Virus record (IMG/VR): IMGVR_UViG_3300019760_000004
Coordinates: 1-45,744 of that record
Direction: 5' to 3' (one strand)
Length of the DNA stretch: 45,744 bases
DNA from: a virus
A program made the position numbers and the translations under genes. Shown in pieces: positions 1 through 45,744 of the stretch; the stretch's first letter is position 1, and each line of letters starts with the position of its first letter. Under the pieces are notes generated by a model, which saw only the letters and a list, made by a program, of their open reading frames with translations, had not been told where the DNA came from and made no database searches.

Positions 1-123
1 AAGTTTTTACTATAGGAGCATTTTCAATTTTAGAAATATAACTTTGGGCTTTTTCGTTTGTTTCTTGTAATACTTTCAAAGTATCAACTAAAATTCAAGC
101 AAAATCATCCATTTCTTTTGTTA
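1..123. repeat. Terminal direct repeat (circular closure)
   Basis: Bases 1-123 are identical to 45622-45744. The repeat lies inside the protease-scaffold gene, and joining the ends restores that reading frame without a break. This fits assembly of a circular or circularly permuted genome of 45,621 bp rather than a biological terminal repeat. Confidence 0.9.
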
Positions 124-1495
124 AATTAACTTTTGCTAATTCAAACATTTCTTTTACCTCTTTCGAAGTTATTTCTTTGTGTTCTTCAAATGATTTTTCA
201 ATTTTTGAAACACTTTCTTTGACTAAATTGTCAAAATCTTTTTTACTAAAATCAAAGTCTTTAGCTGACTTTTTGTTTTCACCAGCTGTTTTTCAAGCTT
301 GTTTTTCAGGTGCTTTTTTAATTTCTTCTTCTTTTTCTTCAATATCTTCTTTTTTTTCAATTTTTTCTTCATCTTCCTTAGTTTCTTCTTTTTTTACTTC
401 TTTTACTTTTATATTTTCTTTAAATTCTTTTGTTTTTTCAACCCAAACTCTTTCGCTTTCAACTTCAATTGGTTCTCATAATAATATTTCATCTCAATTC
501 ATAGTATATAAAACTTTCATATATTTATCAAAATAATCAGTTCAAAATCAATAATAATTATATACTATCTTATCAGTAGTAAATTCAACAACCCAAATAC
601 TTTCATTATCTTCATTAGTTATAAATTTTTCTTCTAAAGCATTTTTTAATTTATTTTCCATATCTTCTTCTCAGTCAATTTTCTTTTCTTCTTTAATAGC
701 TTCTTTTTCTTCAATTTCTTCATCAGTTTTTTCTTCTTCTTCTTTATTATCATCAGTTTCATCAACAATATCTTCTTTTTTTTCTTCATTATTAACCTCA
801 ATAGTTTCTTTTTCTTCTAATTCTGAATCTGAAACATCTTTCTTTTTATCCTTATTCATAATGTTATTATTAGTATTAAAATTTTTAACCTTATTTGATA
901 AATCTTTAATAGAATTTGAAAATGTATAAACATCTTCTTTATCTACATCATAAAGACTTTTAATTTCATTGTCACTTAATCAATCTAAACTTTTTATTTG
1001 AGCTCAAGCACACATTGGAACGGATACTAAAGAAATTTCAAATAATTCAAGTTGTTTTATTACAAAAGCGTCAACTTCTTCAGCTCAAACCATTACAGTT
1101 TCAATAGCATAATCTAAAATTCTATATCAAATTGACATAGTTTTTAAGACTCATGTTCTTAATTTTTGAAAAACATTATCTATATCAACTTTAACTAATC
1201 ATTTAACATATAATCAATTATTATCAACATTCACTTCAGTGTAGTTTCAAATTGGTTTATTATCATCATGCTGAAGTAACATCATAGCATTTTCCATAAA
1301 ACTTTTCAAGGTATCATTAAATGAGGTTGGAAGTGTTACATCTCATCATCTATCTAATTCAGAAGTAGAAGCGTATCATTCAAATTCTAATCAAATATAC
1401 TCTTTTCAATCTGCTCATATATATTTTACTTCAGTTATTGAAGTTTTTCAATTAGCTTTTTTTAAGGGTATTTTGAAATAATTTTTTAATTCCAT
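1..1495 (-). CDS. HK97-type prohead protease fused to scaffold domain (runs off the window start)
   Basis: Start ATG at 1495. The frame leaves the window at base 1 and finishes at 45551 on the circle, giving about 521 residues. The first ~210 residues look like a caudoviral S78/U35 prohead protease: 'EGYAST' near the N-terminus, a putative catalytic His in 'LLQHDD', a Ser in 'LKTMSIGYR', then 'FEISLVSVPMC'. A Lys/Glu-rich, very acidic segment follows, then a small domain with 'WVVEF' and 'LGEPIEVE', another acidic linker and a helical C-terminus, as expected for a scaffold. An internal ATG at 859 could make the scaffold alone, as lambda C/Nu3 do. It sits between portal and major capsid, the standard order. 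Protease call firm, scaffold inferred. Confidence 0.85.
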
Positions 1496-1505
1496 ATTTT
1501 TATAA

Positions 1506-2750
1506 TTATGTTATATTATTATTTTTTGGTTCAGATTGTAAATTTGTTTGAATTAATGGATTTTTTGCAAATTCTTGTTTAAATGGTTCTAATCATCTTT
1601 CTTGCCTAACTTCATTAATTGTAACAACTCCATTATTTATATCTTTTCTTTGATTTTCTTCAATTATATTTCTATCTTCAAAACTTTCACTACTACATTT
1701 AACTTTATATTTACTTAGATCAATTAATAAATCTTTTGAATAATTATTTATTAATATATTTATAATACTTTCAAGATAAATTTCATAAGCTTTGATTGTT
1801 GAGTTTCTAAATTCTTTTGTTATTTCAATAATTTTTGAATAACTTCAACTATCAACAACATATCAAAGTAATTCTTTTGGCACTCAAAAAGTAGAACTAA
1901 CTTTATCTATTGTGAATTTTCTTTGATTTAAAAAATCCATATCTGTATGACTCATTACAAGAGTTTTTACATCTTCAACTCAATTACTGACTAGAAATTT
2001 ATGTTTATTTTCTGATCAAGAAAATTTTTGTTTAATTTGTTCTGTTGCTAAAGCTAATTGTTCTTTATTCATATTCTTATCAAGCATGAATACTGCTCCT
2101 GGAATTGCATCATTTTGGAAAAAATAATAATTTGTTTTGACTGCTTCTAAATCTCAAAGTATATCAAATATAATTCAATCAAGTAATCACATTGACATAT
2201 TTTCATTTTCTACATCTTGTTTATACATAAAATATCATAATTCATCACTTCAAAATTCTTTAGATTTTCATATTTTAGGATATTGTTTAAATCATTCTAT
2301 CTCTCAAGTATTACTATTTATAACTTTACTCATTCCTCTAGAATCTATATTTGCAAATTTTATTATTTTATTATTTATATTATATTGTGGTTCAATATAA
2401 TTTTCTCATGATAAAGTAGTATTTGTAAAAAAAACATCTTTCCAAAAATTAAAAGTTTGACTTGTAAATAATTTATTCAAATAAATATACTCTTCTTTAT
2501 TTTTTTCTTTATCTAAAACTTCTCAATTTTTATCTTCCAAATAAAGACCATTAATAGATGTTTTTTGAGCTATTTTATCAATACATCAATTAACATCAGA
2601 ATTATATTTTTTAAGTTTATAAATATCATCTAAACTAATTCTTAAGTGTCAGCAAGACAATAAAGAACTATTAAAATACCCAGTATTGTTTACTGTGTAT
2701 GATTTTTTTTGTTTATTGGCTTTTTTAATTTCAAATCAAAAAATCTTCAT
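1506..2750 (-). CDS. Portal protein
   Basis: 414 residues. The portal forms the dodecameric ring at the capsid vertex through which DNA is packaged. Support is length, position directly between large terminase (through three small genes) and prohead protease, and HK97-family features: an N-terminal segment with 'INGLYLED', the central 'YYFFQNDAIPGAVF', and a helical part with 'KEQLALATEQIKQKF' and 'STFGVPKELLGYV', typical of the portal clip/stem. Glycines are mostly TGA. The start ATG at 2750 has an A/T-rich leader without Shine-Dalgarno. It ends 11 bp before the protease start, so the two are probably co-transcribed. Confidence 0.8.
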
Positions 2751-2813
2751 TTATTTATTTTTAAATAATTATATTTATAATATAACTATAAAATCTAATT
2801 TAAAAATTTTTTA

Positions 2814-3113
2814 TTAATTTTTATTAATTAATTTAGTATAATATGTATCTATATTTTTTTTATATAATCATTTTTTAAAATAATTACAGTCTAATTTATT
2901 TTGTGTTTTTATATATATTTTATTATTATTAGTTTCTAATTTAATTTTTTTTCAAACTCTTCATTTCATTCATTTCTTTCAAAATAAAAAAACAAGAGTT
3001 TTAGTACTAATTTTATATTTTTTTGCAAAATAAATTATATTAGTATTAAAATACTCTTGTTTTTTTTCTTCTAATTCTTTTTTTGATAATGTAAAAAAAT
3101 AGTGTTTATTCAT
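2814..3113 (-). CDS. Small basic protein of unknown function
   Basis: 99 residues, Lys/Asn/Tyr rich. The N-terminal half ('FAKKYKISTKTLVFLFGKKG') could be a helix-turn-helix and is strongly basic, so nucleic-acid binding is possible but not shown. It lies between the large terminase and portal genes with two small membrane-protein genes, a place where phages often carry accessory genes. No family recognised. Confidence 0.6.
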
Positions 3114-3116
3114 GAT

Positions 3117-3254
3117 TTATTTAAAATTTTTATATAAAATTATTATTACTATAATTATAATTAAAAATATATTAATTAATCAAATAATTGGTAATCAAAT
3201 TTCATAACTACTTGTGTTTTTAGAGTTTAATGGAGGTTTTTTATATTTTTTCAT
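3117..3254 (-). CDS. Single-span membrane miniprotein
   Basis: 45 residues. A short basic N-terminus (MKKYKKPP) is followed by one ~25-residue Ile/Leu/Val-rich transmembrane helix and a basic tail. It ends 4 bp before the start of the next gene. Being next to another hydrophobic protein (3261-3503), it could be part of a membrane pair such as a holin, but that is a guess from topology. Confidence 0.55.
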
Positions 3255-3260
3255 TTTTTT

Positions 3261-3503
3261 TTATAAAATATTATTTTTTTTAAATCTTTCATATAGGTTT
3301 ATAAAATATGAATTTAATAATATTATTAAAAATAAAAACATTATAACTATTTTAGAATAAATATCTCAATAAAACAAAAATACAATTATAGTTGGAAACG
3401 GTATAATCATACTTGTCATAATAATTAACTTAAAGAAAAATAAATCAAATTCTTCATATATTTCTTCATTTATTTTGCCTATAATTTTAATAATTTTTTT
3501 CAT
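3261..3503 (-). CDS. Small membrane protein, two predicted spans
   Basis: 80 residues: a charged amphipathic N-terminus ('KINEEIYEEFD'), then two hydrophobic segments either side of a short 'GDIYSK' turn. The start ATG at 3503 lies 11 bp after the terminase stop. A longer TGA-free reading starting at 3590 overlaps the terminase gene and is not used. Function unknown; a hairpin-like two-span protein is compatible with a holin-like role. Confidence 0.55.
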
Positions 3504-3513
3504 TTTATTTTTA

Positions 3514-4743
3514 TTATTCAAATATATAATCACATTGTTTTTTAAAAAACATTGATATTCAATATCTAGATGCATCTGGAGCATCATCAAAAGCTTTAAC
3601 AGGTTCTTCTAAACGCTTTCAATTTTTATCTACAGCCCGTACATAATTATCAAAATCTTTTTTAGACTTTCAACTTCTTGATGTAATATATAATATATAG
3701 GTTTGTACTGTTTCAATTCAATCTTTAACTGATCAAGGTCATTTAATACAAGGTTTACAATTATATCATGATTGAAACATTTCTTCAATTGCTTCAGGTC
3801 TTGAATTATCTGCAATTATTTCTTCAGATTTACTAAAATTTTTATCATCTAAGAATTTTATTATATCAGAAGTAATATATCAAGATCAATACAAAACTTC
3901 ATCTAAAATTATTCATTTAATTACTTCTCATGATTTTTTATCTACTATATTATATTCATATATTCATATCAATGCCATAGGATGATTAAATCAAAAATCT
4001 AATCAATATCACATTAATTTTGCTTGTTCTGGAATTTTATCTATATTTTTATATTCATATATTAATCATTCAACAGCTTTTCAAGGAATTCATAACGCAT
4101 ATATATTATAAAGATTTATATTTGTTATTTTTAATCTTCTCATTACTTTATCATAATGCTCATGTCAAACAAATCTATTGTCTTTGTAAGTACTATGACA
4201 TAAAGTGACATCTTCATTTTCTCATTTATTCCAAAAATCAGTAATAAGCCAATGTTGATCAGAAATAGGATTATAAGAACAAGTTAATTGTAATTCTTTT
4301 CAAATTCCACGAAGTCTAATATCAAGTTGATCAAATGATCCTTTGTTAGCTTCTGTTGCTTCTTCAAGCCAAACACGGGTAACTCATTTAACAGATTTAA
4401 TTTTTTCAACATTATCTAATCATCTAAATATACAATCAGATCAAGTTAATTTATTTTTTATATATAATGGAGAAACTGTGTATTCAAAATAATCTTTTAA
4501 TTTCCAGTCTTCTATTACTTGAACTAACTCAGCATAAATTGAATCCTTTATAGTCTCTCTTACTTGTCTAACTCAAAGTAATCTATTTCATTTTATAAAA
4601 GTTTTAATTATTTCTTTTTGAGCACAAAACTTAGATTTTCAGCTTCAACCTCATCACATATAAAATAAATATCTAGATTTATTATTTATATATGGGATAA
4701 ATTTATAATTATATAATTCTCTATTTGAAAAATCTACCAACAT
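3514..4743 (-). CDS. terL: Terminase large subunit (TerL)
   Basis: 409 residues. TerL is the ATPase and nuclease that packages and cuts phage DNA. The P-loop at residues 30-37 reads GGGGSGKS, with four of its glycines encoded by TGA, which is strong evidence for the code. The Walker B-like 'VWLEEATEA' and the nuclease-domain 'LDFGFNHPMALIGIY' follow in the expected order. Length is normal for the HK97/T4-like TerL group. The small subunit is upstream beyond the RNA cluster and the portal downstream. Confidence 0.93.
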
Positions 4744-4801
4744 ATTTTATTTATTATATTTTTTTTTATTATTTCATACAACCAAAAAGAAAATATTTTT
4801 T

Positions 4802-5101
4802 TTATATATCTTTAAATATATTTCATCAACAATATTTACATTTTTTAGCTTTAGAATTAATATATTCTAAACAATCTTCACATTGTTTTAAATTTTTATT
4901 ATATAATTTATTAAATGTTTCTTTAGATATAAGAAGAAAATAAAAAAACTCTAATAATCATATTCAAAATCAAACTGGTGGGAAAGATACAAATATAATA
5001 AAATAAATTATACCTATTCAATAATGATTCAAATAAAATCTTTGGGCTCATATACTTCATAATAAGAAAGCCCATAATGCAGTAGTTTTTTTATTTTTCA
5101 T
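4802..5101 (-). CDS. TM2-domain membrane protein with C-terminal zinc ribbon
   Basis: 99 residues. The N-terminal half matches the TM2 pattern: a first helix with 'ALWAFLLGSIGAQRFYL', then a short polar turn and a second helix. The C-terminus has CxxC - ~10 residues - CxxC (CEDC...CKYC), a short zinc ribbon facing the cytoplasm. TM2 genes are common in Patescibacteria and other bacteria and rare in phage morphogenesis clusters. Role unknown; it could remodel the host membrane or act as a superinfection factor. All glycines that define TM2 are TGA or GGT here. Confidence 0.75.
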
Positions 5102-5111
5102 AATTATATTA

Positions 5112-5459
5112 TTATTTTTCTAAAGTTTCTTTTGGATTTTCAATTTCTTCTTTTCTTTTAAGTTCAGCTTCTTCTTGTGGACTTATTTCAGGAATAAAAT
5201 CTATTTTTTCAGCTTTTTCAACTTCATCAATTAATTTATTTATATCTTTTATTTTTTCTTCTAAACATTTAACTGATGATAGTTTAGCTTCTTCCAAAGT
5301 TAAAAATACATTTTTAGACTCTAGAACTGTATCTTTTCATCTACTAGTAACAATATAAAAAATTTTATTTTTTTTTTCAATTGATCATCTTATAATATGC
5401 CTTGTTATTCATCCATCATAAGATAAATATATTTTTTGTCCTGGTTTTAAAGTATTCAT
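5112..5459 (-). CDS. Unknown protein with beta N-terminus and charged coiled-coil C-terminus
   Basis: 115 residues. The first ~50 residues ('LKPGQKIYLSYDGGITRHIIRG', 'FYIVTSRGKDTVL') look like a small beta-barrel or SH3-like fold; the rest is a Glu/Lys helix ('LEEKIKDINKLIDEVEKAEK'). It is the last gene before the TM2 protein. No family recognised. Confidence 0.6.
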
Positions 5460-5492
5460 AAAAATTATTATTATTAAATAAAAATAAAAACA

Positions 5493-5573
5493 TATAATAA
5501 TTAGATTTTTACTAATAACCTCTAATATATTGGTGCACCTCAATTAGCGCTCTGACTATTGAGCTATATTATA
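5493..5573 (-). tRNA. tRNA-like gene with 16-nt anticodon loop
   Basis: On the minus strand it folds into a cloverleaf: 7-bp acceptor (TATAATA/TATTATA, extendable to 10 bp), 4-bp D stem (GCTC/GAGC), 5-bp anticodon stem (CTAAT/ATTAG), 5-nt variable loop and T stem ATTAG/CTAAT with a 7-nt loop. The anticodon loop is 16 nt instead of 7 and contains the self-complementary octamer GGTGCACC. The T loop lacks the usual TTC. The isotype cannot be assigned. It may be a tRNA with a small anticodon-loop insertion or a tRNA mimic. Confidence 0.65.
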
Positions 5574-5588
5574 TGTTTTTATTTATAT

Positions 5589-5843
5589 TTAATTATTTTT
5601 TTCATCCCATTCTATTAAAAATTTTTGTGTTTTTCTTATAGATTTAATTCAATCTAAAATAATTAAACAAAATATTATTAATAAAAAATAACTTAATATA
5701 TCTGTTTTAATTCAAAAAATATATAAAATTATTAATAATAAAACAAATATAGAATGAGTAAAAACCTCGTTTAGATGAATTAATCTTATTAAATAAGTTC
5801 TATAATCTAAATAATATTTATAATCTTCTTTAGTTTTTTTCAT
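5589..5843 (-). CDS. Small two-span membrane protein
   Basis: 84 residues: a charged N-terminus ('KKTKEDYKYYLDYRTYLIRLIH'), two adjacent hydrophobic helices ('FVLLLIILYIFG', 'LSYFLLIIFCLIILDG') and a charged C-terminus. It lies between two tRNA-like genes. Function unknown. Confidence 0.6.
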
Positions 5844-5878
5844 AAATTATATTTAAAAATTATAATTATATTAATTAA

Positions 5879-6002
5879 TACCGAGGATAGGATTTACACC
5901 TATCATAGACAGCATTATTACGTTAGGCGTTTCCATCCTAAATATTTTGCTAGTATCGTATCTGTCCTTACCATTAGTGTCTACTTATTCCACCACTCGG
6001 TA
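5879..6002 (-). tRNA. tRNA-like gene with oversized central region (124 nt)
   Basis: Minus-strand ends form a 7-bp acceptor (TACCGAG/CTCGGTA). The D arm, GTG...CAC around GGAATAAGTAGA, resembles bacterial Leu tRNAs, and the T stem is GATAGG/CCTATC. Between D and T arms are ~80 nt instead of ~35, including a GACAG/CTGTC stem and an inner TTAGG/CCTAA hairpin. No ordinary anticodon arm is found. It may be an intron-bearing tRNA, a degenerate one, or a tRNA mimic. Sharing its ends and D arm with the 6219-6307 gene argues that both derive from one class II tRNA. Confidence 0.5.
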
Positions 6003-6012
6003 TAATATATTT

Positions 6013-6202
6013 TATGTATATATGTAATGTGTAAAAATAAAAGCTAGGTTTATTTATAACCAATTTATGTGATGCTTAGTTGATTAATTCTAAGTCTTAC
6101 AAGTTACTGTTATAAAAGTCGGTATTTAATATTGGGTGCATTGTTTTTCTAGTTTATCAAACTATCCAATAACTTAATTATTACACATTACATTCATACA
6201 TA
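6013..6202 (-). ncRNA. Structured non-coding RNA between two tRNA-like genes
   Basis: The ends pair over 20 bp (7 bp, a 2x2 internal loop, then a perfect 13-bp helix containing ATGTAATGTGTAA/TTACACATTACAT). Inside, on the minus strand, are TATTGG/CCAATA enclosing AGTTT-GAT-AAACT, a CTTAG/CTAAG hairpin and GGTT-ATAAATA-AACC. No coding frame of useful length runs through it. It is probably released from the same precursor as the flanking tRNA-like genes. Larger ornate RNAs (GOLLD, ROOL) are known beside phage tRNAs, but this one is much shorter and matches neither by eye. Confidence 0.65.
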
Positions 6203-6218
6203 AAATTCTATTTATGGA

Positions 6219-6307
6219 GACCGAGACAGGATTTGAACCTGTATGATAACTTAGGACCACCTTGTTATCTATATGGATTTAAGCGTCTGAAATTCCGCCA
6301 CTCGGTC
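6219..6307 (-). tRNA. Class II-like tRNA (Leu/Ser type) with irregular anticodon arm
   Basis: 89 nt on the minus strand. Acceptor GACCGAG/CTCGGTC is perfect. The D arm (GCG...CGC) is Leu-like, and the T arm ACAGG-TTCAAAT-CCTGT is canonical. The long arm GATAACAAGG...CCTAAGTTATC looks like a class II variable arm. The ~13 nt left between D arm and long arm cannot form a 5-bp anticodon stem, so no anticodon can be read reliably. No CCA is encoded. Real transcription is likely given the intact acceptor and T arms. Confidence 0.7.
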
Positions 6308-6387
6308 AAATATTGGAAAATAATGTTATGGTAAAGAAAACCTCATCTATTTATTACTTGTAGTTAACAAAATCAATAAACTAATTA

Positions 6388-6837
6388 TTAAAAATCCTCA
6401 CTATCTTTTTCTACTTCTGAATAAGTTTCATCATTATTTTCTCATGTTTGAGAATTATAATTACTTTTAAAAATTTCTTTTTTAATATACCTATTTTTAA
6501 AAACCAATTCACTAAGTGACATTATTCTATTTGTTATGTTTGTTTCACAAGATAATTTATACTCTAATTCTTTTATTTTAAAATCCATTTCTAATCTTTT
6601 TGTTTCATTTAAACTTGCTTCTGCTTCAGCTTTAATTTTTTTTGCATTCTCATATTTTCATTCTTTTGCTCTATAGTCTGCTATAATATCTTTTTGATAT
6701 TCTATTTCTTTGTTTAAATTTTCATTTTCTAATTCTAATTTTTCTAATTTAATAAAAAAATTTTTTAATTCTTCAGCTTGAATAGCTGGTAGATTTTTTT
6801 CAACAATTAATTTTAATTCTTCATTAAATTTTGTCAT
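6388..6837 (-). CDS. Coiled-coil protein of unknown function
   Basis: 149 residues, nearly all alpha-helical. Heptad-rich Glu/Lys/Leu sequence from about residue 20 to 100 ('FFIKLEKLELEN', 'AEAEASLNETKRLEMD'), then a short basic patch and an acidic C-terminus. It lies between the small terminase gene and the RNA cluster. Function unknown; structural or terminase-associated roles are possible. Confidence 0.6.
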
Positions 6838-6905
6838 TTTATTATTGATTATAAATTAATAAAACCATTATATTTATTTTTTTCTATAAATCAAATTAAA
6901 CTTAA

Positions 6906-7043
6906 TTATTTTTTAATTTTATTCTTTTTTTGCATTCTGGTAATATAAATATAATTGTAAAGAAACTTCCTTCTTTTTTGAAGTTCCTTTATTTTTATTT
7001 TAGTTTCAGAATATTCTTTTTCCCTTTTTTCTAATAAACTCAT
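6906..7043 (-). CDS. Tiny basic ORF overlapping the terS stop
   Basis: 45 residues. The ATG overlaps the small-terminase TAA (TAATG), a typical translational coupling. Charged helix ('LLEKREKEYSETKIKIKELQKRR') then a basic tail. A GU-tolerant 11-bp inverted repeat (6959-6990) lies inside it, so this stretch could instead be the trailer and hairpin of the terS transcript. Confidence 0.4.
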   Translation of the reverse strand: MSLLEKREKEYSETKIKIKELQKRRKFLYNYIYITRMQKKNKIKK

Positions 7044-7411
7044 TATTCTGGTGTTTTAATTTCTAATACTTCCACTTTTGTATTATTATCAACTTCAGTT
7101 TTAATGCTAAATTCTCATTTACTTTTTCTTTCAAGCCACTCTTTAGAAGCTTGATAATCATTTGCATTAATCTTTTTTATCCAATTTACTTTAGCTTGTA
7201 TATTTGGTTTCTTTTTTAATCTTTCTTTTCTTTCTCAAAATTTAGGATTTTTTTTAATATAGCGATACAATGTACTAGGATTTATATTTGCATATAAGCA
7301 ACATTCATCATCTGTTAAGCTATTAGAAAATCAAGCTTCTAATTTTTCAATAACTGCATCTGTCATTTTCCAAGATCAACAATTTTTTTTTCTTTTATCT
7401 ATTTTAGTCAT
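7043..7411 (-). CDS. terS: Terminase small subunit (DNA-recognition)
   Basis: 122 residues. N-terminal HTH ('TDAVIEKLEAGFSNSLTDDECCLYANINPSTLYRYI' spans about residues 17-52, with helices separated by 'LTDDE' and 'NINPST'), then 'KINANDYQASKEWLERKSKGEFS', a C-terminal signature of many phage TerS-like proteins. TerS binds the packaging site and passes DNA to TerL. It is separated from terL by the RNA cluster and small genes, but on the same strand. Confidence 0.75.
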
Positions 7412-7415
7412 GTTT

Positions 7416-8360
7416 TTATTTTAATATAAATAGTTTTTCATTTGGCTGATTATTATGAGATTGACTTCATCATTGCAAACAACTCTTTTGTGAAAACTCA
7501 TAAATAGCTTTAAAATCATTTGGTGCTGTATATTCACTTATAAACACTTTATTTGTTTTACTTAATATTCTAATATATTCCCAAAATTCATCATGGTTAA
7601 ATCATCATTCAGAATAAGTAGCTGTTCATTTATATGGTGGATCACAATATACTATTGCGTCTTTTGGTATTTCTATTTCTTCATAAGACTTTCATTTTAT
7701 TATTTTTTTAATATTATCTTTTTGAAGTCTTTGAAGTCTTTGAAGTCTTTCTAGGTTTTGTAGTCTTTGTAGTCTTTCTAAATTTTGTAATCTTTCTAAC
7801 TCATTTTGTCTATATAAATTATTTCATCTTTTCAATAAAAATTTTCATACTTTATTTAGGGCAATTCTTCTTTTTACTAATGAATCTTGCTTAAGTATTC
7901 AATCAATATATTTTTTAGGCAGTTCTTTTTTAATTATATTCCCCACTTCTTTTCTAACAACTAAGTCATCAGCTTGTTTTTTAAATTCCTCTCTATCTTT
8001 TCAGTATAAATAATTTTTTTGATTATTTCAAAAACTCCATATACATTGAATATATCAAACATACCAATCATCATATTTTCAAGGATTTTTAATAACATCT
8101 TCAAATTTTTTTCTACTTACCCAATCAAAAACAACATCAGACAATCAATCTAAAGTTTGTTCTAAAAGAGCCATCACATATTTATTTTTATCATTATTTA
8201 TAGTTTGCCATCATTCTTTTATAAATATTTCACTTATAGCAAATCATCAAGTAAATAAATCGACTAAAAGATTTTCTTTTCTATCTTTTGTAAAAGCATT
8301 TATAACATTAAATATATGTCTTGCACTTTTTCATTTAGATCACATGTATGGGATTGGCAT
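7416..8360 (-). CDS. Dam-like DNA N6-adenine methyltransferase (D12 class)
   Basis: 314 residues. N-terminal 'PYMGSKGK' and 'LVDLFTGGFAISE' (residues 32-44) bind AdoMet; the catalytic DPPY is at 240-243 in 'IVYCDPPYKGTATY', with 'FISEYTAP' downstream as usual in D12 enzymes. Residues ~205-232 are a tandem repeat of LERLQNL/LQRLQ units, mirrored in the DNA at 7720-7800 by repeats of tttgaagtc, so this linker is prone to expansion. It follows the ParB-like gene by 9 bp. It likely modifies phage DNA against restriction or marks it for replication. Confidence 0.88.
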
Positions 8361-8369
8361 ATATAATAA

Positions 8370-8840
8370 TTAAACATTAAATTTTTCTCAACAACTTGGA
8401 CATTCTACTTCTTTTGTTTTATCACTTACTTCTCTGTCTTCATTTCATTCTATATTATCAAAATCTATTTCTTCAATATCTAAATTATATAATTCATCTA
8501 ATTCTAAATCCTTTAACTCTTCCAGCTCAAATTTAATATTTTCAATATTATCTTCAGCTAATTCTGCTATTTTATTATCTAATAACCTATATTTTTTTAT
8601 TTGTTTTTCTGTAAGATTACCCTTAATAATAACTGGAACTTCTTTTAATCAAAGCAATTTACTTGCTTCTATCCTTCAGTGTCAAGCTATTACTATATTA
8701 TTTTTATCTATAATAACGGGATAATTAAATCAATATTCACTTATAGAGTCTGCAAGTATTTTTATTTGTTTTTCGTTATGAAGCTTATTATTCTTTTCAT
8801 ATAAAACTAATTTATTTATATCTATTTTTGTTATTTTCAT
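8370..8840 (-). CDS. ParB/Sulfiredoxin-fold nuclease-like protein with C-terminal zinc motif
   Basis: 156 residues, first gene of the minus arm. 'YGFNYPVIIDKNNIVIAGHGRIEASKLLG' (in parts, residues ~31-62) is the ParB N-terminal core with the GHGR box. The acidic linker ends in 'CPSCGEKF', a single CxxC zinc knuckle-like tail. ParB-N domains commonly precede or fuse with Dam-type methylases in phages, as here. It may act as a nuclease, a DNA-binding partner of the methylase or a CTP switch; which one is not decidable from sequence. Confidence 0.82.
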
Positions 8841-9000
8841 TTTTAATTATTTAAACTGTAGTAAAATCTTTTTTCATAAAATATTCTTATAAAAATATAT
8901 AAGTTAAATTATACTTAATTATTTCAAAATTAAAAATTATTTTATAAAAATACATTCAAAAGATAAGATTTTATTTGATTATAAAAATTAAAATTGAATA

Positions 9001-9044
9001 ATAACACATTAAAAAACTACACTTAGGAACACTTATGTAATTAC
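9001..9044. repeat. 44-bp direct repeat, copy 1
   Basis: Aligns without gaps with 9080-9123. The shared core is AAAAACTACAC[TA]TAGGAACA. Copies are 79 bp apart. Candidate iteron or operator for the minus arm. Confidence 0.6.
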
Positions 9045-9079
9045 ATTAATTATATTATTGTTAAACCACAAAGATTTAA

Positions 9080-9123
9080 ATTACACAAAAAAAAACTACA
9101 CATAGGAACATTTACTTTATTGC
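9080..9123. repeat. 44-bp direct repeat, copy 2
   Basis: Second copy of the element at 9001-9044, same orientation, with the conserved core CTACAC-TAGGAACA. Differences cluster in the outer A/T-rich flanks, suggesting the core is what is selected. Confidence 0.6.
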
Positions 9124-9412
9124 ACAATAAAAGCAAAAACACAACAAGTACACATTTTATTATACTAAATTCCTTTAGAGTTTTTTATTATTTTTTTATT
9201 TTACCGTTTTCTATTATTTATATATTTATATATTAATATAATTATATATATATATAGTAAATGTAGTATAAGCTCAACAATGCTACAAAGTGGATGTCGT
9301 TATGATTTTTTACAAAAAAAATATTTTTGGCTTATTAAAGCTAAAAATAAAAAAAAACACACAACAGTTTTTGTTATTGTTAAGCAAAACCGCGACATAT
9401 AATAAAAATTAT

Positions 9413-9440
9413 TTGATTTACGACACAAAAAACATATAAT
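9413..9440 (+). promoter_or_regulatory. Promoter for the HTH regulator gene
   Basis: TTGATT at 9413-9418, 16-bp spacer, TATAAT at 9435-9440, 33 bp before the ATG at 9473. A CGACA box (9421) lies in the spacer and another (9393) upstream, possible autoregulatory operators. A weaker alternative (-10 at 9398-9403) lies just upstream. Confidence 0.6.
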
Positions 9441-9472
9441 AGTGTTATTTTTAATAAATAACTATAAAAAAA

Positions 9473-9895
9473 ATGAGTGTAAAAAAAATTGATTCAATGG
9501 TAAAATTTTATAATTTCAGAAATAAAACAATTCTAGTCAACACATTATTAGAGAAACATTATAACGATATGATGAAATGAAAAATGTTAGATTTTTGAAA
9601 TACAATTGAAGATAATATGAGTTTTAAAGCTTCTGAATTATTAAAAAAATATAATCATAAATATAGTTATTTAACTATAACAAAATGGTACAAAACAGAA
9701 TATTTAATTGATATTTCTGAAAATACATTAATTAAATTAAAAACTAAAAATAAAAATTCAAATGTAAAACATAAAACAGTATGTAATATTATTAAATTAT
9801 TAGAAAAAATTGATAAATTAACAAAAAATAGTGAAGAAAATAATAATAAAGAAAATATTACTAAAAAAAATAATTGTGCATCTATATTTGATTAA
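9473..9895 (+). CDS. HTH (Cro/C1-like) transcriptional regulator
   Basis: 140 residues. The central part (residues ~50-110) has the Xre-type pattern: a helix with 'ASELLKKYN', then 'YSYLTITKWYK', 'DISENTLIKLKTK' as turn and recognition helix, and 'KTVCNIIKLLEKI'. The C-terminal tail is polar Asn/Lys. It is the first gene of the plus arm, with its own promoter and terminator, so it is probably the repressor/antirepressor that sets the balance between the arms. Start at 9473 chosen because the frame is open and the promoter fits; a TGA-as-stop reading would start only at 9617. Confidence 0.7.
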
Positions 9896-9901
9896 AAGAA
9901 T

Positions 9902-9931
9902 ACCAATTAATGTTTTATTATTGGTTTTTTT
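9902..9931 (+). terminator. Rho-independent terminator after the regulator
   Basis: ACCAA-T-TAAT / GTTTT loop / ATTA-TTGGT stem with one bulge, followed by seven T. It isolates the regulator transcript from the next promoter, 30 bp away. Confidence 0.75.
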
Positions 9932-9961
9932 ATAATATAAAAAATAAATTTAAAATAAACT

Positions 9962-9989
9962 TTGACAAAATAAAAAATAAATATATAAT
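9962..9989 (+). promoter_or_regulatory. Consensus early promoter, copy 1
   Basis: TTGACA (9962-9967), 16-bp A-rich spacer, TATAAT (9984-9989). A 37-nt stretch is identical to the promoter at 22224-22251. It drives the block of small early genes from 10031. Confidence 0.85.
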
Positions 9990-10000
9990 CTTTATGTGTT

Positions 10001-10029
10001 AAAAAATATTTTATTATTAATTTTTATAT
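10001..10029 (+). repeat. 29-nt leader repeat before a start codon, copy 1
   Basis: The 29 nt running up to 2 bp before the ATG at 10031 recur exactly at 10232-10260 directly before the ATG at 10261. The core is AATATTTTATTATTAATTT. There is no Shine-Dalgarno, so the repeat may be a translation-enhancing leader. Confidence 0.6.
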
Positions 10030-10030
10030 T

Positions 10031-10231
10031 ATGAGAATTATTACAGAGATAAAAAATAAAAAAGTAGTTGGACTTCTATTTCAGACCAATAAATTATTAA
10101 AAAATTGAAAAATTGATCCTCAAACTACATTAACTTTAACTATACTTGCATTACAACATATTTTAGATAAAGAAATTGTATATCATGTAGTATGAAAAAA
10201 TATAAAACTTTTTACTAAAAGTTTTAATTAA
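10031..10231 (+). CDS. Small early protein of unknown function
   Basis: 66 residues, first gene after the strong promoter. Basic N-terminus, one hydrophobic helix around 'TTLTLTILALQHILD', no recognised motif. First place behind a consensus promoter suggests an immediate-early product. Confidence 0.6.
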
Positions 10232-10260
10232 AAAAAATATTTTATTATTAATTTTTATAT
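10232..10260 (+). repeat. 29-nt leader repeat before a start codon, copy 2
   Basis: Exact copy of 10001-10029 abutting the ATG at 10261. A shorter related stretch (AAATATTTTATT) precedes the gene at 22506. Confidence 0.6.
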
Positions 10261-10596
10261 ATGTTACAAATTACCAAAAGTGGAAATATAGTTACAGAAA
10301 ATGAAAAAAATTATTTTTCTATAAATGTTGAAAGATGAGAAGTAGCTCATCTTATAAATTGAAAAATAGATAGTTATATAAAAGTAAATAGTTCAGAAAT
10401 TCAAAAATTTATAATAGCTAGGAATTTTGAAAGAATATCAAAATATTATAATGAATTTAGTAAAATTTCTTATAATAAATGTACACAAGGTCAAGTTATG
10501 AACTATGCAATTGATGTATTATGATATAATGAAATTATAACTTGGGATGATTTAGGTGACAATCAAAAAGAAGAATGTATTGAATTTAATAATTAA
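10261..10596 (+). CDS. Unknown early protein
   Basis: 111 residues, mixed alpha/beta, acidic C-terminus. No family recognised. Starts straight after the 29-nt leader repeat it shares with the preceding gene, so the two are probably regulated alike. Confidence 0.6.
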
Positions 10597-10607
10597 TTTT
10601 ATAAAAA

Positions 10608-11003
10608 ATGAATAAGCAAGATAAAATAGATACTATTTATGAAAAAATATCTGATAAAACATTAAGTTTCTGATGCAGTATTTTTATACAAAATTATATT
10701 ACTTCTGTAGTTATTATATGAGATAATAGATGATTTACATTGGTTGAATGAACTGAATATACTGATTTTTTATGACAAACTTGAACTAGTACACAAACTT
10801 TTAAAGAAAAACATATTAAAAAAATAATATGACATCCTGTATTTATATGAGTTTTATTAGAATATCACGATAAAGAATGTGATTGATATTTAATGAATAG
10901 CTGAGAAGTGTTTGAATTGTTTGAATTATGGAAAAATAAAAAACTACCAATAGAAGAACAATCAGATGATTGTATAGATTATGTTTACAATTTAATTAAA
11001 TAA
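10608..11003 (+). CDS. Unknown early protein
   Basis: 131 residues, with glycines almost all TGA. Beta-rich middle ('ITSVVIIGDNRGFTLVEGTEY', 'GVLLEYHDKECDGYLM') and acidic C-terminus. No family recognised. Packed between early genes with 2-11 bp gaps. Confidence 0.6.
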
Positions 11004-11005
11004 TT

Positions 11006-11146
11006 ATGTATTACTCAAATTTCAATGATTATCTTGAAAAAAATTGTTGATGAAAAAATAAAAGAAAAGAAAAAAATATTTTAATAATTAAAAAAGATAA
11101 TGAAAATAAAAATAATATCCAAAATGACAAAAAAAATTTTATTTAA
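11006..11146 (+). CDS. Short Lys/Asn-rich ORF
   Basis: 46 residues, very polar. It overlaps the start of the next gene. Coding status is uncertain because its composition is close to that of the background. Confidence 0.35.
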
Positions 11147-11423
11147 ATTAGAAATAGAAACATTAAAATGAAATATAAATGATTTAGAAATGATAATAAT
11201 AAAAAAAATATTTATATTTGTACATTTATGAATTATAACATGAGAAATAAAAATTGAAAATTTTGATAAAAAATTTATAGATACTTTCAAAAAAGAAATA
11301 AAAATATTTGATTTTTTTAAAAAAAATCCAAATGATTGATTAATTACTTTTAGAAAAATACTTAAAGAAAAACAATTAGAAAAATTTGATAAGGAATTTA
11401 TTTTAGATATTTTAAAATTATAA
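11124..11423 (+). CDS. Unknown early protein
   Basis: 99 residues from ATG 11124 (107 from the in-frame ATG at 11100). The later start is preferred for its shorter overlap and A-rich leader. Mostly helical and Lys rich, with a hydrophobic stretch ('IKKIFIFVHLGIITG'). The complementary-strand ORF at 11081-11290 is its shadow. No family recognised. Confidence 0.55.
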
Positions 11424-11424
11424 A

Positions 11425-11814
11425 ATGATAAAAAAAATTAATAATAGGATAATAGAAATAAAATTAAATAAATGATATACTTTATGAAATTGATTTATTA
11501 ATCATGTTTCTAATTGAATAGAAAAAGGTTTTAGATCTTGAAATTTTTATTGAAAAACAAATAAAAATATTGTTTGAAGTTGGAAAACAGTAATAACGGT
11601 CAAAAAGAAAAAATCTTTTCTTTTGAATGTTAAATTTTATTTTATAAAATTTGAAAAAATGAAAAATGTATTTTGGGCTATTTCTTTTGGTAGTTGATTA
11701 ATGTTTTTAGCTTTTTGATTGTATGTGTTTATTGCATTGTTAATTATTCCACTATCGTTACAAATGATAATAACTTGAATAGTATTTTTGTTACTATCTA
11801 AAATATTTGAATAA
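11425..11814 (+). CDS. Membrane protein with two C-terminal spans
   Basis: 129 residues. The first ~80 are polar and basic ('KTVITVKKKKSFLLNVKFY'); the last ~45 form two hydrophobic helices ('VFWAISFGSGLMFLAFGLYVF' region and 'IITGIVFLLL'). It starts 2 bp after the preceding stop. Early membrane proteins in phages often alter host entry or energy state; no specific role can be claimed. Confidence 0.6.
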
Positions 11815-11826
11815 CTTATAAGAAAA

Positions 11827-12042
11827 ATGGAAGCAATAACATTTATAATAATAATTTTATCTATTTTATTTTTGGTTGAATTAATAATAATTGTAATTTT
11901 AATATATAGAATAGTAAAATTAAATGAAGAATTAATTGAATTATCAGATCAAGATTTAGAAAATTTTGTTAAGATTAAAAATCTAGAAATTGAAAAAACA
12001 ATTTTAAAAAAAAATATTGAAGAGAATAAAAAAAATAAATAA
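11827..12042 (+). CDS. Membrane-anchored coiled-coil miniprotein
   Basis: 71 residues: one N-terminal transmembrane helix of ~25 Ile/Leu/Val residues, then a charged coiled coil ('RIVKLNEELIELSDQDLEN...LEIEKTILKK'). No TGA codons. It is directly downstream of another membrane protein, possibly its partner. Confidence 0.65.
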   Translation: MEAITFIIIILSILFLVELIIIVILIYRIVKLNEELIELSDQDLENFVKIKNLEIEKTILKKNIEENKKNK

Positions 12043-12066
12043 AATATTTCTTAAAAGAATTTAATT

Positions 12067-12309
12067 ATGAAAAAGATAAATGAAAACTGGATTGATCCAA
12101 AAGATAAATTAACTTGAAATACAGTTAATAAAGAACACACAGAAAAATTAATAAATGCAAATGTTAAAAAAAGAAATGCTGAAATAATTTTAGATAGTCT
12201 TTCAAATGAATTAAAAGAAAGTCAAGAAGAACCATTACAAAAAATAGTTAAAGAGGCAGTTGATGAAATTTTCAGACTAACTGATTTAATTCTTAATTAT
12301 CAAGGATAA
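12067..12309 (+). CDS. Unknown helical protein
   Basis: 80 residues, acidic and helical ('ANVKKRNAEIILDSLSNELKES', 'VKEAVDEIFRLTDLIL'). The stop overlaps the next start (TAATG), so the two are translationally coupled. No family recognised. Confidence 0.6.
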
Positions 12310-12713
12310 TGATAAAAAAATATATACAGTTTGGTTTAGATAATTGATATGAATTTAAATATAATAAAAATTATTATCAAAAACTTGATTATTCACCAGA
12401 TTGAATAGAAGAATGAAAAAGATATATTGGTCATATTAATTTATCTATGAATAGAGTACATAACTTTAAGATAGAATTTATTTTAAATAAAAAAATGTAT
12501 GCTAATTATTATAATACACTGGAAATTATAACATCTAAAGAATTTATTGAAGCAGTAGCTAGATGAGTATATGAAAATAATAAAGATAGGAGTTGAAATG
12601 CTTATTACCAAAATATAATAAAAATAATAACACATGAACAAGCAGAAGCTATTAGAGATAATAAACTAGAAGAATTTATAACTAAACTAGATTTATATGA
12701 AAATAGAAACTAA
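12309..12713 (+). CDS. Unknown early protein
   Basis: 134 residues, starting within the preceding stop codon. Tyr/Asn-rich alpha/beta sequence with 'YSPDGIEEGKRYIGH' and 'SKEFIEAVARGVYEN'. No family recognised. Confidence 0.6.
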
Positions 12714-12750
12714 ATTATAACTACTAGATATAGTAGCAAGTGAATTAAAA

Positions 12751-12885
12751 ATGATACCTAAAACAAGTCAAGAAGATTTAAACACTTGAAAAATGACTAA
12801 TCAAGAATGAAAAATATTAATTTCTTCTTTGAATAATGTTAAAAAGCTAGTAAATGATTTATTAAGTTTGGATGATGAAAAATAA
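12751..12885 (+). CDS. Short acidic protein, possibly N-terminally disrupted
   Basis: 44 residues from ATG 12751. The same frame is open upstream to a TAA at 12718, preceded in frame by ATG 12697 and six further codons, so a longer version broken by one TAA is possible. It overlaps the next gene by 11 bp. Function unknown. Confidence 0.45.
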
Positions 12886-13213
12886 AACAGAGCATGAGTG
12901 ATTAAAAGAAATATGTGATTTTATAATATATAAAAGTAAATTTGAATATATAAAAAATACAAAAGAAAACTTATATTATAATTGAGAAGTTTGATTTGTA
13001 GATTATGATAAATGAACAGATAAATATAGAAAAATAGATGTAAGAGAAATAATATTTACTTCAGAGTTTATGGATAAATTTTTTAATTATAAGGTTGCTA
13101 ACTTTTGAGTAATGTGATGGACTAAAATATTATTATGACTAGTTGAATGAAATTTAGATAATCCTGTACAATATTTATATAACTTATTAGAATTATGATT
13201 AAAGAAAGACTAA
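12875..13213 (+). CDS. Unknown early protein
   Basis: 112 residues. 'GEVGFVDYDKGTDKYRKIDVREIIF' suggests a small beta domain, followed by hydrophobic helices ('KVANFGVMGWTKILLGLV'). Overlaps its neighbours on both sides. No family recognised. Confidence 0.55.
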
Positions 13214-13389
13214 TTGTTTGGAAAAAATGCAAAGAATTATGAAGATGTGTTTGTAGTACACCAAATAATCCGTTTGCTTGTCCTTGTAAATATTTCATAG
13301 AATATAAAAAGTGCAAGTGTAATTGAGAAGAATTAGTTGAATGAGATACAATTGAAAAATGGATAAATTTTAATATTAATAAAAAATAA
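13195..13389 (+). CDS. Cysteine-rich small protein, probable metal binder
   Basis: 64 residues with eight Cys in the first 43: 'KKCKELGRCVCS', 'FACPCKYF', 'KKCKCNG'. The spacing suggests one or two zinc (or Fe-S) sites. It overlaps the previous gene by 19 bp. Small Cys-rich early phage proteins often bind host polymerase or regulators, but that is only context. Last gene before a 140-bp gap. Confidence 0.6.
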
Positions 13390-13529
13390 AATAATTTGAA
13401 TAAATATTTAAATTAAGTATAATTAATAGGCAACAACAATAATTATATATAAATAGAAATAAGTTTTTAAGGTTAGTTGTTGCGACTATATATCCCTTGA
13501 AAGCTTATTTTTGTTATAATAAAAATATT
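13390..13529 (+). other. Intergenic stretch with inverted repeat before HNH gene
   Basis: An 8-bp inverted repeat (GCAACAAC ... GTTGTTGC) encloses ~45 nt of A/T-rich sequence, then a pyrimidine patch (TATATCCC) and the HNH start. It could be a leader structure damping endonuclease expression or the scar of its insertion. No convincing promoter seen. Confidence 0.4.
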
Positions 13530-14081
13530 ATGAAAGAAATTTGGAAAGATATAAAAGATTTTGAATGACTATATCAAATTAGTAATTTATGAAAATTAAA
13601 AAGGGTAAAATGAAGATATTGTATAAAAGATAGAACTCTATCATTTATAAAAAATAATAAATGATATCATAGAATGTCTTTATCCAAAAATAGTAAAATT
13701 AAAAGATTTTATATACATAGATTAGTAGCTCAAGGATTTTTATGATTAGATATTAATAATAAAAAAATTTACGTATGTCATAAAGATGATAATCCTAATA
13801 ACAATATAGTTGATAATTTATTTTTATGAACAGCAAAAGATAATGTTATGGATATGATTAATAAATGAAGACAAAATATGTGACCAAAATGATTATTTTG
13901 AGAAAAAAACCAAAGAAGTAAAAAGGTTTGACAATATAAAGACTGATTTTTAATAAAAGAATATTGAAGTATGCTTGAGGCCTATAGAAAAACATGAATA
14001 AGATATTCAAATATTTCTAGAGTATGTAATAAAATTAAAAGACACAGAACTGCATGATGATTTGAATGGAAGTTTATATAA
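13530..14081 (+). CDS. HNH homing endonuclease (NUMOD4-HNH-NUMOD1)
   Basis: 183 residues. NUMOD4 at the N-terminus ('KDIKDFEGLYQISNLGKLKRV'-like, residues 6-27), HNH core with 'YIHRLVAQGFL', 'VCHKDDNPNNNIVDNLFLGT', then a NUMOD1/intron-encoded repeat with 'SMLEAYRKTGIRYSNISRVC'. The same architecture is in the second HNH gene at 43730-44278. Free-standing enzymes of this type cut intronless alleles or neighbouring genomes to spread. The Gly residues in NUMOD4 are TGA. Confidence 0.92.
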
Positions 14082-14093
14082 TAATAAATTAAT

Positions 14094-14282
14094 ATGAAAA
14101 AAATAAACATAATAAGTTTAACAGGTAAAACTGAAACAATAGAAAAAGACAAAAACACTACTTTACAAAGTATTATTAATGAAATAGTTTGAAAGGTTGA
14201 ATGAATAACAGATGTAAAATTATCTAGCAAGTGTATTGATTGAGATATTACTTTTATAATTAGAGAGAAATGAGAGAAATAA
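14094..14282 (+). CDS. Small unknown protein
   Basis: 62 residues, with a basic N-terminus 'KKINIISLTGKTETIEKDKN' and mixed alpha/beta remainder. It overlaps YopX by 13 bp. The shape suggests a small ubiquitin-like or beta-grasp fold, but this is weak. Confidence 0.55.
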
Positions 14283-14602
14283 AATTTAAGTTTATATTTA
14301 AACAAAAAAACTGATATTATTATAAAAAATATACACTTAATCAATTAATTAGAAATAAATTAGAAGAATTATGTGATATATTTAATTTAATAAATAAGGT
14401 TGAATATACAGGTCTAAAAGATAAATTATTTCGTGAAATTTATGAATCTGATATAGTAAAATTTAGAAACAACTATTGGGAAGTTAAATTTTATAAATGA
14501 ACATTCAAAGTAAAAAATGATAATTTATCTACACGGAATAAAGACGTTGAAATTGTTTGAAATATTTACAAAAATCCTAATCTTTTAAAAAATGATAGCT
14601 AA
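14270..14602 (+). CDS. YopX-family protein
   Basis: 110 residues. Begins 'MREIKFRF', contains 'VEYTGLKDKLFREIYESDIV' and ends 'VEIVGNIYKNPNLL', the three hallmarks of YopX proteins. The usual D-G-K turn is shortened. Function is unknown although the family is widespread in phages. It starts inside the preceding gene and its stop lies within the next. Confidence 0.88.
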
Positions 14603-14762
14603 AACTTATAGAGAAATAGACAATCTTGAATCAGATCTAAAAAATAATAAAATATTACTTTCTTTATATCCAGAACAAGATGAAGAAATTAAACAAGAAA
14701 TTAAAAGAATTCAATATAAAATAAATAAAAAATATAATTTAATCTTTTGAAATGAAAAATAA
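14592..14762 (+). CDS. Short coiled-coil protein
   Basis: 56 residues, helical and charged ('REIDNLESDLKNNKILLSLYP', 'EEIKQEIKRIQYKI'). Overlaps both neighbours by ~11 bp. Function unknown. Confidence 0.5.
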
Positions 14763-14940
14763 ACTTTCTGATAAACAAAAAATAATTAATAGAATAGAAG
14801 AAATTAAAAATTAAACTTGATTAAATGATGTACAAGTTGAAAAATTTTTGAAAAAAGGTTTTTCTTTGTCAGAAATAGAATCTTGAAAAAATATAAACTT
14901 AGTTTTTAAACCTAAAGATTTAATAATTATTAAAAAATAA
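14752..14940 (+). pseudogene. Small gene interrupted by an in-frame TAA
   Basis: ATG 14752 opens 20 codons ('NKLSDKQKIINRIEEIKN'), then TAA at 14812-14814, then 41 more open codons in the same frame ('TGLNDVQVEKFLKKGFSLSE...FKPKDLIIIKK') to a TAA at 14938. The downstream part looks coding but has no ATG in frame; only a TTG could start it. It may be a nonsense mutation, TAA read-through or an unrecognised start. Confidence 0.5.
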
Positions 14941-14952
14941 TAAATATAGAAA

Positions 14953-15099
14953 ATGTTAAACAAACAACAATTAATTAGTCAAATTCATGTTTTTGAAACA
15001 TGTAATAAATTAAATATTACGAATACACAAAGTTTTACTTTGAAAGAATTAAAAAAACATTTACTAAAGATAAATAAACTTTGACAAAAGAAAAAATAA
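14953..15099 (+). CDS. Short unknown protein
   Basis: 48 residues, basic and helical ('FTLKELKKHLLKINKLGQKKK'). Lies 12 bp after the interrupted gene. Function unknown. Confidence 0.45.
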
Positions 15100-15141
15100 T
15101 AATAAAATAAAATAACTTTATAAAATAATAAAAAAAATAGA

Positions 15142-15378
15142 ATGAATTTAAAACCTGCCAAAAATATAAAAAAAGAAAAAAAAGAAGAATTAATTAAAAT
15201 AATTTGAAAATTATTAAAAAATTGATTTAGTCAAATTGAAATATGAGAACTTTTATGAAAACATAAAAATATAATTTCTTGACTTTGGGTAAGAAAAACA
15301 GATTATCCAATGTCTTTAGCTAATTTAGAACCATTATTAGAAATAGCTAAAGAAGTTTTAAAAAAGTATGAAAAATAA
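15142..15378 (+). CDS. Small HTH DNA-binding protein
   Basis: 78 residues. 'LIKIIGKLLKNGFSQIEIGELLGKHKNIISGLW' (residues ~17-49) fits a helix-turn-helix with the turn at 'GFSQIEIGELLG' and a recognition helix at 'KHKNIISGLW'; four glycines are TGA. It lies immediately upstream of the primase-helicase and may regulate the replication genes or help origin recognition. Confidence 0.65.
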
Positions 15379-15407
15379 ATAAAACCTTATATTTTAATTT
15401 TTAAAAA

Positions 15408-17726
15408 ATGTGAATTATTGATGAATTAAAAAAGGTTAATTTAATAGAGCATATTACTAGAAGATTATGACAAAAATGAGAGGAGAAACAATGAAAAGTT
15501 TTTTTTAAAGCTCATGAAAAAGATAATACTAGTTCACTTTGCGTTTGGGTAGATAATTCAAAATGATATAAAGATTTTAGCGAAACACTTTGAGCTTGAA
15601 CAATTATTGATTTTGAAATAAATTTTTCAAAAGTTGAATTAAAAGATTCAATAAAAATATTAACAAATATGTATTGAATAAAAGAAGAAAAAAAAGAGTT
15701 TAAAAAATCTCCTAAAAGATACGAATTAGCTGAAAATTTTGAAAAATTTAGAATAAATTGAGAAAATCAATGATTTATAAGATTTTTACAAACAAGAGGA
15801 GTAACTTATGATTTTATTCAAAAAAATAAAGATTTAATAAATAAAATTTCAAAACAATATTGATATTGTGAAAATGCTTGGATTTCTTGATTATGAAAAA
15901 ATGCTATATATAAAGATGTAATTATTTTTCCTTGTTTTGATTGAGATGAAGAAAAAACTTTAGTATGAGCAAAAATAAGAAGAGTTGATTGAGAAAATTT
16001 TATTTATAAATGATGAAGTTTAAAAAGTGTTTCTATTTGAAAGCCAAAAGACTATAAATGAATTTTTCCTTTTTCTACTTGAATAAATTATAATAAAATT
16101 TCTGATGATTATGTAATAATTACAGAATGAGAAACAGATGAAATAATTTTAAAGATTCTTTGATTTGAAAGTGTTATTTGAAATTATTGATGAGTTTCAG
16201 CTTGTTCAGAAAAAATACAATCAAAAGTAAAGAAAGTTAAAAAAGTTATTAGTTTTTATGATAATGATCCAGCTGGAGCAAAAGCTAATATGGAATTAGT
16301 TGAAAAAATATGAAGACCTATAAGAAGAATTGTTTATCCAAAAATAGAAGGTAAAACAAAATTTGATGTAAATGATCTTTTTAAAATGTGATATATGAAA
16401 AAAGATTTTGATAATCTTTTAGAAAATTCTGAAATATTAGATTTAGAAACAGCAAAAAAAGAATTAAAAGAATTGAAAAATAAAAATAAAAAAGAAGAAG
16501 TTAAATTATACAAAAATAGAATTATGTATAATGATACAAAAATGGAGTATTTTGATATAAAAGATTTTAATTTCAAATGAGCTTATACCTTAGCTAGACA
16601 TTTGTTTATAAAACCAAAAGAACTTGAAGAGTTAAGACAATCTAAAATAATACCTACTTTTGAATGAATTTGTTATTTTGATTGATGAAAACCAAATTTT
16701 TTTAATCTATTAAACAAAAATACAATGATTAAACCAAGTCAAACTCCAGAAGTACACCCAGAAATAAAAGATTTAATCATGAATTTATGTAATAATAATA
16801 AAGATAATGCAATTTGGTTAATGAAAGCAATAATATATAAATTTACTCACTTAAATGATGTATTTATTCCAGCAGTTGTATTTCATTGAGTTTGATGAAC
16901 AGGTAAAGGTTTATTTATAAAATTATTAGAACAAATTTTTTGAGAAAATAATACACAAGCATGATTATGACAAGAACATCTTGATAGTAGATTTAGTGCA
17001 TATTCATGACAAAAATTAATAGTAGAATTTAATGAATTGTATGTTTGAAATACAGCCAAATGAAAAAAGAATATGCAAAAATTAAAAACTTTAATTATGG
17101 CTGATAAAATTGTAATAGAAAAAAAATGACAAGATGCAGTTTGAATTGATAATATAGCTTGGTTTATAATGAGTTCAAACGACTCAAAACCAATACAACT
17201 TGATTCGGTAGATTCATGAAACAGAAGATTTACAATAATTAAAACATGACCTAGAATATCAAGAGATAAATGAAGCAAAATAGCAGAAATTATAAAAGAT
17301 AAAAAAAATATAGAAAATTTTATAGCTTGGTTGTTTTGGAAATATAAAAATATTGAAAAAGAAAAAAATATAAGTCCACTTGATAACGAAGACAAAAGAG
17401 ATTTAGAACTTGTATGTGAAACTATTTGAAATTTATTTTTTAAACGGTTTGAAGAAGAATATCCAAATATAAATAAAATAACAAATCACGAAAGAGAATG
17501 TTTAGTTGATACTTATGCTTTAAAATTCGGTGATGATAGATTTAGAGATGAAAGATATAATATAAAATATTTTAATGCTTGATTATCTCACAGATATAAA
17601 ATAATTAATACTACAATTAGAGGAGAAAAAACAAGAGGATATAAAATTGATAAAAAAGTTGATTGAAGTTGAATGTTTGAGGCTAGGCAATTTGAAAATT
17701 TAGATAATGATTTTAAAAAATTATAA
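15408..17726 (+). CDS. TOPRIM primase - SF3/D5-like helicase
   Basis: 772 residues, the central replication protein. N-terminal half: a primase-like region, then TOPRIM with 'ITEGETDE' (E240) and 'SFYDNDPAGAKAN' (D285-D287). C-terminal half: Walker A 'FHGVGGTGKG' (residues 492-501), in which three glycines are TGA, then 'LIVEFNEL' as Walker B, 'FIMSSNDSKP' as motif C and a GNRRF arginine-finger segment. Such enzymes prime and unwind in phages that recruit a host polymerase. The minus-strand ORF at 16883-17395 is its shadow. Confidence 0.95.
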
Positions 17727-17751
17727 ATAATTTAATAATAATAAACTAATT

Positions 17752-18339
17752 ATGATAGAAATAATATGATATAGAGAAATAAAAGAAAATAAATGAGGTT
17801 GAGAACATTGATATAATGAAATGTCTCAATATGAGATATTATTTAAAGAATGAAGTATAAAAAAAATATGTACATTAAGTAATGATTATTGAGATTGTCC
17901 AAGTGGTCGGACTTCTGCTACTTGGTGAGATAAGAAAATAAAATCAGTATCTGATTTTTGAGAAATTCATTTCAAACCTATTAATAAAATAGAATTAGAT
18001 AATATAGATGATTTTATTAATGTTAGTAATGATTGATGAGATATTCGGTATCCATCTTGATATGCTTGTATAAAAGATGAATTTATTAATTTATTTGAAA
18101 AAACAAATAGATATAAAGAAAAAAGGCAGGTTTATATTTTTACTTGAAATAGCTGAAAATGAAAAAGTTATATTTGAAGAAAATCATCAATAAGAGTATT
18201 TGAAACAGATATATATGATAAATTACCAAATGAAATAACCGAAGAAATTATAGTATTATGAAATAAACATAACTTTACACTTAAAGAAATAAAATCAAAA
18301 ATAAATAATTCAGATATAATAGAAGTAAATTTTAATTAA
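17752..18339 (+). CDS. Small P-loop NTPase
   Basis: 195 residues. A novel N-terminal half has many TGA glycines and 'DCPSGRTSATWGDK'. 'YIFTGNSGKGKSYIGRK' at ~145-161 is a textbook Walker A (GxxGxGKS) that exists only if TGA is Gly, followed by 'SIRVFETDIYDKLP', reminiscent of small kinases where an Asp after the P-loop strand binds substrate. A nucleotide/polynucleotide kinase-like role is possible. It follows the primase by 25 bp. Confidence 0.7.
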
Positions 18340-18393
18340 TATAGAATAAAAAAAAATATATTCAAAAGAAATTTTAGAAAAAATTAAATAATT

Positions 18394-18795
18394 ATGAAAA
18401 TAAATAAATTAAAAGCACTACAAAAAGACTTAAATAATTTTAAATATAAATGTAAAAATGGTTGCTTTGAATGTTGCACAAAAATTATTTTTCTTAAAGA
18501 AGAATTAATACTAATGAAAAAAGAATTAATAAAAAATTGATTTAAAAAACCTCCTAATTGAAAATGAAATAATTATTGTGAATATTTAACAAAAGATTGA
18601 AAATGTAGTGTTTATAATGCAAGACCTATAATATGTAGAACATTTTCAGATATAAGTTTTTTATTAAAAAATAAAGATAAAAAATATTTAACAAATATTT
18701 GTACATATTCAAAAAAAAGAAAAGTAGTAGTTCCATCAAATGAATATTTAAGTTATTCAAAAGAATTAATGGAAAAATGAATTAGTAATAAATAA
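18394..18795 (+). CDS. YkgJ-like Cys-cluster (CxxxCxxCC) protein
   Basis: 133 residues. 'CKNGCFECC' near residue 20 and 'CEYLTKDGKCSVYNARPIICRTF' around 67-89 are the signature of the YkgJ/UPF0153 Zn/Fe-chelating family. Normal family length. Phage members exist; the reaction is unknown, and metal binding is inferred from the conserved Cys. Confidence 0.85.
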
Positions 18796-18876
18796 ATATT
18801 TATAAAATAAAAACACAGAACTTAAAAAAATGAGATAAAGTAAAAACAAAAGATTGAATCTATGAATTTATAAAAT

Positions 18877-18972
18877 ATGAAAGAAGTAAATATATCAGAA
18901 ATATTAGACATAGTAGATTGTTTTTGTATTTTAGATGTTTGATATGATGAAATTAAAGAAGTATTAGAATAA
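18877..18972 (+). CDS. Very short ORF in a degenerate stretch
   Basis: 31 residues (MKEVNISEILDIVDCFCILD...). A second frame across 18810-18950 reads 'KKGDKVKTKDGIYEFIKYERSK' without a start codon, so 18796-18999 may hold the remains of a frameshifted gene. Weak. Confidence 0.3.
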
Positions 18973-18999
18973 TATGTTTGATATAAAATAACAAAATAA

Positions 19000-19206
19000 A
19001 TGCTAACAATACTTAAACAAAAGACCGTTGAATGACTCCTAGAATATCTAACTTTTAATTATACCTGGACATTAAGAAACAACGGCACAATAGAAATAAA
19101 TGATAAGAATTGAGGTTATTACGAAATTAAAGGACTCCAATTATGAGTAGACCTTGTTTATCAAGATAAGGAAGTTTTAGAAGAATTTAGTAAAATAATT
19201 AAATAA
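19000..19206 (+). CDS. Small protein with atypical codon use
   Basis: 68 residues ('FNYTWTLRNNGTIEINDKNGGYYEIKGLQLGVDLVYQ'; two parts of a beta-rich domain). It uses GGC, CTC, ACC, GTT and GAC more than its A/T-ending neighbours, hinting at recent arrival. Function unknown. Confidence 0.55.
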
Positions 19207-19208
19207 AA

Positions 19209-19445
19209 ATGGATAATAAAATAAATGATATAGTTTTAGAAAAACTTATTAAATGAAATAATATGACATTAAGAGAATTATGTGATGAATTATGATATAG
19301 GCCACAACAACATAATTTTGTTTTTATAGATGATGAAATAAAAATATTTGATAATTATGAATGATATAAAAATGCAACATTAAAAGATTTATTAGAATGT
19401 AAATATTTTATATTTCATATAAATTTATATTTTTGATTTAATTAA
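19209..19445 (+). CDS. Small unknown protein
   Basis: 78 residues, acidic and helical ('LEKLIKGNNMTLRELCDELGYRP' could be an HTH-like start). It starts 2 bp after the previous gene. Function unknown. Confidence 0.55.
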
Positions 19446-19463
19446 TAAAATTTTTAAAAAAAA

Positions 19464-19895
19464 ATGAATGATACAAGAAAGCAAATAATAGATATAATTT
19501 GAGATTATATGCTAAAAGATTTAAAATTTTGATGTTTTATAAAATCTTGATGAAAAATTTATAAATTTTTATATGAAAAAGAAACTAATAAAAATCATAT
19601 AGCTAAAATATACTTAGATACAGAAACTAATTTAGAATATGAAAAAGCTTTTATAGATAAAATTATTTGAAATTACGATATAACATCAGTATTGAAATAT
19701 ATAAAAAATAAAGTGTGATTTAAAAAACGGAAAATATATGACGATGTTATTATGTTTGAAGAGGTTGTTAATAAAAAAATAAATATTATTAAAATACCAA
19801 ACAAACCACTACATTTATATATAAAAGAAGAAGAAAAAGATTTACTTAAAATACTAATTAAACTACAAAATGAATTTAATAGAATTAAGAGCTAA
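19464..19895 (+). CDS. Unknown protein upstream of SF2 helicase
   Basis: 143 residues, alpha/beta, Lys rich, ending in an amphipathic helix ('KDLLKILIKLQNEFNRIKS'). It overlaps the helicase start by 26 bp, so the two are probably made together. No family recognised. Confidence 0.6.
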
Positions 19896-21246
19896 ACAAA
19901 AATTCCTAACAAAAAGAAAAGAAGAATATAACATCCATCTATGAAGATATATTGAAAGAGTTTATAGATTTTTTGATAAAAAAACTGAATATTTACCACC
20001 AACTATTAATTATACTTATAATTGACCTTGATTTTTAAAATTAGAGCCAATTCAAAAAACTCTTTGATTAAAAATAAAAAAAACTACTCAAGAAAACAAA
20101 ATAAAATTTGCAGAAAATATAATAATACAAAAAGAAGTATTAAGAATTGTAAAAAAAAGAAATGAAGAATTTAATTATAGATGTTGATTGATTAAATTAA
20201 CTACCGGAAAAGGTAAAACGCATATAATTATAGATATAACAAATTACTATCAAACAAATACATTAATATTAGTTCATAATATTAAAACTTTAAATGAAAT
20301 GATAAAAAAATTTAAAAATTTTACAAATATTATTCCGTCACAATATTGATGAGGTAAAAAAGAAATTTGAAACATAACTATAATGACAAAAAAAAGTTTT
20401 GCTTTAGATAGTATAAAAATAAAAAACATATTTAATTTAGTATTAATTGATGAAGCTCCAGTATGATTTTCTAAATCTTTTTGGAATTGATTAAATTTAT
20501 TTTTTGATTGAAAAAAATGAGTAGCATTATATTGATTAAGTTGAACTCCTCAAAAAATAGAATTAGATCAAAGTGATTTAGAAAGATATTTTTGAAAAAT
20601 ACTTGAAATAAAAAACCAATCAAAAAACTGATATAATATTATTCCAGATTTTACTTTTTATGATTATATTGTTGATAAATGGATTTATGAGTACGAGAAC
20701 CCTGCAGAAATGAGATGAGTTATTTCAGAAAACGAAAATAGATTAAAAGAGCAAATAGTAGTAATAAAAGAATTATTTAAAGATAGAAAATGTTTACTTA
20801 TTTTGACTGACAGAAAACTTGAAGTAGATAATTTTTATAAAAATAGAGATTTTTGATTTACTTTTTTAATTACTTGAAATACATCAATAGAAGAAGACAA
20901 CCAAAACATAAAATCAGCTGAATTATTAGTAAAATCATGAAAGAAAGTATGTATAATATGAACTATCCAAAAATGCTGAATATGAATGGATATACCAGCA
21001 ATAGATACTATTTTTCTTGCTAGTGCTATAAAATTTCAAAGTACAGTAATACAATCGGTAGGTAGATGACTTAGATTATTTGAGTGAAAAAATAATGTTA
21101 AAGTTTGAGTTTGGTGAGATTTACCTCATTATAGATGACAAAAATCAGAAAAAATACAAGTTATAAAAAAAGAATATTGAATAAAAGAAGAAAATATTGA
21201 AATAGTTAAAATTTTAAGAAAAATGAAAAAGAATATTAATAATTAA
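19870..21246 (+). CDS. SF2 DNA/RNA helicase (DEAD/DEAH-like)
   Basis: 458 residues. Motif I 'TTGKGKTH' (111-118), motif Ia-like 'LILVHN', motif II 'LIDEAP' (192-197), motif III 'LSGTP', and motif VI 'QSVGRGLR' (395-402), all in order. Similar compact SF2 helicases serve phage recombination and replication (UvsW-like). It overlaps the gene before it and is followed by a methylase and a nuclease, forming a DNA-processing block. Confidence 0.93.
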
Positions 21247-21253
21247 AATAAAT

Positions 21254-21811
21254 ATGAGTAATACAAATAGATATGCTACAAGAAATAATAATTTTGATGA
21301 GAATAAAGATTTTTATCCAACTCCAGAATTATGTACTAAACAATTATTAGAAATAGAAAAATTTTGAGATATAATTTTAGAACCAGCTTGTTGAGATTGA
21401 TCAATGAGTAAAATTTTAGAAAAAGCATGATATAAAGTAAATTCTTGTGATTTAATTGATAGATGATACTGAATACCAAATATAGACTTTTTAACTACTG
21501 ATTTTAAATTGAATAGTTATGATATAATAACAAACCCACCATATAAACTTGCAGAACAATTTTTAGAAAAAAGTATTAAAATTAGTAAAAATAAAGTAGC
21601 TTATTTTATGAGATTATCTTTTTTAGAAAGTAAATGAAGATATAAACTATTTAAAAAACATCCACCTAAAATAATTTATGTTTTAAGTTATAGACCTAAA
21701 ATATATAAAGATTGAATAGTAACTAAAAACACTTGAATGGTAGCCTATTGTTGGATAATATGGGATAAATCATATAATTGACCAACTTTATTAGACTGGA
21801 TTAATGAATAA
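21254..21811 (+). CDS. DNA N6-adenine methyltransferase (NPPY type)
   Basis: 185 residues. Motif I 'LEPACGDGSMSKILE' (42-56) has both key glycines as TGA; catalytic NPPY at 94-97 in 'DIITNPPYKLAEQFL'. Compact type typical of phages, lacking a separate recognition domain. Distinct from the Dam-like enzyme at 7416-8360, so the phage has two adenine methylases, one in each arm. Confidence 0.9.
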
Positions 21812-21822
21812 AACAAAATAGC

Positions 21823-22203
21823 ATGAAAAATCTACAAATAAAAGTCCCCTGAAAATATAAACTTGAATCTAAATTTACATCTGCATATCAAAAAGCTTGG
21901 AAAGATTTATGAAATTGGAGCTTCAAAATAAGTGATTGAGATAGATCACAAAAACCAACCGATACAATTCTAGCTAATAAAAATTGAATTTATATTGCAG
22001 AATTTAAAACAATTAAAAATGATATACTTAAAATATCACAATTTGAGCCATCTCAAATGAGTGCTTGAAGAAAAGTATCTTGATTATGCTGAAAAGCTAT
22101 TGCTATTATTTATTCTATAAAATTAAATAAATATAAAATATTAGATTTTAAATATATAATAGAAAAAAAAGATAAACTTGAAATGGAAATAAAACTATTT
22201 TAA
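21823..22203 (+). CDS. PD-(D/E)XK nuclease (Holliday-junction resolvase-like)
   Basis: 126 residues. 'SDGDRSQKPTDTILANKNGIYIAEFKTIK' (given in parts) holds the catalytic D47 and E60-x-K62 on a beta hairpin, the layout of Hjc/RecU-like resolvases and short PD-(D/E)XK nucleases; 'SQFEPSQMSAGRKV' follows as a helical substrate-binding element. Probably resolves branched DNA before packaging or supports recombination. Confidence 0.8.
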
Positions 22204-22223
22204 AAATAAATATAAAATAAGTT

Positions 22224-22251
22224 TTGACAAAATAAAAAATAAATATATAAT
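22224..22251 (+). promoter_or_regulatory. Consensus promoter, copy 2
   Basis: TTGACA (22224-22229), 16-bp spacer, TATAAT (22246-22251). 37 nt are identical to the 9962 promoter and similarity extends ~20 nt upstream. The expected start, 7 nt after the -10, is 22258, the first base of the long stem below. Confidence 0.88.
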
Positions 22252-22257
22252 CTTTAT

Positions 22258-22470
22258 GTAGTTATATTTTACACCTTGAATGTCTTCGAATATATTTATA
22301 TAAATATATGTACATTTAAGACTTGAATATAATGGCCTTAAACAATATGTTTAAGGTGTAGAATATAACTACCACCGACTTGGTGTAAAATATATATAAA
22401 AACTAGCCTTAGGCTTCTTGGGTGAATAAATTAAGAAGTAAAAATAAATTTTACTCCTAGAAAGAGTATA
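22258..22470 (+). ncRNA. Promoter-driven structured RNA / long 5' leader
   Basis: The first 20 nt (22258-22277) pair with 22353-22372 with a single GU. Inside are an AATGT/ACATT or GTCTT/AAGAC stem capped by an A/T palindrome and a CTTAAAC-AATAT-GTTTAAG hairpin, giving a three-way junction. Downstream are CACC-GACTT-GGTG, AGCC-TTA-GGCT, CTTCTT...AAGAAG and closing GTAAAAT/ATTTTAC (~22383-22453). No coding frame spans it. It may be a free ncRNA or a regulatory leader for the ssDNA-binding candidate at 22506. No known riboswitch or ribozyme recognised. Confidence 0.72.
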
Positions 22471-22505
22471 AACTTAAAATATTTTATTTGGTAAATAATA
22501 ACAGT

Positions 22506-23339
22506 ATGCCAAAACAAGTAAGTTATAAAGAAAGTTCTTGAGGTGGTTTTTTTAAACCAGAAGCTGGTGGTTATCCAGCAATAATTGTTGGAGTTATGGA
22601 ATTAGGAACAGAAAGTAAGACTTATAAAGAATGAGATGATCCAAAAGATGTAGTTGAAGTAAGAGTAGTTTACGAAATTGAAGCAGAACAAGAAATATAC
22701 GATACTGAAAAAGAAGAATTAACTTGAGAAACGGAAGATAAAATTTGACTAATAGGACAAAATTACACAGAAGTTGTATCAGATAAATCAAAATTATGAG
22801 CTGTAATAAAAGCAGTTTATGATGTAAAAAGTGTTAAAGATATTAAAAATTTTTCTTTAGACAAATTACTTTGATTAAAAGCATATATAGAAGTAGATTT
22901 GGTTTGAAAAAAGAAAAATATTGAAATAGTTAAATCTGTTTCATGATTAAATAAAAAAATGGAAAAATTAATTCATGAACAAGTAAGAGAAAACTTCTAT
23001 TTTTGAATGGAAGACATAAATGATTTTTCAGAAGAATTAATGGAAGATAAAGAAGCTTTAAAACCATGGGATATAGATAGAATAAAAGCTAGTCCAGAAT
23101 ATAAAGTTTTATGTAAAAATATGGGGATTAAAGTACCAGAAACTTTAGACGAACAAGAAGAAACTTTAAAAAAAGAAGCTGCTGAAAATAAAGCAAAACA
23201 AGAAAAAGCTAATTCTGAACCTACTGTTTGAGAAGAAGATGTAAAAGATATTTTTAATTGAGAAGATATAATTAAAGATGAACCAAAAACAACCACTGAA
23301 GCAAGAGAAAAATCTAAAAAAAATAGTGAATTTGAATAA
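22506..23339 (+). CDS. Putative ssDNA-binding / recombination-associated protein
   Basis: 277 residues. The N-terminal domain 'SYKESSGGGFFKPEAGGYPAIIVGV', 'VEVRVVYEIEAEQ' resembles OB-fold phage proteins near recombination genes (DUF669-like). A helical middle is followed by a long acidic tail, a frequent feature of SSBs. It has its own promoter and leader and is the first gene after the ncRNA, and its N-terminus uses GGT/GGA rather than TGA, consistent with high expression. Function inferred. Confidence 0.6.
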
Positions 23340-23367
23340 AACTTTTTAATAAATAACTACTAAAAAT

Positions 23368-23475
23368 ATGAAAACATATAATAGAAAAATAAAAAATGAT
23401 TTAAATAAAATTTTTTATAGTTTAAGATTTCATATTTTGGTAGTTATTTTATTTATTTTATTTTATAGTATATAA
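23368..23475 (+). CDS. Membrane miniprotein
   Basis: 35 residues: a polar basic N-terminus, then a single hydrophobic helix ('FHILVVILFILFYS'). Five bp before the next gene. Small and uncertain. Confidence 0.4.
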   Translation: MKTYNRKIKNDLNKIFYSLRFHILVVILFILFYSI

Positions 23476-23479
23476 ATAA

Positions 23480-24070
23480 ATGGGAAAAATAGACATTAAT
23501 CAAACATATATAGTAGCTAATTCAAAAGAAGAAATATCTGATGCTATAAGTTATTATAAAAACTGTTGAGCAAAAATTGAATGATGATTAATTATTAAAG
23601 AAAAGATAAAATATTATGTTACGGTAAGTAAAATATCAAGAATATATATATCTGATAAAATATTTTCTACAAAAACTGAAATAACTATAAATTATAAAAA
23701 TATTAACAATAACCAAAATCAAAAAATTAATAATAATGCTTTTGACAAAATTGAAGTAGAAAACTTCATGAGTGATAAAAATAATACAGATAAAGTTAAA
23801 TTAACTACTTTATGATTAAATGATCTTATCGCTAAATTAAATTCAGCAAAAAAAGATATAGCAACAGTTAATTCTGTTTTAGTTAATAGTTTAAATAAAC
23901 TTGATTTTGCTAAAGAAAGATTAGATATAAATCAAATTATGGAAATAGTTGAATTATATCCAAAATTAGAAGAATATGTTACAAATTACATGAAAAACAA
24001 TAAAATTATAAATATAATTAAAGTTCCAGAAAAAAAGAAAATTGATATTCAAGAACTTTTTAAAAGATAA
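23480..24070 (+). CDS. Unknown protein
   Basis: 196 residues. The N-terminal 'DINQTYIVANSKEEISDAISYYK' looks like a small alpha/beta domain; a helical region 'NDLIAKLNSAKKDIATVNSVLVNSLNKLDFAK' (in parts) and a basic C-terminal end follow. No family recognised. Between the SSB candidate and the SMC-like ATPase. Confidence 0.6.
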
Positions 24071-24094
24071 TATTTACTAAACTATATAATAAAA

Positions 24095-24337
24095 ATGTGA
24101 TGTACTTGCCACTTAAATCCTCCTTGTTCATATTGTGAGAATATGCCAAAAGAAGTAATTCATTTAATAGATAAAAAATCTAGAATTAATAAAATGATTT
24201 CAAATATAACAATAGCATTAAAAGAATGTGATGATAATGATAGATATAGTAAGCTTTGGGATGAAAGAATAGAAATGAAAGAAAATATAGAAAAAATAGA
24301 AAAACAAATTGAAAAAATATATCCAGATAATATTTAA
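24095..24337 (+). CDS. Small protein with N-terminal zinc motif and coiled coil
   Basis: 80 residues. 'CTCHLNPPCSYC' within the first 15 residues gives CxC...CxxC, a likely zinc site; the rest is a charged coiled coil ('EVIHLIDKKSRINKM', 'ENIEKIEKQIEKI'). Start ATG 24095 chosen because it includes the Cys motif; a TGA-as-stop reading would begin at 24143. Eleven bp before the ATPase gene. Confidence 0.65.
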
Positions 24338-24348
24338 TTATAAAAAAA

Positions 24349-25713
24349 ATGTCTAAAGAAATTAATACAAATCCAGAAAAAACAGTTAAAAAAGATATAA
24401 AAAATTTAAAAGTAAATTATATTGATATTGAAAATTTTAAAAATATAGAAGGTATTTCAACTGAATTATCAGATATAAATATAATTTGATGATTTAATTG
24501 AAATGGGAAAAGTTCTTTTAGTGAAGCTATGTTATCAGGTATAAAAGGCCAAAATTTTTATTGAAAAGGTGCAATTTCTCCATCAAGCTTAGTAAAAGTT
24601 TGAGAAAATAAAGCCACTATAAGAATTAAAATCAAATGAAAAGAAACTGAAATTTCAATAGAAAGAATTTTTACAAAATGAACAGCTAAAAAACCTGCTT
24701 GAAACACAAAACTTACAGCTGAAATAAATTGAGAAAAAATATCACAAGCAAGTTTGAATGAATTATTAAATACTTTAACTTTAGATCCTCTTAGATTATG
24801 AACTTTATCTAAAACGGAACAAATTAAAGAAATTAAAAATACAACTTGATTAGATACTGAAGATATTGATAAATTAATAATTGATCAAGAAGAAAGTAGA
24901 AAAGAAAGTAGAATTTTTAAAGATAAAAGTCTAGCATTTTATGAAAAATTAATAGCAACTTGAACTCCAGAAAAAATAGAAGAAGTAAAAATTGAAAAAT
25001 TATTTGAAGCAAAAAACAAATATGTAAATGTTTGAAATCTTATACAAGAAAAAGAAAATACATTAAAATTTTTCCAAGAAAAAAAATCAAGAATAGAAGA
25101 ATTAAAAGAAGAACTTAAAAAAGAAGAATTAAATTTAGAAAAAATAAAAGAAAAATGAAAAGAAATTGAAGAAAAAATAACAACCAAAACAAAAGAATTA
25201 AATAAAAAATATTGAAGTAATGAAAAAATAGATGAACAAATAGAAAAATCAGAAGAAATTAATCAAAAAGCTAAAAAATATCAAGAATATTTAGAAGCTA
25301 AAAAAGAAAAAGATGAAACTTTAAATGATTTTAAAAAAGAAGAAGAAAAACTTGAACAATTAAGATCAGATAGAACAAAAATTATAGCAAACTCAAATTT
25401 ACCAAAATATATGGAAATTTCAGAAGATTATGGAATTCTAGTAGATGGAACAGAATATAAATTATTAAATACAGCCAAAAAGATAGAGATTGCTATTGAT
25501 TTAATATTAATATCATGAAGTCCATTAAGATTAATAAGAATTGAAAATGGTGCTGAACTTGATACAAGAACACTTGAAAAAATTAAACCTAAGATATTAG
25601 AATATTGATTCCAATTATTCTTAGAAAGAGCAATAGTTGATAAATTTGATACAATTATTATTGATGATTGAGAAATTGTTGATAATAAAGAAGATTATAT
25701 AAATAACCAATAA
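24349..25713 (+). CDS. Rad50/SMC-like ATPase (AAA_23 type)
   Basis: 454 residues. Walker A 'GGFNGNGKSSFSE' at 47-59 (three TGA glycines), a long coiled coil from ~200 to 350, then a C-terminal lobe with 'ISGSPLRLIRIENG' and 'TIIIDDGEIV' near 437-446, a Walker B variant with D-D-G-E. An SbcC partner nuclease is not adjacent, although the PD-(D/E)XK gene is in the same block. Likely DNA repair, recombination or end processing. Confidence 0.82.
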
Positions 25714-25718
25714 TTTTT

Positions 25719-26117
25719 ATGAAAATTAACAGAAAAAATCTTGAAAAAATTTGAGTTATTGAAAAACATAAAAATGTAATGGATATAATGGATTTTTGAC
25801 ATAGTATAAATTTTTTCATATATGAGTGAACTCAAAGAATTCAAAATTATTCTTGTTGATTTTCTTTTGATGAACTTAAGGAAAAATTTCAAGAATATAA
25901 AATAAATCTTAAAAAATTTACATTAGATTTAGATAAATATAAAACTGTAAAATTATGAGAATATGATTATAGAAAAATTTTAAATAAATGTACTTGTTAT
26001 GTTCGGATATATAATCCAAATAAAGAAATAATTTCAAAATATAGAGTTAAAAGAATTGATTGATTTCCAAAAATAAGAATAAATTATAAATGGATTAAAA
26101 TTTGAGATAAAATTTAA
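25719..26117 (+). CDS. Unknown protein with possible read-through tail
   Basis: 132 residues, alpha/beta, basic. After its TAA (26115) the frame stays open for 12 codons ending 'TFDNIENLPF', which looks like the acidic, PF-ending tip of SSB proteins, then TAA. By chance this is not rare in such A/T-rich DNA, so read-through is only a possibility. No family recognised for the main part. Confidence 0.55.
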
Positions 26118-26180
26118 AAACCTACTTTTGATAATATTGAAAATTTACCATTTTAAATTAAATAATAACCAATAAAAAAA

Positions 26181-26993
26181 ATGAGCCATTTTACTGTAAT
26201 GATTATTTGAGATAATCCAGAAGAACAATTAGCACCTTTTCAAGAAAATAATATGTGAGATTGTCCAAAAAAATATATAGAGTTTATTGATTGTACTGAT
26301 GAATTAAAAACAGATTATGAAAAAAGAGATGAAAAATATAATATTTTAACACTTGATGAATTTAATGATGAACGGTCTGAATATACAAAAGAGGATTGAA
26401 AATATTGATATTATGAAAATCCAAATGCTAAATGGGATTGGTATATGCTAGGTTGAAGATGGAGCTGAATATTTGATTTAAAAAAATGATCTGAATGAAC
26501 TATTTGAAGAAAACCATTAATAATGTGATGATGAGAATGATGAGTTGATCAAGCAAAAAAGAAAGATATTGATTTTGAATGAATGAGAAACAAAGCTAAA
26601 ATACAAGCAGAAAAAAAATATGAAGAATTTTTAAAAAAATTAAATTGAGAACCTACACCAGAATTATGGGATACTTTTAGAAAAAAGTTTGAAACAATTA
26701 AAGAAGCTAGAGAAGAATACAATAAAATTAAATGAGTTCAAAATCTAGAATCTTATTGGGGTTTTCAAGAATTATTAGTTTGAAAAGAAAAATATGTTTC
26801 AAATTGTTCATCTCAATCATTTACTACATTTGCAATAATAAAGGATTGAAAATGGTATGAAAAATGATCTATGGGTTGGTGGGGAATGGTTGCAGATGAA
26901 AAAGATCAAGATAAATGGAATGAAGAATTTTCAAAATTAATAGATTGAATTGATGATGAAACTATGTTGTCTGTTTATGATTGCCATATATAA
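26181..26993 (+). CDS. MSHFTV-family phage protein
   Basis: 270 residues. Begins 'MSHFTVMIIGDNPEEQLAPF' and contains 'NPNAKWDWYMLGGRWSG' and 'VDQAKKKDIDF', the hallmarks of a large uncharacterised family found in many phages and some bacteria. Ends 'LIDGIDDETMLSVYDCHI', also typical. The family fits only with TGA as Gly ('LGGRWSG'). Function unknown. Confidence 0.88.
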
Positions 26994-27018
26994 TTTTAAA
27001 TAATAACCAATAAAAAAA

Positions 27019-27267
27019 ATGTCAAATACTAGAAACTGAAAAGCTATAACAAATGAAGTTTTTGAACAAACACAAAATACATTAATAAATAAAACAAATT
27101 CTTGATTTGTATTTTTTTCTAAATCAGAAGAAAAATATGAACAATTAGAAAATTTATTAAATTTTAGTGATTGAAAAGCTTTATTTGTTCGGACTTGAAA
27201 AGAAACAAGTCATGTATTCGAATTAAATTCTGAAGATATGGAAAGATTAATTGATAATAAAAAATAA
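27019..27267 (+). CDS. Small unknown protein
   Basis: 82 residues, with 'SGFVFFSKSEEKYEQLENLLNF' and 'DGKALFVRTGKETSHVFELN'; an alpha/beta domain. It shares the same leader (ataaccaataaaaaaaATG) as the preceding gene. Function unknown. Confidence 0.55.
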
Positions 27268-27294
27268 ATTTTAATAAAATAACCAGTATATAAA

Positions 27295-27564
27295 ATGAAA
27301 AATATATTAATAGCATTTACTTTATTATTTTTATTAATTATACTACATTGACTTTTTATGAATAAAAATTCATCAAAAGCTCAGGATGTATTAATAAATA
27401 ATTCATATAAAATAATAGAAGATAAATGAGTTTCATTAATTTGATGTGCTAAATGAGATAGTATTTTTACTAGTAGAAAATTTATTGTAAAAAAAGATTG
27501 AATACAACAAACAGTTAGAGTATGTTGTTGATTATTATTTAAATGATGTACTATAAGATTTTAA
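27295..27564 (+). CDS. Small membrane-anchored protein with Cys motif
   Basis: 89 residues: an N-terminal transmembrane helix ('ILIAFTLLFLLIILHGLF'), a soluble beta-rich part and a C-terminal 'VCCGLLFKGCTIRF'. The helix could be a signal anchor exposing the Cys-rich part outside the membrane. Function unknown. Confidence 0.6.
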
Positions 27565-27588
27565 TTAAAAATTAATCAAAAATAAATT

Positions 27589-28869
27589 ATGGGATTAAAA
27601 TTTGAATCAGAAGCTGTAAAATTTTTAAAAACTATAGAACAGACTAATAAGTCTGTTTTTCTTACAGGAAAAGCCGGTTCCGGCAAGAGTACAGCTATTA
27701 ATTTTTGGAAAGATAATACAAAAAAGAAATATATTTTACTTTGAACGACCGGTGTTTCAGCTGAAATGATTTGAGGTTTAACAATACATAGATTTTTTAA
27801 TTTAAAACCTTGAAATAATTGAAGTTGGTTTTGTGCTATGAAGGATGAATTGCGAGAATATATTAAAGAATTAGATGTATTTGTTATAGATGAAGGTTCA
27901 ATGAATAGAGCTGATTTATTTGATATGTTGAATAAAATAATGAAATGAGTAATGGGGAATGATTTATTTTTTGGTTGAAAACAATTAGTAATGGTATGAG
28001 ATTTATTTCAATTACCACCAGTCCCAGAAAAAAAGTTTATTGATAGAGAAAAAACAAAAGAAAATCCAGCATTCAAAAAATATAATGACAAATATAATTG
28101 AAAACTATTTTTCTTTGATTCAGACAGTTTTTCAATCGAAGATTTTGAAATTATACAGTTAGAAAAAGTTTATAGACAAGATGATATTGAATTTGTTGAT
28201 ATGTTAAATAGAGTTAGACTATGAGATAATAGACAAGATATATTAAATTATTTTAATCAAAAAATAATTGAAAGAGAAGAAATACATCCAAAAGCAATAT
28301 TATTATCTACAACTAATCAAATAGCAAATAATTTTAATAGAAAAAAACTTGATGAATTACCAGGACAAACTATTAATAATAAAGCATATATTACTTGAGA
28401 ATTTCCAGTTGAATTTTATCCAAATGATTTATGGATAAATTATAAAATTTGAGCCAGGGTTATATTTAAAGTTAATCATAAAGACTGATATTATGTAAAT
28501 TGAACACTTTGAACAGTCAAAGAAATATATTGAAGCAGTGTTTTAATTACAAAAGATAATGGAGAAAATGTAGAAGTTTGAAGAAATATGTGGCAAAATA
28601 CAGATTGAGTAGATTGATATTGAAACCCTATTATATTATGAACTTTTACTCAATATCCGTTTAGATGTGCTTTTGCTATCACTATACACTCTTGCCAATG
28701 AAAAAGTTTTGATAATATAGCAATAGACTTATGATGGGGTGCTTTTTCTGCTTGACAAGTATATGTCGCATTGTCTAGAGTAAGAAGTTTTGAAGGATTA
28801 CAATTAATAACAAAATTAAAAGCAAAAGATATATTTTGTGATCAAGATGTTAAAAATTTCCTAAAATAA
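27589..28869 (+). CDS. Pif1/RecD-like (Dda-type) SF1 helicase
   Basis: 426 residues. Walker A 'LTGKAGSGKST' (25-35), 'VIDEGSM' (99-105) as motif II, 'VMVGDLFQLPPV' as motif III, 'FAITIHSCQGKSFDN' (~362-376) and 'YVALSRVRSFEGL' as motifs V-VI. Full-length Pif1-like. The Walker A stretch is unusually GC-rich for this genome (GCC GGT TCC GGC AAG). Likely the 5'-3' helicase for replication or recombination. Confidence 0.93.
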
Positions 28870-28985
28870 AAAAACTCCAAATTTTTATAAAAAAAATGAA
28901 GTTTCTTACTAGGAATATTAGCAAACCAAATTAAAATGACATAAAGAGTATAAGAATAATTTTTAATAAATCAATAAAAAATAAT

Positions 28986-29342
28986 ATGAAAGCAACTTTT
29001 AATATGATTTCATGAAGTAAAAAAATTACTAATATAATGAGTTCTTGTGATATGTTTGGAAGATGAAGAGTAATGTGAGAAGAATCATTTTTTTCAATAA
29101 TATATAAAAAAAATATTTGATTTAAAGATGTTGAAAAAATTATACCAGTTATTGTTGAAGCTTATAAACAACAATGACAGATAGTTTCTTTTTTACATTT
29201 ACAAAATATTTCTTATGAAGATACGATAATAAAAAATAATAATAAAATAAAACCATATATTAATAAAAAAGTAAAAACTATAAGTAATTGAAGAACTTGG
29301 TTTTTATTATCTGAATTTACAAAAAAAATACTAGAAAATTAA
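28986..29342 (+). CDS. Last gene of the plus arm, unknown
   Basis: 118 residues, alpha/beta with 'ISGSKKITNIMSSCDMFGRGRVMGEESFFSIIY', 'VEAYKQQGQIVSFLHL' (in parts). No family recognised. Its last codons form the 5' half of the shared terminator. Confidence 0.55.
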
Positions 29343-29360
29343 TCTAGTATTTTTTTTTAA
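29326..29360. terminator. Bidirectional terminator between converging arms
   Basis: A perfect 10-bp stem (AAATACTAGA/TCTAGTATTT) with a 7-nt loop, A8 on the left and T9 on the right, so each strand has a U-tract after the hairpin. It ends both arms and overlaps the last codons of both genes. Confidence 0.85.
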
Positions 29361-30019
29361 CAAAATATATATTTACTTCTCATCATTATGTCTTCTAGTG
29401 CTTCTTTAATATTGAAATTGTAATAAATCCAACTTAACTTATATTGATTATAAGCGTATGAATCCAAAATAAAATTATCTAAATAGTTTTCTCATAATCT
29501 TAACATTTTTCCAGAATTAGTAAAATGTTTTAATTTATCTCATTTATATTTAGCATAATCTTCATATTTTTCAATTTTTCAATCTATCATATCACGGACA
29601 AATTCGTTATTAACTCACATTCAAAACATAAATATGTATCATCTATCAACAAATCACATTAATTCTTTTTCATCTCAATGATAAAAAGTAACTAAGTTTG
29701 GAACTTTCCATTTTTGTCAATCAAGATTTTTTCTTCATTTTTTAACTTGTTCTTTTAGATAAGAATAAACATAATTTACTCAATCTAATCACAATGCACC
29801 TCTTTTAAGGTCTAGTTTTCAAGCATTAACCATTCTATCCACAATTTTATCTATGTCTTCCCGTGTAAAATTGATATTATGAGTCTTTCAACAATTACAG
29901 GTAATATTTATTATAGGAGCAAAGACGGCACAGCAGAAATGATATTTTTTATGTTTCCTTTGGTTATAATCGTGGAAACGAAAATTGTCTGCATTATTAT
30001 AATTATATTGAGTGTTCAT
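29357..30019 (-). CDS. Unknown protein at the end of the late arm (lysis-region position)
   Basis: 220 residues. A Cys/His-containing N-terminus ('HFCCAVFAPIINITCNCGKTHN') is followed by an alpha/beta body ('GVNYVYSYLKEQ', 'NLVTFYHGDEKELMGFVDRG', in parts). It lies after DUF1353 and membrane genes, where endolysins are often found; the Cys and conserved His could be a papain-like (C39-type) peptidase centre. This is a guess; no hydrolase motif can be named. Confidence 0.6.
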
Positions 30020-30458
30020 TTTGATTGTTTTTATTAATTAATTTTTTCATTAATGAAATTTGTTTGTTTTTTTTCTTAAAATTAAATCTACCAAAAAGAG
30101 ATAATCATATTAAAACTTGTATTCTTCAAATTTTATTCATTCCCTCGGTTTTTAATCAAGCAATTAAAATTTCATCGGATTCTAATTGATTATATTTTTT
30201 TGACTGTCCATCTAATATTATTTCTCAAATATAATTATATAAAAAATCATGCATTATATAACTAATATATTTAGATTTATTGAAGTAAAAAAATATTGGT
30301 GGTATTGAACCACAGTCTGTTAAAAATCATTTAGGAATATTTATATTATATTTTTTTCAATATGCTTCCATTCAAAAAGAAAATTCTTCATAAACAATAA
30401 AATATTTTGTTCAAATAATTTTTTTTAATGTTCAGTTTTTTATAATATTTATTTTCAT
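30003..30458 (-). CDS. DUF1353-family protein
   Basis: 151 residues. 'NIPKGFLTDCGSIPPIF' and 'SYIMHDFLYNYI' match the DUF1353 signature (G-F-x-T-D...S-x-P...H-D-x-L-Y). The family is frequent near phage tail/lysis genes and has no proven function. It overlaps the next gene by 17 bp. Confidence 0.82.
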
Positions 30459-30459
30459 A

Positions 30460-30792
30460 TTACATTTTTATAATTAAATTATAAATTTGATTTACTTTAT
30501 CATTATTTTTTTCAATATCTCTTTTTAAATCAAATTTCATATTATATAAATATTCTTGTTGGGTTTTTATTTTAGTTTCCAAAATTCAAAGTCTAGTAGA
30601 AAAATTTTGATTTTTAATTAATCAAGTTTCTTCCTGTAAAGTTTTTATTTTTTGTGCATTAATATTTCTCTCTTCTTTTGCTTGGGCTTGTCACATTGCA
30701 TAAATATAAGTCCAGGAAATAACAGTTATAAGCATTGTTAATAATGTTAATAACTGTATTTTTATTGAGTGTTTTTCAATTGTTTGTATCAT
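30460..30792 (-). CDS. Membrane-anchored coiled-coil protein (holin/haemolysin XhlA-like candidate)
   Basis: 110 residues. An N-terminal segment with one transmembrane helix ('IQLLTLLTMLITVISWTYIYAM', in parts), then a long coiled coil ('RLGILETKIKTQQEYLYNMKFD') with a basic end. The topology resembles XhlA-like or spanin-like lysis accessory proteins. It ends 2 bp before the DUF1353 start. Confidence 0.6.
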
Positions 30793-30814
30793 TTTTTATA
30801 ATTAAATATATTAA

Positions 30815-31135
30815 TTAAGATTTAGGATATTTATTTTTAATTTCTGTAATTGTTTCTTGCCAAATATTTGTTCAATTAATTTTATCCCAATATAATTGGT
30901 CTAATTGTTCTCATATTGATAGATATTCTTTTTTTCTATCTTCTTTATATTGATTAGATATTTTTATATTTTCTAATTCTCTCCAAGCAGTTTCTAATTC
31001 TAATTGCGTTGGTTGTTCTATTTCTTTATTATACCAAATAATAAAAGGTCAATCTCAAGTATTTTTATCTATTACAACAAAATCTTTATCGGTAAGATTT
31101 GGGTATATATGTCTTATTGTTAAAGTTAAATCCAT
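30815..31135 (-). CDS. Tail accessory protein (XkdW/fibre-chaperone-like)
   Basis: 106 residues. C-terminal 'EYLSIGEQLDQLYWDKINGT...WQETITEIKNKYPKS' matches the ending of many small proteins encoded after tail fibres. The N-terminus ('IRHIYPNLTDKDFVVID') is typical too. Probably assists fibre assembly or forms the fibre tip; position right after the fibre gene supports this. Confidence 0.7.
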
Positions 31136-31152
31136 ATTATTTTATTATTAAA

Positions 31153-32739
31153 TTAATTTAATTTGTATCAATCAAGTTGTGAGTAAAACACACTTCATCT
31201 ACTATCAGTAGTATTTCTAATTTTAATAGAAACTTTTTGTCATGCATTTAATTGTAAAGCCGTTGAAAATCAAATACTTGGCAATCCAGTCCTAAAAAAA
31301 AATATAAAAGGTAATGTGATTCATCAATCAACTGAAAGTGTAGAATATACTTCATCTAAATCAGTTAATCCAGATACACGCAAAATAATATTAAAATAAT
31401 ATATTCAATTAGATGGTATAGTATATTCTCAAGTAGTATTATTATAATTATTTCATGTATCAAATATCTCATTATTAAGTATAATTGTTGTATGTGCTGT
31501 AGTTAAAGATTGAGATGTTGTTTTTTTTGCTGAAAATAATTCAGTTAATCATCAACCTCATCAAACTAAAGCCTCTCAACTAGCCCTTTGATAATTAGTA
31601 CATATCCAATTTCAACTTCATAAACTTATAAAATCTGCTGTATCTCCTGCAACTGTTGTAATATCTGCACTAGTTGGAAGAATTAATGAAGTTGCATTAT
31701 AAGTTAATATTAATGCTCAATCAAAAGTAACAGTTCTTTGTGTTCAAGCTTGAACAGTTCATAATCAAGTTATTGTAGTCGTTCAAGTTATATTTACAGA
31801 ATTTCAAGTTGCAGCTCAAATATCAGTTGTTGTTGCTGAAGCTATTGCAGTTCATTGTTTTTGATTTAAAGCTCAAGTTAAACTTCATCAAGATAAATTT
31901 AATTTACTATCCAACTCATCTTGCAAATCAGTAATAGCTCAAATTGGATGTTGGTCTACTTCTTCTCTACCTCTTAATTGACTATGCCTAGTAGCTAAAG
32001 GAGTGTTGAAATATGATGATCTTCAATCTCATACAACATAAGTAACTGATATAGTTGGAACTGAATTAGTAGAAACATAAACCCTTATTCATAATTTATC
32101 TGTTGAATTAACTGCATAACTAGGCTGTGTACTTTCTAGTTTAAATAATTCAATAGAAGTATTATCTATTTCTTCTGAAGTCATTGAAAATAAAGTATTC
32201 TCAGTTGTATCAGTTTCATAAGTAAAGAATTCTAATCTCATTCTAGTATCTCAAACACTACTACTAACTGAACCATATCAAACTAAATCCCAAACTCATC
32301 AATCAATTATTGTAGTTCATAATTCTAAATCAAATAAATATGTTTCAACTAATACTTCTCAAGTTCAACTAGATACATCAGTAGTAACTAATGTTTCTAA
32401 TAAATCAGCCGTATAACTTAATTGATTATAAGTTCATTCTGTTGTAGAAGTTAAAACTGTTGGATATAAATTAGCTGCAAATCATCCAGTTCAAGCAGAA
32501 ACTACCAAATCTCAACTTCATAAAAGCGTATCTCAATTAACAGTTTTGATATTAGTTCAAGAAACTAAAGTATCTTGTTTAGTATCTAATCAATTGTTTA
32601 CTTCTTCTTTTGAATATACATCTAAATTATCCCTAGATGTTTCAATATCTGCAACATCTGAAAGATTATTTGTTGATAACATATCTCATCATCAAGCAGG
32701 TCATCATTTTCAAATTATTTTTCAATTTATTTTACCCAT
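31153..32739 (-). CDS. Tail fibre / receptor-binding protein
   Basis: 528 residues. After a Gly-rich N-terminus it has 'LDTKQDTLVSGTNIKTVNGDTLLGSGDLVV', 'TRHSQLRGREEVDQHPIGAI', a triple-helix-like segment, and then the module 'TGTTTITGLG...TVTFDGALILTYNATSLILP...GSGNWICTNYQRASG' shared with 33070-34287 (fragments quoted). The C-terminal ~150 residues form a beta-sandwich-like tip. Typical of siphophage side or tip fibres that recognise the host surface. Confidence 0.82.
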
Positions 32740-32749
32740 TTTTATATTA

Positions 32750-33052
32750 TTAAGTAATAATTATTTTTACATCTACTGTTCAAGTTGTAACAATTAAATT
32801 TAATTTTGATAGCTCATAAATATCTATACTAAATGTTCAATCTGCTTCAATTTCTTCTCAACCAGTAGTTGTGGAATTAAAAATATTTTCTAAAAAAATA
32901 CTAGAAGCTCAAATATTATGGATATAAACTCAATAACTATTATTGTTATTTTTATCTTTTATTCTATTTTTTTCTATTTCTCAAACATCATATCAAGCAC
33001 TTTCTATTAAATCTAAAATACTTGTAGATGTTGTAGTTGCAGTTATTTTCAT
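32750..33052 (-). CDS. Small structural protein in fibre cluster
   Basis: 100 residues, beta-rich with 'SYGVYIHNIGASSIFLENIFNSTTTGGEEIEADG' (in parts) and 'LNLIVTTGTVDVKIIIT'. Fits a small virion decoration or tail-tip protein. No family name. Confidence 0.6.
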
Positions 33053-33069
33053 AATTTAAAAATTATTAA

Positions 33070-34287
33070 TTAAAATGTATTTCATTGAACATGTAGAACA
33101 ACTGAAGCATTATCATCAGAATTACCTTCAATAATTCATCTTACATATATTCATACTGGAACCATTACAGATAATGAACTATATCACGAAGAATTATCTT
33201 TTGTAAATGTTTGACTTACTTTGGTAGTCCAAGTAGAATTATTGAATGATAATTGTATTCATACTAATATACTTGATGGGGAATTTCATGTATTCCATGA
33301 TATTGTCATACAAGCAAATCAAGCTGAAAGGACTGTTTGACTTGTTGTATAAGTTGTACTTCATGAAGATGTAGCAGAATGTGTATTAATTTCATTTGAA
33401 GCTCAATAATATAATTTTGCTTGTTTTGGATTTATGAATTTATTTTCAACTGTTCAATTTTTAGCTTCTAAATCAGTTGTTCTATATTTATTTATTAATA
33501 TTTTTTTATTACTTCAATCGGTTTTTACTATATAATCATTATCCATATCACCAACAGTATCTTCTGTAAGTCAACCAATATCAACAGATGGATCAACCGC
33601 TAGTCAATCTGCTCTTTGATAGCTCATACATTTCCAGTTTCAACTTCATTTACTTTCAAAAACAGCAGTATCTCAAGCAGCCGTTGTAATATTTGCAGAA
33701 GTTGGAAGTATTAAAGCAGTAGCATTATGAGTTAAAGTTAATATTCAATCAAAAATAACATTTATTAAAGTTCATTGTTGAGAAGTTCAAAGATTTGTTA
33801 TTGTTGTTGTTCAAGTTATACGAACAGTATTTCATGTGGCATTTCATAATTCTATTGCACTTCAACTAGCAATTGTTCATCATTCAGTGAATTTTAATAA
33901 TCAAGTCATAGAACTACCATTTATATTAACTTTTTCTGAAAGTCATAAATATATGTCTTGTATTAATTCAGCTGTTATATATAAAGAAACTCTATCTCAA
34001 TCATCGAAGTCAAAAGCAGTAGTTCATTGAGTAGTAGAAGTATCATCAGGTGGACAAGTTCAAGCACTTCTAACTATCGTTAGATTATCTCAAGATTTAT
34101 TTGTACATTTTACTATTTCTCTTTGAGTAACAACATCACTTACAATTTTTTCAATAGTTATTAAAAAAGGATAAGTATTTGGAAATAAATCTCATTGTCC
34201 AGTTTCTAATATTAATGTAGTTCAAACGGCTCATAAGTCTGTTAATAGTAATCAAACTCAATTATTTGATGTTTTATATTCTTGCAT
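33070..34287 (-). CDS. Tail fibre protein with module shared with downstream fibre
   Basis: 405 residues. The N-terminal part ('SGDNLTIVRSAGTCPPDDTSTTQGTTAFDFDDGDRV', in parts, and 'LYITAELIQDIY') is found in many phage tail proteins. The middle carries the 'ITGTTTITNLG...LILPTSANITTAAGDTAVF...GSGNWKCMSYQRADG' module duplicated in the next fibre gene (fragments quoted). The C-terminal beta-domain is probably the adhesin. Confidence 0.8.
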
Positions 34288-34348
34288 ATTTATATTAAAT
34301 TATTATATAATATATATTAATTAAAAATCGATAATTAAAAATTTTTTA

Positions 34349-35392
34349 TTAAAATAAAACTTTATTTAAAGATAAATAATCTTCTAAATTAATTATTAAT
34401 TGTGTTGGACTATAACTTATTCTTGTTATTTGTTTGTTTATTATTCAATCAAAATTAAGAATCGTAATTCTATCACCTGGTTTTATATCTTCAATAAATA
34501 ATCATCAATAAGTAAAATTATTATTTAAAATGATCTTTGTTTGAGTAGATATATCTTTGTTTTTATTTACAAAATCAGTTATATATGTTGTTGCACTTGT
34601 TAAATCTCAAATATCAGTTTTATTTTCATATCAATCTTTTCTTCAAAAAGTAGTTATACTCGTTGAATCTGAATAATTTGTATTTCATGTTTTATAATCA
34701 ATATATCAAAAATTTACTAAATCTTCAATACTTTCATTAATTTGAATACTTTGTGTATCTTTTTGAGCTGTTGGTTTATGTAAAATATTATTACTATCTG
34801 TATTAGCTCTATAATATACTGTTCAAACTGAATCTATATACCAAAAAAAACTTTCAGTAGATTCTTGTATATTTTTGATTGAATCAAGACAATTTACAAA
34901 ATCAAAATCTATATTAATATTAGATCAATAATTAATTATACTTGTTGCTGTATAATTTAACCAATTTCAAGTATAAATAGTATTAAAATAATTAATTATA
35001 TCTCTTACAGTTTGAGCTGGGTCTTGATTTTTTGAAAAAGTTTGTGATCATCAAGATTGGAATATTAAATTATTTAATAAAACTCATAATCAAAAAACAG
35101 TTAATGTTATATTCTGTGTATCTGATAAATAATTTTTTCATATTATTTGAATTTGTCATGTATAGATTAATTTTCAACTTGGAAATCAATCATCATAGGA
35201 ATATATTTTTATTATATCTGAAGAATTAAATCATAAAATATCATTAACTCAAAAATTTAATTCTATATTACATTGTCATTGAGTTCAGTTAATAGAAGAA
35301 TTAAAACTTATATTACTTTTTAATTTATCTCAATTTAATGTTTTTTTGAAAGTTCAATCTAATCAATACACTTTGAATTCATAACTTTTCAT
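34349..35392 (-). CDS. Tail-tip/baseplate protein (Gp37-like)
   Basis: 347 residues. Begins 'SYEFKVYGLDGTFKKTLNG', and includes 'NINIDFDFVNCLDSIKNIQESTESFFWYIDSVGTVYY' (in parts) and 'FIEDIKPGDRITILNF'. These are characteristic of siphovirus Gp37-like/tail-hub proteins that follow Dit. It probably forms the distal hub linking Dit and fibres. Confidence 0.7.
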
Positions 35393-35405
35393 CTATATTT
35401 TTATA

Positions 35406-36218
35406 TTATGGTAATAAATGGTTTGTCGGATAAATAACTGAAACATCCAAATTAATAGTTCAATCAATAGTAAATAATAAACTATTTACTCAATTTATGA
35501 AATTAAAAAAAGTTCAATCATAATCTTGCACTACATTATTTAATAATACTTGTTTATTTTCATTATCTATTAATAATATATCTCAATCATTTACACTTCA
35601 AGAAAAACTAATTATTCTATTATTACTGGATATGCTAATATTATTTATTCATGAATTTCACGATCAAAATAATAAATATATTTTTCATAAACTATTTACT
35701 CAAGTATTTGAAATTTGAATAGTAAAAGGGGATAATATAATTCATGAAGTTAATTTTGAATTATTTACACTATCTTTCCAGAAAGGACTAATAGAATTAA
35801 AATCAATAGTTCAAGTTACATACTTACAAGTCCTTTCATCTGTATTTATTCAAGTCATAGTTGCTATAATTTCTCTAAAAGTTCAGCCACTAGGTTTATA
35901 TTTAAAAACTCATTGTTTATAATTTAAAGCCGTTATCATTTCTTGATATAAAATATCGACATTATTTTGATCAGTTCATTTTATAGCAAAATTTATACTG
36001 AAATTAACTCATCTATTATGTGAACTAATATATCAATTTCAATCTTGTTGTGGTATTTGAAAAGTATTAAAATCTATCGTGTTATAATTTCTTGTTACTC
36101 ACAATGCTATAACATTTGAATTATATAATCAAAATCAATCAAAACTAACATCTTCAACACTTGTGGTTGTTATGTTAGTTTGATTTAATAATGTAGAATT
36201 TAATAATCAAGTATTCAT
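35406..36218 (-). CDS. Distal tail protein (Dit-like)
   Basis: 270 residues, immediately after the tape measure, as Dit is. 'NYNTIDFNTFQIPQQDGNGYI' and 'VNFSINFAIKGTDQNNVDILYQEMITAL', 'FKYKPSGGTFREIIATMTG' (fragments) match the N-terminal Dit domain, with a galectin-like C-terminus. Forms the hexameric ring at the tail tip. Confidence 0.78.
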
Positions 36219-36237
36219 TTTTTAATAAATTATAAAA

Positions 36238-39069
36238 TTATTGGTTTGTCTTTTTTTGAGTTACTATAACTCTTGCTATTTTATCTGCTAAATCTTGGAT
36301 ATCAGCATTATTATTTACATTTACTCATCATAGATTTACATTAATTGAACTGTTATCGGTACTGTTAGAAGTATTATTATCTGTTCCAGTTGGTATATCA
36401 GTATTTATTAATGAATTTTCAAGTCATGCTTGTCTTTTTAATTCTATAAGTTCTTTTACTTTATCAATTACTTTATCTGTAATTGCTATTTGTTTATTTG
36501 CTTCTTCATTTAATCTTTTTGTAACAAATTCTTCAGTTTTTATTCTAATCTCTCAAAGTCATTCAATTAATATTTTTTCAGACTCTATTTTTGATTGTAA
36601 TATTTCAATTTCTTTATTTTTCTTATCTTCAGCCAAAATAAGATCTTGTTCAATTACTAATTTTTTTTCTATTAATTTTTGTTTTTCTGCTTCAATTTCT
36701 TCAAGTATTAATTCAGTTTTACTTAATTTACTTATTCTTTCAGCATTATCTATTTCAGTTTTTGTAGTATTTTCTTTTGCTAATCTTAATTCTTCCTCTA
36801 AATCTTTCAGAACCAATAAATCATCTCATTCTAATTTATCTTTTTCTTTTATTACTTTTATTTCTTCTTGTATTTGTACAACTCTATTAGCTATACTAGA
36901 AGATTTTTCAATATCAAGTTTTAAAAGCTCATCATCTATATCGGACATTTCAGATATAGCTTTTTCTTTTAATGTTTTAAAACTTTCTCAAGTTTTTTCT
37001 ATTTCATCTTGATAAGATTTAATAGCTTTTTCGCTGTCCTCAATATTTCAATCAATTTCTTTTTGGGCTAATTCAGCAATTTTAACTTCATTTTCTGTTT
37101 TTGTTTTAAATCTTTTTTGTAATCTTTTAAATCTTTCTAAATCTTTTTTATCTTGTTCTTTTTGAAGTTTTTCTTTTTCTTTTATTGCTTTTTCTCATGA
37201 ACTTGATCATCAAATTATTTTATCTAATGCAGCACTATTACTTTTTGTTGTTTTAATTAAATCACTTCAAAATTTTTGACTATCTATTATTATTTTGTCA
37301 AAAACCTCTTTTTTTATTCATTTTCAAGAAATAGTTTTTTTGATATTTTCAAATTCATCAGATATTCATTTATTTAATTTTTGAGAAATATTAATAGATG
37401 AGTCAACAGATGATTTAAAATCTTTAAAATCTATTTCAGGCATTTTAATTCATCAAAATACATCAGTAGCTACTAAGTCTTCTAATCATAATGCTTTTCA
37501 TACTTTTTTTCAAAGTTTATTTCATAATAAAGTTTTTGAAATATCATTAAAAGCTTTAGCAAAAATAGCCGGTAATCAGTTTAATGCAGCCTTAAATATT
37601 TTTGGAATAGTTTCAGCAAAGTTTTTTAATATTTTTGTTATATCAGTAATTCAAGCATCAATTCAATTTCAAAATCATATAAAAGTATTTAATCATTGAG
37701 TTAATATTGCTCAAAAAATAAAAAAAACTGATTTTAAAACACTTCATAAATCAAAAAGAAATCATCAAATATTTTTTATTATTCATCATACTTTTATTTT
37801 GAAATTATCCCATTTTTGTTGTTGAATTGCTAATTTAAAACTTGTTGTATTAGTTATTTCTTCAAGTGCTATTCACAATGAACCTTGACTATTAGCTAAT
37901 TCATCAGTTGATTTTTTAAATTTATCATACTGAGTAGTCGCTAAAGCTATAACTAATTTAGTGGCCTCAACCTCAGGTATTAATTTTCTTAATACTTCTA
38001 AATTTCAATTTGTAGCCTCATATATTTCTTTTGAAATTCAGGCTAATCATTTTTGTTCTATTGCCGCTGATCAAACCTCTATTCATAATTCTTTAAACTT
38101 TGCACTTGCTTCAGTTGTAGGAGCGGCCAAAGCATTAATAGCTCAATTTAATTGAGTAGTTACTTGGTTAGCATCTCAAGTTACTCAAGTTAATGTAGAA
38201 TATACTCAGAATAAATCTGTTAAACTTACTCAAGCTAAAGGTGCTGTAGTTGATAGATTTGTTATTGCTTGAGCTAAATCATTAACAGTAGTTTGTCAAA
38301 GTTCGTTAGTTTTGAAAAATAAATCAGCAATTTTAGTTGATTCAGTTAAATCTAATCAATATTTTTTTACAACAGCAATTATTCAATTAAAAGCCGTTGT
38401 AGTATCAGTTCATGCAGCTAATGCAGTTCTACTTGATAGTTCTAAAATTTCAGTAATATTATTAAATTCTACTCAAGCAGAAGCAATATTAAAAGATGTT
38501 TGTAACAATTCATCTTTAGCTATTCAATAAGTTTCAGCTACTTTTTTTATTTCTTCTCATAATCAATTTAATTCTTTTTGACTGACTCTTGCAACAGTAT
38601 TTATATTTGCTAATCATTTTTCAAAAGCAGTAAAAGCTTTAAAACTTTCAATTCAAAATTGTTTTACTTGGTCTATAGCTAAACCAGCAACAAAAACTTT
38701 AACAAAATCTGATACTTTTGTTTTAACTCTATCGAATAATCATCACAAAACCGAAACATCTTTTTGTCATGTTCTTAAAAAATTTCTTAATTCTCTATCT
38801 GCTTGTGTTAATTGATTTCTTAATATTTTAGAATCTGCTGTTAATTTTATTTCAGCATCAAAATCTCAGCTTTTTTTAGCTTTTTTTATTAAATCTCTTA
38901 CATTATCAAGTTCTTTTTTTATTGATGCAGATTTTATTGATAAATCTATTGCTGTTTGTGTTTTTATTCTTTTATTAAATCATGAAATATCATCCCTAAC
39001 TTTATCTAGTCAAGGTTTTATATTGTTTTTTACAGATATATCGACTTCAAGTCTTTCAGTTACTACCAT
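36238..39069 (-). CDS. Tail tape measure protein
   Basis: 943 residues, the longest gene. The N-terminal ~130 residues are coiled coil. Then comes a TP901-type core ('ITNLSTTAPLAGVSLTDLFGVYSTL', 'IEVGSAAIEQKGLAGI', fragments), hydrophobic helices around residues 430-560 and a ~300-residue Glu/Lys coiled coil, ending with a short polar tail. It sets tail length and is injected with DNA. Length predicts a tail of about 140 nm (0.15 nm per residue rule). Confidence 0.92.
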
Positions 39070-39076
39070 TTTTTTA

Positions 39077-39643
39077 TTAATCTGAATAAATAAAATCTTT
39101 TATTTTTTTTGCATCTTCATTATTTAAGTTTTCTCTTTGTTTTTGTATATCATCCATTCTGTTTTTTTGTTTTCATTCTTTTGTTTTATCGTTAGCATTA
39201 TAAATAATTCATTCGGTCAAATAATTAAATTGCCTTAATGTATATTTTTTTAATAATTCTAACGGATCAATATTTAGTTTTTCACTTAATATTACAAGAT
39301 AAGAATTAAATCATGATATTGTTTCTGAATTTTTACTATTATTTGTTTTTTTGATAGTATTTTTATTTTCAAATTTTAAAAAAGTATTATTTATTTTTTC
39401 CCATATTTTGTCAAAATTTAATATTATTTTTCATAAATCTTTTTTTGTAGCATTAGAATTTTTTAAAATAAAATCAGAAAAATATTCAATAATTTGTTTT
39501 TCTAATTGTAAGAATTCTATTACTTCCAAAACAGAAGCCTCTTTATACTTTAACAAAATAATCTTAGTTTTATTAAAAAATAAGATCTTTTTTTTAATAT
39601 TTATTTTTAATTCAAATTCTTTTTGAGTAGGGAAATTTTGCAT
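39077..39643 (-). CDS. Putative tail assembly chaperone
   Basis: 188 residues, directly before the tape measure, where G/GT-type chaperones lie. An N-terminal helical domain ('SVLEVIEFLQLEKQIIEYF'), a linker and a C-terminal part with 'LSEKLNIDPLELLKKYTLRQFNYLTE' (in parts). A classic slippery-site frameshift product was not identified. Assigned by position and helical content. Confidence 0.6.
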
Positions 39644-39667
39644 AATATATTTTAATTACTAATGAAT

Positions 39668-39692
39668 AGAGATAAAAATTAATTTATCTCTA
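39668..39692 (-). terminator. Hairpin between tail-protein genes
   Basis: A 9-bp stem AGAGATAAA/TTTATCTCT with a 6-nt loop after the stop at 39705. On the minus strand it lacks a following U-tract, so it may attenuate or mark mRNA processing between abundant tail-tube proteins and the chaperone/tape-measure message. Confidence 0.4.
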
Positions 39693-39704
39693 AAAAATCA
39701 ATAA

Positions 39705-40265
39705 TTAAATTGATAAAATTCTATAAACAACTGTAATTTTTATATCACTATCTCAAGCTAAAGCTTCACCAGTAGCAACATTAATTTCAATATTATCATT
39801 AATTGCATTAACTAATTCAGCTTCAATTCAACCAACAGAAACAGCTTTATCTGCTGTAGCTGTTAATAATCAAGCTATATCTGCACTAACCTTAGTAGTT
39901 GCAGTTCAATATTTAACCTCTAGTGTAGTATTAGTAGTGTAAGCAGTTGTTGCATAATCAACAGTTGCTATAATCTTATCAACTACAATAACTTTACCAG
40001 CACCAGGAGTAGCTATTAATTCTATTGGAGTAGCATTTAATTGTAAAACATCAGCAGTAGCAATAGTAATTGTAGAAGTTTGTAAAATTCATTCATTTAA
40101 AATTGAATCATTTTTTGTAACTATACTAAAAGTAGTTGAATATAAATTTAATAATTCTTCTCCTCTAGTTTTTGTAACTTGAATTACATCATTAGTAGAA
40201 ATACTTAATGTTCAAAATCAAGTTTCTTCATCGTATGTAGCAGAACCAGTATATTTTAAAAACAT
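39705..40265 (-). CDS. Virion structural protein (tail tube-associated)
   Basis: 186 residues, beta-rich. 'LNATPIELIATPGAGKVIVVDKIIATVDYAT' (in parts) and 'TATADKAVSVGGIE' are found in small phage structural proteins next to the major tail protein or capsid decoration genes. High use of GGT Gly and Ala/Thr codons suggests good expression. Could be a second tail-tube or decoration protein. Confidence 0.65.
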
Positions 40266-40290
40266 TTTATTTTAAAATTAATAATTAAAA

Positions 40291-41166
40291 TTAAGCAACT
40301 CATCTTTCTATTTTGTCAATCATATATCAACCGATATTTGATACAAAACTTATTGGACTTGCAACTGGTGAACCAGCTTCAGCAATATCAACAAATCATT
40401 GAGTAATTGTTCATGATATAGAACCATTAACTAAATAATGAGTATTATATTTACTATCAGCATTTGGACATCATACTATTTTAACAATTAATTGTGGCAA
40501 TTGTATAACAGTTGATTTAACTCAAGTATATTTTGTAGCATTTGGTGTATAATCATAATCAATATCTACACCTGTACCAACTCAAGAAGTATCAGTCAAA
40601 AAAGTAATATAAGATTTTCAAATTTCTCAAGTAACACTTCAATCAGTATCAACATTAAGTGTATAATCTGTATCTAATACAAGAGGTGTACCATTATCAT
40701 CAACTACAACAGAAGTAACAACAGTATTATCTCCCATTTTGTTAGTAATAGGATAAACTGTACCTTTTCAAACTACAACTGCTCAAGCTTGAATAACTTC
40801 ACCAGTTATAGAAATAGGAGAAGCGGCAACATTTTGACTATTTAATCAACTAATTATTGAAATTGCATCAACATCAATATTTTCTAACCAATCTTGATTT
40901 ATTGTTATTAAAGGTCTTGTGTATTTAGTTTCAACATAATCACATTCGTCTCATCTTATAGATGCTTCTTGTGCAGCGAAATCTTTTACAATTTGTAATC
41001 AATTTACACCCCATAATCTAGTAAATACTGTATTTGCCTCAATATAAGATTCAATAGCATCTTCATTTACTCAAATTTGGTAAGCAGGTATACCAGCTGG
41101 AACATCAGCAACATATACTTTACCTGCTAAGTAAGAAGTATATTCATTGTTTTGATTAACTCACAT
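40291..41166 (-). CDS. Major tail protein
   Basis: 291 residues. Position between tail terminator and tape measure, with a beta-rich tail-tube fold: N-terminal 'AGKVYVADVPAGIPAYQIGVNEDAIESYIEANTVFTRLWG' (in parts) and a C-terminal immunoglobulin-like half with 'YVTNKMGDNTVVTSVVVDDNGTPLVLD'-like strands. GGT accounts for many of its glycines, as in the capsid gene. Confidence 0.72.
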
Positions 41167-41179
41167 ATTTTATATTATG

Positions 41180-41350
41180 TTAGTAAATAAAATTTTTAAT
41201 TAAATTCAAAAGTTTTTTATCTAAATCATATTCATTATTTTTTACATAACGAATTCATGAAATCATTGTATCACTTTTGAATTTTACTTTTATAGTTTCA
41301 GTTTTAATATTTTTAACCTCAACTATTTTCGTTTTTCTATTCGTATTCAT
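41180..41350 (-). CDS. Small basic protein between tail genes
   Basis: 56 residues, Lys rich ('NRKTKIVEVKNIKTETIKVKF'). Its start overlaps the end of the previous gene (41337). Function unknown, possibly a tail assembly accessory. Confidence 0.5.
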
Positions 41351-41759
41351 CTTTGAAAAATGTTACAAAATAATCTTTAATTAATATATTCCTTTCATTA
41401 TTATCTCTGAACGGTCTAAATTCTGATCATTCAGTAAAAGAACTTACAGTAAATCAATTAAAATCTTTGACTCAATTACAACTATCAAAACTTAAATTGT
41501 CTGTTACTATTCAACATATATCTATTAAATTAGTAAGTTTTACTGTATCTTTTTTTGTTAAAAATCTGAATTCTAACCTTGCTTGTCTTTGGCTGAAACT
41601 AGGTATTTGGCTAATTATATTAATTGCTATATATATATCTGTACTTATATCACTTTCTTTTTTAGGTTCTCAAAAAAATATGTTTTGTCAAACTATATCA
41701 GTTATATCAGTTATAGTTTTTATTTCTTGGATTATTTTTCAAACATTTACTGAGTTCAT
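41337..41759 (-). CDS. Tail terminator/completion-like protein
   Basis: 140 residues. 'IIQEIKTITDITDIVGQNIFFGEPKKESDISTDIYIAINII' (in parts) matches the start of tail-terminator-like proteins (DUF3168 group); beta-strands follow. It lies between the gp10-like and major tail genes. It is the only gene here seen to end with TAG. Overlaps both neighbours. Confidence 0.65.
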
Positions 41760-42106
41760 ATAGCTTTTTTAATAATAGTTAATATTTCTTTTTTTGATTC
41801 ATCATATCATCTAGTATACATTCTAGCTCAAGTTCATTGATAAAATATTGTTCATTTAGGCTTATTATAATTAAATTTTTTAGTTCAAACTCAATATTCA
41901 ACATAAATTCAATATTTTGTTTTATTAAGAACCTTTCAAATTAAAACATCTCAAACCTGTTTTGCTTTTTCTATTTCATTATTTCATAATAATTTTTTTG
42001 TATCTTCTGGAGTTTTTTCATCAATAGATTTTTTTAAAATTTCTAATCAATCATTTATAGCATTTTTTATATTTTTTTTCATTTTTCTTTCAAAACTTGT
42101 AAACAT
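41747..42106 (-). CDS. HK97 gp10-like head-tail/tail completion protein
   Basis: 119 residues. 'KSIDEKTPEDTKKLLGN', 'KYGIYVEYGVGTKKF' and 'GTGARMYTRGYDESKKEI' are the classical HK97-gp10 signatures (KTPxDTGxL ... Y-VEYGTG ... MFTRG). Joins head and tail after DNA packaging. Confidence 0.85.
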
Positions 42107-42139
42107 TATAATTCAGATTATGGTTTTAAAAATTTTTTG

Positions 42140-42490
42140 TTATTTCTTTTTTTCACTTACTTTTAATTCAAAATTATCTATTATATTATTTATATTTCTA
42201 AAAGCTAAAACATCATCAATAATAAAATCTCAATAAGTTCATAAATCAGGATCAATTAGTTCTATTAATTGTCATGATTTAACATTTACTTTATCTCATC
42301 ATAATACAACCGTATAAGCATAAGTTTTACCTTCAACTACAAATCAATTATTTTGATATTTATTTCTTTTATCTTTATAAAAATCACAATTAATTCATGA
42401 ATAAATAATAGTTGTACTTTCAGTTGGTTCTCAATTTACATCATAAGTTTCACTAGTAGATTTTATATTACAAATTTTATCTAAAAACAT
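42140..42490 (-). CDS. Head-tail joining protein candidate
   Basis: 116 residues, small beta-barrel-like ('YDVNGEPTESTTIIYSGINCDFY', 'YAYTVVLGGDKVNVKSGQLIELIDP', fragments). Its place between the gp6-like connector and gp10 fits a head-tail stopper. No family signature strong enough to name. Confidence 0.6.
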
Positions 42491-42496
42491 ATATAA

Positions 42497-43060
42497 TTAA
42501 TTAATTGTAAATATTTTATACTTTCAAAGAACAGAATTAATTGAATTAATTAAATTTTCAGCTTCACCATTTGAATTATCAAGTTCAACAGTTCTAGGTC
42601 AAAGAGTATATTTTGAAATTAATCATCATTCTTTTTTATTTAACTCCTGTCAAACAAGAATATACATTATTTCTTGAATATCTGCTGGTATAGTAGTAAA
42701 TCAAGCTGTATATGTAATAATAAATGACACAAATTTTAATCAAGTTAAATAAGTAGTTATATCATTAATAGTCACTTTATTTCATTCAATAATATAATCT
42801 GTATTTAATATTCAAGTATAAATAATTCAATTAATTGAATCAATAGAAGAAATTTCAGAAAATTCTAAAAAAAATTCTCACAAATTATTAATATCACAAA
42901 TTTTTATTCTACTTGTTTTTGTTCATTTACTAATATCTCAAATAATATTTTCAATCATTGCTTGTATTCAAGGAATAATTAAATTTATTCTATCATCTTG
43001 TGAAGTTCAACTAATTCAAAGAAAAGTTTTTGTATCAGCTAATGTTATCCAATTTGCCAT
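42497..43060 (-). CDS. Gp6-like head-tail connector
   Basis: 187 residues. 'MANWITLADTKTFLGISGTSQDDRINLIIPGIQAMIENIIG' (in parts) is the typical helical N-terminus of phage gp6/Phage_connect proteins. The rest is beta-rich with 'INGIIYTGILNTDYIIEGN'. Docks under the portal. Confidence 0.78.
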
Positions 43061-43075
43061 ATTTTTTTATTAATA

Positions 43076-43717
43076 TTAATCTTTTTTGATAATTTCTTCA
43101 GTTTTTGTATCTTTTTCTTCGTTTTTAGCTTCTTTTTCGCTTTCAGCTTCTACTATATCATTTTCTTTATTTTCGTTGCTTGTTTTATCTTCGTTTTTGA
43201 TAATTTCTTCAGTTTTTGTATCTTTTATTTCATCTCAATCAATTTTTAAAATTGTATTAAGATATTCTTGAAGTTTTTCTTTATTTAGATTTTTTATTTC
43301 TTTTTTTATTTCTTCTATTTCTAAATTTAAAGATTCATTTCATTTAACAATTTTTAAGATTTTTTCTTTTAAATCTTTTTTAATATCATTTTCATTTTTT
43401 TCTTGTTTTTTTCAAATATACTTTTCAAATAATTCAGCATTATCTATAAATGTAAAAGAATTTTTATAAAAACTTTTTAAGTTATTAAATTTTTTTTCAT
43501 TAACTTTTATAACTTCATTTTTTTTATATTCTATTCAATTTATTTTGCATTTCTTTTTAGATAAAACATATAAGTCTAAAAATTCAAAACTATTTTTATA
43601 ACAAGTTTTTAACCCGTTATAAACAGATTTTGAACATTCAAATATTTCTCATTTTTTTACTTCTCTTTTTCATTGTAGAGTTTCTACACGTGTGCAATGC
43701 AACGACTTTACTAACAT
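43076..43717 (-). CDS. Acidic head-associated protein with internal repeat
   Basis: 213 residues. An N-terminal ~60 residues ('LVKSLHCTRVETLQGKREVKKGEIFECSKSVYNGL', in parts) like small phage head proteins, then a coiled coil and an acidic tail in which 'EKDTKTEEIIK' occurs twice. The repeat is exact over ~33 nt in DNA (43084-43116 and 43193-43225). Function unknown, perhaps a head fibre or decoration protein. Confidence 0.6.
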
Positions 43718-43729
43718 AAATTTTTTAGG

Positions 43730-44278
43730 TTAAATTATATTATATTTCCAAATAAATCATCAAGATTGTTTAATTTTAAAATTACAACAACTAGATATAC
43801 CTCAAGCATTTATTCATAATTTTCTTTGTATGTCCATCATAGAATACCACGTTTTTATGAAATTTCATTGTAAATCGTATTGATTTACTTTTTTACTTAA
43901 TGGATTTTTTATTCAAGTTTTTCATATCCAAGGTTTATTAGGTTTTTTTCATAAAACCCTATAATTATGTAATTCATTTTCACTAGCTGTATTCCATTCA
44001 AGATTTTCAACTCTATTATCAGTTTTAATTCAATTAATATGATTAACTTGTGGTTTGTTTTCTATATTTGGCAAAAATATTTGTGCCACTAATCTATGTA
44101 CAGAAATTTGTTTTTTACAATTTCAAAATAAAACAACAAATACATATCAATTAGGTCTTTTAAATTGTTTCATTATTTTTTCTTTTCAAGTTTTTGCATA
44201 GTTTAAATTCTTTGCTCTTCCTAGATTAGAAATTTGATATTTTCATTTGTATCAAGGTATCTCTTTCCATATTTCCAT
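43730..44278 (-). CDS. HNH homing endonuclease (NUMOD4-HNH-NUMOD1), second copy
   Basis: 182 residues with 'WKEIPGYKGKYQISNLGRAKNL' (NUMOD4), 'SVHRLVAQIFLPN', '[25 protein letters not shown]' (HNH, fragments) and a C-terminal 'SMMDIQRKLGINAGGISSCC' repeat. Same domain order as the gene at 13530 but diverged. It sits between the major capsid gene and a head gene, as intergenic homing enzymes do. An 11-bp hairpin lies 37 bp upstream of its start. Confidence 0.93.
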
Positions 44279-44314
44279 GTTTTTATAGTTAGATTATAAT
44301 TATATTTTTTTGGG

Positions 44315-44343
44315 AAGCTAAGTAAATCTAACTTACTTAGCTT
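44315..44343 (-). promoter_or_regulatory. Strong hairpin in HNH leader
   Basis: A perfect 11-bp stem AAGCTAAGTAA/TTACTTAGCTT with a 7-nt loop, followed on the minus strand by CCC and A7, not U's, so not a terminator. Leader hairpins limit translation of free-standing homing endonucleases in other phages; the same is inferred here. Confidence 0.55.
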
Positions 44344-44400
44344 ATTACAGGAGCAACCCTAACCATATTTAAGATTTAATAGTTGTAATTGAGTGTTTAA

Positions 44401-44422
44401 AGGAGAAAAATTAATTTCTCCT
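44401..44422 (-). terminator. Hairpin after the capsid gene
   Basis: An 8-bp stem AGGAGAAA/TTTCTCCT with a 6-nt loop, 6 bp after the capsid stop, followed on the minus strand by a short TTTAAA. Partial terminator or processing site that would raise capsid mRNA relative to downstream genes. Confidence 0.55.
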
Positions 44423-44427
44423 AATTA

Positions 44428-45528
44428 TTAAGACATTTGGATATTTACTCAAAGAGCAATAGTTTTATCTAATCAAGCACTTTCATTAGCAATTCCAAAA
44501 CCAAATTCCATAGCACATATAATAACAGTTCATTTACCTACAATTCTTTGTACACCATATTCTGGAGTTTTACCAAAACCGTATTGGATAGCTGGTTTAT
44601 AAATTAAAGCTAAAGAACCATAATCATTACCAGTTGATTCATGAACTTTACCAGTTGCAAGACTCAAAGCTGGAAAATCTCTCATAATCATATTTTCAAT
44701 ACCATATATTTTTGAAAATACTCCAGTTTTGATTGTTGCTTCATTACCAAATTTGTCAATAGTTTTTACACTATCTAATCCCATTGCTTTTGTAGAAACA
44801 TTGTAAGGAGATAAGAATAATAAATCTTCTATTTGTGATGCATAATGTCCAACACCATTTATCATAGTTAAGAAATCACCATCAGACAAAGTAGATAAAT
44901 CAATAGCAGTATTTGCTATACCAACTTTTCTAATACCGTTATCACCTTGCATATAATATAAAGTAGACGCAGGAGTTGCAGAAGTATTTACATTACCTGA
45001 AGTAGCAGTATCAGCATTCAAAAGATAAGCATTAATAGTTCTATTAGCAGAAGTAGCTAGTCTTTTTCTTGCAATATTTTCTAAATTTCAAACAGAATAA
45101 GTTAATTCTCTATCAGATATAAAATATTCAGCTATAAATGGAGCTTGTTTAACTGTAACTTTATCAGTTGCAGGTCAATCTTTTGAAGCAGTTGAAACTA
45201 AATCACCAGTGGTATATTCTGTATTACCTCTCATTAATGTAGCTTCACCAATTACTGGAACTTCAGCAGATATAGGCATATTAGTTCAATGATTACCAGG
45301 TAATTTAATTAATAAATCATTAGTTTTATAAACCATATCAAGAACTGGGTCCATTACAACATTAGTAGGGATTAATTCCTCACCATAATTAGTATTAGTA
45401 GTATGATAAACTTCGTCTGCTTTTGTTTGTTTTTCAACATTTTTAGCTTCTAAATCAGCAATTTCTTTTTCATCAACATTTCATTTTATATCTACAAGTA
45501 ATTTTTGTAGACTTGTTAAATTTTTCAT
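44428..45528 (-). CDS. Major capsid protein (HK97 fold)
   Basis: 366 residues. Short charged N-terminal helix, then 'GEELIPTNVVMDPVLDMVYKTNDLLIKLPG' (in parts), 'MPISAEVPVIGEATL', 'KQAPFIAEYFISDRELTYS' and 'FGFGIANESAG' near the end, typical of HK97-type capsid proteins lacking a long delta domain. Follows the protease-scaffold gene. Of 32 glycines, 25 are GGT/GGA and only 7 TGA, opposite to most genes here. An internal TGA-free run at 44530-45021 is part of this gene. Confidence 0.9.
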
Positions 45529-45550
45529 TTTTTAAATTATTAGTTATAAA

Positions 45551-45744
45551 TTATCTTTTAATTTGTTTTATCAAATTAGTAAGTGGGTTTTCTTTTTTTT
45601 GATTTGCTTCTTGGTATCTATAAGTTTTTACTATAGGAGCATTTTCAATTTTAGAAATATAACTTTGGGCTTTTTCGTTTGTTTCTTGTAATACTTTCAA
45701 AGTATCAACTAAAATTCAAGCAAAATCATCCATTTCTTTTGTTA
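45551..45744 (-). CDS. C-terminal end of protease-scaffold gene (window-edge copy)
   Basis: The last 64 codons of the gene that starts at 1495. 45622-45744 repeats bases 1-123, and 45551-45621 holds the unique final 23 codons ('RYQEANQKKENPLTNLIKQI' then KR and TAA). Incomplete only because the circle is cut here. Confidence 0.9.
45622..45744. repeat. Terminal direct repeat, second copy
   Basis: Exact copy of bases 1-123; see that entry. Confidence 0.9.

Follow-up and report, generated by a model that had tools for sequence, protein, structure and literature searches.

A tailed phage of genetic code 25 in which CGG probably encodes tryptophan, and its likely Gracilibacteria host

In NCBI genetic code 25, UGA encodes glycine and all other codons are standard. 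Phages using this code are less unexplored than the first-pass annotation of the DNA studied here had supposed when it held that few had been described: Liu et al. (2023) listed dozens by means of spacer matches (PMC10746230), and RSA-ATP1 is a phage of Strigamonas, Absconditicoccaceae (PMC13059738). A further change was described in cells by Shulgina and Eddy (2021), who inferred that CGA and CGG are both read as tryptophan in Absconditabacteria and that CGG is so read in some Gracilibacteria (PMC8629427). Recoding in phages, however, has so far been discussed almost wholly as a matter of stop codons. Here we analyze the IMG/VR record IMGVR_UViG_3300019760_000004 (the window, meaning the whole stretch of 45,744 bases; GC ~22%), which very probably represents a phage that uses table 25 with CGG as tryptophan and is translated with the tRNAs of a Gracilibacteria-type host.

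The window is a complete phage genome, circular or circularly permuted, of 45,621 unique bases. Positions 1–123 are repeated at 45622–45744, and an assembly overlap is the likeliest origin of this repeat, given that the relative G354 (see below) likewise closes with exactly 123 overlapping bases; a biological terminal repeat was dropped on the same ground. The plus strand between ~9.5 and 29.3 kb carries replication genes (primase-helicase, SF2 helicase, Dda-type helicase and SbcC-like ATPase), and the minus strand elsewhere encodes the portal, the terminase large subunit (TerL), connectors, tape measure, Dit-like and tail-fibre proteins (Table 1). The phage is thus tailed and siphovirus-like, with the combination of TerL, portal and tape measure that marks Caudoviricetes. 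The capsid candidate has no PHROG or Pfam profile match. Within a D12-class adenine methyltransferase (7416–8360), LERLQRLQNLERLQRLQRLQ repeats form a low-complexity insert. A second sample yielded a near-identical contig (L003, IMGVR 3300019758_000221) that spans ~4.4 to 14.2 kb of the window, and the phage was therefore present in at least two samples.

Table 1. Annotated genes and diagnostic codons of the window (aa, residue number in the encoded protein; genes without a name are given by their first position)
Feature	Position	Strand	Observation
Portal protein	1506..2750	-	36% identity to the G003:C55 portal
TerL	3514..4743	-	30 in-frame TGA
CGG, TerL aa369	3637..3639	-	TGG in L002, L015, L091, L016; Tyr in distant TerLs; Trp in solved terminase 5oe8
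Primase-helicase (Toprim + DUF5906/SF3)	15408..17726	+	Profile matches; single 772-aa frame under code 25; 50 in-frame TGA
TGG, primase aa158	15879..15881	+	CGG in relative L089 (G354): reverse interchange
TOPRIM ITEGETDE; Walker A GVGGTGKG	start 16119; start 16887	+	Within primase-helicase
CGG, primase aa680	17445..17447	+	TGG in seven: G354, G355, G357, L091, G003, G107, G108; CGG in G358, G093
phrog_10007 family protein, P-loop-like GNSGKGKS	17752..18339	+	16 in-frame TGA, two CGG
CGG, gene 17752 aa53	17908-17910	+	Opposite W, W, N in standard-code phages
CGG, gene 17752 aa99	18046-18048	+	Opposite Y, Y, N in standard-code phages; weak column
SF2 helicase (ResIII)	19870..21246	+	
SbcC/RecN-like ATPase (phrog_1499)	24349..25713	+	
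MSHFTV family protein (phrog_10079)	26181..26993	+	21 in-frame TGA
CGG, gene 26181 aa65	26373-26375	+	Opposite Y, Y, I, I, H, D; uninformative column
Small protein	27019..27267	+	One CGG with homologue
CGG, gene 27019 aa58	27190-27192	+	Opposite TGG in G354
PIF1/Dda-type helicase	27589..28869	+	Carries the only CGA of the window
CGA, PIF1/Dda-type helicase	27853-27855	+	AGG (Arg) in closest relative G354, mostly Lys elsewhere
Tail-fibre-like proteins	31153..34287	-	31153-32739 with C1q domain; 33070-34287
Distal tail protein, Dit-like	35406..36218	-	
Tape measure protein	36238..39069	-	60 in-frame TGA
Head-tail connectors	41747..43060	-	Head-tail adaptor 42497-43060; tail completion 41747-42106
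NUMOD4/HNH endonuclease	43730..44278	-	
TGG, NUMOD4/HNH gene aa95	43994-43996	-	CGG in G001:C107: reverse interchange
Probable major capsid protein	44428..45528	-	Position, and 33% match at same position in G003:C55

Under table 11 just 13 ORFs in the window reach 80 aa, whereas under table 25 the window is tiled with ~65 genes, of which 64 terminate in TAA and one in TAG. In-frame TGA accounts for 741 of the 892 glycine codons (83%) and is present in 64 of the 65 genes. When TGA, CGG and CGA were masked as X and the genes were aligned with homologues from standard-code GenBank phages, glycine stood opposite 124 of 266 TGA positions, with alanine as the runner-up (19); in an earlier masked subset glycine occupied 83 of 161 positions and tryptophan one. 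Furthermore, a likelihood inference carried out codon by codon, with target sequences free of recoded codons, agreed with table 11 on 57 of 61 codons, and for TGA (355 columns) gave glycine +19.9 bits and serine +0.6. Apart from TGA and CGG, its non-standard calls were CGA and GCG, for which one and three columns, respectively, are too few to interpret. By these alignments, UGA is read as glycine, as in NCBI genetic code 25, and is the main glycine codon of the phage, with UAA as stop. The first-pass annotation had claimed as much, and both gene prediction and the TGA columns, two of the checks that it proposed, bear it out. Its observation that several conserved motifs depend on this reading holds as well: all their TGA codons sit at motif glycines (one in ITEGETDE, three in GVGGTGKG, four in TerL GGGGSGKS, two in EPACGDGS, three in GNSGKGKS and two in LGGRWSG).

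CGG was tested because of the tryptophan assignment that Shulgina and Eddy inferred in cells (PMC8629427). The window contains 10 CGG, one CGA and nine CGT codons, and six of the 10 CGG codons have homologues, two of them in weak columns (17752 aa99 and 26181 aa65). Tryptophan is the best match in four of these six columns, and none of the six contains arginine or lysine. The inference over the six columns gives tryptophan +16.3 bits and arginine −6.6, a Trp-versus-Arg log-likelihood of +22.9 bits. In the other four-fold boxes G makes up 5% of A/G-ending codons; the CGG:CGA ratio of 10:1 (p = 1e-12) is therefore unlike that of synonymous arginine codons. Taken at the level of codon columns, CGG is a tryptophan codon of this phage, minor beside UGG. 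The pattern is that of the CGG change of Shulgina and Eddy, in that CGG aligns with tryptophan, CGG is rare and AGA is the main arginine codon. Two statements of the first-pass annotation consequently stand only in part: TGG columns are indeed tryptophan, but TGG shares this role with CGG, and table 25 is right for UGA but incomplete, since it requires all other codons to be standard and gives arginine for CGG.

A primase alignment search recovered five viral relatives; single-protein scans of viral contigs with the primase and the Dda helicase gave none. The IMG/VR genomes G354 (3300019754_000010), G355 (3300005095_000366) and G358 (3300028549_003126) share code 25 and a replication module 31–75% identical to that of the window, although the structural genes of the window have no matches there. 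CGG is in excess over CGA in G354 (7:2) and G358 (4:0); in G358, two CGG columns could be tested, and these are Trp and Tyr. G357 (GC 0.40), with 39 CGG and 135 CGA, has no such excess; three of its five CGG columns are opposite Arg, and two of these three are AGA in all aligned relatives, including the window. The excess is also missing from the phage contig G108:C45 (CGG:CGA 2:24), where one of two CGG columns is opposite Arg. CGA columns in G357 align with Arg (23) or Lys (9) in 32 of 41 cases, and those in G108:C45 include six Arg and four Lys among 14. Among these phages, the window and G358 appear to read CGG as tryptophan and G354 probably does, and G357 and G108:C45, judged by the same columns, retain arginine. 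Since the relatives are split over CGG, phages with a shared replication module appear to use two sense codes. In G357, TGA makes up just 19% of glycine codons, and a possible tRNA(UCA) with mismatches in the anticodon stem lies at L100:1971-2042. The 24 CGA and two CGG of G108:C45 (L072, L077) compare with no CGA and five CGG in the sampled other contigs of G108; the phage contig seems to differ in code from its bin, and may be misbinned or derive from a phage of another host.

A scan of one genome per species (84,980 species) with a DNA pattern for GHVDHGKT, both glycines being TGA, found eight loci, seven in genomes titled Gracilibacteria or Patescibacteria and one in an 'uncultured bacterium', and these led to a class of 353 genomes. 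The codes of two candidate hosts were read from 241 kb of G003 and 310 kb of G107. CGG is opposite Trp in seven of 10 columns in G003 and three of five in G107, CGG:CGA is 36:11 (p ~1e-31) and 33:12 (p ~1e-32), respectively, and the TGA fraction of glycine in G003 (0.83) equals that of the phage. Moreover, the Rfam tRNA model found tRNA(CCG) genes in both genomes, among sets of 24 and 31 tRNA matches that may be incomplete; a 74-base tRNA query, which matched mostly tRNA-Met, was discarded. The ends of these tRNA(CCG) (A1:U72, G73) are those of each genome's own tRNA-Trp(CCA), unlike the arginine tRNAs (G1, A73), and their D and T loop are odd. A Trp-type tRNA(CCG) is thus found in both candidate hosts, which stand in for the true one. 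The tRNA(UCA) of G107 has ends equal to those of tRNA-Gly(UCC), and none was among the matches listed for G003, an incomplete MAG. No tRNA(UCG) was seen among the 24 and 31 matches, which fits the near-absence of CGA in the phage.

The 43.7-kb contig G003:C55, which comes from the same G003 genome (Ca. Gracilibacteria STD2_196), shows synteny with the window across the structural as well as the replication genes. It resembles the window in its portal, capsid, connector, tape measure, primase and helicase (24–42% identity), in code 25 and in a CGG excess of 5:1, but is a distant relative with no host flanks seen, and binning by composition may have placed it in this genome. In-frame TGA was found in portal homologues from seven genomes of the class (G003, G071, G108, G044, G112, G024 and G025). 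TerL homologues lacking in-frame TGA were also observed in code-25 genomes of the class (G349:C316, G332:C82 and G022:C21), and may represent contamination or phages compatible with code 11, of the kind described by Liu et al. Primase homologues lie in the bacterial contigs G093:C51 (L073) and G107:C17 (L069), one adjoining tRNA-Trp(CCA) and one in a 379-kb contig, and are perhaps integrated elements. The spacer match to host genomes proposed in the first-pass annotation did not materialize: a DNA search with window positions 1–39800, scoring the best two candidates per genome and easily able to miss a match, returned mostly low-complexity matches and no phage–host pair. The host is nevertheless most likely a Gracilibacteria lineage, because G003 and G107 share the code of the phage and carry a Trp-type tRNA(CCG), and G003 holds the syntenic code-25 contig. 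Together with the recoded portals of the seven genomes, these features are in line with the Absconditabacteria/Gracilibacteria-type host first suggested for this DNA.

Within that range, an Absconditabacteria host reading both CGA and CGG as tryptophan is unlikely. Such a state was inferred in Absconditabacteria (PMC8629427), most predicted Absconditabacteria phages use code 25 (PMC10746230), and in G005 (UBA6263, L031), from the same class as the candidate hosts, CGA is opposite Trp in 14 of 24 columns, so that at least two sense codes coexist among the 353 genomes. In such hosts, however, CGA tends to outnumber CGG (PMC8629427), whereas the CGG:CGA signature of the window agrees with G003 and G107, and the syntenic contig belongs to a genome titled Gracilibacteria. 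The single CGA of the window aligns not with Trp but with Arg in G354 and mostly with Lys elsewhere; CGA = Trp was rejected for the phage on this column and on the CGAs of its relatives. Codon usage and alignment columns point to a host among Gracilibacteria in the state represented by G003 and G107, with CGG as tryptophan and CGA hardly used, rather than among lineages with CGA = Trp.

Plain table 25, in which CGG would remain arginine and its interchange with TGG would be due to chance or sequencing error, is very improbable. CGG is rare, two of the six columns are uninformative and the domain scores are not uniform: the YopX-type protein at 14270 loses 1.5 bits in its Pfam score when CGG is translated as Trp, and the YopX and MSHFTV scores show no preference for Trp. 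PHROG scores are nearly unchanged in two proteins with a variable column, but increase by 7.7 bits for TerL (phrog_6672) and by 6.2 bits for phrog_10007. Moreover, when sets of six Arg columns were drawn at random 200,000 times, the +22.9 bits, a value typical for Trp columns, was never reached, and the absence of Arg and Lys from the CGG columns and the excess over CGA likewise speak against arginine. Indeed, the interchange recurs in independent assemblies (G354, G358, G093 and G001) and in host chromosomes.

It is highly doubtful that the host has the standard code and the phage itself brings about the switch, in the manner of the suppressor-tRNA phages of codes 4 and 15 (cited in PMC10746230), even though its relative G357 has the possible tRNA(UCA). 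Neither tRNA genes nor any other Rfam family were found in the window, and a suppressor tRNA is accordingly not among the genes identified in it. TGA supplies matching shares of glycine on the early (0.826) and late (0.834) strands, and early genes could therefore not be made before a code switch; a second switch would also be needed for CGG. Finally, table 4 can be set aside: UGA = Trp is the commonest UGA change in bacteria, but tryptophan scores −496 bits against +19.9 for glycine, occupies the single masked position noted above and already has its TGG columns.

The reading that we favor thus remains table 25 with CGG as tryptophan and CGA almost unused. With no tRNA in the phage, its translation would have to rely on a host that supplies tRNA(UCA) charged with glycine and tRNA(CCG) charged with tryptophan, and Gracilibacteria such as G003 and G107 have this code and tRNA genes that fit it. 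The phage would infect a lineage like these two, whose tRNAs would be charged as their ends suggest and in which RF2 would be absent.

A sense code that departs from the standard, matches that of candidate hosts and conflicts with that of some relatives suggests that viral adaptation extends to changes in sense codons. We lean towards the view that these phages track the sense-codon as well as the stop-codon reassignments of their hosts, with CGG = Trp and CGG = Arg members coexisting and codon meaning limiting host range and gene exchange in a way that can be read from the CGG:CGA ratio. If so, crossing between hosts would require CGG codons to be purged or re-read, and codon meaning would act as a barrier. 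In practice, such a departure in the sense code gives a clue to the host from sequence alone, and table 25 translations of such phages put arginine where tryptophan belongs.

Compared by description, the code-25 phages of Liu et al. (PMC10746230) resemble the window in dense in-frame TGA, few code-11 genes and tailed-phage genes, but their hosts were set by spacers, whereas the host of the window was set by its code and by homologous contigs; CGG is mentioned nowhere in their text. RSA-ATP1 (PMC13059738), likewise compared by description, is also circular, tailed and of code 25, at ~40 kb, but encodes four tRNAs including tRNA-Gly(UCA), and the window none. The cells of Shulgina and Eddy (PMC8629427) share with the present system CGG = Trp, UGA = Gly and a Trp-type tRNA(CCG), although there the change was described in cells, and in this phage CGA is not tryptophan. 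No phage with CGG = Trp appeared in the literature searched, whose scope excluded most subscription journals and preprints. Collectively, code-25 phages (PMC10746230, PMC13059738) and the cellular CGG change (PMC8629427) are known, and what is new relative to the searched papers is the occurrence of both codon changes in one phage whose relatives fall on both sides of the CGG change.
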